The notes under the pieces: generated by a model
What the model was told of the DNA's origin: nothing
Seen by the model: the letters and a program-made list of their open reading frames with translations, nothing else
Database searches by the model: none
Made by a program: the position numbers and the translations under genes
In this document: positions 1-39,150 of the stretch, piece after piece
How positions within the stretch are numbered: the first letter of the stretch is position 1
How the letters are laid out: each line of letters opens with the position of its first letter
Origin: Clostridiaceae bacterium
GTDB taxonomy: Bacteria > Bacillota > Clostridia > SK-Y3
NCBI GenBank assembly: GCA_012735465.1
Contig: JAAYHJ010000016.1
Coordinates: 80,648-119,797 of the forward strand
Direction of reading: 5' to 3'
Length of the DNA: 39,150 nt

Positions 1-2153
1 GTAAAAGCCATTCCTGCTATACAGGACGCATTATGCATCTTTTCCCGGGCCTTACTATCCTTCGGATTACGGTACACCTTTGGAAGATATTCGAATACCA
101 GTTGTATTGCTTTCATTGCCAGGGCATCGGTATAATCGGATGCCATTACCGATACATAGGCTTCAATGGCATGGGTTAATACATCCATTCCCGTGTCAGC
201 AGTTACCCGAGGAGGTACCGATTGTACGAACTCCGGATCGATAATTGCCACATCCGGGGTAAGCTCATAATCTGCAAGAGGATACTTGGTTCCCTTTTCC
301 GGGTCGGTTATAACGGTAAAGGAAGTGACTTCCGAACCGGTACCCGAAGTGGTAGGTATTGCAACAAATTTGGCTTTGTTCCCAAGGGGCGGAAACTTAA
401 ATACCCTTTTGCGTATGTCCATGAACTTCATCCTTAAGTCATCAAAATTTGTATCAGGATGCTCATAAAATAGCCACATTGCCTTGGCAGCATCAATGAC
501 AGAACCGCCTCCAAGGGCAATTATTACATCCGGCTTAAAGGCTTGTATTGCTTTTACTCCTTCATTTACAGTATCAACGGTAGGGTCCGGCTGTACCCTG
601 TCAAAAATTTCAGAAGATACATAATTTCTGCCTTCCCTTTTTCGCAGATGATAAAGAACCTTTGCCACATTTCCCAGCTTAACCATGGTCTCATCCGTAA
701 CAATAAAAGCTCTTGATATATTGGGCATCTTTGAAAGATACTGTACAGAACCGGGTTGGAAGTAAATCTTCTCAGGAATCTTAAACCACTGCATATTGTA
801 TCTTCTCCTTACCACGCGTTTTTTATTGATCAAATTGACTGCCGTTACATTAGCAGTGGTGCTATTTCGTCCAAAAGAGCCGCATCCCAGGGTTAAAGAA
901 GGCATATTGGTATTGTAAAGGTCTCCAATAGCTCCCTGGCTGGAAGGCTGATTAATAATAAGTCTCCCGGTGTTTATCCTCTCTGCAAATTCATTTATCA
1001 CATCATCATTATTGGAATGGATAACTGCCGAGTGCCCGGAGCCTCCAAATTCCACCATTTGGAAAGCTCTTTCAATTCCTTCCTTGGAATCCTTGACTTT
1101 ATAACATGCCAGAATGGGGCTTAGCTTTTCTCTGGAAAGAGGATATTCAGGACCCACCTGTTCCAACTCTGCAACTAATATCTTTGTATCTTCAGGGACG
1201 TCTATCCCTGCCATTTGGGCAATGGTGTAAGCAGACTGTCCTACTATCTTGGGATTCATGGATCCTCTCTTCTCATCAATTGCAACGCTTTCCAACCTTT
1301 TTCTTTCTTCATCATTTACAAAATAACAGCCGAGCTTTTTCATATAATTAACTACCGGTTCATATATTTCTTCATCAATTATAACTGCCTGTTCTGATGC
1401 GCAAATCATTCCGTTGTCAAAGGTCTTTGACAGGATCAGGTCCGTAACAGCTCTTTTAATATCCGCCGATTTTTCAATGTAACAGGGAACATTTCCCGGT
1501 CCCACCCCTAAAGCCGGTTTGCCGGCACTATATGCGGCCTTTACCATGGATGAGCCGCCCGTAGCAAGAATTAATGAAATTCCGTCATTTTTCATGAGCA
1601 ATTGGGTTGCTTCCACCGAAGGATGCTCTATCCATTGAATACAGTATTCCGGCGCTCCTGCCCGTATTGCCGCATCCCTCATCACCCGAGCTGCCTCTAC
1701 GCTGCACTGTTGTGCACTGGGATGAAAAGCAAAAATAATGGGGTTTCGAGTCTTCATGGAAATGATGCATTTAAACAATGTGGTGGAAGTAGGATTGGTC
1801 ACCGGCGTAATACCTGCAATAACACCGACCGGTTCTGCAATCTCAAAATAATCTTCTTCTTCATTTTCATCAATTATTCCAACCGTTTTCTGATACTTTA
1901 TACTATGGTAAACATGTTCCGTAGCAAACAAGTTTTTGATTATTTTATCTTCATATACTCCCCTTTTGGTCTCCTCTATAGCAAGCTTTGCCAGCCTCAT
2001 ATGGTTTTCCAGCCCGGCCATTGCCATTTCCTTTACAATATGATCCACTTGCTCTTGTGTCAGCTTCACCATTTCTTTAAGGGCCATCTTGCCCCTTTCA
2101 ACAAGCTGTTCAATTTCATAGGCCACATCTTTGTTGTTATCCTTTTCGTCCAT
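1..2153 (-). CDS. adhE: Bifunctional acetaldehyde-CoA/alcohol dehydrogenase AdhE (3' end cut off by window)
   Basis: Reduces acetyl-CoA to acetaldehyde and then ethanol using NADH; it is the main ethanol-forming enzyme of fermenting clostridia and forms cytosolic filaments (spirosomes). The frame is open from the ATG at 2153 to the window edge, giving about 717 residues of a family normally near 870, so roughly 150 C-terminal residues lie outside. The N-terminal aldehyde dehydrogenase half carries NGMICASEQ with the catalytic Cys at residue 251. The C-terminal iron-dependent alcohol dehydrogenase half shows [10 protein letters not shown] and the metal-site motif HAIEAYVS; the last metal His region is cut off. 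An AAGGAGG ribosome site lies 10 nt before the ATG. The gene is monocistronic on this side, preceded by a 289-bp spacer holding a Rex-like operator. No frameshift was seen. Confidence 0.97.
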
Positions 2154-2368
2154 ACCTCAAACGCCTCCTTTTTCTTTTATCGTTAAAATCACAATAATTT
2201 GATTTTTTCCCTCATATAACCAATGCTTTAAGCTGCTTAAATGCCATATTTTAAACAAAAAAAAATTTTCCTTTTATATATTCTTTGCTTTTACAGTATT
2301 TTTATTACCACAAGCCAGAAAACAAATAACAGCAAAAGGGAATATCCCTGCTCCCCCGGCTTACAAAA

Positions 2369-2386
2369 TTGTTAAAATATTATCAA
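2369..2386. promoter_or_regulatory. Predicted Rex (redox repressor) operator upstream of adhE
   Basis: The 18-bp sequence TTGTTAAAATATTATCAA matches the Rex consensus TTGTTAANNNNTTAACAA at 13 of 14 defined positions. It lies about 215 bp upstream of the adhE start. Rex releases DNA when NADH/NAD+ is high, and adhE is a classic Rex target in clostridia. A -10-like GATAAT overlaps the site on the minus strand, but its -35 partner is not convincing, so the adhE promoter is not placed. Confidence 0.7.
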
Positions 2387-2407
2387 AGATATTTGGGCAA
2401 CATTTAC

Positions 2408-2443
2408 AAAAAAAATAAACGAATGGGGACAATCCCATTCGTT
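2408..2443 (-). terminator. Intrinsic terminator of the ilv-leu-cimA operon
   Basis: A perfect 10-bp stem (AACGAATGGG / CCCATTCGTT, loop of 6) is followed on the minus strand by TATTTTTTTT. The stem touches the cimA stop codon, so the terminator begins inside the end of the coding sequence. Confidence 0.9.
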
Positions 2444-4014
2444 CATTTTTCAATGTTTTTATGAAGCTTGTATTCTACCGAATCCACCAATGCCTTCCAG
2501 CTGGCTTCAATAATGTCTGTGGAGACTCCCACCGTGCTCCACACATCTTCTCCGTCCGTAGATTCAATCAAAACCCGTACTTTTGCCGCCGTTGCTTTAT
2601 TGGAATCCAGCACCCTTACCTTGAAATCGGTAAGGTGCATCTCTTTCAACTGAGGATAAAAGCGTTCCAGTGCTTTTCGAAGGGCCTTATCCAATGCATT
2701 GACCGGACCTTCTCCCTCTGCTGCAGTAATTTCTTCTTCTCCGTCCACCCTGATTTTAATCATTGCTGATGAACTATAATTAGAATTACTTGGCTCACTT
2801 ACAATGGCCTTAAAATGCTCCAGTTCAAAAAACGGCTTGTATTTCCCAAGTTCCTTCCTGATTATCAATTCAAAGGAACTCTCCGCCCCTTCAAACTGGT
2901 AACCTTCATGTTCCAGCTTCTTTAACTTATCAATAATCCTCTTTGTCTCCGGCGAATCTTTTGTAAGATGGGGAGCAACTTCATTAATCCGTGAAAGAAT
3001 AGTTGCCCGGCCGGCCACCTCCGACATCAGGAATCTTCTTTGGTTGCCCACCAGTTCCGGATTAACGTGTTCAAATGTCCTGGGGTTCTTGTGGACCCCA
3101 TCAATATGCATTCCACCTTTATGGGCAAAGGCAGAATTTCCTACATAGGGTGCTCTCTCATCATGAGCAACGTTTGCAATCTCACTTATAAACCGTGCTG
3201 CAGAAGAGAGTTTTTTCATATTTTCTTCAGGTATGCACCGGATACCTAGCTTGAGCTGTAAATCAGGGATAATGGTACACAAGTTAGCATTACCGCAGCG
3301 CTCACCAAATCCATTGAAGGTTCCCTGTACATGTACTGCTCCTGCCTGCACCGCAACAATGCTGTTAGCAACAGCCATTCCCGTATCATTATGACAGTGA
3401 ATCCCGATGGGGACCGGTTTAAACATTTCATATACTTTTTTAGTAATCTCATAAACTTCCAATGGAAAACACCCTCCATTGGTATCACACAGCACAAGGC
3501 AATCCGCGCCCCCATCCACGGCCGACTGCAATGCCTTAAGGGCATATTCACTGTTTTCCTTGTATCCATCGAAAAAATGTTCTGCATCAAAGATTACTTC
3601 TTTACCCTTTTCTTTAAAAAAGGATATGGTGTCCCTTATCATATTTAGATTTTCTTCAAGGGTTGTTTTTAATATATCAACCACATGTAAATCCCACGAC
3701 TTTCCAAATATTGATACCGCCGGCGTGTTTGCCCTAAGCAAGGACTGCACATTATTATCGTCTTCGGCCCGGATGCCTACACGGCGGGTACTTCCAAAAG
3801 CCGTAAGGCGTACATTCTTTAATTTCATCTTTTGCACCCTTTGGAAAAATTCCAAATCTTTTGGGTTGGAACCGGGGTTCCCTGCTTCAACATAAGATAT
3901 GCCTAAATTATCCAATCGCTCTACAATTTTCAGTTTATCCTCAACAGAAAAGGAAATTCCTTCGGCCTGAGCTCCGTCACGCAGTGTTGAATCAAATATA
4001 AATACCCTTTCCAA
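2443..4014 (-). CDS. cimA: (R)-citramalate synthase
   Basis: Condenses pyruvate and acetyl-CoA to (R)-citramalate, the first step of the threonine-independent isoleucine pathway. The 523 residues have the DRE-TIM barrel of the HMG-CoA lyase-like family: STLRDGAQAEGISFS near the N-terminus (metal and catalytic Arg/Asp), HCHND near residue 205 and GFGERCGNANL near 235. A C-terminal LeuA-type allosteric domain follows from about residue 385. The start EAGNPGSNPKD and the divergent sequence separate it from the neighbouring leuA; the length fits the CimA type (about 520-540). The start is TTG at 4014 behind a GGGAG/AGTAGG ribosome site; no ATG fits better. It is the last gene of the T-box-controlled operon, 115 bp after leuA, with a hairpin in the gap. 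Confidence 0.93.
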   Translation of the reverse strand: MERVFIFDSTLRDGAQAEGISFSVEDKLKIVERLDNLGISYVEAGNPGSNPKDLEFFQRVQKMKLKNVRLTAFGSTRRVGIRAEDDNNVQSLLRANTPAVSIFGKSWDLHVVDILKTTLEENLNMIRDTISFFKEKGKEVIFDAEHFFDGYKENSEYALKALQSAVDGGADCLVLCDTNGGCFPLEVYEITKKVYEMFKPVPIGIHCHNDTGMAVANSIVAVQAGAVHVQGTFNGFGERCGNANLCTIIPDLQLKLGIRCIPEENMKKLSSAARFISEIANVAHDERAPYVGNSAFAHKGGMHIDGVHKNPRTFEHVNPELVGNQRRFLMSEVAGRATILSRINEVAPHLTKDSPETKRIIDKLKKLEHEGYQFEGAESSFELIIRKELGKYKPFFELEHFKAIVSEPSNSNYSSSAMIKIRVDGEEEITAAEGEGPVNALDKALRKALERFYPQLKEMHLTDFKVRVLDSNKATAAKVRVLIESTDGEDVWSTVGVSTDIIEASWKALVDSVEYKLHKNIEK

Positions 4015-4060
4015 TAATACCTACTCTCCCTTCATTATCATAACAGATTATAACAAAAGT

Positions 4061-4106
4061 CCATAGTTTACGGCTCAAAAGCTTTTGCCTCCGTAAGCTA
4101 TGAACT
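4061..4106 (-). other. Intercistronic hairpin between leuA and cimA
   Basis: CATAGTTTACGG near 4064 and CCGTAAGCTATG near 4093 pair over 12 bp with one wobble, with an inner AAAAGCTTTT palindrome in the loop. On the minus strand the stem is followed only by GACTTTTG, so it is a weak terminator at best. It could be a partial terminator, an mRNA processing site or a 3' stabiliser that sets the leuA:cimA ratio. Confidence 0.55.
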
Positions 4107-4129
4107 ATAACAAAATAAAACAATTAACA

Positions 4130-5641
4130 TTAAGAAATTTCACTCATCATTCTGTTAAGCGCATTTAAATATGCTTTTATGCTTGCTTCAACAATATCCG
4201 TACTTATTCCTCTTCCCAAAAAGGTTTTATCATCTTTTAGGACTTTTACAGTAGCTTCACCTAATGCATCCTGGCCGCTCGTAACTGCCCTAAGCTTATA
4301 ATCCACCAGCTTAAGACCTATGCCAACTGCCCTTTCAATGGCATTAAATGCGGCATCAACCGGACCGTCCCCTGTGGACGCTTCTGTAATAATATTACCT
4401 TCCTTTTTCAATTCGATCATTGCAGTTGAAATAAGCCTGTTACCGCTGTTAATCTGGAAGCTTACCAATTCAAAAACTTCCGGTATTTTAGATACCCTTT
4501 CTCCTATCAGTACATGAATGTCTTCATCATGTACAACTTTCTTCTTATCCGCAAGCTCTTTGAACATCTTAAAGGCTTCATTAATTGCATCCTGTTCCAG
4601 GGTATAGCCCAGTTCTTTTAATTTTTCTTCGAAGGCATGACGCCCGGAGTGTTTCCCAAGCACCATTCTATTTGCTGAAAGCCCAATTGATTCCGGCGTC
4701 ATAATTTCATAGGTACTTTTTTCATTTAAGACACCATGCTGGTGTATTCCAGATTCGTGGGCAAAGGCATTGTCACCCACCACAGCTTTATTGGGTTGGA
4801 CATGTACACCTGTCAAATTGCTTACCAACCTGCTGGTCTTATAAATTTGCGTTGTGTCTATATTATGATGTACATTAAAATAATTCTTACGTGTTGTCAA
4901 TGCCATTACAATCTCTTCCAACGATGCATTTCCTGCCCTTTCACCCAATCCGTTTATAGTACACTCAACCTGAGTAGCACCGTTTTCAATTGCAGCCAGT
5001 GAATTGGCTACCGCCATTCCCAGGTCATTATGGCAATGGACACTTAAATCCACCTTTTCTATCCCATCCACATTTTCCATAATGCTCCTTATCAACGCCC
5101 CAAACTCCGGTGGAGTTGTATAGCCTACAGTATCAGGAACATTTATACAAGTGGCTCCTGCATCGATGGCTGCCTTTATAACCCGGAATAAAAATTCAGG
5201 TCGGGTCCGTCCGGCATCTTCTGCAGAAAACTCAACATTGCTGCAATACTTTTTAGCATATTTGATCATTGCAACGGCACGTTCTACCACTTCATCTTCG
5301 CTCATCTTTAACTTATATTTCATGTGAATATCAGAAGTTGCAATAAATGTATGGATTCTAGGGCTTACAGCATTTCTGATAGCTTCCCACGCCCTGTCTA
5401 TATCCTTTTCCACTGCCCTGCACAAGCTGGCTACTGTTGCATTTTTTATTGTTTCAGCAACCGCCTTTACAGCTTTAAAATCACCGGGAGAAGCAATTGC
5501 AAATCCCGCTTCTATTACATCAACCCCAAGTTTTTCCAATTGTTTTGCAATTTCCAATTTTTCTTGTATGTTAAGATTGACGCCAGGAGTCTGCTCCCCA
5601 TCCCTTAATGTAGTATCAAATATTATTATTTTCCTTGACAT
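4130..5641 (-). CDS. leuA: 2-isopropylmalate synthase
   Basis: Catalyses the committed step of leucine synthesis, joining 2-ketoisovalerate and acetyl-CoA. The 503 residues contain [15 protein letters not shown] at the N-terminus, [13 protein letters not shown] near residue 204 (metal-binding HxH) and [11 protein letters not shown] near 233, then the LeuA dimer/regulatory domain from about residue 370 that normally binds leucine. The length is typical of bacterial LeuA (about 500-520). ATG at 5641 follows GGGGGATTAAT, a good ribosome site. It sits 62 bp downstream of ilvC and upstream of cimA in one operon. LeuA consumes the valine precursor made by IlvB/N and IlvC. leuBCD and ilvD, needed to finish the pathways, are not in the window. 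Confidence 0.96.
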
Positions 5642-5703
5642 ATTAATCCCCCTTCAATTTTATAATTTGGGTGCGCGCTCCCACATCTAAATTTCAACAT
5701 ATT

Positions 5704-6735
<1,032 letters not shown>

Positions 6736-6763
6736 TTAACTTATCCCACCTATGTGGTTGAAA

Positions 6764-7303
6764 CTACTCATCAACAGTTCCATTAACAGATCCGTTGTCT
6801 CCGGAAGCTTCAGCCTTTATTATTTTGTTGCCTCTTTCAATAGCTATCATTCCGGTTCTTACCATTTCCTTGATTCCAAACTGTTTTAACATCTCTTCAA
6901 AAGCTGCAATCTTATCTTCTGACCCTGTCATCTCGATGGTAAGAGTGTTCTTTGATACATCCACAATGTTTGCCCTGAAAATATCTACAATCTGAATAAT
7001 CTCCGACCTGGTAGCAGAAGTTGCATTAACCTTAATCAGTGCCAATTCTCTTTGTACCGATTCTTCCGGATTCAACCGCCGTATTTTTATGACATCAATC
7101 AGTTTATTTAATTGTTTTGTAACCTGCTCTACGGTATAATCGTCCCCATCCACTATGATGGTCATCCTGGATACATTTGGGTCCTCGGTTACCCCTACGG
7201 CCAGGCTGTCTATATTAAAACCCCTACGGCTGAAGAGACCTGCCACCCTTGATAATACACCGGCATGGTTCTCCACCAGAACGGATAATGTATGTTTTGG
7301 CAT
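6764..7303 (-). CDS. ilvN: Acetolactate synthase small (regulatory) subunit
   Basis: Regulatory subunit that activates the IlvB catalytic subunit and confers feedback inhibition, usually by valine. The 179 residues begin with an ACT domain (HTLSVLVENHAGVLSRVAG, about 3-75), followed by the typical C-terminal ALS_ss_C region around EIIQIVDIFRANIVDVS. A loop with few conserved residues and the tail EASGDNGSVNGTVDE end the protein. The ATG at 7303 is chosen over an upstream start seven codons earlier because AAGGAGG is 6 nt before it. The gene starts 27 bp after the ilvB stop, so the two subunits are translated from one message. Confidence 0.95.
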   Translation of the reverse strand: MPKHTLSVLVENHAGVLSRVAGLFSRRGFNIDSLAVGVTEDPNVSRMTIIVDGDDYTVEQVTKQLNKLIDVIKIRRLNPEESVQRELALIKVNATSATRSEIIQIVDIFRANIVDVSKNTLTIEMTGSEDKIAAFEEMLKQFGIKEMVRTGMIAIERGNKIIKAEASGDNGSVNGTVDE

Positions 7304-7330
7304 TTTTAACCTCCTTATCCTCAAATATTA

Positions 7331-8968
7331 TCACAACGTACTTTCTTCAGGGTCCACAGTAAACTCTACAATGTAGGTGCCCTTGTTCTGTAATGCCCTG
7401 GATAAGGCATTTCTTACTTCACTGTTTTTTGTAACCTTTTCCCCCGGCAGTCCATAAGCTGCAGCTAATTTTATAAAGTCGGGACTGCCTTCCAGCGTAA
7501 CGGCAAAATATTTGCCTTTATATTTAATCTTTTGTAATTCACGTACCATTCCAAGGCGCTCATTGTTAAATAAAATTATTTTTATATCCACATTCCACTG
7601 TTTTATGGTAGCCAACTCCTGCATGGACATTTGAAAACTGCCGTCCCCTGATACCACTATTACTGTTTTGTCCGGCCTTCCAATCTTTGCACCTATGGCA
7701 GCCGGAAGTCCATAGCCCATTGTACCCAATCCCCCGGAAGTAATAAAACTTCCCGGATAGATTGTCCTATAGTGATTAGCCGCCCATATTTGGTTTTGGC
7801 CCACTTCTGTTGTAAGAATAGCATCCCCTTTAGTAAGGTCCGATAACACAGAAAGAACATATTTAGGGTTAACGTAAGCGCCATCATCCGCATTAATGCT
7901 ATCAGCATTCTTCAACAGTTGTTTATTTTTCCACTCAGTTACAGTATCAACCCATTCTTTTTTATAATCGCTCACTAAATATTTTTTTAGCTGCTGCAGT
8001 ACGATCTTTATATCTCCAACTATGGGTATATGTGTCCCTAAATTTTTACCGATTTCTGCAGGATCAATATCGATATGGATAATCTTTGCCTGCTTTGCAA
8101 ATTTATCCGTATTTCCGGTAGCCCTATCCGCTGCCCTTGCTCCCATTATGATTAACAGATCTGCTTTATTTACCGCCTGGTTTGCGGTAGATACGCCATG
8201 GGAACCCAACATCCCCAGAAAAAGAGGATGATCCCCGGGAATGGAGCCAATGCCCATTAAGGTACTGGTAACAGGAATACCTACTTTTTCCACCAATTCA
8301 AGAAGCTCATCGGAGGCTGCAGAAGATATTACTCCACCGCCTGCACATATCACCGGCCTAGAGGATTGAGCAATAGCCTCCGCAATCCTTTTTAACTGAA
8401 GAGCATGCCCTTTATAAGTAGGCTTATATCCCCTTATATCCGGTTCTTTATGTTCATCGTATTCCGCCTCACCCAATTGTATATCAATAGGCATATCAAT
8501 CAATACAGGTCCTGGTCTTCCGGTTGATGCAATATGAAAGGCCTCGTGTATTATTCTTGAAAGATCTTTTGAATTTTTCACCAGATAATTATGTTTACAA
8601 AAAGGTGCCGTTGCTCCGGTTATGTCTACCTCCTGAAAAACATCCCGTCCGATTACCTCGGTAGAAACCTGGCCGGTAATAGCAATAATGGGTATGGAAT
8701 CCATGTAAGCCGTAGCAATGCCTGTAATCAGATTTGTCGCTCCGGGACCGGATGTGGCCATACAAACGCCTACTTCCCCAGTAGCCCTTGCATAACCACT
8801 GGCAGCATGAGCCGCACCTTGCTCATGCCGGGTCAATATATGACGAATTTTGGAACCAGCTAACACATCATAAATGGGTGCGTTGGCGGCACCGGGATAT
8901 CCGAAAATTGTTGTAACCCCATGATCTTCCAATGCTTTTACTAATACCTGTGCCCCTGTCATTGTCAT
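7331..8968 (-). CDS. ilvB: Acetolactate synthase large (catalytic) subunit
   Basis: Thiamine-diphosphate enzyme that condenses two pyruvates to acetolactate (valine/leucine) or pyruvate with 2-ketobutyrate (isoleucine). The 545 residues have three domains: N-terminal TPP-Pyr with GYPGAANAPIYD and catalytic Glu49 in RHEQGAAHAASGYAR; a central FAD/Rossmann-like domain (about 190-325, GARAADRATGN); and C-terminal TPP-binding with GDGSFQMSMQELAT and NNERLGMVRE. The length is slightly below the usual 550-570. ATG at 8968 follows GGGGGTGG by 5 nt. It is the first gene of the ilvBNC-leuA-cimA operon, directly behind a leucine T-box leader. Confidence 0.96.
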   Translation of the reverse strand: MTMTGAQVLVKALEDHGVTTIFGYPGAANAPIYDVLAGSKIRHILTRHEQGAAHAASGYARATGEVGVCMATSGPGATNLITGIATAYMDSIPIIAITGQVSTEVIGRDVFQEVDITGATAPFCKHNYLVKNSKDLSRIIHEAFHIASTGRPGPVLIDMPIDIQLGEAEYDEHKEPDIRGYKPTYKGHALQLKRIAEAIAQSSRPVICAGGGVISSAASDELLELVEKVGIPVTSTLMGIGSIPGDHPLFLGMLGSHGVSTANQAVNKADLLIIMGARAADRATGNTDKFAKQAKIIHIDIDPAEIGKNLGTHIPIVGDIKIVLQQLKKYLVSDYKKEWVDTVTEWKNKQLLKNADSINADDGAYVNPKYVLSVLSDLTKGDAILTTEVGQNQIWAANHYRTIYPGSFITSGGLGTMGYGLPAAIGAKIGRPDKTVIVVSGDGSFQMSMQELATIKQWNVDIKIILFNNERLGMVRELQKIKYKGKYFAVTLEGSPDFIKLAAAYGLPGEKVTKNSEVRNALSRALQNKGTYIVEFTVDPEESTL

Positions 8969-8994
8969 ATTTTACCACCCCCAGATATAGGAAA

Positions 8995-9039
8995 ACTAAA
9001 AAACCCCGAACCTCATGCATAATGCACAAGGGACGAGGA
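8995..9039 (-). terminator. T-box-controlled transcription attenuator
   Basis: Minus-strand stem CCTCG...CCTTGTGCA / TGCATGAGG...CGGGG with a three-base loop and one internal mismatch, followed by GGGGTTTTTT. It begins shortly after the T-box motif, so the antiterminator and terminator are mutually exclusive in the standard way. Confidence 0.85.
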
Positions 9040-9294
9040 CAAAATCTCCGTGTTACCACCCTTCTTCACTCCTGTTTTGCAACAGAAGCCTCAGCGAGTA
9101 ATACATTACTCATACCTTAACGGGGTATACCGACACACCCTACTGAATATTTCAGGTGCATGGCTCCAGAGTGAGATTATTATATATGCCTCCTGTCGGT
9201 TCGCACCACCCACCGACTCTCTTAAAGGTACAGCATATTTTTTTCCTCTTTCATCGCCTTTATCACATAATATATAATTGTTCGAGTATAATTG
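8999..9294 (-). ncRNA. T-box leader (leucine-specific) of the ilv-leu operon
   Basis: The leader RNA senses uncharged tRNA and chooses between terminator and antiterminator. The conserved T-box GGGTGGTAACACGG lies at 9045-9061; its UGGU would pair with an ACCA tRNA end, as expected for tRNA-Leu. The Stem I base AGAGAGTCGG near 9220 and the GGAGCC after the specifier loop are present. The specifier codon is read as CTC (Leu) at 9173-9175, followed by the conserved purine A. The reading rests on position and the purine rule; ATC (Ile) one base earlier lacks that purine. The leader runs about 325 nt from the predicted start near 9294 to ilvB. Confidence 0.92.
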
Positions 9295-9300
9295 TTTAAC

Positions 9301-9329
9301 ATTTTACCAGCCTGCTGAATATTTGTCAA
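9301..9329 (-). promoter_or_regulatory. Sigma-A promoter of the ilv-leu operon
   Basis: -35 TTGACA (9324-9329) and -10 TAAAAT (9301-9306) are separated by exactly 17 bp; transcription should begin near 9294. A weaker TTAAAC/TATATA pair lies just downstream (9271-9299). The promoter is embedded in an inverted repeat at 9309-9335. Confidence 0.85.
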
Positions 9330-9340
9330 CAGGCTTTTTT
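9309..9340 (+). terminator. Inverted repeat over the ilv promoter; terminator-like on the plus strand
   Basis: AGCCTGCTGA (9309-9318) and TCAACAGGCT (9326-9335) pair over 10 bp around a 7-base loop, followed on the plus strand by TTTTT. No plus-strand gene lies upstream. The right arm carries most of the minus-strand -35 box, so an operator role is also possible. Confidence 0.5.
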
Positions 9341-9388
9341 CATGTTATCTGCTATTTAACGCAAACAGTGGATTGTCCGTTAACATAT

Positions 9389-9604
9389 TCAGTTAATATT
9401 ATCCCCCTTTTCTTCCCCTTGACTACTAATAACTTTCTTAATCCTTTTCTCTAAATTGGGCCGGGGCATCATAACCTGATGATTGCATCCCAGGCATTGG
9501 ATACGAAAATCCATTCCTGCACGCAGTATCTTCCACTGCTTGCTTCCGCAGGGATGCTGTTTCTTAAGCTCTATTATGTCTCCAACAAATAATTTCATTG
9601 GCAT
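9389..9604 (-). CDS. DUF951 family small protein
   Basis: A 71-residue protein recognised as the DUF951 family of Firmicutes, of unknown function. It begins PMKLFVGDIIELKK, with HPCGSKQW, GMDFRIQCLGCNHQVMMPR and a basic tail. The three Cys (one in HPCGS, two as CLGC) suggest a small metal-binding or ribbon fold. ATG at 9604 is preferred (AAGGGTG six nt upstream); a GTG at 9613 is possible but its spacing is poor. It lies 20 bp after the MscS-type gene, so the two are probably cotranscribed, a pairing often seen in Firmicutes. It ends just before the ilv promoter region. Confidence 0.85.
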   Translation of the reverse strand: MPMKLFVGDIIELKKQHPCGSKQWKILRAGMDFRIQCLGCNHQVMMPRPNLEKRIKKVISSQGEEKGDNIN

Positions 9605-9624
9605 CTCTATCACCCTTACCTCAT

Positions 9625-10509
9625 TTATTTGGTCTCTCCCCTAGGAGGAACGATAGTCACTTTATTATAAGGTATTTCTATGCCTTCCCTGTCAAAGGCC
9701 TCTTTAACCCTTTTCCTAAGTTCTCGTTCCACCGCCCACTGTTCACCTGCCACTGTCTTGGTAAACAAGCGTATGACCACACCTGAATAACCAAGGTTAA
9801 TAACTCCCTGGACCATCGGACCTTCTACAATGGAGGCAATATCCTTTGCAGCCGCCTCACTTACTTTTTTTAATACATTAATTACCTTATCGAGGTTTTC
9901 CTCATAAGCCACCGAAACATCTACAATTGCCGCCTTATTTCCCCGGGTATGATTGGTCACTTTGGTAATCTCTCCGTTTGGTATGATATGTAAATCACCC
10001 GTATAATGCCGTATTTTTGTAATCCTAAGGCCCATTTCTTCTACTGTACCCGACATGTCATTTACGGTTATAATATCACCTACGGAAAACTGGTCTTCCA
10101 GTAAAATGAAAAAACCGGTGATAACATCTTTTACAAGGCTTTGGGCACCAAAACCAACTGCAAGGCCTCCTACCCCTGCGGCAGTGATTATAGTTGTAGG
10201 ACTGATGCCAAAAACATTGTCCAAGATCATAATCAGTGCAATAAAATACAGCACATACTTAATAATACTGACGCACAAAGTAGACAATGTATCAAGTCTT
10301 TTTTCATCAAACCTGTACTTAGACTGCCTCTGCTTATTAAAAAACCTTTTAATAGCCACAGTTCCAAACCGGATAACTACTAAACACAGGACAATAATTA
10401 TAATGACTTGCAATATTTTGCCCAATGCACCAAGAACCTCATCCTGATTATTTCTGACAAAGGAGGACACCTTTAACTTTACCTCTGCCCAGTTAATATT
10501 TCCCATCAT
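9625..10509 (-). CDS. MscS-family mechanosensitive ion channel
   Basis: Small-conductance mechanosensitive channel that releases solutes on hypo-osmotic shock; inner membrane. The 294 residues show membrane segments at about 25-50, 75-98 and the pore helix TM3 near 100-125 with the Gly/Ala-rich pattern GVGGLAVGFGAQSLVKDVITG typical of MscS. The cytosolic beta domain follows (FSVGDIITVNDMSGTVEEMGLRIT) and a C-terminal alpha/beta domain ends at IEIPYNKVTIVPP. Length fits the short MscS class (about 280-300). The start is at one of two adjacent ATGs behind AAGGAG; 10509 is used. It is followed by the DUF951 gene. A separate upstream gene is 50 bp away on the same strand. Confidence 0.93.
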   Translation of the reverse strand: MMGNINWAEVKLKVSSFVRNNQDEVLGALGKILQVIIIIVLCLVVIRFGTVAIKRFFNKQRQSKYRFDEKRLDTLSTLCVSIIKYVLYFIALIMILDNVFGISPTTIITAAGVGGLAVGFGAQSLVKDVITGFFILLEDQFSVGDIITVNDMSGTVEEMGLRITKIRHYTGDLHIIPNGEITKVTNHTRGNKAAIVDVSVAYEENLDKVINVLKKVSEAAAKDIASIVEGPMVQGVINLGYSGVVIRLFTKTVAGEQWAVERELRKRVKEAFDREGIEIPYNKVTIVPPRGETK

Positions 10510-10559
10510 ATCAGCTCCTTATAATTTATGATTAAATTATCATAATACCTATTAACCTA

Positions 10560-11108
10560 TTAATTATGCAATATATATTTTAAGGAAAAGGCAATGATTA
10601 TAAAACAAATTGTGCCAACATGATGTATCCATAAATAAAAATCATGTATGCGTTCTTTCCATTCCGATATTCCCTTATTTCCATTGTCAGGAATATCTTC
10701 ATTACTGCCATTTATCATGCTATCAATAACACTAATTATATCGTAGACCCAGTAGGCAATTAGAATTATAGCAAAAGCTTTCATGAAAAGTATATTTACC
10801 ATAAAAAAGGAATAAAGGAAATAGGTAATGACCATTAAATCCATCATAATAATGCACCCATACCCTAAACGGCCAATGTCTATTCCAAAAACCTCTCCCG
10901 TTCCATAAATACTTTCATCCATGTCTTCCAAATCATCCTCTTGATAATCTTCTCCCACTGCAGGAATAAACATGGCAAGTCCGTTTATAGAAATGAGAAC
11001 CAGAACAATTGACATAAAAAGAAAAAAAGCATCCGCATCATGAAAAATTATTGCAATAGGAAACAGGATGACCATAAATATCATCATAAACAAGTTTTTT
11101 ACCGACAT
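10560..11108 (-). CDS. Unknown membrane protein, four predicted helices
   Basis: I do not recognise this 182-residue protein. Hydrophobic stretches at about 5-22, 27-50, 85-110 and 108-128, with a final one at 160-178, suggest four to five membrane helices. Between helices 2 and 3 is a strongly acidic loop (EDYQEDDLEDMDES). A second polar loop (SMINGSNEDIPDNGNKG) precedes the last helix. ATG at 11108 follows GGATGTGAAAAT, an acceptable ribosome site. It lies between the small SLH protein and the MscS gene, all on one strand, with a probable terminator separating it from the SLH gene. Expression and composition look native. No motif gives a function. Confidence 0.75.
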   Translation of the reverse strand: MSVKNLFMMIFMVILFPIAIIFHDADAFFLFMSIVLVLISINGLAMFIPAVGEDYQEDDLEDMDESIYGTGEVFGIDIGRLGYGCIIMMDLMVITYFLYSFFMVNILFMKAFAIILIAYWVYDIISVIDSMINGSNEDIPDNGNKGISEWKERIHDFYLWIHHVGTICFIIIAFSLKYILHN

Positions 11109-11140
11109 ATTTTCACATCCAATCTAGATAGGCTTTAAAT

Positions 11141-11176
11141 CAACGGAAAAAATTGCGCTGGCAATTACTTTTTTAA
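11141..11176 (-). terminator. Probable terminator after the small SLH gene
   Basis: Minus-strand hairpin AATTGC / GCAATT with loop CAGC, continued by TTTT, lies a few bases after the stop at 11182. The stem is short, with additional A/T pairing below it. Confidence 0.5.
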
Positions 11177-11181
11177 CCGTT

Positions 11182-11754
11182 TCAGTTAGGTGAAGACCAC
11201 GCTATACCCAAACAGTTGGTTACCATTACGGCAATATCACCTCTTGTAACCGGCTTATTGTATTCAAGCTGCAGCTGTGTCGTAATTCCCAGCCGTTTGC
11301 CAACCTCTATGTAGTTATCCGGCCATTTTGTACCTTTTACTTCGTTAGCATATCCCAGCGTTCTTACCAGTATTGTAACAGCCTGCCCGAAGGTAATCAG
11401 CTCATCCGGCTTAAAAGTGCCGTCATCGTAACCTTCCACTGCCTTTAAACCATAGGCTGTGGCAATATAATTATACCCCCAGTAGTCTCTGCCAACATCC
11501 GAAAAAGGAAGTAGGGGCGGCAGGATTGGGTCATCTTCATATCCCAACATCCGGGAAAGAATAGCACAAAATTCCACCCTTCGAAGGTTTCTTTCCAAAC
11601 CCAGGCTCCCGTCTTCGTAACCTTTTAGCAAACCCAGCGCAACCATTTTTTCCGCTGCAACTTCATAGGCAGTATTTTGCGCAAATACGCTTTGAACCGT
11701 TATCAGTGAAATTATAAGCACCGATACAATTATTTTTATTCGTCTGTTCTTCAA
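11182..11754 (-). CDS. Small secreted S-layer-homology (SLH) protein
   Basis: An exported 190-residue protein with an N-terminal signal peptide (basic KNRRIK, hydrophobic IIVSVLIISLITVQSV, cleavage likely after VFA) followed by about three SLH repeats: roughly 35-90 (MVALGLLKGYEDGSLG), 90-150 (FSDVGRDYWGYNYIATAYG, GYDDGTFKPDELITFGQ) and a shorter third ending in VTRGDIAVMVTN. SLH domains bind pyruvylated secondary cell-wall polymers, so it should sit on the cell surface. No other domain is present, so it may be a surface adaptor or cap. The start is TTG at 11754, placed 7 nt after AAGGGGAG; a longer frame begins seven codons upstream. It is divergent from 11907. Confidence 0.88.
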   Translation of the reverse strand: MKNRRIKIIVSVLIISLITVQSVFAQNTAYEVAAEKMVALGLLKGYEDGSLGLERNLRRVEFCAILSRMLGYEDDPILPPLLPFSDVGRDYWGYNYIATAYGLKAVEGYDDGTFKPDELITFGQAVTILVRTLGYANEVKGTKWPDNYIEVGKRLGITTQLQLEYNKPVTRGDIAVMVTNCLGIAWSSPN

Positions 11755-11800
11755 AATATTTCTCCCCTTACACAAACTCGATTATTTTTAAGCTGTTATC

Positions 11801-11827
11801 ATTATACTATTCTTTTCTAATTTACAA
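11801..11827 (-). promoter_or_regulatory. Possible promoter of the SLH gene
   Basis: A perfect -10 TATAAT (11801-11806) with only a weak -35 candidate, TTGTAA at 15 bp spacing (11822-11827). It is about 50 bp upstream of the TTG start. Confidence 0.4.
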
Positions 11828-11906
11828 AAGGTATATCATTCCTTTTGAATAAAATTTAATCAATTTGAAATAATAAGTTTGAATTTTAATAACAAGGAGG
11901 AAGAAA

Positions 11907-12404
11907 ATGAGAAAAACAATTGTAGCTATTTTCGATTCCTATACATCTGCTGAAGATGCCGCAAGGCAGATAAAAGAAAACGGTCTGAGAACGGACGATA
12001 TATCCATTGTAGCAAAAGATAACCAAACAAATACAGGTAAAGAAACAAATACATTTACAAATGAAAACCAAAGGGTAAACGATAATGTTTCCGATGGTAC
12101 CGTCACAGGAGGCGTTTTAGGAGGAGTTGCCGGGCTGTTGCTTGGAATGGGTACCATGGTGATTCCCGGCCTGGGTGCCATTGCAGCGGCAGGGCCCATT
12201 GCAGGCCTTTTATCGGGTGCCATCACGGGCGGCATTGTGGGAGGATTGGTTGACCTTGGCATCCCCGAAGAAGCAGGCAGAAAATATGAAGAAGAGGTAC
12301 GTCAGGGCAGAATACTATGGAGTATGCGCACCGATGATAAAAACGTAGATAAAGTCTCAGACATACTAAATCGCTGCGGTGCCAAAAGCGTAGATATTCA
12401 TTAA
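11907..12404 (+). CDS. Gly-rich general-stress-type protein (YflT/GSP17M-like)
   Basis: A 165-residue protein whose N-terminus (KTIVAIFDSYTSAEDAARQIKE...) has the ferredoxin-like fold pattern of the general stress protein 17M / YflT group. In the middle is a long glycine- and alanine-rich hydrophobic segment (about 70-125, with GGVLGGVAGLLLG and GAITGGIVGGLVDLG), like a glycine-zipper, that may insert into or associate with membranes. The C-terminal part (about 125-165) again has a beta-alpha-beta look. The family is often induced by stress, but no function is proven. AAGGAGG lies 9 nt before the ATG. It is the only intact plus-strand gene in the window, divergent from the SLH gene and convergent with the acyl-CoA synthetase gene. 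Confidence 0.8.
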   Translation: MRKTIVAIFDSYTSAEDAARQIKENGLRTDDISIVAKDNQTNTGKETNTFTNENQRVNDNVSDGTVTGGVLGGVAGLLLGMGTMVIPGLGAIAAAGPIAGLLSGAITGGIVGGLVDLGIPEEAGRKYEEEVRQGRILWSMRTDDKNVDKVSDILNRCGAKSVDIH

Positions 12405-12419
12405 GTTTTAAACTGCAAT

Positions 12420-12446
12420 TAAATGCTGGGATATCTCAGCATTTTG
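12420..12446 (+). terminator. Terminator after the stress-protein gene
   Basis: AAATGCTG / CAGCATTT stem (8 bp plus weak inner pairs) followed by TTTTGTT on the plus strand, in the 42-bp gap between convergent genes. On the minus strand no T-run follows, so it serves mainly the plus gene. Confidence 0.7.
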
Positions 12447-14165
12447 TTATTGCAGCTTTTCCATATACCTCTTTATTTTCCTCGTAGTGGTTTTTTGAAA
12501 TTCTTCTTTTCTAATAGTAAAGTCCGCAATACGTTTATATAAGGGCATTTTATGGTTAACTTCCCTAACCTCATTTTGTATAAGCTTATACAAATCCTGC
12601 TCCGCATAGTTTTCACCCAATACTTCAGTTACTGCTTCAAAATCAGGAACAATCTGAGCATTTACATAGGTTTCTCCGCTTTTTTCATCGTATTTGCCCC
12701 AGACAAGACTTTCCGCAATATACTTGCTTCTGCCTAAATATGCCTCTACTTCTTCAGGGAAAATATTTTTACCATTCTTGGTTACAATCACATTTTTTTG
12801 TCTCCCCGTTATATGCACAAAACCATCCTTATCGATAAAACCTAAATCACCGGTATAAAACCATCCGTCTTTTAAAACCTTCCGGGTTTCAGCATCATTC
12901 TGGTAATAGCCCAACATTACATTATCGCCTTTGCATATTATTTCACCTATACCATCCGCATCCGGATTATGAATTTTTACTTCCATTCCGGGCAACGGCA
13001 GGCCTGCCGCATCATCTTTGAAGTAACAATCCCTGTTTAAGGCAGCTATGGGAGAACATTCTGTCAGTCCATATCCCTGCACCATATGTATCCCCAATTC
13101 TCTGAAACCTTTTGATACCAGTGGGTCTATTCCTGCTCCTCCGCTTATAAAAAGACGTATATGTCCCCCAAAATTGTCATGTATCTTGCTGAAAAGCTTT
13201 TTGGACAAATCAATGCCCAAAATATTTAAGAACTTATTAATCTTAATGGCAAACTTAAGCTTTGATGCCATTCCGCTTTTTTCGGCCTGCTGCCATATCT
13301 TTTTATACATGGACTCAAAAAGAAGCGGTACTCCCAGCATCATTGTAGCCTTTGACTCTTTAAGGTTTTTTACAATATGCCTTAATCCTTCGCAATAAGC
13401 TATTGTACAGCCTCGGTAAATGGGGGCTAAAAAACCACAAGTACATTCATAAGTATGATGAATGGGCAGTACGGAAAGAAATATGTCTTTTTCATCAATA
13501 TAAACCATCTGGCACATTGCCATAAGATTTGTGCAAATATTTTTTTGAGAAAGCATAACTCCTTTTGCTAAACCCGTAGTTCCCGAGGTAAACAGCAAAA
13601 TACTCATTTCTTCCGCATTAATAGGTTCGTTTATAAATCTTTTATCACCGGCTTCCGTTTTTTTTCTGCCTTTATCGATCAAATCATAAATACAATGGAT
13701 ATTCTTATTTCCCGTGTTCCTTTCCATTGAAATCAGTGTTTTTACTTGCGGTAATCCCTTGCATATATTTATAATATCTTTCTCATATTTACCGGAAAAA
13801 AATATACCGCTTGCTTCCGATACATTTAGGAGGTTTTCCAGTTCATGAACAGGCAGGTCTTTATCCAGGGGAACCACTATTCCAATACCATTTACAATGG
13901 CAAGATAGGACACCGCCCATTCATACCTGTTTTCACCAATTATTGCAATCCTTTTTCCTTTGAGACCAAGATCCATTAACTCAGTTCCCAAAGCCTCAAC
14001 ATCCTGCTTAAACTGCTTATATGAAATAGGCTTATAATCCTTCCCCGCTTCTGTCTTTACATAAAATGCCGGCTTATCCCCGTATATCTTCACGCTTTGC
14101 TCCAGCATATCCTTTAAATCCTTAATTTCACGCACAGCATATAAAGGCTTATCTTTTCCCCGCAC
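12447..14165 (-). CDS. AMP-forming acyl-CoA synthetase (long-chain fatty acid-CoA ligase-like)
   Basis: Activates a carboxylic acid, probably a fatty acid, with ATP and CoA through an acyl-adenylate. The approximately 572 residues show the ANL superfamily signatures: P-loop-like LLFTSGTTGLAKGVMLS, the adenine-binding region VQGYGLTECSP, YTGDLGFIDKDGFVHITGR with the hinge Asp, and KNGKNIFPEEVE; the terminal catalytic Lys region is TTTRKIKRYM. No transmembrane or carrier domain is fused. Start choice: GTG at 14165 lies 8 nt after GGGGG and downstream of the predicted transcription start near 14216; the longest frame begins at 14234, upstream of that start, so it is unlikely. GTG at 14168 or ATG at 14180 remain possible. 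The substrate cannot be told from sequence. Confidence 0.88.
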   Translation of the reverse strand: MRGKDKPLYAVREIKDLKDMLEQSVKIYGDKPAFYVKTEAGKDYKPISYKQFKQDVEALGTELMDLGLKGKRIAIIGENRYEWAVSYLAIVNGIGIVVPLDKDLPVHELENLLNVSEASGIFFSGKYEKDIINICKGLPQVKTLISMERNTGNKNIHCIYDLIDKGRKKTEAGDKRFINEPINAEEMSILLFTSGTTGLAKGVMLSQKNICTNLMAMCQMVYIDEKDIFLSVLPIHHTYECTCGFLAPIYRGCTIAYCEGLRHIVKNLKESKATMMLGVPLLFESMYKKIWQQAEKSGMASKLKFAIKINKFLNILGIDLSKKLFSKIHDNFGGHIRLFISGGAGIDPLVSKGFRELGIHMVQGYGLTECSPIAALNRDCYFKDDAAGLPLPGMEVKIHNPDADGIGEIICKGDNVMLGYYQNDAETRKVLKDGWFYTGDLGFIDKDGFVHITGRQKNVIVTKNGKNIFPEEVEAYLGRSKYIAESLVWGKYDEKSGETYVNAQIVPDFEAVTEVLGENYAEQDLYKLIQNEVREVNHKMPLYKRIADFTIRKEEFQKTTTRKIKRYMEKLQ

Positions 14166-14222
14166 CACGCATTCCCCCATTATGCAATATTTCAATTTTT
14201 TGTACATTGTACTAATACTGAA

Positions 14223-14251
14223 ATTATATAACAAATCGTCTTAAATGTCAT
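14223..14251 (-). promoter_or_regulatory. Sigma-A promoter of the acyl-CoA synthetase gene
   Basis: -35 ATGACA (14246-14251), 17-bp spacer, -10 TATAAT (14223-14228). It lies between the cyclase remnant and the gene and predicts a start near 14216. Confidence 0.75.
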
Positions 14252-14259
14252 TTGTTTTA

Positions 14260-14343
14260 TTAATTTTTCATTAACAATACTCTGGCCGGGTTCCCATCGC
14301 CTCCCACGATGGGAAGGGGTACAATGATGGGAACATATTCACC
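14260..14343 (-). pseudogene. Remnant of a cyclase-family gene (last 27 codons and stop)
   Basis: Translated on the minus strand this piece reads GEYVPIIVPLPIVGGDG then NPARVLLMKN and a stop. It matches the C-terminus of the complete cyclase gene at 20798-21427 at 21 of 27 residues; 60 bp compared by eye (14281-14340 with 20831-20890) show 11 mismatches. Upstream of the Gly codon the frame meets stops and homology ends abruptly. It has no start or ribosome site. It is a leftover of a gene duplication or of the recombination that brought in the glycosidase region. The piece also holds a TTCCCATCG/CGATGGGAA inverted repeat. Confidence 0.85.
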
Positions 14344-14394
14344 TTATTATATATACTTCAACACGAATCAATTATGACGCAAAAATAAACACAC

Positions 14395-14440
14395 AAAAAA
14401 AAGAGGCTATTGACATACACATAAAGTCAACAACCTCTTT
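14395..14440 (-). terminator. Terminator of the GH95-like gene
   Basis: Minus-strand stem AAAGAGG-TTGTTGAC / GTCAATA-CCTCTTT with minor mismatches, followed by TTTTTTTT. It is about 45 bp after the stop of the glycosidase gene. Confidence 0.9.
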
Positions 14441-14482
14441 CATCTTCCGATCTACAGATATGGTATTTTCTAAATTAATACC

Positions 14483-17400
14483 TTATTCTTCAGCGGATAA
14501 TAATACAACATTAGATAATGGAATCATATTTGTCTTTGATAAATCTTCTCCATCCCATACAAATACCTTCACGTAATGTCCCGTTATATCAGCAGGCAAT
14601 CTGAATCCTGCGTACAACGTTTGAGTATCCCCTCTCGCAATTTTTTTATACATATAAGATACGTTAACCATGCGATTATTTGCGTCATAAAGGGCTACTA
14701 TGGCAAGTACGGGCTGATTATCATCCCCGCTGATGTTTTCAACAGTAACATTTGCTGTAATCATTCCTTTGGCAATTAAACTGTTTGGCGTGAAAGTTGT
14801 GTTTACAACAAATCCCGTTTCCCCTATTTTCTCAAGATTCTGGACCGCAAGACGTAATTCTTCATATGCCTGGTTTATTTCTTCAATCGTTGAAGAGGAA
14901 GAATTAGCAATTTCTTTGGCGTTATTATATGCCTCTAAAAATCTGTTGTAACTCTCCGGAGTATACTCTTTTTCATCAATTGAAAGCTGTTCGTAATAAT
15001 TTTTGAGCCTCAACAACGCCTCATCGCGCTCAACATTGTATCTAATCTCTTCTGCAGTCAGCGCACTGTCATATATCTTGAAGGATGCCAGCTGTCCAGA
15101 GAAATACGGGTCTCCGTTCCATGTAGGTCTGCCTATATACCCTATACAATCTGACGGATTATGATTAGCTGCTAAAATATCCAATATTTTTTGACCGTGA
15201 TTCATAGTGTTTACAAGTTTTCCGTTTAAGTAATATTCCATTATTCCGCCTTCTTTAAATACCGCTGTTACTCTATTGATAGTATTATCAGGAATCTGCG
15301 GATTAAACTGGTTGGCCCCTACATTATTTAAAAGGATCTCCCATTGAGCTCCATTAGCAGTATTCGGATGGAATCTCACATAATTACAGTTTGGATATTG
15401 GGTAAATCCTGTACCCAAAGTAAGCAATGCCTCATTTTGCCTGCTTCCCTTCTTAAATTCAAATTCAATCGTGAAATTTTCTCCATCAATAATGTCATTG
15501 GGAAGCTTGACATAGCGTGAATTGTTACCGGAGCCGAAATCAAGCACCTTTCTTTCGCCCGAAGTCTTCACATTAGAAGCCGACAGTCCAACCATCTCGG
15601 CGTCAAAACCATTTCCGCTGATATCCGCCAGTTTTCCGTCTTCCGTGATGGTCATATCGTAGTTGACGACGATTCCCCTACCGGTTTTGAATATCAAGGC
15701 TTCTATAGCAGCATTAATTTTGCTCATGGCCATAGCTATTTCATCAGCTGACGGGTCAGTTTTATCCCTTATAACTATTGCCTCCGCAATAGCTTGCTCA
15801 AGAACGCTATAAGTTTCAGGTGTATAGAAATCGGGTCTATAACTTTGCGCTCTAGCAATCAACTCAGCAAGGTCTTCGACATCAGCAACATAATCCATGT
15901 TGTAAATTTGCAATTCCCAAATAGAAACTTCCACTGCACAGTACATCTGCAGGCGCACATATCTGGCCGTTATCGGAACAAATTGGATGCCATAGTAGGC
16001 GTGGAAATTTGTATCGGCCGGATCAAAACGTGCCATAAAATCCTTGTAGTTTCTAGTTCCCTTAGAATCTTCCGCACCGCTGTAGAAATTATATGCAGTT
16101 TTCCATTGACCGTCCTTCGGATCTTGGTATTCCAGCACAAAGTCTATAATGCGGTGGTCCTCATTATTAACCATTTCCACATATTCATCCAATACTAAAG
16201 TATTAAATGTCCGGTTTTCACCTAAATCAAGGGTTAGATTATAGGTCTGATATTTAGCTGAGTTCCTGGCAGCCCAGCGGGTTCCACTGTTACCGTCCCG
16301 AACATTATTAGCGGGCAATCCTGAATATGTTTCATTCGTTGTATAAGCGGTTGTTCCCGGTTGTGAAGCTAAATTTGTACCGCTCACTACCATATAACTT
16401 CCTTCAACGGTTTTCCCAAGTTTCTCACCGGTAGCTTTAACAAACAGACTTGCCTTAATGTTGGTGATTCCTCTAGGTATAATAATAGACCCAGAATACA
16501 AATTAGACGTTGTTGTTGGTTCACTGCCGTCCAATGTATATCTTATTTCAAAGCCATCGATATCATTATAATCAAATTCTAAAGTCCGCGGTGAGTTGTA
16601 GACTCCCGGACGCAAGGACAAAGATAACGGAAAATCATAGGCGTTCCTAAATATTTTCAGTTGTTCACTAAGGTACATCAAAGCACTGCGGATATCATCG
16701 TCGGAAGCCTCTGCATCATTATATACATTCATAGCATTTTCAATTGCAGATGCCAAAGCGTTATTAACAGATTCGTTAGGAGCAGGGAATGTTGGTGCTA
16801 ATCTTTTGTTTAGCTCCTGTTGAGCATTATTTATATTTTCCATCAAAAGATCCTTTGTAACTTCAAACTCGATAAACTGAATGTCGGCAACATCACCGGC
16901 ATGCATATTAAGTACTATTTTATCACCTTTTGATATAGTTGCATCAACATTTCCTGAAACATTAGCATCAATCCATTCACGTCCATATGTAAGTGTAATG
17001 GTCTGGTCAATATCAGAACGGATTTGAACGTTGGTAACTCCATATGAAGTATTCCAGCTGAGTCTTTCAACTTCCGCTCTGGAACGCGCCATCAAACCGT
17101 TAATAGAACCCGACGTCCATAAGGGAGGCAAAGCAGGTAGTATTTCAATCTCTCCTGTATTTGAAAATAATAGGGCTTCATTAATAACACCAACCAAGCC
17201 TATTGACGTGTCGGTACAATAGGTATCGCTGCCGCGGTTAGTGTTGTGATCTGTCATCATAGAGGTATAGTAAATATCACTTGACAAAACATGCTTCAAA
17301 ACATTTTGAACATCCGTACCATCATTAAGCCGCGCAGAAACCAGGCCCCTGTGCATCCAACCATGTCCTGTCGTATTATCACCCGTATTTAACCTGTCTC

Positions 17401-19705
17401 TATTGGCAATCGCCTGTTTAGCACCCTTGTAAAGCGTCTCATCGTACCGTGTTTCATAGGCTGGCCATGCTACATACAAGTGGCTAATGTGTCGGTGATT
17501 GTTGTTTTCAATGTAGTCTTGAGTAGCCCATTCGCGAAGTGCTCCACCGCCGCCCCAATCTGTAAGAACACCTTCTTCACCGTCGTATTGATAATCCGGT
17601 AATTTATCAAGCAGGTCTTGCCATTTAGCTATGGCTGCATCTTTGCCGGGGCGGTTTACTGCCTTTTCCAATTCAATTACCATTTTAAGGCCATCGCGGG
17701 CAGCAGCAATATCCATGGTAGCATTGACGGTAAGCGTGCTGGTATACCCGAGAGGATTGTTTTCAGGCGAATAAGTAGGAATAAGCAGATATTTTTCCCC
17801 TTCTTTTAGTTCCTTTTTCCCCGGTTCATAATGTCTGACTCCATTGGCATCCGTGTAGTATTCCGGATTACACAATTGTTCCCAGTAGTTAGCTTGCTTA
17901 GTTAAAAGGGGAAGGAGAATATCTTTTTCCAAATCCAAATAACCGCGTTCCTTAATAGCATCAATCTCTTCCTGCGTAAGGCCGCCATCTTCCACACCCA
18001 ACACGTGGGTGATACTGTCAAAGTCATATAAACCATTGTTCTTGTCAAAGGCAAGAGGAATCTTTTGATTTCCATAACACTGCCAATATTCGTAAATAGG
18101 AAGCAGCATCCAGCTTGCCCCTGCATGCCAGAACTGGAACGGGTAATATCGGTCTGTCTCAATCTGCATTGCCCTGTCTCCGTCTGTGTTAACCGGAACC
18201 TGGAGCGCATCATGCATATGTAAGCTGTCATAAGCATTTTGCATCCAATCGTCAACCTGACGAAGTACAAAATAAATATAACCTAGAGGTGCATCCTTTA
18301 AATTGCCTGTATTCATTGGAGATACCTGGAGGTTTACATTCGCATCCATGGTATAAATTCCTCTCCATCCGGGCACCCATTCTCCGGTCCACATTCCGGT
18401 CAGCCTTGGTACCATATAACCCGAACTGGTTAACAGCGCATAACGTCCCGCGTTGTAGGCGCGCTCTACCAAAGCGGAATTTAGTTCCTTACCCTTTTGC
18501 TTGGCCAAAAGATCCTCGTTGGTTAAATTGCGATCGCTCTGGTCCGCATTAAGACTAAATTTAACCTTGTCAAACTGCGGCTTGTGCAAAGCAACATGCT
18601 CGGATAGTGCTGCCTCGTAATCAAAACTGCCGCCCTGCGCATATTTGAGCACTACTTGATTAACTTCGTCGGCAAGTTTGTCCACCAATGGATAACTTGT
18701 TGCCGCAGCAAAATCAGCTAATGAACCCATTTCATGGGTACGGTCGGATTTTGTTATTAAGTAGACTGCATCTGCATCAGTTATTTTGATACCCGGGTTA
18801 GCTTCGGTACCTACATTTTGTGTATCTTTGCTACCTCCAAGAGTTACTTTTTCTTTTGTTCCACCAACCACAACAACGCGCGTCAGCCCAGCATAACCAC
18901 CATATCTTAACTCACTATTTGGAAAATCAGGATAGTGGGCAACTTGGACAATATAATCCGCATTTTCATCAACCAGCTTCTTATACTGCATACTCCTACC
19001 ATCTGAGCTATTCCATTTATACATTGATGACGGGTTGTCAATACTTATTGTCATATTTACCTTGGTCCCGGTTGACGACTTTTTAATTTCCGTTATTGTA
19101 ACATCGTCAGCTCTTGAGGTAAATGTCTTGCGCTCCCATGTACCATCCTCATCAGTGTATTTTACACCCACTTCAGCCGTTTCAAAATCCGTCCACCGTT
19201 CATAATCCCAATATGTTTTTGCTTGCATTGTTAAACGAAGCTGATGAGATGGATGGAAACAATAGAAAAAATCTCTCCAATTACGAAGTGCATTAGACGC
19301 TGCCGTAGCATTATTATTAAAAACAGCTGTTCTTGCCTGTAGAAATTCATCATAAAGATTTGGAATGGATGTGCGTCTGGAATTTGAAGGCATAATAAAA
19401 TAAATGTTTTGATAAATTAAGACATCGGAATAGGGGGCTCCTGATGTTACGACACCATTATGCCCGTTACCGCTGACCATACCTTCACGCCAATTACGAT
19501 TATTACCGGGATTAGCAAAAGTCTTTGCTACAATTTTAGTTGTGGGTTCCGAATAATCTTCTAATATTTCTTGTGAAGCTAAAAAATCTCTAATTGAAAC
19601 ATCAACGGTTGGGTCTTCAGCAAGAGCAAACCCGAAAGGAATCATTGCTGTTACCATAGCACATGTAAGCAATAATGCCAACGATTTCTTCAATGTAGTC
19701 CTCAT
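14483..19705 (-). CDS. Secreted multimodular GH95-like glycosidase (alpha-L-fucosidase/galactosidase type)
   Basis: A 1740-residue secreted enzyme. Signal peptide 1-29 ends FALA/ED. The catalytic module (about 60-945) resembles GH95: GMVSGNGHNGVV at 75-86, the Asn pair in MDANVNLQ (Asn456, Asn458), NNHRHISHLY at 735-744 with Glu733 as possible acid, and TDTSIG with Asp832 at the site of the usual QIDGNFG Asp; the module ends EILPALPPLW. Then follow a FIVAR helix (948-1023), a chitobiase-C-like domain (1024-1106), a discoidin/CBM32-like domain (1108-1272), a second FIVAR (1275-1340), a LamG-like lectin domain (1343-1555), a third FIVAR (1558-1628) and a C-terminal beta domain. No dockerin, SLH or sortase signal is present, so it is probably released. 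AAGGAG lies 11 nt before the ATG. Exact substrate unknown. Confidence 0.85.
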   Translation of the reverse strand: MRTTLKKSLALLLTCAMVTAMIPFGFALAEDPTVDVSIRDFLASQEILEDYSEPTTKIVAKTFANPGNNRNWREGMVSGNGHNGVVTSGAPYSDVLIYQNIYFIMPSNSRRTSIPNLYDEFLQARTAVFNNNATAASNALRNWRDFFYCFHPSHQLRLTMQAKTYWDYERWTDFETAEVGVKYTDEDGTWERKTFTSRADDVTITEIKKSSTGTKVNMTISIDNPSSMYKWNSSDGRSMQYKKLVDENADYIVQVAHYPDFPNSELRYGGYAGLTRVVVVGGTKEKVTLGGSKDTQNVGTEANPGIKITDADAVYLITKSDRTHEMGSLADFAAATSYPLVDKLADEVNQVVLKYAQGGSFDYEAALSEHVALHKPQFDKVKFSLNADQSDRNLTNEDLLAKQKGKELNSALVERAYNAGRYALLTSSGYMVPRLTGMWTGEWVPGWRGIYTMDANVNLQVSPMNTGNLKDAPLGYIYFVLRQVDDWMQNAYDSLHMHDALQVPVNTDGDRAMQIETDRYYPFQFWHAGASWMLLPIYEYWQCYGNQKIPLAFDKNNGLYDFDSITHVLGVEDGGLTQEEIDAIKERGYLDLEKDILLPLLTKQANYWEQLCNPEYYTDANGVRHYEPGKKELKEGEKYLLIPTYSPENNPLGYTSTLTVNATMDIAAARDGLKMVIELEKAVNRPGKDAAIAKWQDLLDKLPDYQYDGEEGVLTDWGGGGALREWATQDYIENNNHRHISHLYVAWPAYETRYDETLYKGAKQAIANRDRLNTGDNTTGHGWMHRGLVSARLNDGTDVQNVLKHVLSSDIYYTSMMTDHNTNRGSDTYCTDTSIGLVGVINEALLFSNTGEIEILPALPPLWTSGSINGLMARSRAEVERLSWNTSYGVTNVQIRSDIDQTITLTYGREWIDANVSGNVDATISKGDKIVLNMHAGDVADIQFIEFEVTKDLLMENINNAQQELNKRLAPTFPAPNESVNNALASAIENAMNVYNDAEASDDDIRSALMYLSEQLKIFRNAYDFPLSLSLRPGVYNSPRTLEFDYNDIDGFEIRYTLDGSEPTTTSNLYSGSIIIPRGITNIKASLFVKATGEKLGKTVEGSYMVVSGTNLASQPGTTAYTTNETYSGLPANNVRDGNSGTRWAARNSAKYQTYNLTLDLGENRTFNTLVLDEYVEMVNNEDHRIIDFVLEYQDPKDGQWKTAYNFYSGAEDSKGTRNYKDFMARFDPADTNFHAYYGIQFVPITARYVRLQMYCAVEVSIWELQIYNMDYVADVEDLAELIARAQSYRPDFYTPETYSVLEQAIAEAIVIRDKTDPSADEIAMAMSKINAAIEALIFKTGRGIVVNYDMTITEDGKLADISGNGFDAEMVGLSASNVKTSGERKVLDFGSGNNSRYVKLPNDIIDGENFTIEFEFKKGSRQNEALLTLGTGFTQYPNCNYVRFHPNTANGAQWEILLNNVGANQFNPQIPDNTINRVTAVFKEGGIMEYYLNGKLVNTMNHGQKILDILAANHNPSDCIGYIGRPTWNGDPYFSGQLASFKIYDSALTAEEIRYNVERDEALLRLKNYYEQLSIDEKEYTPESYNRFLEAYNNAKEIANSSSSTIEEINQAYEELRLAVQNLEKIGETGFVVNTTFTPNSLIAKGMITANVTVENISGDDNQPVLAIVALYDANNRMVNVSYMYKKIARGDTQTLYAGFRLPADITGHYVKVFVWDGEDLSKTNMIPLSNVVLLSAEE

Positions 19706-19799
19706 AGTTATTTAGCTCCTTCCATTGTTCATTTTGTTTGATTACAACACGCTTTAATATTAGAAAGAAATTTTATCTTTTCTGCCAATTTTTAAAGCT

Positions 19800-19828
19800 A
19801 TATTACAAATTGCCCACCTCCTTTTCAA
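19800..19828 (-). promoter_or_regulatory. Promoter of the GH95-like gene
   Basis: -35 TTGAAA (19823-19828), 17-bp spacer, -10 TAATAT (19800-19805); predicted start near 19793, giving an approximately 90-nt leader. It lies between the gene and the IS remnant, so the gene travels with its own promoter. Confidence 0.65.
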
Positions 19829-19862
19829 AACACACCATAAACAGAAAATAGATTAGACTAAT

Positions 19863-20422
19863 ATATATAAGTTACGATAAATAAACTTTAAGGTAACATG
19901 TCCATCAAAACATTAGCCAAAGCGGACCCTAAGAAGCAGGAGGAATTCAAGCAGGATTTCGAGCTTTTAAAAAAACTACTTGACGGGGAAATTGACCATC
20001 TGCTGTTTGAGGATGAATCCATGATCCGTGATTACTAAGCAATCAAAAGAACATGGTTTCAGAAAGGTAAACAGCGGGTCATCCTTACATATTAAAGCAT
20101 GAAGGGGTAAAGCTTCCCGACATCCTTGATTATGAAACAGGGTATGTGCACTGTGTTGAGGAAGAACGATATGACATTGAAATATTTCTGTCATTCCCCA
20201 AGGTAGTTCTCAAGCTTTATCCAACCGGCAAAATCGTCATGATCCTGGATAACACCCGTATCCACCATGTGAAACTGGAACCATTTCTTAATGTCTCTTC
20301 TTTTCTGTGAAGCAAATACACATAGCAGTTCAGGGTTTTATTAATTTTATTTCCAAGGTTCCCTCTCAGGTTATTAATAGGCTATACCTGCAAATGTAGT
20401 ATATTTATCGTAACTTATATAT
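19863..20422. mobile_element. Decayed IS630-type element with 21-bp terminal inverted repeats
   Basis: ATATATAAGTTACGATAAAT plus one A at 19863-19883 is repeated exactly in inverted orientation at 20402-20422. The 560 bp between hold a broken transposase of IS630 type. Both ends have TA steps, consistent with the TA target preference of the family. The length is well below an intact IS630 (about 1.1 kb), so the element is an internally deleted, non-autonomous copy. Confidence 0.8.
19898..20310 (+). pseudogene. IS630-family transposase fragment, broken by stop and frameshift
   Basis: In frame from 19898 the translation reads DPKKQEEFKQDFELLKKLL and FEDESMIRDY, the first catalytic Asp region of the IS630 DDE domain. 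A TAA at 20036-20038 interrupts it; the frame continues with AIKRTWFQKGKQR, then a one-base deletion near 20095 shifts it. In the next frame come KHEGVKLPDILDYETGYVHC and MILDNTRIHH, the second catalytic Asp region. The N-terminal helix-turn-helix half and the C-terminal Glu/Asp region are missing. It cannot make active transposase. Confidence 0.85.
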
Positions 20423-20700
20423 CTTTTAGACATTGATGAAAAATTTTTTAACCTGTACAATATGAATTGCAAACAGATTTCAACATATTGATGCCGATTG
20501 CCTTCTTGCATTCCATTCCATATATGAAAAAATAGTATTATATTGATATAAATGTATTTCTTTTTACCAAATATATTATATAATATAAAAATATATAATT
20601 GAATTGCTTATAAAAAAATTATACAAAATTGATAATAATCCACTTTAGTTTTTTGTATAAATTTAGTTCAAGATAGCAATACTCTACGATTTATAACAAA
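20423..20700. other. AT-rich spacer without recognisable genes
   Basis: Extremely A/T-rich stretch between the IS remnant and the cyclase terminator. No open frame with a ribosome site, no tRNA-like fold and no repeat beyond simple AT tracts was seen. It looks like decayed or non-coding DNA of the island. Confidence 0.6.
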
Positions 20701-20705
20701 ACGTA

Positions 20706-20747
20706 AAACCCGCCACCTCTCTTAATTAGTGAGTTAGCGGGTCTTTT
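20706..20747 (-). terminator. Bidirectional terminator after the cyclase gene
   Basis: ACCCGC...CTC / GAG...GCGGGT stem at 20708-20742. On the minus strand it is followed by TTTTACGTTTT, on the plus strand by CTTTTTGTTT. It is about 55 bp after the cyclase stop. Confidence 0.8.
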
Positions 20748-20797
20748 TGTTTGTTCTTACTCCAAATACCCAAATAATAGTATATCTTGCAAAAATG

Positions 20798-21427
20798 TTA
20801 TATGTATAATGATTTCTTAATCAACAATACCCTGGCCGGGCTTCCGTCACCTCCCACAATGGGAAGGGGTGCAATTATGGAAGTATATTCCCCTTCTTCC
20901 ACGTCTTTTAACCTCAATCCTTCCACTATCATTATATCATTCCTCAACAGGATGCGGTGGGTTTCATGTTCAGGGGAGTTTCTTTCAATGCTTAAGGCGT
21001 CAATACCTACTACCTCAGCACCCTGGTCCACAAGGTATTGTGCAGCTTCAGGAGAAAGATAAATAAAATTATAATTAAAGTTTTCTTCATAAGAATTCCG
21101 GGTTTTTAAAAAAACCGTATCCCCTTTTTCAATGGGACATCTTTTTATATCTTCGATGCCAATACGGTCTTTTATATCCACCAGGTTAAATACCTTACAT
21201 TTACCATATAATTTATATAAAGGTATTTGGTCCAATTTATATCCTTCCTCCAAAATATGATAAGGTGCATCCACATGAGTGCCTGTATGGGAATAAATGC
21301 AAAGCCTTGATTCGTTGCTGCCCTGTTCTATGGTCCTTACCTTTTCAATATGGGGCTTATGTTCATTCCGATTTTTGTATACAACCATTCCCGCATGGAT
21401 TGGCATTGTTACGTCGTATATTTGCAT
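20798..21427 (-). CDS. Cyclase family protein (kynurenine formamidase-like metal hydrolase)
   Basis: A 209-residue member of the cyclase/KynB family, metal-dependent amide or ester hydrolases. The signature HTGTHVDAPYH at residues 47-57 supplies the His and Asp metal ligands; downstream GIDALSIE and PEHETHRILL near 142-161 carry further ligands and the catalytic His. No tryptophan pathway genes are nearby, so the substrate is unknown. ATG at 21427 follows AAGGAGATGGTATT. The start lies inside the zwf coding frame, with 65 bp shared, so the two are translationally linked. The last 27 codons are duplicated as a remnant at 14260-14343. A terminator follows at 20706. Confidence 0.9.
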   Translation of the reverse strand: MQIYDVTMPIHAGMVVYKNRNEHKPHIEKVRTIEQGSNESRLCIYSHTGTHVDAPYHILEEGYKLDQIPLYKLYGKCKVFNLVDIKDRIGIEDIKRCPIEKGDTVFLKTRNSYEENFNYNFIYLSPEAAQYLVDQGAEVVGIDALSIERNSPEHETHRILLRNDIMIVEGLRLKDVEEGEYTSIIAPLPIVGGDGSPARVLLIKKSLYI

Positions 21428-22853
21428 AATACCATCTCCTTCCGTCCTGTGTTATCAGTTTATCTGCTTCTTCCGGCCCCCAGCTGCCTCTGTTATACAA
21501 GGGAGGACATTTATCATATTGCTGAAGCATTTTTTCTGCCAGCATCCATGAATATTGTATTTCTTCCCAGCTTGTAAACAGGGTGGGGTCCCCTATCATT
21601 GCATCCAGCAAGAGACGCTCATAGGCTTCAGGAGTATTGGCTCCAAACTCACATTCATGACAAAAATTCATTCTGACTTCCCTTATCCGAACATCTCCCC
21701 GGGTCGGTTCTTTGATATTAAATTGAATATCAAAACCCGTCCTGGGGTCTATAGATATCACGAGCCGATTAGGTTCTATATTCTCATGCTTATACAATAT
21801 ATGCGGGGGTTTATTAAATTGGATTACCACTCCGGTGGTTTTTTCTTTCAAATACTTACCCGTACGGACATATATGGGTACACCTGCCCAACGCCAGTTG
21901 TGTATTTCCAACTTTGCAGCAACAAAAGTCTCTACCTTTGAGCCAGGGTCAACATCTTTTTCAGAGGTATATCCTTTATATTGACCTCTGACAATATTAC
22001 TACCAGGAAATAATCTAATGGCACGAATAACCTTTACTTTTTCTGCCGATATGGATTGGGCATCAAAGTTCACCGGCGGCTCCATTGCAATAAGGGATAA
22101 CAACTGTACAATGTGGTTTTGCAGCATATCCTTAGTAGCTCCCGCCTGCTCATAATACTTACCCCTGTTGCCCACCCCTACGGTTTCGGATACGGTGATC
22201 TGTATATGGTCAATATGCTTGTTATTCCACAGGGGCTCAAAAATTCCGTTGGCAAAACGCAAAACAATAAAGTTTTGCACTGCTTCTTTTCCAAGATAAT
22301 GGTCAATCCGATACATCTGGGAATCATCAATCAACTGTTCCAGCCGGTGGTTTAGTTTTCTTGCCGATGCAAGGTCCGAACCAAAGGGTTTTTCAATGAT
22401 TACACGGTGCCAGGGCTCCACCGTTCCTTTATGTAAAATACCATGCTTTGTAAGATTCTCGACTACCACGGGGAAAAAAACAGGAGTTGTCGCAAGGTAA
22501 AATAAACGGTTTTTTTCTTTTCCTTCCACCTCATTAAGTATATTCTTCAACTGTTCGTAGGTTTCATCCTTTTGTAAATCACCGGAAATATAGTAAAAGG
22601 AACTGCCCATCTTTTTATAAACATCTTCTTCATATTTATTCCTTGAATACTTTTTTATGCCGTCAATAAAAAAATCCGCATATTGCTGGTGGGACATCTG
22701 TTTCCGGGATATTCCTATAACAGAAAAAGGTACATTTAATTTGTTTTCAATATACAAATTGTATAATGCAGGAATTAGTTTTCTTACAGCCAGGTCCCCT
22801 GTTCCGCCAAATATAATAAACGTAAAAGGTTTTAAATTTGCCACTCCTGTCAT
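21363..22853 (-). CDS. zwf: Glucose-6-phosphate 1-dehydrogenase
   Basis: Oxidises glucose 6-phosphate to 6-phosphogluconolactone with NAD(P)+, the entry to the oxidative pentose phosphate pathway. The 496 residues have the nucleotide-binding motif IIFGGTGDLAVRKL at 13-26, the EKPFG motif near 154-158 and the active-site RIDHYLGKE at 182-190. The usual C-terminal WGPEEADKLI is followed by about 25 extra residues in the region shared with the cyclase start; most family members end soon after that motif. ATG at 22853 follows AGGAGTGGTATT. This enzyme is not universal in clostridia, which often lack zwf. It forms a pair with the cyclase gene. Confidence 0.95.
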   Translation of the reverse strand: MTGVANLKPFTFIIFGGTGDLAVRKLIPALYNLYIENKLNVPFSVIGISRKQMSHQQYADFFIDGIKKYSRNKYEEDVYKKMGSSFYYISGDLQKDETYEQLKNILNEVEGKEKNRLFYLATTPVFFPVVVENLTKHGILHKGTVEPWHRVIIEKPFGSDLASARKLNHRLEQLIDDSQMYRIDHYLGKEAVQNFIVLRFANGIFEPLWNNKHIDHIQITVSETVGVGNRGKYYEQAGATKDMLQNHIVQLLSLIAMEPPVNFDAQSISAEKVKVIRAIRLFPGSNIVRGQYKGYTSEKDVDPGSKVETFVAAKLEIHNWRWAGVPIYVRTGKYLKEKTTGVVIQFNKPPHILYKHENIEPNRLVISIDPRTGFDIQFNIKEPTRGDVRIREVRMNFCHECEFGANTPEAYERLLLDAMIGDPTLFTSWEEIQYSWMLAEKMLQQYDKCPPLYNRGSWGPEEADKLITQDGRRWYYANIRRNNANPCGNGCIQKSE

Positions 22854-22934
22854 AATACCACTCCTATACTTTAATTATTATGTTTATTCTTACCCTTCTT
22901 CTAATATTTGAAACTACTGCATTTATGTCTAAAT

Positions 22935-22966
22935 AAAAAAGACCTGCTGCTGTGGCAGGTCTTTTT
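22935..22966 (-). terminator. Bidirectional terminator between glgB and zwf
   Basis: AAAGACCTGC / GCAGGTCTTT hairpin with A-run and T-run on both sides (positions 22935-22966). It lies downstream of glgB and upstream of zwf on the minus strand, so it ends the glgB transcript. Confidence 0.9.
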
Positions 22967-23122
22967 ATATATATATAAAAAGAGGAAAAATGAAAAATTA
23001 TTGTGTTTATTGGTTGTGGTATGTTTTTATTATACTTAATATTATCAGCAAATGTAATATTAAAAATATACGAAGATATGCTTTTTTAAAAGGAATTATT
23101 ATGAAAAATCTATAACTTGGCA

Positions 23123-25336
23123 TTAACATTGGCGGTACTCCCACACCGGTTTAAATACCAGCATCGCCAGAGGCGGTATCCTTAAGCCTAAAGAATAAGG
23201 CCTTCCGTTGCAGGGCACTTCCTGGGAATGCAGTCCTCCGCAGTTTCCAACATTGCTCCCTCCGTATATTTCTGAATCGCTATTAAATACTTCCCTGTAA
23301 AAGGTATGAAAAGGTACTCCAATACGGTAATGGTCATGAACTACAGGGGTAAAGTTATATACAAATACCAATATGTCCTTGCTGTCCTTTGCTTTGCGCA
23401 AAAAAGAAACAATGCTATGGTCCGCATCATCACAGTTAATCCATTCAAATCCATCAAAGCTGTAATCTATTTCATATAATGCTTTTTCCGAGCGATAAAA
23501 TGTATTAAGATCCCTTACATAATCCTGCATCTTTTTATGCATATCATATTCAAGAAGATGCCAATCCAGGCTGTCGTAAAACTTCCATTCAATGAACTGT
23601 CCAAATTCACCGCCCATAAACAGTAGTTTTTTACCCGGGTGCCCGTATTGATATCCGTAAGCAACCCGAAGCCCTGCGAATTTCTGCCAGTAGTCACCAG
23701 GCATCTTGCTCAGCATGGAACATTTACCATGCACTACCTCATCATGGGACAAGGGAAGGATAAAGTTCTCTGAAAAAGCATACATCAAACTAAAAGTTAT
23801 CAAATTATGATGATACTTACGGTAAACCGAGTCCATGCTAATATACCTTAAAAAATCATTCATCCATCCCATATTCCACTTCATGCCAAACCCCAGTCCT
23901 CCTATGTATGGAGGTTTGCATACCAAAGGCCATGCCGTGGACTCTTCTGCAATCATCATAATCCCGGGATATTGCTGGTACAGGGCACTGTTTAAATGGC
24001 GAAGGAATTCAATTGCTTCAATATTTTCCTTTCCCCCATACCTGTTGGGAATCCATTCCCCTTCTTTCTTACCATAATCGAGATATAACATGGACGCAAC
24101 CGCATCCACACGCAGCCCGTCAATATGGTATTTTTCAAACCAAAAAAAGGCATTGGACAACAAAAAATTTTTAACTTCATTCCTACCATAATTAAAAATC
24201 ATTGTTCCCCAATCCGGGTGCTCCCCTTGTCGCGGGTCCTCATGTTCATATAATGCACTCCCATCAAAACGGCGCAATCCATGGTCATCCCTTGGAAAAT
24301 GAGCCGGAACCCAGTCCAAAATAACACCAATACCGTTTTGATGGCATGTATCTATAAGATACATCAAATCTTCCGGCTTTCCATACCGGGAAGTAACCGC
24401 ATAATAGCCTGTCGTCTGATACCCCCAGGAACCGTCATAGGGATGTTCAGAAAGGGGCAAAAACTCGATATGGGTATAACCCATTTCTTTTACATAGGGA
24501 ACCAGCTTATCGGCCGCATCCCTATAGGATATAAAGCCGTCTTCATCCTGGGATTTACGCATCCACGAGCCCAAATGGACTTCATAAATAGCCACGGGAC
24601 TTTCCAGATAATTTGTATTTTTCCTTGCCTCCAGCCATTCTTCATCATGCCACTCATATTTATTTATATCATATACTATGGAAGCATTGTTGGGCCGCAA
24701 CTCACTGTAAAAGGCATAGGGATCGGATTTTAATAATATATCACCCCTATGGGTCTTTATTTCATATTTATATAGATATCCTTCTTTCACACCGGGAATA
24801 AATATTTCCCATACCCCTGAGGAACCTATGCTTCGCATGGGATTTTGTCGTCCGTCCCATTGATTAAAATCCCCAACAACACTAACCCTTTGGGCACAGG
24901 GAGCCCAGACAGCAAAATAGGTTCCATAAACATTATTGATGGTCATTGGATGTGCACCTAATCTTTCATAAATATGCCTGTTATCACCTTTATTAAAAAG
25001 ATACAAATCATAGTCTGTCATTACAGGTAAAAAACTATAGGGGTCGTGGGTTGACCAGTGATTATCAAAATAATCGGTAATCTCCAACTGGTATTCAAAA
25101 AAATCACTGCGGTCTTTCATTTCTGCTTCAAAAAAACCGTCCGGATGAATTTTTTTCATTGGATATTTTATATGAGGATGATAATAATCAATAACATTTA
25201 CTTCCCTTGCCCGCGGTAAAAATGCTCTTACCACTATGAACTGTCCTTTTTTGTGCATACCTAATATGTTAAAAGGGTCCCTATGGGTGCTGTTAATAAT
25301 ACGTTCCATTTCTTTTTGAAATATGACATCATCCAT
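23123..25336 (-). CDS. glgB: 1,4-alpha-glucan branching enzyme
   Basis: Introduces alpha-1,6 branches into glycogen-like glucan. The 737 residues show an N-terminal domain (about 1-105), a CBM48 module (about 110-215, FAVWAPCAQRVSVVGDFNQW), a GH13 barrel and a C-terminal beta domain. GH13 motifs: DWVPAHF, DGLRVDAVASMLYLDYG (nucleophile Asp), MIAEESTAWP (acid/base Glu) and PLSHDEVVHGK (third Asp). Length is typical of N1-type GlgB (about 730). The start is ATG at 25336, 9 nt after GGAGGA; an upstream GTG at 25345 overlaps the ribosome site. glgC/A/P are not in the window, and it appears monocistronic with a terminator at 22935. Confidence 0.96.
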   Translation of the reverse strand: MDDVIFQKEMERIINSTHRDPFNILGMHKKGQFIVVRAFLPRAREVNVIDYYHPHIKYPMKKIHPDGFFEAEMKDRSDFFEYQLEITDYFDNHWSTHDPYSFLPVMTDYDLYLFNKGDNRHIYERLGAHPMTINNVYGTYFAVWAPCAQRVSVVGDFNQWDGRQNPMRSIGSSGVWEIFIPGVKEGYLYKYEIKTHRGDILLKSDPYAFYSELRPNNASIVYDINKYEWHDEEWLEARKNTNYLESPVAIYEVHLGSWMRKSQDEDGFISYRDAADKLVPYVKEMGYTHIEFLPLSEHPYDGSWGYQTTGYYAVTSRYGKPEDLMYLIDTCHQNGIGVILDWVPAHFPRDDHGLRRFDGSALYEHEDPRQGEHPDWGTMIFNYGRNEVKNFLLSNAFFWFEKYHIDGLRVDAVASMLYLDYGKKEGEWIPNRYGGKENIEAIEFLRHLNSALYQQYPGIMMIAEESTAWPLVCKPPYIGGLGFGMKWNMGWMNDFLRYISMDSVYRKYHHNLITFSLMYAFSENFILPLSHDEVVHGKCSMLSKMPGDYWQKFAGLRVAYGYQYGHPGKKLLFMGGEFGQFIEWKFYDSLDWHLLEYDMHKKMQDYVRDLNTFYRSEKALYEIDYSFDGFEWINCDDADHSIVSFLRKAKDSKDILVFVYNFTPVVHDHYRIGVPFHTFYREVFNSDSEIYGGSNVGNCGGLHSQEVPCNGRPYSLGLRIPPLAMLVFKPVWEYRQC

Positions 25337-25444
25337 TCCATTCACTCCTCCATCTATTTTCGGTTGATTGCTGCAAATACAGTATTCTATAGTATGGTAC
25401 AGCCCCTACGTTATTATTCCTATTTTGATGGGGAAATTAAGAGG

Positions 25445-26248
25445 TTAATATTCCAAAGCGGAGTTTTTATGCAGAAACACAAACACATAGGTTTTAAGGC
25501 CTATGGAAAAGATGCTCAGCAATATAATGCCAATCCATAAGGGTATTGAAACAAAGGGATCGGCAGATTTATACTGCATTATTAATGCCTGTATGTACAC
25601 GTATATAAGTCCGGCAAAATGGATTATGCTAAGAATGGCGTGTCCTAACAGCTTCCAAAAATGATCCTTTACAATCCGATTTGTTCTTTTAAAAGCGGAA
25701 AATACGTTTTTAGTAATTAAAAAAATACCCGGTTGCCAAAAGGCCACATATAATGTGAAAAGAAATATACCAAATATGATGAATATAAATGTTACTACCC
25801 ATAGGATAATTGCAGGGATAAAAAAAGATTCTTTGCCCGATAAAAGCGGAACGCTAATTAACACGGAGGGAATTGACAATAACCCAATACATAATAAAAA
25901 AATCACGGTTACAGGAATCAACATTAATAAACCAATTAAAACAAAAAAAGCATATGAAGTTATCCCTTTTCCCAAATCCCATATATATATTTTTTTGTCC
26001 CTGACACTCTTAGCAATAAGGTAATAAATCATGGAATAAAAAAGTCCGCTTATGACCCAGATAATTAAAATCCTTTTAGTCTCAGCTGATAAAACCGATT
26101 GTATATATGCTATATCTGTTAACTCATCCAAGGTTGGGATTTGTACAGACCTGTTATAAAAAAACACTAAAAATACCAATGCAGAATATAAAATATGAAA
26201 TATAAGAATTATTTTATGTTTTGCAAGTATTGCTATTGTTTTATTCAA
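25445..26248 (-). CDS. Unknown multi-pass membrane protein
   Basis: I do not recognise this 267-residue protein. It has about six hydrophobic segments: near 13-32, 63-82, 98-125, 140-165, 175-190 and 235-258, with a short linker before the last. The segment TGXX-free loop VFSAFKRTNRIVKDHFWKLLG between helices is basic and amphipathic, as in proteins of the 'glycerophosphoryl diester phosphodiesterase membrane domain'-like group, but this is not firm. The start is TTG at 26248, 6 nt after GGGGGG; a longer frame begins 21 codons upstream without a ribosome site. It is 108 bp upstream of glgB and may be cotranscribed with it, since no terminator was seen between them. Confidence 0.7.
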   Translation of the reverse strand: MNKTIAILAKHKIILIFHILYSALVFLVFFYNRSVQIPTLDELTDIAYIQSVLSAETKRILIIWVISGLFYSMIYYLIAKSVRDKKIYIWDLGKGITSYAFFVLIGLLMLIPVTVIFLLCIGLLSIPSVLISVPLLSGKESFFIPAIILWVVTFIFIIFGIFLFTLYVAFWQPGIFLITKNVFSAFKRTNRIVKDHFWKLLGHAILSIIHFAGLIYVYIQALIMQYKSADPFVSIPLWIGIILLSIFSIGLKTYVFVFLHKNSALEY

Positions 26249-26321
26249 AGGTATCCCCCCATCTTGCAAGTTTCTTTTATATATTCGCCAAAAAAAACAT
26301 AATTCCTGCAAAAATTTATTT

Positions 26322-26347
26322 AAAAAGGGCAGACCCGTTGTCTGCCC
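26322..26347 (-). terminator. Terminator after the DUF1659-DUF2922 pair
   Basis: GGGCAGA / TCTGCCC stem with 7-base loop, followed on the minus strand by TTTTTA. It lies just after the DUF2922 stop. Confidence 0.85.
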
Positions 26348-26354
26348 GCATATA

Positions 26355-26573
26355 TCATGACAATTCCAACTCGGTTACTTCCCTGCTGACAATTCTTGCG
26401 CCTGAAGCCTGAACAATGTCGCCACCACTTGTAGTAAATACATTTTTCGCAATAATATTATCCATTACTGCTTTGACTTCTGCTCCTGTCAGGTCTTCAA
26501 CCGGGTCACTGATGGAAATGGTCACATTTTTTTGTTCCTCATTCTTAAAAATCATTTCAAGAACCGCTGCCAT
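26355..26573 (-). CDS. DUF2922 family protein
   Basis: A 72-residue cytosolic protein of the DUF2922 family: LEMIFKNEEQKNVTISISDP, then DLTGAEVKAVMDNIIAKN and FTTSGGDIVQASGARIV, ending EVTELELS. The family is found in spore-forming Firmicutes, almost always beside DUF1659, with no known function. ATG at 26573 follows AGGAGG by 8 nt; an upstream GTG is rejected because it sits in the ribosome site. It is 33 bp after the DUF1659 gene and ends at the terminator, so the two form a small operon. Confidence 0.9.
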   Translation of the reverse strand: MAAVLEMIFKNEEQKNVTISISDPVEDLTGAEVKAVMDNIIAKNVFTTSGGDIVQASGARIVSREVTELELS

Positions 26574-26606
26574 TCCTACCACCTCCTTTTATTAGAACGA
26601 CAACTG

Positions 26607-26831
26607 TTATGCATTGATTAACTCATTCTCATCAACCCTTATGATTGAAGTAACCTGATGCTTCTGTACAGAAAATAACTGCTGTGCCACATCCATCAAA
26701 TCCTGGTTACTGGCAGATGCCTTTATATTGCTGAATGTTTTTGTCCGTATAATGGAATTTCCATTCTCATCCGTACCTACAGAATACTTTACCTGAAGCC
26801 TGCTGTTTAATGGATTAGTCAGTACCGGCAT
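26607..26831 (-). CDS. DUF1659 family protein
   Basis: A 74-residue protein of the DUF1659 family: LQVKYSVGTDENGNSIIRTKTFSNI followed by the helix ASNQDLMDVAQQLFSVQ and VTSIIRVDENELI. Function unknown; the pattern of beta strands, helix, strand resembles DUF2922 and the two probably have related folds or form a complex. ATG at 26831 follows AAGGGGGTGAAAA. It starts the two-gene operon; the topoisomerase A gene ends 83 bp upstream and no clear terminator was seen in between, so read-through is possible. Confidence 0.9.
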   Translation of the reverse strand: MPVLTNPLNSRLQVKYSVGTDENGNSIIRTKTFSNIKASASNQDLMDVAQQLFSVQKHQVTSIIRVDENELINA

Positions 26832-26913
26832 TTTTTCACCCCCTTACCTACACTATATAGGTCTAAAAAAATGCCTTTTCTTACCCATAAGTTTTATCCT
26901 ATTCCCATTAAGG

Positions 26914-29082
26914 TTAGCTGCTTTTATTGCTGTCTTCCGGCCTAAGATAATAACCTATGGCAGGTATGTTTTTGGTCCTATAATAATCCGGATTGCTCAG
27001 ATGCACCTCATCCATTGTTTTTACTTGTACCAAGGTGCTTCCTTTTTTGGAGCGCATTACTTGCACTCCCTGGGCATCCCGCATGCTCTTTTCAGGAATG
27101 CTGCTTGTCTTAAAAATCAACACCTTGTTTATACTGCTAAAGGCAACTAATTCCGTGTCCTGTTGCAAATACATGATATGGACCAGCTTTGCCTGATTAG
27201 CATATGCCCGTGAAAGCTTTTTCCTGTTGGTTTTTGTAACATAGCTATCCAATCTAATTTTAGCCACCTTACCATTATCAAAGGAGAACAGCATGTGGCC
27301 GGAATAATCGGTGGTTGATACCACATATATAATTGTTTCATCCTCTTCCAGGCTAAGAAGGTTGGGTAAATATTCCCCAAAACTGCTTGCCTTGCAATCA
27401 GGAATTTCATGCAGTTTTCGTTTATACACATTATGCTTATTGGTAAACAAAAGCAAATCCGATTTATTGCTTGTCTCAATCTCTTGAATAATTTCATCAT
27501 CTTCTTTAAGCTTTTGGTCAGCACTTCCCCTTAAAGAAGTCAAAGGTATCTTTTTCAAATACTGCTGCTTTGTCAAAAATATTTTTACATTGTAGTCATC
27601 TACCAGATGTTCTTCAGGTATTTCTAGAATTTCATCTTCAAAAATTATCTCGGTACGTCGGGGTTGTCCGTACTTTTTAGATATTTCTTTCAATTCCTTT
27701 ATAATGATATTTTTTATCTTTCCTTCATCATTAAGGGTACTGCGCATCTCCTTAAGTTCTTTTTCCAAGTGTTCTATCTCGTTTATTCGGTTTAATATGT
27801 ATTCTTTATTCAGATTTCTTAGTTTAATTTCTGCTATAAACTCAGCCTGTACCAAATCAATATCAAACCCTTTCATCAAATTTGGTACAACATCCGCATC
27901 CTGGGCCGTATTCCGAATTATATGAACAGCCTTGTCAATATCCAGCAGGATCCTTTCCAATCCTTTTAACAGATGAAGCTTCTCCTCTTTTTTATTTATA
28001 TCAAAGGCAATTTGTCTTTTTTTGCAGTTTATTCTAAAATCAGCCCACTCCTTTAAAATTCCTGCAATCCCCAATACCATCGGCGTACCCTTTATTAATA
28101 CATTAAAATTGCAATTAAACGTATCCTGTAAAGGAGTCAACCGGAATAACTTGTTCATAATTTTATCCGGCTCTGTGTTTTTCTTCAGGTCTAAAGTAAT
28201 CTTCAATCCATTAAGATCAGTTTCATCCCTCACATCGGTTATATCTTTGATTTTTCCTGTTTTAACCAGATCAACAATTTTATCTATGATTGCTTCAACT
28301 GTTGTGGTATATGGGATTTCATAAATTTCTATACAATTATTTTTCTTATCGTACCTGTATTTTGCCCTGACCTTAAAACTGCCTCTTCCTGTGCGGTATA
28401 TTTGTTCCATTTCCTTTTTATCATAGATAAGTTGGCCTCCCGAAGGCAAATCCGGTGCCTTTAGGGTATCTAAAATATCAGTATTTTCATTTTTTAAAAA
28501 AGCAATGGTAGTATTACATAACTCCACTAAATTAAAGCTGCATATATTACTGGCCATACCTACAGCTATGCCCTGGTTGGGATTTGCCAATATATTGGGA
28601 AATGTGGTAGGTAAAAGAACCGGCTCCTTACATGTACCATCGTAATTATCTATATAGTCCACGGTGTTTTTATCTATATCTTTAAAAATCTCTTCGCAAA
28701 TTTTATCCAGCTTTACTTCAGTATATCTTGGAGCTGCAAAAACCATGTCACGGGAATATTGCTTTCCAAAATTTCCCTTAGAATCCACGAAAGGATGCAG
28801 CAGAGCACCATTCCCGCGGGTCAGCCTTACCAATGTCTCATAAATGGCCATATCTCCATGGGGATTGAGCCTCATGGTTTGTCCTACAACATTTGCTGAT
28901 TTTGTTCTCCCCCCGGTCAATAAACCCATCTTATACATGGTATACAGTAACTTGCGGTGCGAAGGCTTAAATCCGTCTATTTCGGGTATTGCCCGGGAAA
29001 TAATTACGCTCATAGCATAGGGCATGTAATTTTTTTCCAATGTTTCTGTGATTTTTTGTTCTATTATATTTTCAGTTGACAT
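26914..29082 (-). CDS. parC: Type IIA topoisomerase A subunit (ParC/GyrA-like, clostridial second pair)
   Basis: Breakage-reunion subunit of an ATP-dependent type II topoisomerase. The 722 residues have MPYAMSVIISRAIPEIDGFKPSHRKLLYTM at the N-terminus (winged-helix region), NPHGD in place of the usual HPHGD, and the catalytic Tyr120 in AAPRYTE. A coiled-coil tower spans about 350-460 (KKRQIAFDINKKEEKLHLLK and EIEHLEKELKEMR). The C-terminal third has beta-pinwheel-like repeats but no canonical GyrA box, arguing for a relaxing/decatenating enzyme rather than gyrase. ATG at 29082, not the GTG at 29091, follows AAGGGTGGGACTT. It lies 34 bp after the B subunit. The ParC name is an assignment by architecture; the family also goes under 'gyrase A-like'. 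Confidence 0.85.
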   Translation of the reverse strand: MSTENIIEQKITETLEKNYMPYAMSVIISRAIPEIDGFKPSHRKLLYTMYKMGLLTGGRTKSANVVGQTMRLNPHGDMAIYETLVRLTRGNGALLHPFVDSKGNFGKQYSRDMVFAAPRYTEVKLDKICEEIFKDIDKNTVDYIDNYDGTCKEPVLLPTTFPNILANPNQGIAVGMASNICSFNLVELCNTTIAFLKNENTDILDTLKAPDLPSGGQLIYDKKEMEQIYRTGRGSFKVRAKYRYDKKNNCIEIYEIPYTTTVEAIIDKIVDLVKTGKIKDITDVRDETDLNGLKITLDLKKNTEPDKIMNKLFRLTPLQDTFNCNFNVLIKGTPMVLGIAGILKEWADFRINCKKRQIAFDINKKEEKLHLLKGLERILLDIDKAVHIIRNTAQDADVVPNLMKGFDIDLVQAEFIAEIKLRNLNKEYILNRINEIEHLEKELKEMRSTLNDEGKIKNIIIKELKEISKKYGQPRRTEIIFEDEILEIPEEHLVDDYNVKIFLTKQQYLKKIPLTSLRGSADQKLKEDDEIIQEIETSNKSDLLLFTNKHNVYKRKLHEIPDCKASSFGEYLPNLLSLEEDETIIYVVSTTDYSGHMLFSFDNGKVAKIRLDSYVTKTNRKKLSRAYANQAKLVHIMYLQQDTELVAFSSINKVLIFKTSSIPEKSMRDAQGVQVMRSKKGSTLVQVKTMDEVHLSNPDYYRTKNIPAIGYYLRPEDSNKSS

Positions 29083-29116
29083 AAGTCCCACCCTTCAGTT
29101 TATTTTTGATATGGCA

Positions 29117-31108
29117 CTATACTACATCTATCATATCGATATACTTATATCCATTTTCAGAAATGAAATCCTTCCTCCCCTGCAAATTATCTCCTAACAA
29201 GAGGTCAAACATTTTACTGGTCTTTTCTGCATCTTCCGGCAACACTTTTATCAACCTTCTTGTCTCCGGATTCATGGTAGTCTGCCACATCATCTCCGGT
29301 TCATTCTCCCCAAGCCCCTTGGAACGTTGAATGGTATACTTTCCTTTTATTTTTGATAAAATAAGGTTTTTTTCTTTTTCCGAATATGCAAAATAAGTCT
29401 TAAACTTGGTATTTATTTCATACAGCGGGGATTCGGCAATATATACCTTCCCTTTTTCTATCAAGGTAGGCACAAGGCGGTACAGCATTGTAAGGATAAG
29501 CGTTCTTATCTGAAATCCATCCACATCTGCATCGGTACATATGATAATCTTGTTCCACTTCAGATTATCCATATTAAATGAATTCAAATCCTTATTATGC
29601 CTGGACTTTATCTCCACTCCGCAGCCCAGTACTTTCAGTAAGTCTACAATAATATCACTTTTAAAAATTTTATCATAATCTGCTTTTAAGCAATTCAATA
29701 TCTTACCTCTGACCGGCATAACCGCCTGAAACTCAGCATTTCTTCCCATTTTGCAGGCACCTAATGCTGAATCACCTTCTACAATATAAAGCTCCCTGAT
29801 CGAAACATCTTTTGTACGGCAATCTACAAATTTTTCAACACGGTTGCTTATATCAATATTTCCGCTTAACTTCTTTTTTACGTTTATCCTTGCCCTTTCA
29901 GCTGTTTCCCTGCTTCTTTTATTTATCAACACCTGGTCGGCAATTTTATCTGCTTCCTCTTTATTTTCTATAAAATAAACCTCCAGTTGCTCCTTCAAAA
30001 AATCGGTCATTGCTTCCTGTATGAATTTATTTGTAATTGCCTTCTTTGTCTGGTTTTCATAGCTTGTGATCGTCGAAAAAGAATTGCTTACCAGTATCAG
30101 GCTGTCTTGTATATCCACAAAACTTATCTTACTTTCGTTTTTATTGTACTTGTTGTTTTTCTTTAAATACTGGTCAATTTCATATACAAAAGCATTTTTA
30201 ACAGCCCTGTCCGGTGAACCTCCGTGCTCCAGAAAGCTTGAATTGTGGTAATATTCCAAAAGATTAATTTCATTGTTAAAACAAAAGGCAATCTGAATCT
30301 TTACCTTGTATTCAGGCTTGTCCTCCCTGTCCCTGCCCCGTCTTTCCGTTTCATAAAACTGTATTTTTGTAAACCCTTTTTGTTGGTCAACTTCCTTAAT
30401 ATAATCAATAATACCGTTTTCATAGTAATAGATATATGGGTTTTCGATACTTGCCGGTTCAAGCTCATCGTAAAAAATGAATTTTACACCTGCATTGACC
30501 ACTGCCTGCTTTTTCAGCGTTGTTTTAAAATATTCAGCGGGGATTTGGATATCCGTAAATACCTCGATATCCGGTTTCCATTTTATAATGGTTCCCGTAT
30601 GTTCATATTGACAGGGTTCTTTTTTTAGTCCACCTATGTTTTCTCCTTTTTCAAAATGCAAGCTGTATTTAAATCCGTCCCGATAGACAAAAACATCCAT
30701 GTACTCAGAACTGCACTGGGTTGCACAACAACCCAACCCATTTAATCCTAAACTAAACTCATAATTTTCATTTTCATTATTATTGTATTTACCTCCGGCA
30801 TACAGCTCACAGAAAACCAGCTCCCAATTATATCTTTGCTCTTTTGTATTATAATCGACGGGAATACCCCTGCCCTTGTCCTTAACCATTATAGAGTGAT
30901 CTTTAAAACGGGTAACCTCGATTACATCCCCATAACCCTCCCTTGCCTCATCAATGGAATTGGATAGTATTTCAAAAAACGAATGCTGGCATCCTTCAAT
31001 TCCATCGGATCCAAAAATAACTGAAGGACGTAAACGTACCCGATCAGCACCTTTAAGGGCAGATATGCTTTCATTACCATATTCGGACTTCTTTATTTCT
31101 TTTCCCAC
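29117..31108 (-). CDS. parE: Type IIA topoisomerase B subunit (ParE/GyrB-like)
   Basis: ATPase subunit partnering the A subunit downstream. About 663 residues. GHKL ATPase motifs: EILSNSIDEAREG (Mg-binding Asn), KDKGRGIPVD, and GLNGLGCCATQCSS where GLHGVGAS is usual; the transducer domain follows, then TOPRIM with YIVEGDSALGACKMGRN and CTDADVDGFQIRTL, and SKGLGENEPEMMW near the C-terminus. Start choice: GTG at 31108 follows AGGTGGGGG by 5 nt and gives the usual GKEIKKSEYGNESISALKG start; the longer frame begins at 31159, inside the -10/transcription-start region of the promoter at 31151-31179, so it cannot be used from that promoter. Confidence 0.87.
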   Translation of the reverse strand: MGKEIKKSEYGNESISALKGADRVRLRPSVIFGSDGIEGCQHSFFEILSNSIDEAREGYGDVIEVTRFKDHSIMVKDKGRGIPVDYNTKEQRYNWELVFCELYAGGKYNNNENENYEFSLGLNGLGCCATQCSSEYMDVFVYRDGFKYSLHFEKGENIGGLKKEPCQYEHTGTIIKWKPDIEVFTDIQIPAEYFKTTLKKQAVVNAGVKFIFYDELEPASIENPYIYYYENGIIDYIKEVDQQKGFTKIQFYETERRGRDREDKPEYKVKIQIAFCFNNEINLLEYYHNSSFLEHGGSPDRAVKNAFVYEIDQYLKKNNKYNKNESKISFVDIQDSLILVSNSFSTITSYENQTKKAITNKFIQEAMTDFLKEQLEVYFIENKEEADKIADQVLINKRSRETAERARINVKKKLSGNIDISNRVEKFVDCRTKDVSIRELYIVEGDSALGACKMGRNAEFQAVMPVRGKILNCLKADYDKIFKSDIIVDLLKVLGCGVEIKSRHNKDLNSFNMDNLKWNKIIICTDADVDGFQIRTLILTMLYRLVPTLIEKGKVYIAESPLYEINTKFKTYFAYSEKEKNLILSKIKGKYTIQRSKGLGENEPEMMWQTTMNPETRRLIKVLPEDAEKTSKMFDLLLGDNLQGRKDFISENGYKYIDMIDVV

Positions 31109-31135
31109 TTGTACCCCCACCTTGTTTTTTTTATC

Positions 31136-31189
31136 TGATATGCTCTTTTCACAATACATGAAACAACTGTTCGTGTCAAGAGCATATCA
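31136..31189. repeat. Perfect 12-bp inverted repeat bracketing the topoisomerase promoter
   Basis: TGATATGCTCTT at 31136-31147 and AAGAGCATATCA at 31178-31189 are exact reverse complements with 30 bp between. The core promoter lies inside, one arm covering the -35 edge and the other the start point. Partial symmetry continues inward (CAC at both sides after two mismatches). Confidence 0.85.
31151..31179 (-). promoter_or_regulatory. Promoter of the topoisomerase operon
   Basis: -35 TTGACA (31174-31179), exactly 17 bp, -10 TATTGT (31151-31156). Transcription should begin near 31144. The -35 overlaps the right arm of a perfect 12-bp inverted repeat. Confidence 0.75.
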
Positions 31190-31223
31190 AGGGAAATAAG
31201 AAAATTAGCAAGGAATTATTTTT

Positions 31224-31658
31224 CTAATATGCATAAGGACCCGCGCCATAGCCTGGCCCATATCCAAGGCCATATCCCGGACCATAACCATAACCCGGTC
31301 CATACCCTCTTCTCTGCAACAATTCCCGAATCAGCAAGATGCTTATTAAATCTCTAAAAAGTCGTCGTCTTCCAATAATTTGTTGTGTCGCACCTTCGGA
31401 TGTTATCTCATAATCCCTTAGCATTTCAGGGTATTTGTCCCTGCATTCATAAAAAATTTCATCTGCTGCAGCTTCTACAATTTCATAGCTGGGATATGGA
31501 TACATCATTGGGTTATAAGGATTATCCATTTCCTCGCATTTCCTTCTGACCATGGGATAAACAACATAATAAACATCCGGATATCTCATTGGTTCATAGT
31601 CCATCATATGAGGATAGTACCTCTGCATATAATCTTGATAATAATTATAATTATACAT
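31224..31658 (-). CDS. Tyr/Gly-rich spore-coat-like protein with GYGPGYG tail
   Basis: A 144-residue protein of unknown family. The first third is Tyr-, Met- and Pro-rich (MYNYNYYQDYMQRYYPHMM), like many coat or exosporium proteins. A middle region (about 60-115) has a more globular helical look with two Cys in the whole protein (VRRKCEEM and FYECRDK). The last 27 residues are repeats of GYGPGYG. No signal peptide. ATG at 31658 follows AGGAGG by 7 nt; an in-frame start ten codons upstream lies in the ribosome-site region. A sigma-K-like promoter candidate precedes it. The coat role is an inference from composition and promoter. Confidence 0.7.
   Translation of the reverse strand: MYNYNYYQDYMQRYYPHMMDYEPMRYPDVYYVVYPMVRRKCEEMDNPYNPMMYPYPSYEIVEAAADEIFYECRDKYPEMLRDYEITSEGATQQIIGRRRLFRDLISILLIRELLQRRGYGPGYGYGPGYGLGYGPGYGAGPYAY
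31227..31310 (-). repeat. Tandem GYGPGYG-coding repeats
   Basis: The 3' end of the Tyr/Gly-rich gene consists of near-tandem repeats of roughly 18-24 bp coding Gly-Tyr-Gly-Pro units, visible on the plus strand as repeated CCATATCC/CCATAACC blocks. Such tracts vary in length by slippage. Confidence 0.75.
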
Positions 31659-31704
31659 TTCCAAACCTCCTTTACATTTTCTTGACAAACTATTTATTCA
31701 GTAT

Positions 31705-31731
31705 CATTATATGGGTTTATGTATAGAGGGT
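31705..31731 (-). promoter_or_regulatory. Sigma-K-like promoter candidate for the coat-like gene
   Basis: AC at 31730-31731, a 16-bp gap and CATATAATG at 31705-31713 fit the late mother-cell sigma-K pattern (AC-N16/17-CATAnnnTA) except at the last base. It is about 47 bp upstream of the ATG. A sigma-A reading with a 19-bp spacer (TTGTCA/TATAAT) is less likely. Confidence 0.4.
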
Positions 31732-31743
31732 GACAAAAACAAG

Positions 31744-31777
31744 AATAGTTACGCACTTTAATGCGTAACTATTTTCC
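31744..31777 (-). terminator. Terminator after the SLH-GH18 gene
   Basis: AATAGTTACGCA / TGCGTAACTATT, a 12-bp stem with 6-base loop at 31744-31773, followed on the minus strand by CTTGTTTTTG and on the plus strand by TTTCCC. It lies 7 bp past the stop. Confidence 0.88.
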
Positions 31778-31779
31778 CA

Positions 31780-33867
31780 TTACTTTGCGGTATTATCTTT
31801 TAGCCAATCTTCGTAGCCATCATAACCGTTTAGAGTTTTATTTAAAACAGGCCATATATCCGGCGTTTCAAAACCTCTTCTCCAGCTGGCAACTCCTGCA
31901 AGGGAATACTTGTGTACCAGGGATGCCTTCAGTCCTATGGATTTTGTATCTTCCATCCATATTTTATATGACTTATTATTGATGCTATAGGAAGCAATAT
32001 ACTGTCCGCTCTGATTATCCCAATATATATTTGCATTATTTTGTCTTACCAAATCCTGTGCCGTTTGCATTGAAATAGCCGTTGTCTTTACTACTTTTCC
32101 ATTCTGTTCTTCCCATAAACGGGTATACAAGGGCAGTCCTAACAGCAGTTCTTCTCTCGGCACCTGTTCCAGTACCTCTTTCAACCCACTTTCCACCCAG
32201 CTATACTGGGCTACCGACCCGCTTTTTTTGCTCCAACTGCCGTTTTGGTCATAAGCCATAAGAACCACGTAATCAGCAGCTTTACCAAGGGCCCGTCGGT
32301 CATAGCACATGGACCAGTTCAAGCTGGTAGGCTCAATTTTTGTAACATCCACCGACGTTATAACCCCCAGTTCCCTTAGAACCACAGCCATTTCCCTGAC
32401 CATTTGAGACAATTTGTGCCTGTCAGAATAATACACATTTTCAAAATCTACGTTAATACCATCCAGCTGATACTTTTTAGTATACTCTATCAATAGCTCA
32501 ATAATTTTCCTTCTTGAATTGCTGTCATTTAATACTTTATTGGCAACATCTATGTCAAATTCATTTCTAAACAATCCCCATACATCATAACCATTTTTAT
32601 GAGCCCACTGAATATATTTGTTATCCCCCATATCAACCATGTAAATGCTTCCCTGCCGGTTATTAAAAACCTGCGGGTCACTGCTTTTTACCCCAAGGCT
32701 GCTCTTATCCGATCTTAATTCAAACCATGTAGGGGAAATAACATTTAGTCCTTCCATAGGGTCCACTCCTGACATATCCGGAGTTTTAACCGCTACCTGT
32801 TCCCAGGTAAGGTTAATTTTTTTATCCTGATACAATCTGCTTTCAGTATCATATATTTTCCATCCATCACTTAACTTCCAAAGGTATATGATTTTTTCTC
32901 CTTTATAGTCCTTCACCCTGTTTGCACCCTTATCAAAAGTTCGGGTATAGGTTACATCATACCTTACAGTAGCCTTTGCGGTATACCTTGATACCGTATC
33001 AATACGTATCTGTATATTCTGGTGGGTTTCTCTTACGTTTATTCCTTTTTCATTAAACAAGTCTATAGCTTGCGATTTTACATTGTTCTCATCTAATTCT
33101 TTTCCTACCGAATACTGCATATTGAAACTAAATTCATTCTTTCCCGCATTTTTGCTTTCAAGGTAACTATTCATATATTCCTGTATGAATTGCTGGATAT
33201 CCTTCTTTTCATCATTTACATTTTGTACATCCTTATTGTTTAGCATCCTGCTTATCATAATTGCTGCTTCTGCTCTTAAAGCATAGTTATTAGGTCTAAA
33301 AGTATTATCTTCATATCCGCTTATTATTCCACTGCTTACAGCTGCATCAATCTGTGCTTTGTAAGGATAGTCTTTTTTAATATCCCTGAAATTTGAAGCA
33401 CCTGATGAGGTTTTATCCTGAAGACCCATAGCCCTTACAAGTACAAGCACGATTTCTTCACGGCTTATCTTCTTGTTCGGCGAAAACGTACCATCGGGAT
33501 TCCCCTTTGTAATACCCTTTTCTTCTGCAATTGCCACTGTTTCATAATACCAATCCTCAGGTTTTACATCACTGAAAGATACTCTGCCCTTTATATCACT
33601 TTTTTTATAATCTAAAGCCCTTACCAACATAGCCATAAATTCTGCCCGGGTAACCATCTTGTCCGGATTGGAGTTTTTACCGTCTCCTTTTAGTACACCC
33701 ATGTATGTCAGTTCAGTAATGCTTTCCTCAGCCCAGTGTCCCGTAATATCCTGCATAAAAAAGCTCTCTTCTATCTGAAAAGCATAAGTGCTTAACGGAG
33801 CAATAAAGAATATCCCTAAAAAAGCAATAATGCACAATATATTATTAATATTTAAAAACTTCTTCAT
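31780..33867 (-). CDS. SLH-anchored GH18 glycosidase (spore-germination/cell-wall hydrolase type)
   Basis: A secreted, surface-anchored protein of 695 residues. Signal peptide 1-30 ends at STYAFQ. Three SLH repeats span about 35-210 (MQDITGHWAEESITELTYMG, FSDVKPEDWYYETVAIAEEKG, and GYEDNTFRPNNYALRAEAA). A linker domain (about 225-360) with YSVGKELDEN resembles a nuclear-transport-factor-2-like fold. The GH18 module (about 370-690) has the active-site LDGINVDFENV with Glu476 as acid, and MAYDQNG. The pattern resembles YaaH/YdhD-type N-acetylglucosaminidases that act on spore cortex or peptidoglycan. ATG at 33867 follows AGGGGAGTGATAAT; the longer frame lacks a site. It is followed by the Tyr/Gly-rich gene and preceded by the vanW gene. 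Confidence 0.9.
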   Translation of the reverse strand: MKKFLNINNILCIIAFLGIFFIAPLSTYAFQIEESFFMQDITGHWAEESITELTYMGVLKGDGKNSNPDKMVTRAEFMAMLVRALDYKKSDIKGRVSFSDVKPEDWYYETVAIAEEKGITKGNPDGTFSPNKKISREEIVLVLVRAMGLQDKTSSGASNFRDIKKDYPYKAQIDAAVSSGIISGYEDNTFRPNNYALRAEAAIMISRMLNNKDVQNVNDEKKDIQQFIQEYMNSYLESKNAGKNEFSFNMQYSVGKELDENNVKSQAIDLFNEKGINVRETHQNIQIRIDTVSRYTAKATVRYDVTYTRTFDKGANRVKDYKGEKIIYLWKLSDGWKIYDTESRLYQDKKINLTWEQVAVKTPDMSGVDPMEGLNVISPTWFELRSDKSSLGVKSSDPQVFNNRQGSIYMVDMGDNKYIQWAHKNGYDVWGLFRNEFDIDVANKVLNDSNSRRKIIELLIEYTKKYQLDGINVDFENVYYSDRHKLSQMVREMAVVLRELGVITSVDVTKIEPTSLNWSMCYDRRALGKAADYVVLMAYDQNGSWSKKSGSVAQYSWVESGLKEVLEQVPREELLLGLPLYTRLWEEQNGKVVKTTAISMQTAQDLVRQNNANIYWDNQSGQYIASYSINNKSYKIWMEDTKSIGLKASLVHKYSLAGVASWRRGFETPDIWPVLNKTLNGYDGYEDWLKDNTAK

Positions 33868-33944
33868 ATTATCACTCCCCTCACAAAATAGCATTAATTT
33901 AATAATAACATTATGTAAACCTTTTTTCCAGTGGAAACAGATGG

Positions 33945-33983
33945 ATAAAAAAACAGCTCCTTTTCTTGACTAAGAAAAGGAGC
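33945..33983 (-). terminator. Terminator after the vanW-type gene
   Basis: Perfect 12-bp stem GCTCCTTTTCTT / AAGAAAAGGAGC with 4-base loop (33956-33983), followed on the minus strand by TGTTTTTTTA. It separates the vanW gene from the GH18 gene. Confidence 0.93.
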
Positions 33984-34031
33984 ATCAAAATGCGATATAC
34001 CAAATTTAACTATACTTTATTGTACAGCAGT

Positions 34032-35762
34032 TTATTCTGCATTGGAAGGAATATCAGCGGAGTCCTCATCCCCCTGAACTTCCTGGGGTGCTGTATTTTG
34101 CTGCTCAGGCTGGGTGTCAGGCTTTGTTACATTCTCCGATTTAACATCTCCAGGTGCTTCCACCTTTTTTGTTCCTCTTTTTACAATGTGCTCAATCGGC
34201 ATATAACTGCTTGTAGAAATTTTTTTTCTGCTAACCACCTGGCCATCTATTTTTGTAATCTTATAGGTATCCACTACATATCCATTAGCACCATTTTGCT
34301 GGACTACCGTTTTTCCTTCTTCCAACCCAGGATCATCAACATATTTAGTCGTAAAAGGAACGGTTTTTATAATCTTGTTTTCAATTTCGATTGTTTTATT
34401 AACACCGTTCTTTGTTCCCCATATTTCAAAGGTAATATTTCCTCCCCGGATTATACAATCAATTCTTATGGGCCATTCCGTATTGTTTCTAAATTTTAAA
34501 TCCAATACATCGTAGGCAACTGCAGCATCTTGCCCCGGAGGAACGTAAGAAACCGTCATTGAGTGATTGTACCGGTTAACAATCTCAAGGTCTGCAAAGA
34601 GCGCCGCATTGTATAATGTTGTAGAAACCTGACAGATTCCTCCTCCTACTCCATCTACTATTTGTCCACCAACATAAATTTTTGCATTTTTATAGCCTGT
34701 CTCGTACGTTCTGTCCCCTACCACATCATTATATGAAAACACTTCTCCCGGTCCAATAACCGTTCCGTTAATTGCATTCCCTGCCAGATTAATATTATGA
34801 ATTCTTTCAGCATAGCTTACACTAAAAGAAGTGGTAAAGCTGGAGAATTTATCTTTAAACAAATTTTTTTCAATGTATTCCTGCAATACTGTCGGCTGTG
34901 TAAATGAAAGGGGTATGTAGTATTTCTCACCTTCCGATTGGTGATTTTTAATTATTTCTTCTGCTTCCGCCTTATCAAAGGAAATACCTGCTTTATGGGG
35001 GATAACTTGAATTCTATAATTTTTAATCTCATAACGGGCATCTTCAGGTTCTTTGTATATTTGTTCATATAACTTATCTACATCAACTTTTTCCGGTTCC
35101 ACCGTTTCCAGGGGTAATTCGACATTATTTATGTTTTTGGAATTTACGGCATTTAAAACAATACTTACTGCCTCAGATATATTAATCCTTTCCCCGCTTA
35201 CTCCGTTAATAACTACCAAACGATCCCCTTCTATCATTGTTTGATATTCTTTAACAGGTACATCTACTTGTTCTGCTAATTCTTTAATTTTAGATTCAAC
35301 TTTATCCAAATCCACTTTTATTTTTAACGGGATAATCACTTTATTTTTCTTGGCATTAGATATGGTAGCAATCCTACTGAAAATATTACCGTACCGGCCA
35401 ACATCAAAGGCTTGGGATACGGCATTTTCTATATCATAGGTTGCGTCTATTTCCTTACAAGTAAATTCTATTGATTTTCCTTTGCTCGAAATTCTTATGA
35501 CCCGTTCATCCAATTCCTGCTGATATATCTTTGGGAAATTTTCAATAACTGAATCTTTTGTTTTTCCTCCTACATGTAAATCACCAATGTATACTCCCGA
35601 GTAAATTTTAGAGTGATTAAGCAGGCTATAAGCACTCCATCCTATGTAAGCCGAAGATATAATAAAAATAATTAAAAAATACATAAGTCCATATTTAATA
35701 ATACGTGGATTTACCTGCCGTCTATTCCGTTGTTGTTCATACTTGTTTATTTGATTATTCAT
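34032..35762 (-). CDS. VanW family protein with G5 domain
   Basis: A membrane-anchored extracytoplasmic protein of 576 residues. A short basic cytosolic N-terminus is followed by one membrane helix at about 25-48 (YGLMYFLIIFIISSAYIG). The outside part has two YoaR-type putative peptidoglycan-binding domains (about 55-305), the VanW domain (about 325-450, with GPGEVFSYNDVVG and GGGICQVSTTLYNAAL) and a G5 domain (about 465-540), then a low-complexity Pro/Glu/Gln tail. The family is linked to the cell wall, but its biochemical role is unknown; it does not itself mean vancomycin resistance. ATG at 35762 follows GGGAGGCTTCCTA. A promoter lies 48 bp upstream and a strong terminator downstream, so it is monocistronic. 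Confidence 0.92.
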   Translation of the reverse strand: MNNQINKYEQQRNRRQVNPRIIKYGLMYFLIIFIISSAYIGWSAYSLLNHSKIYSGVYIGDLHVGGKTKDSVIENFPKIYQQELDERVIRISSKGKSIEFTCKEIDATYDIENAVSQAFDVGRYGNIFSRIATISNAKKNKVIIPLKIKVDLDKVESKIKELAEQVDVPVKEYQTMIEGDRLVVINGVSGERINISEAVSIVLNAVNSKNINNVELPLETVEPEKVDVDKLYEQIYKEPEDARYEIKNYRIQVIPHKAGISFDKAEAEEIIKNHQSEGEKYYIPLSFTQPTVLQEYIEKNLFKDKFSSFTTSFSVSYAERIHNINLAGNAINGTVIGPGEVFSYNDVVGDRTYETGYKNAKIYVGGQIVDGVGGGICQVSTTLYNAALFADLEIVNRYNHSMTVSYVPPGQDAAVAYDVLDLKFRNNTEWPIRIDCIIRGGNITFEIWGTKNGVNKTIEIENKIIKTVPFTTKYVDDPGLEEGKTVVQQNGANGYVVDTYKITKIDGQVVSRKKISTSSYMPIEHIVKRGTKKVEAPGDVKSENVTKPDTQPEQQNTAPQEVQGDEDSADIPSNAE

Positions 35763-35809
35763 TAGGAAGCCTCCCAAAACTTTACTATTCATACTTTATC
35801 TATATAAAT

Positions 35810-35838
35810 ATTGTACTTTTTAGATGCATATATTGCAA
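35810..35838 (-). promoter_or_regulatory. Promoter of the vanW-type gene
   Basis: -35 TTGCAA (35833-35838), 17-bp spacer, -10 TACAAT (35810-35815). Predicted start near 35803, about 40 nt before the ATG. Confidence 0.65.
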
Positions 35839-35972
35839 TAATAAAAAAAGCAAGAATATATTATTTTTTTAGTTATTATTTATTTAGGTTTATATTTGTC
35901 AAAACTGACTGTTTAGACGTTTTATTCTCAAAAAAGTTCGGGTATATGTCGGTGCATATTAATTTATATACA

Positions 35973-36022
35973 AAAGAACAGTTATACGGTTGTACTGCTG
36001 TCCAACCATATAACTGTTCTTT
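35973..36022 (-). terminator. Terminator after the PTS EIIC-like gene
   Basis: AAAGAACAGTTATACGGTTG pairs with CAACCATATAACTGTTCTTT over 20 bp with one wobble or mismatch, around a 10-base loop. Minus-strand continuation is TGTATA with few Ts, so it may act partly as a 3' stabiliser. It lies 14 bp after the stop. Confidence 0.75.
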
Positions 36023-36035
36023 CTTTATGATTCTG

Positions 36036-37127
36036 CTATAATTCAAGCTTCATATCCCCATATTTTATCCAGTTTATCTTTCTTAAAATTTCTGAAAAAA
36101 TGAAAGATAAAATAGCAGGAAATATAAAATGCATTAGAAGCACTTTTATAAATACATCAAAACCTGTGCCCATTGCATCGCTGCTAAACGTGGTAATTTG
36201 TCCAACCAATCCTGATGTGCCCATTCCGGCACCTGCAGGAATATTTTTCATACCAAATACAGCTGTGGCAATAGGTCCCAGTATTATACTGGTCAATACT
36301 GGAGGTATCCATATCTTAGGGTTTTTAATGGTATTTGGAACCTGGAGCATTGACGTTCCTATTCCTTGTGCAATCAATCCGGCAAAACCATTTTCTCTGA
36401 AACTTGCTACAGCAAAACCAATCATATGCGATGCACATCCAACGGTAGCTGCCCCGGCAGCCAGCCCGGACAGTTTAAGAGAAATGGCCAATGCAGCACT
36501 GCTAATAGGTAGCGTAAGCACGATACCCATGGTAGCCGAAACAAGTATACCCATGATAATGGGTTTCTGGGTAGTAGCAAAGTTTATAAAATTGCCTATT
36601 TGAGTCATAACCGATGCCATGAAAGGTCCTGCAAATAATCCGGCCAAACCACCTGTTATAATGGTAACCGAAGGCACTAAAACTATATCCACCTTTGTTT
36701 CTCCGGAAATCATTTTTCCAAATTCAGCACCTATTGCTGCTGCAATAAAAGCACTGACCGGTTCACCCGGCAGTGTAAAAAGGGCTGAACTGCCATCCAA
36801 TAAATATAGAGCCTGGGCACCTACTGCTCCTGTTATTGCAGAGGAATAAGCTACCAAGTTGGGTGCCTTCAAACCCACTGCTACCGCAATTCCAATGGCA
36901 GGGCCCATCAATACTTTTGCAACTCCTGCCAGAGAAACCAAAACCGGAATATTAAATCCTTTTCCCAATTGTTCCAATATAAGACCTACAATCAATGAAG
37001 AAAACAACCCAAAAGCCATTGCACTCAATGCGTCAATCCCATATCTTTTTACAGAAAACTCGATGTTTTTTCTTTTCAGAAATCCTTCCTTTTTACCTGG
37101 CTTTTTTACTTTTTTTTGTTTACCCAT
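36036..37127 (-). CDS. Orphan PTS EIIC-type membrane transporter (PTS_EIIC_2 family)
   Basis: A 363-residue polytopic membrane protein that resembles the PTS_EIIC_2 family (PF13303-like): repeated Gly/Ala-rich helices such as AKVLMGPAIGIAVAVGLKAPN, FTLPGEPVSAFIAAAIGAEFGKM, and PAGAGMGTSGLVGQI; about nine to ten helices. A basic cytosolic N-terminus (KQKKVKKPGKKEGFLKRK) precedes them. No EIIA or EIIB domain is fused or nearby, so it probably does not work as a standard phosphorylating sugar PTS. ATG at 37127 follows GGGGG by 7 nt. It has its own promoter overlapping the end of niaR, with a possible operator after it, which hints at a link with niacin. The substrate is unknown. Confidence 0.83.
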   Translation of the reverse strand: MGKQKKVKKPGKKEGFLKRKNIEFSVKRYGIDALSAMAFGLFSSLIVGLILEQLGKGFNIPVLVSLAGVAKVLMGPAIGIAVAVGLKAPNLVAYSSAITGAVGAQALYLLDGSSALFTLPGEPVSAFIAAAIGAEFGKMISGETKVDIVLVPSVTIITGGLAGLFAGPFMASVMTQIGNFINFATTQKPIIMGILVSATMGIVLTLPISSAALAISLKLSGLAAGAATVGCASHMIGFAVASFRENGFAGLIAQGIGTSMLQVPNTIKNPKIWIPPVLTSIILGPIATAVFGMKNIPAGAGMGTSGLVGQITTFSSDAMGTGFDVFIKVLLMHFIFPAILSFIFSEILRKINWIKYGDMKLEL

Positions 37128-37149
37128 AAACTGGCCCCCTTTGTGCATT

Positions 37150-37169
37150 TACACCTGTCTTGTCACCTA
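37150..37169 (-). promoter_or_regulatory. Candidate operator (possibly NiaR) upstream of the PTS-like gene
   Basis: ACACCTGTCTTGTCACCT lies at 37151-37168, just after the predicted transcription start. It holds two CACCT blocks 12 bp apart around TGTCTTG. Position fits a repressor roadblock. Assignment to NiaR rests on adjacency only; the site is not a clean palindrome. Confidence 0.4.
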
Positions 37170-37177
37170 ATAGAAAA

Positions 37178-37206
37178 AATATAACACATTTTATTTATCT
37201 TATCAA
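37178..37206 (-). promoter_or_regulatory. Promoter of the PTS-like gene, overlapping the niaR stop
   Basis: -35 TTGATA (37201-37206, inside the last niaR codons), 17-bp spacer, -10 TATATT (37178-37183). Predicted start near 37171. Confidence 0.7.
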
Positions 37207-37707
37207 GTATCCCTTTTGAAATAATTTTTCTTCTATTCTGGCCATTACTTCTTCATTTTTACACTCTATGGTATGTAAATGTATACCACCGGTAAGATCA
37301 CAAAGGGGCTTTACATCTTCTTTGCAGATTTTATCAATAAAATCATCCACATCTCTTCTTGAGCTGACCATTATATTACCGCAAATCTGCCCGTAAATAC
37401 TATGCTCCACAATAACATCAATGACCGTTCCTCCTTCATCTACAATAGTAATCAGTTCATCCCTTATATGTTCCTTTTCATGTTTGCTTACAATGGTTTT
37501 GCGAAATCCACCTTTTTCAAGTCTGTTAAGCATATACCCTTGCGGAGTAGCAATTATATCCACACCGGCAGCTCTTAATACTGCAATGTCCTGGACAATA
37601 ACCTGCCGGCTGACACCTAACATGGACGCCAGTTGTGAACCGCTGATTGCAATAGGCTCTTCTTCCAGTATTTCAGTAATCTTATTTCGCCTTTGCACCG
37701 TATTCAC
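37195..37707 (-). CDS. niaR: NiaR-type transcriptional repressor of NAD/niacin genes
   Basis: A 170-residue regulator with an N-terminal winged helix-turn-helix (about 6-60, SGSQLASMLGVSRQVIVQDIAVLRAAG, a HTH_11/DeoR-like recogniser) and a C-terminal 3H domain (about 70-170) whose conserved His lie near EHIRDELITIV, VIVEHSIYGQI and TGGIHLHTIE. In this family nicotinic acid is the corepressor that closes niacin salvage or transport genes. The start is GTG at 37707 after AGAGGTGATTTAA; it overlaps the end of the preceding glycosylase gene by 26 bp, so they are cotranscribed. No nadABC genes are nearby; the only candidate target in the window is the PTS-like gene downstream. Confidence 0.9.
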   Translation of the reverse strand: MNTVQRRNKITEILEEEPIAISGSQLASMLGVSRQVIVQDIAVLRAAGVDIIATPQGYMLNRLEKGGFRKTIVSKHEKEHIRDELITIVDEGGTVIDVIVEHSIYGQICGNIMVSSRRDVDDFIDKICKEDVKPLCDLTGGIHLHTIECKNEEVMARIEEKLFQKGYLIR

Positions 37708-38293
37708 TTAAATCACCTCTTAAAATTTTCTTTAGTTTTTCAATATCTTTTATATAAGTTTCTCTTAAACTTCTGTCATATATGATGCTGGCAGGATGAT
37801 AAAGGGGAAATAATTTATATTCCCTGTCCATTAGCAATTGTTTTCTCACTTCACCATGAACATCTCCAATTTTTATATTGTTCTCACCAGTTATTGCTTT
37901 TAAAGGAACATTTCCTAAGGTAACAATGTAACGGGGATTAATAATTAATATTTCTTTTATAAGATATTCCCTGTTTTTTTGTATTTCTTCCATTGTTGCA
38001 GGACGATTAACCAATCTCCCGGTTTTTGGATTTATTTTTGACAGCCTATACTTAATGGCATTTGTAATATACAGTTCATTTCTATCCATACCCAGTATAT
38101 TTAAAAATTCATCAAGGTTTTTCCCGGCCATACCGACAAAGGGTCTGGACAACCTTACTTCCTCCTTGCCGGGAGCTTCACCAACCAGCATTAATAGGGA
38201 GTCGACATTACCTTCTCCTAAAACAACTTCCCTATCTTTATATTCTTTTATGTATTCTTCATACAGTTTACTTATTGGTTTCTCTTTATCCAA
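37682..38293 (-). CDS. Uracil-DNA glycosylase family protein lacking Fe-S cysteines
   Basis: Second of two tandem UDG-superfamily proteins. It keeps motif A (VGEAPGKEEVRLSRPFVGMAGKNL), the central LGNVPLKAITG and motif B YHPASII. All four cluster cysteines of family 4 are missing: the counterpart of KCRP is KYRL, that of CIPYL is NREYL, and no CxxC precedes motif A. Start is uncertain: TTG at 38293 (203 residues, after GCGAGGA) begins near the usual LYEEYIKEYKD region; a longer frame from ATG 38344 would add a Lys/Asn-rich stretch and overlap the upstream stop. It overlaps niaR by 26 bp. Whether it excises uracil or another base cannot be told. Confidence 0.85.
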   Translation of the reverse strand: MDKEKPISKLYEEYIKEYKDREVVLGEGNVDSLLMLVGEAPGKEEVRLSRPFVGMAGKNLDEFLNILGMDRNELYITNAIKYRLSKINPKTGRLVNRPATMEEIQKNREYLIKEILIINPRYIVTLGNVPLKAITGENNIKIGDVHGEVRKQLLMDREYKLFPLYHPASIIYDRSLRETYIKDIEKLKKILRGDLSEYGAKAK

Positions 38294-38346
38294 AGACCGT
38301 TCCTCGCTCTCATAAAATAAATTTACTTTATTTATTTTACACATAA

Positions 38347-38922
38347 TCACAATAAATTACCGGCTGACAGCTCATTTATTTTTTCTTTCACTTTTTTTAA
38401 ATCCTGCCAGAAAGGAATTTTTTTTGATTCGTCCCTCAGTAATGCTGCCGGATGAAAGGTAGCAATAAGCCAGTACCCTTTTCTTTCTATCCACTGTCCC
38501 CGTATTTCGCTAATCCGAGCATTATTATCTATAATATATTTCATAGCTGTGGCACCAAGACATACAATTATCCTGGGTTTTATTAAGGCTACCTGATTCC
38601 TAAGGTAAGGTATACATGCCTGAGCCTCTTCTTCCAATGGAACCCTGTTCCCAGGCGGCCTGCACTTTACAATATTTGCAATAAACACATCTTCCCTTTT
38701 TAAACCTATTGCTTCAATACCCTTCGTTAGCAGCTGTCCTGCCCTGCCTACAAAAGGTCTTCCCGTGCTGTCCTCATCTGCTCCCGGACCCTCACCTACA
38801 AAAATTAAAGAAGCATTCCTATTACCTTCACCAAACACAACTTTTTTCCTTGACTGCGATAATGCACATTTTGTACATTGGCAACATTGTTTCTCTAAAT
38901 CATCCCAGTTTAACCAAGCCAA
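38347..38922 (-). CDS. Family 4 (Fe-S) uracil-DNA glycosylase
   Basis: Removes uracil from DNA to begin base-excision repair. The 191 residues carry the four cluster ligands Cys16 and Cys19 (CTKC), Cys87 (VKCRPPGNR) and Cys103 (CIPYL), the active-site motif A GEGPGADED (43-51) followed by GRPFVGRAGQLL, and motif B FHPAALLRD. The length is normal for the family (about 190-220). The start is TTG at 38922, 7 nt after GAGGTG; no ATG is placed better. It begins an operon with the second glycosylase and niaR, from the promoter at 38948-38977. A homologous duplication probably produced the tandem pair long ago. Confidence 0.93.
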   Translation of the reverse strand: MAWLNWDDLEKQCCQCTKCALSQSRKKVVFGEGNRNASLIFVGEGPGADEDSTGRPFVGRAGQLLTKGIEAIGLKREDVFIANIVKCRPPGNRVPLEEEAQACIPYLRNQVALIKPRIIVCLGATAMKYIIDNNARISEIRGQWIERKGYWLIATFHPAALLRDESKKIPFWQDLKKVKEKINELSAGNLL

Positions 38923-38947
38923 CTAATCTCACCTCAATTCCATTTCT

Positions 38948-38977
38948 ATTATATATACCCTAATCAGATGACGTCAA
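38948..38977 (-). promoter_or_regulatory. Promoter of the udg-udg-niaR operon
   Basis: -35 TTGACG (38972-38977), 18-bp spacer, -10 TATAAT (38948-38953). It lies 26 bp upstream of the TTG start. A TGACGTCA palindrome covers the -35. Confidence 0.75.
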
Positions 38978-39003
38978 CAAAAGCAAGCCTAAAAAGCAAA
39001 AAG

Positions 39004-39048
39004 AAAAACGGTTTTTACCTGCTATAAAACAAGGTAAAAACCGTTTTT
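39004..39048 (-). terminator. rRNA operon terminator
   Basis: AAAAACGGTTTTTACCT / AGGTAAAAACCGTTTTT, 17-bp stem with 11-base loop directly after the 5S gene on the minus strand, followed by TCTTTTTGC. Symmetric enough to work in both directions. Confidence 0.9.
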
Positions 39049-39053
39049 TGTGA

Positions 39054-39150
<97 letters not shown>

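Follow-up and report, generated by a model that had tools for sequence, protein, structure and literature searches.

The stretch of DNA that we have analysed (39,150 nucleotides from a Clostridiaceae bacterium, referred to here as the window) carries a perfect 12-bp inverted repeat that encloses the promoter of a type IIA topoisomerase operon, and the question that this locus raises is which element controls the promoter: the arms of the repeat, which the sequence-only reading suggested as the operator of a dimeric regulator or as a cruciform-forming supercoiling sensor, or another element located between them. Our analysis is concerned with the operon and its promoter, with the sequence that lies in the promoter spacer and its conservation in relatives, and with the inverted repeat itself.

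The operon and its promoter

Both genes of the operon are located on the minus strand: the first (29117..31108) encodes a ParE/GyrB-like type IIA topoisomerase B subunit with the Pfam domains DNA_gyraseB, Toprim and DNA_gyraseB_C, and the second (26914..29091) encodes a ParC/GyrA-like A subunit with the Pfam domain DNA_topoisoIV; the domains of both genes support the assignment to a type IIA topoisomerase operon that had been made from the sequence alone. The B subunit scores 518.8 bits against the gyrase B model, under the cut-off of 740, and 421 bits against parE_Gpos, where the cut-off is 900, while the A subunit scores 424 bits against a ParC cut-off of 813. A separate, canonical GyrB is also encoded in the genome (1033 bits, with a cut-off of 882), and an operon that joins the B and A subunits, alongside a separate gyrase, is the arrangement of topoisomerase IV; no canonical GyrA-box was seen in the A subunit when its translation was read by eye. 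Because both subunits fall below the curated cut-offs, GyrB is separate and the A subunit is without the canonical GyrA box, we use the name "topoisomerase IV-like" (ParE/ParC-like).

The likely true start codon of the ParE-like gene is a GTG (31106..31108, minus strand) that follows the ribosome-binding sequence AAGGTGGGGG, shares the reading frame of the stop at 29117 and aligns with the ATG of two sister genera (G002 and G003); the ATG at 31159, i.e. the start of the mechanically called open reading frame, falls inside the promoter spacer. The consensus scan places a -35 box TTGACA at 31174..31179 and a -10 box TATTGT at 31151..31156, both on the minus strand and separated by a 17-nt spacer, which matches the sigma-70 consensus at 10 of 12 positions and is the promoter that the sequence-only reading had described. 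Across six genera the -35 box is invariant and the -10 box reads TA(T/A)TGT; transcription is expected, judging from the -10 box, to start near 31144.

Upstream of the operon, a 154-aa open reading frame (31224-31688) ends in a Gly/Tyr/Pro-rich C-terminal repeat (GYGPGYGYGPGYGLGYGPGYG) and has no Pfam or NCBIfam match; between this frame and an SLH/glycosyl-hydrolase-18 gene, an intrinsic-terminator-like hairpin with a 13-bp stem is located at 31744-31773 of the minus strand.

A predicted LexA box in the promoter spacer

Wholly within the spacer between the -35 and the -10 boxes, at 31160..31173 of the minus strand, we have found the sequence CGAACAGTTGTTTC, which fits the Gram-positive LexA/SOS (DinR/Cheo) box GAAC-N4-GTTC/T, placing a predicted operator over the promoter; B. 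subtilis has the LexA operator GAAC-N4-GTTC, and clostridia have GAAC-N4-GTTT/C (PMC4234289). It is the sole match to CGAAC-N4-GTTYS in the window, with 0.13 expected. Scored with a position weight matrix built from lexA and recA boxes only (21 training sites), the parE box reaches 12.4 bits, below all of the training sites (the lexA and recA boxes of the family score 13.4-21.5), and is thus of a weaker kind, its centre being imperfect and one of its ends asymmetric; sites that score at least as high number eight in 433 kb, the parE site included, and three of these are lexA boxes.

In its bare form, the pattern CGAAC-N4-GTTYS is no commoner in the genome than its control (10 matches vs 12), a result that favours reading the LexA-like sequence as a chance match within an ordinary constitutive promoter; since the bare pattern is uninformative in this genome alone, we have relied on its conservation and on its coupling to the promoter instead. 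The close comparison covers five further genera of the family (G001-G005): ahead of the orthologous gene, all five keep the block CTTGACAC(G/A)AAC-N4-GTTT-N2-TGTA(T/A)TGT, with a single mismatch in the LexA box of one of them (G003), while the sequence outside the block differs among the genera; in the DNA search of the relatives, the promoter block was matched on its own. Over a wider set of 82 upstream regions of clostridial orthologues, TTGAC followed by a LexA box (within 5 nt and with at most one mismatch) occurs in 17, of which 15 are exact, and in none when the reverse-complement or reversed controls are used; many of the more distant orthologues in this set are without the box, whereas Tepidibacter thalassicus (L071), a culturable species, is one of the relatives that have it. 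The shorter pattern GAAC-N4-GTT is found in 17 of 76 upstream regions, vs 2.3% of random 360-nt pieces, and, among the loci of greatest similarity (L069-L087), in 11 of the 18 whose upstream sequence is long enough. For the pattern TTGACACGAAC-N4-GTT, a search of 60 related genomes gives 16 matches, and its reversed control gives none. Set against a block that is conserved in six genera, against controls that count zero and against these 16 matches, a coincidence is extremely unlikely.

LexA and RecA in the same genome

The genome contains one lexA gene (93.5 bits), whose product, read by eye, has the Ala-Gly cleavage site, the GDSM serine and the TVKRF lysine of a self-cleaving protease. This gene is divergent from a small LysM-domain membrane-type gene (YneA-like), with three LexA boxes in between (locus L053, 1272-1483, contig C47 of the same genome), a layout that further genera of the family share. 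The recA gene has the box GAACACTTGTTC upstream, and a box is present at recA in each of the six family genomes; thus LexA, with its cleavage and catalytic residues, and RecA are both present in the genome with boxes of their own. No GAAC-N4-GTT occurs in the 300 nt upstream of the canonical gyrB of this genome. Upstream of uvrB, a usual LexA target, the genomes of the family show no box of the strict pattern, so that the local LexA consensus is only partly mapped.

What we observe is the box, where it lies, how it is conserved, and that the genome encodes both LexA and RecA; taking these observations together, we consider it highly probable that the topoisomerase IV-like operon, with its sigma-70-type promoter, is repressed by LexA and that this repression is relieved by DNA damage; binding, repression and induction are predicted here from the operator position and from homology. 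A LexA dimer would occupy CGAACAGTTGTTTC and, because its site falls within the 17-bp spacer, would block RNA polymerase; upon DNA damage, RecA would promote the self-cleavage of LexA, and the operon would be switched on within the SOS response. The proposal of the sequence-only reading that a dimeric regulator acts at this promoter by blocking it agrees with control by LexA, but its assignment of the operator to the arms, with looping between them, does not, since the predicted operator is the LexA box inside the "loop".

Two further observations concern LexA-type sites in sister genera. In one of them (G004, contig C74, locus L044, 1012-1315), a LexA-type promoter (CTTGACACGAACAGGTGTTTGGTGTATACT) is located before a small open reading frame whose match to a WYL domain is weak (E 0.0038, below the cut-off); this frame adjoins a fragment of a UvrA-like ABC ATPase and is possibly a further SOS gene. 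In another (G002), three identical TTGACACGAACATATGTT sites occur at the start of contig C18 (positions 1526, 3600 and 5674; L200, L202 and L203) with a spacing of exactly 2074 bp, which suggests a tandem repeat of a LexA-controlled unit.

Comparison with known LexA systems

The control of parE-parC by LexA has already been reported for S. aureus, where parE-parC is regulated via the site CGAACGTACGTTTG and gyrase is not (review, PMC11442139), and in Lactobacillaceae parEC is a LexA target predicted by comparative genomics (PMC3616900). The clostridial locus shares with S. aureus the gene pair and its order, the operator family upstream of parE and a separate gyrase without a LexA box; it differs in that its proteins diverge from the named ParE/ParC models (421 vs 900 bits for parE_Gpos), that its regulation is predicted from sequence, and that it carries an extra inverted repeat, which does not appear in the excerpted description of S. 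aureus (PMC11442139). With the Lactobacillaceae (PMC3616900), it shares parEC as the LexA target, in another lineage. In C. difficile (PMC4234289) and in C. acetobutylicum (PMC3828012), the same GAAC-N4-GTTC/T box is found at lexA and recA; however, the text of the C. difficile paper names neither topoisomerase nor parE, and parE is absent from the final list in the excerpt on C. acetobutylicum. If LexA does control the operon, the SOS response in a broad set of Clostridia would turn on a second, divergent type IIA topoisomerase, and the LexA-parEC link known in Staphylococcus would extend to Clostridia.

The inverted repeat around the promoter

The arms of the repeat, TGATATGCTCTT (31136-31147) and its perfect reverse complement AAGAGCATATCA (31178-31189), neither of them assigned to a strand, are 12 bp long, with 30 nt between them and their centres 42 bp apart, and can be extended to 17-nt arms with 15 of 17 positions paired and two mismatches. 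Both the arms and their placement are as first described: the upstream arm (31178-31189) takes in the first TT of the -35 box, and the downstream arm (31136-31147) covers the transcription start expected from the -10 box.

At a spot chosen beforehand, a 12-bp repeat of such geometry has a probability of ~0.004 with first-order Markov flanks and of ~0.0008 when estimated from the genome's own non-coding DNA; the repeat nevertheless exceeds chance only weakly, because the spot was picked after the fact from the whole window. The non-coding DNA of the genome has three distinct comparable repeats in 61 kb, i.e. ~1 per 20 kb, and therefore ~0.3 would be expected in the non-coding part of the window. 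More generally, the genome is rich in 12-bp inverted repeats, at about twenty times the Markov expectation: in the 394 kb of stretches that serve as its background there are 43 perfect inverted repeats of at least 12 bp, vs ~2 in Markov sequence, of which 19 have loops of at least 15, vs ~1, and the window itself holds 7 perfect ones of at least 12 bp with loops of 3-60.

The perfect arms around the promoter, the low probability at a pre-chosen spot (~0.0008-0.004) and a centre distance that is close to 4 x 10.5 bp, about four helical turns, would suit the operator of another dimeric regulator that loops across the promoter, alone or with LexA. However, none of the five sister genera has the arms: there, the sequence of the downstream arm is not kept and only the inner CTT of the upstream one remains, at the -35 box, so that the seemingly conserved positions are those of the promoter itself; the genome-wide search, which the sequence-only reading had advised for the half-site, finds no second copy of the arm 12-mer, and there is no candidate regulator. 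Looping through the arms is thus very unlikely. The unique genomic copy and the lack of conservation led us to reject a dedicated regulator that uses the arms, and mobile-element ends were rejected on the occurrence of the arms at 31136-31189 only.

The sequence-only reading had looked to conserved arms with compensatory changes, and had named a repeat unconserved in related species as grounds for abandoning its proposal; this is the case here, given the absence of the arms in all five genera. In four of these (G001-G004), repeats around the core reach 5-7 nt at most, a length to be expected by chance. The LexA promoter of the fifth (G005) is flanked by a 12-bp repeat of another, AT-only sequence, with the low-complexity arm TATTTAAAAAAT and with arms at -36/+49 from the -35 box, vs -10/+32 in the window; we have rejected it as structural conservation on account of its AT-only arms, their other positions and the four genera with nothing above chance.

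Cruciform extrusion, by which the promoter would sense supercoiling and the topoisomerase would regulate itself, could draw on the repeat of G005 and on the single-strand fold energy of the 54-nt strand, which is -12.8 kcal/mol (DNA parameters; z = -5.1), but this z-score only reflects that the repeat is there, and the structure is unconserved in G001-G004 and of different geometry in G005. Extrusion of a cruciform across a 30-nt loop is, moreover, unfavourable. With unconserved arms and no support beyond one genome, we give the supercoiling sensor a minimal probability. Only slightly greater is the chance that the LexA promoter of this lineage, and perhaps, by an independent route, that of G005, has gained from a fast-evolving inverted repeat a further level of control, through structure or a second regulator, that would couple the SOS repression to supercoiling.

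A transcript that enters from further upstream would contain both arms, which could then pair, as the repeat would have to do if it acted in the operon leader as an attenuator or terminator hairpin in RNA. The operon's own transcript, though, is unable to form the stem, because only the downstream arm follows the expected start site; the repeat has no Rfam match, and there is no terminator-like site at it, the one found being at 31773-31744. The probability of such a hairpin is next to negligible, and an RNA hairpin or riboswitch was rejected on the lack of an Rfam match and on the location of one arm upstream of the start.

The preferred reading, with LexA at the spacer box, leaves the 12-bp inverted repeat as a feature of this lineage that is most likely incidental or else the trace of a template switch during copying, an origin that we infer: the sequence GATATGCT is common to the arms and to the beginning of the coding region, which is conserved (direct repeat at 31062/31137), and therefore the repeat may have arisen by a local template switch. 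If LexA does act at the spacer box, the locus is also a caution that a shorter, conserved operator can be overlooked when a perfect inverted repeat encloses the promoter.

Elsewhere in the same genome (locus L172, 4896-6766, at ~64.9-66.8 kb of contig C94), four perfect inverted repeats of at least 12 bp, with loops of 19-34 nt, are clustered within 2 kb.

Follow-up and report, generated by a model that had tools for sequence, protein, structure and literature searches.

NiaR (YrxA) is a niacin-responsive repressor whose targets are nad genes and vitamin B3 transporters (PMC5343564, PMC7713382). Its type-I operator is TGT-N4-ACA (PMC7713382), and both the type-I box and the response to niacin are documented (PMC7713382, PMC5343564). 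Three families of niacin transporters, predicted or proven, have been named for this regulon: NiaP, NiaX and NiaY (PMC5343564, PMC6593275). NiaY, the third predicted family, was described in five Bacilli and Clostridia by Rodionov et al. 2008, as that work is cited in PMC5343564 and PMC6593275. For only about one in four of the gut bacteria that need external B3 could specific vitamin B3 transporters be assigned (PMC6593275).

Here we describe a locus in which niaR adjoins a gene for a membrane protein of the PF13303 (PTS_EIIC_2) family, referred to below as the EIIC gene. The window, the whole stretch of DNA that was analysed, comprises 39,150 nucleotides of contig JAAYHJ010000016.1 from a Clostridiaceae bacterium; its features are listed in Table 1. 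We consider it highly probable that NiaR, together with niacin, represses an EIIC-fold importer of niacin (nicotinate or nicotinamide) that works without PTS phosphorylation.

niaR lies next to a stand-alone EIIC gene

The niaR product has an HTH_11 domain and a complete 3H domain (1-97/97; Pfam). It is homologous to Thermotoga maritima NiaR (1j5y/9ebr) across 165 residues (E 6e-43 to 7e-43) and to B. halodurans NiaR (7cv0/7cv2; E 6e-29), and three histidines (VEH, HLH) are conserved and aligned with the solved NiaR proteins. Based on the complete 3H domain and on this homology, histidines included, the protein is a NiaR orthologue, for which niacin-dependent DNA binding is predicted; it is the sole 3H protein of the 2.32-Mb genome. 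A NiaR box indicative of autoregulation was sought upstream of niaR in this genome and none was found. Two different family-4 uracil-DNA glycosylase genes stand in tandem at 37682-38922 (minus strand), and the GTG start of niaR lies inside the second, overlapping its end by 26 bp. Elsewhere in the window, a T-box leader (Rfam RF00230, 118.7 bits) is present at 9026-9263 on the minus strand.

The EIIC protein matches the PF13303 profile with 335.5 bits (cut-off 28.9, E 4e-100), and no other PF13303 gene occurs in the genome. The sequence-only reading of this DNA, which had placed niaR beside an orphan EIIC-like gene, is thereby borne out. The same reading had remarked on the lack of EIIA and EIIB partners. 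Pfam analysis found neither domain fused to the EIIC protein, which has a single domain, and no EIIA or EIIB gene was seen beside it in the window or came to notice among the ORFs listed for related loci; the EIIC protein thus lacks the fused or adjacent EIIB and EIIA partners of a functional PTS permease. The longest EIIC frame starts at an ATG within the operator, and ATG 37127 is preceded by a strong ribosome site, AAAGGGGG (GGGGG at 37135-37139); for both reasons, ATG 37127 is likely to be the true start. A terminator-like inverted repeat just beyond the stop codon suggests that the EIIC transcript is monocistronic.

A sequence search of solved structures with the EIIC protein gave no relative, and fold comparison was therefore used. 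The AlphaFold2 model (pLDDT 92.6; alignment of 52 natural sequences) was closest to Escherichia coli PtsG IIC (8qsr; TM 0.56 by query, probability 1.00), with ChbC (3qnq) also among the structural matches. It follows from the modelled fold that the EIIC protein is predicted to be a transporter.

Table 1. Features of the niaR-EIIC locus (positions in the window)
Feature	Position	Strand	Basis or remark
Terminator-like imperfect inverted repeat AGAACAGTTATA...TATAACTGTTCT	35975-36020	-	Just beyond EIIC stop; absent from terminator-scan list
PF13303 (PTS_EIIC_2) membrane protein, putative niacin transporter	36036-37148	-	Profile match; longest ORF from ATG 37148
Operator box 2 AGGTGTAAATGCA, core TGTAAATGCA	37144-37156	-	Same orientation, 12 bp after box 1
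Operator box 1 AGGTGACAAGACA, core TGACAAGACA	37156-37168	-	Comparative motif
-10 hexamer TATATT	37178-37183	-	17-bp spacer from -35
niaR, niacin-responsive repressor	37195-37707	-	HTH_11 and 3H domains; start GTG 37707, stop TAA 37195
-35 hexamer TTGATA	37201-37206	-	Leu-Ile codons (TTG ATA) just ahead of niaR stop

A promoter within the end of niaR and a tandem operator

A TTGATA-17-TATATT promoter overlapping the end of niaR, as noted in the sequence-only reading, is present at 37206-37178, with its -35 hexamer in the last niaR codons. Counts of sigma-70-like promoter matches were dropped as evidence, such matches being no commoner than in shuffled sequences (5 found vs 5.1 expected); confidence in the EIIC promoter comes from its conservation in relatives. 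The Leu codon close to the C-terminus is TTG in 22 of 26 niaR genes with a box no more than 30 bp from the niaR stop, compared with 7 of 26 other niaR genes (p 6e-5, kinship ignored), and the hexamers encoded in this way are TTGATA, TTGATT, TTGTTA and TTGCTT. This bias towards TTG indicates that the overlap of the repressor gene with the target promoter is conserved.

Nine bases past the -10 hexamer lies the tandem operator AGGTGACAAGACAGGTGTAAATGCA (37168 to 37144), which is made up of two boxes that share one orientation and is located just past the expected transcription start and upstream of ATG 37127. The 18-mer ACACCTGTCTTGTCACCT (37151-37168), which had been singled out earlier as a likely operator just after the predicted start, is the opposite strand of part of this element. 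Box 1 departs from the published core TGT-N4-ACA by one base (TGA-N4-ACA, 5/6), as it does in most genomes, and box 2 likewise departs by one (TGT-N4-GCA, 5/6); in relatives, one box or both match the core exactly. Across 18 loci with TGACAAGACA, mostly obtained by the protein search and upstream of EIIC, with a few upstream of nad genes, the match to TGT-N4-ACA at +12 averages 5.17/6, whereas most other offsets give about 1 to 2.

Within the 2.32-Mb genome RGGTGWCWWGACA occurs exactly once, at the EIIC promoter, and the eight single-mismatch sites of the operator motif are all within coding sequence. At two mismatches the motif was not enriched in this genome over a reversed control (146/119 vs 183/159). 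Mismatch searches of this genome alone were dropped for that reason, and the proof of the operator is comparative.

The operator tracks niaR across genomes

The Clostridia sample comprised 391 genomes, with niaR in 121 (a weak match was dropped), EIIC in 172 and both in 67; cross-genome counts ignore phylogenetic kinship. Of these 67 genomes, 18, from 10 families, have the two genes side by side, with EIIC downstream of niaR in 16 and divergent in 2, and a nineteenth adjacent copy, frameshifted, is likely in genome G363 (L169). Chance adjacency in genomes of such size is estimated at about one per thousand pairs, so that even a few cases exceed chance. A box was present upstream of all 18 adjacent EIIC genes by inspection and of 16 by automatic count, where the exceptions include a locus with the variant tandem TGACATTACA-GC-TGACAATACA (L023) and one with a mis-called start (L051). 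In these adjacent loci the operator comes after the -10 hexamer.

The element also stands upstream of nadA in genome G210 (L095), and AGGTGTNNAGACA does so in two genomes from the window's own family (L083, L090). An exact scan with AGGTGACAAGACANVTGTANWNRCA against 84,980 genomes (257 Gb) returned 36 matches in 35 stretches, vs about 0.35 calculated by chance. Twenty-three precede an EIIC homologue on the same strand by 2-122 bp, seven lie upstream of nadA (nadABC) and one lies upstream of a NiaP-like MFS gene in Anaerospora hongkongensis; two are cut off where the contig ends right behind niaR, and three are elsewhere. EIIC is within or directly beside a niaR-nadA-nadB-nadC cluster in L150, L151 and L154. 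The operator derived from niaR/EIIC neighbourhoods in Clostridia, the check that the sequence-only reading had proposed, includes 37151-37168 and is common to nadABC and the NiaP-like gene.

According to the same reading, a transporter family unlinked to niaR in most genomes and lacking a shared operator would refute its idea. The former is observed, the genes being adjacent in only 18 of the 172 EIIC-positive genomes, but the latter is not, as unlinked copies share the operator when niaR is present. For EIIC orthologues of at least 40% identity that are not adjacent to niaR, a box within about 170 bp upstream was found in 18 of 38 niaR-positive vs 1 of 58 niaR-negative genomes (p 3.5e-8). The sole niaR-negative genome with a box (G284) is an 86%-complete assembly. 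No recognisable box was found in this interval in 20 of the 38 niaR-positive genomes, in two of which the contig ended within about 60 bp. In a tree of 56 EIIC proteins, box and niaR linkage are scattered across the entire family and have been lost or gained several times, and NiaR control may therefore be ancestral in this set or have been gained repeatedly. The shared operator and its tracking of niaR support the regulation suggested earlier, and make it close to certain, in computational terms, that NiaR regulates the EIIC gene through predicted binding at this element.

Several individual loci with the operator were also observed. In A. hongkongensis (L160:1420-4716), the NiaP-like gene that follows the operator lies about 1.4 kb from niaR, on its downstream side, and encodes a 446-aa protein of the aromatic acid/H+ symport family. 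Two Clostridiales MAGs (L153:2222-3793, L162:3213-4792), in both of which NiaR is present, have the operator about 113 bp ahead of a gene for an MttB-family methyltransferase (PF06253), which is followed by a Na+/solute symporter gene (PF00474); NiaR-controlled demethylation of trigonelline (N-methylnicotinate) to nicotinate is possible there. A record named Lutibacter sp. B2 (Bacteroidota; L164) contains a Clostridia-type niaR-operator-EIIC locus, and this assembly is probably mislabelled or contaminated.

The EIIC gene accompanies loss of de novo NAD synthesis

nadA is present in 50 of 172 EIIC-positive vs 108 of 219 EIIC-negative genomes (p 5e-5, 391 Clostridia, kinship ignored). Among niaR-negative genomes it is missing in 94 of 105 with EIIC vs 89 of 165 without (p 3e-10, again ignoring kinship). 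This scarcity of nadA indicates that the transporter accompanies loss of de novo NAD synthesis. Co-occurrence with NAPRTase (PF04095) was not used as statistics, because many true pncB genes score near the threshold.

In the window genome nadA was sought and is absent, and the search for NadC gave only a sub-threshold match that, by position and reading, is inside a tryptophan-pathway gene. pncB is present, and no NiaR box was found near it. With nadABC gone, the EIIC gene is the only clear NiaR target, and NiaR appears to serve this gene alone. For nicotinamide riboside the genome also has an NrtR-PnuC-NadR operon, and of its five ECF S components one goes with an FMN riboswitch, another, of folate type, with a THF riboswitch, and three have no assigned substrate; the riboside route and these last three mean that EIIC need not be the only entry for vitamin B3. 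One of the unassigned S components (G000:C94:59466-59933, L181) is possibly similar to one encoded divergently from EIIC in genome G039 (L187:2078-3855), which also has no assigned substrate.

The neighbours of EIIC in niaR-less genomes are mostly unrelated to NAD, and Rfam searches of 19 loci, mostly of niaR-less EIIC genes, found no NAD riboswitch and no other vitamin element. In genome G298, which is without niaR, EIIC adjoins nrtR and pncB with promoters that are alike (L184:1100-4941), which suggests NrtR control of EIIC in this genome and points, independently but as a single case, to a role in NAD metabolism. NrtR as a general partner was rejected, as it is adjacent in one genome only. 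Other neighbours include an OLE RNA gene (RF01071, 489 bits) directly adjoining EIIC in G017 (L186:3856-4530) and, by eye from the ORF list, a tRNA-dihydrouridine synthase-like gene after EIIC in three niaR-less genomes (L188, L189, L191).

Proposed mechanism and alternative explanations

In the mechanism that we propose, NiaR would act as a dimeric repressor that binds niacin via its 3H domain. When niacin is plentiful, NiaR would occupy both boxes of the tandem, which extend from position +2 of the EIIC promoter to about +27, and block transcription; when niacin is scarce, it would be released and the transporter made. The EIIC protein would then most likely import unphosphorylated nicotinate (or nicotinamide), either by facilitated diffusion or in symport with an ion, and the nicotinate phosphoribosyltransferase PncB would trap imported nicotinate as nicotinate mononucleotide for NAD. 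We infer nicotinate or nicotinamide as the substrate because of the regulon to which the gene belongs, because de novo synthesis has been lost while PncB is present, and because the NiaP-like gene can stand in the same place. Physical binding of NiaR, the direction of transport and the energy coupling of the EIIC protein are predictions of the same kind, and coupling without phosphorylation is suggested because EIIA and EIIB are missing. With more reserve, we lean towards a broader reading, in which a PTS EIIC fold has been re-used as a phosphorylation-free, stand-alone vitamin B3 transporter that is a main niacin entry of many Clostridia without NAD synthesis, under a conserved tandem NiaR operator and a promoter partly encoded by niaR.

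Regulation alone does not name a substrate: NiaR of S. pneumoniae controls pnuC too (PMC5343564), and EIIC is found in nadA-positive (50/172) as well as nadA-negative genomes. The NiaR-regulated EIIC protein might thus carry another NAD precursor or pyridine, such as quinolinate, nicotinamide riboside or a nicotinate conjugate. This is unlikely, since in the window genome quinolinate would be useless as NadC is absent, the riboside has its separate NrtR-controlled PnuC-NadR route, and PncB is present. A role as a membrane-bound sensor or regulator is very unlikely, given the complete EIIC transport fold, with no signalling domain, and a position and operator shared with the NiaP-like transporter gene (L160), even though family members such as SAUSA300_0310 of Staphylococcus aureus are annotated as the perfringolysin O regulator PfoR (PMC13227979). 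The same low probability applies to an exporter of excess pyridines, which a repressor acting with niacin would shut off just when needed (PMC5343564, PMC7713382). That EIIC is a chance neighbour, the operator belonging to another factor and the protein moving a sugar, is extremely unlikely: the Pfam name PTS EIIC and the location of most Clostridia EIIC copies away from niaR would fit, but nadA/nadABC and EIIC have one operator in common, whose occurrence follows that of niaR across genomes, no EIIA or EIIB gene is near, and EIIC is strongly associated with nadA loss. NiaR-controlled niacin import is the reading that we retain.

Comparison with known systems

A family present in 172 of 391 Clostridia and tied to NiaR and nadA loss would fill part of the vitamin B3 transporter gap, and would show a sugar-PTS membrane domain acting as a vitamin carrier without phosphorylation. 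Re-annotation is suggested for proteins that currently bear the name 'PTS EIIC' or 'PfoR toxin regulator'. PfoR and other COG3641-type membrane proteins presumably belong to the same broad PF13303 family; unlike the EIIC protein as read here, PfoR members are annotated as a toxin regulator. In blood, pfoR counts among the fitness genes of S. aureus, as does the nicotinamidase gene pncA (PMC13227979).

The locus resembles the type-I NiaR regulons of B. subtilis, S. pneumoniae and B. halodurans in having a NiaR orthologue with a 3H domain and a box near TGT-N4-ACA, and differs from them in the tandem boxes at 12-bp spacing, in TGA for TGT in box 1 and in the transporter being the only clear target in the window genome. 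NiaY, as described in the papers that cite it, is a membrane transporter predicted to be controlled by NiaR in Bacilli and Clostridia, and in this the EIIC protein resembles it. The literature texts searched do not name the protein family of NiaY, and no mention of BH3254 or a 'nicotinate-regulated transporter' was found in them. We take NiaY to be the SEED 'predicted nicotinate-regulated transporter BH3254', believed to be of the PF13303 family, and the EIIC protein probably belongs to the NiaY family. If NiaY is the PF13303 family, the core idea has already been published as a prediction, and what this analysis adds is its scale, a tandem operator, a promoter located within niaR, the association with nadA loss and the comparison with the EIIC fold.

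NiaP (MFS) and NiaX (ECF S component) are likewise NiaR-regulated vitamin B3 transporters, and a NiaP-like gene carries this operator in L160, but their folds are unrelated to the EIIC fold. With the EIIC proteins of the glucose superfamily, PtsG and ChbC, the EIIC protein shares the overall fold, yet it differs from them in having no EIIA or EIIB, about 13% identity and no sign of phosphorylation coupling.
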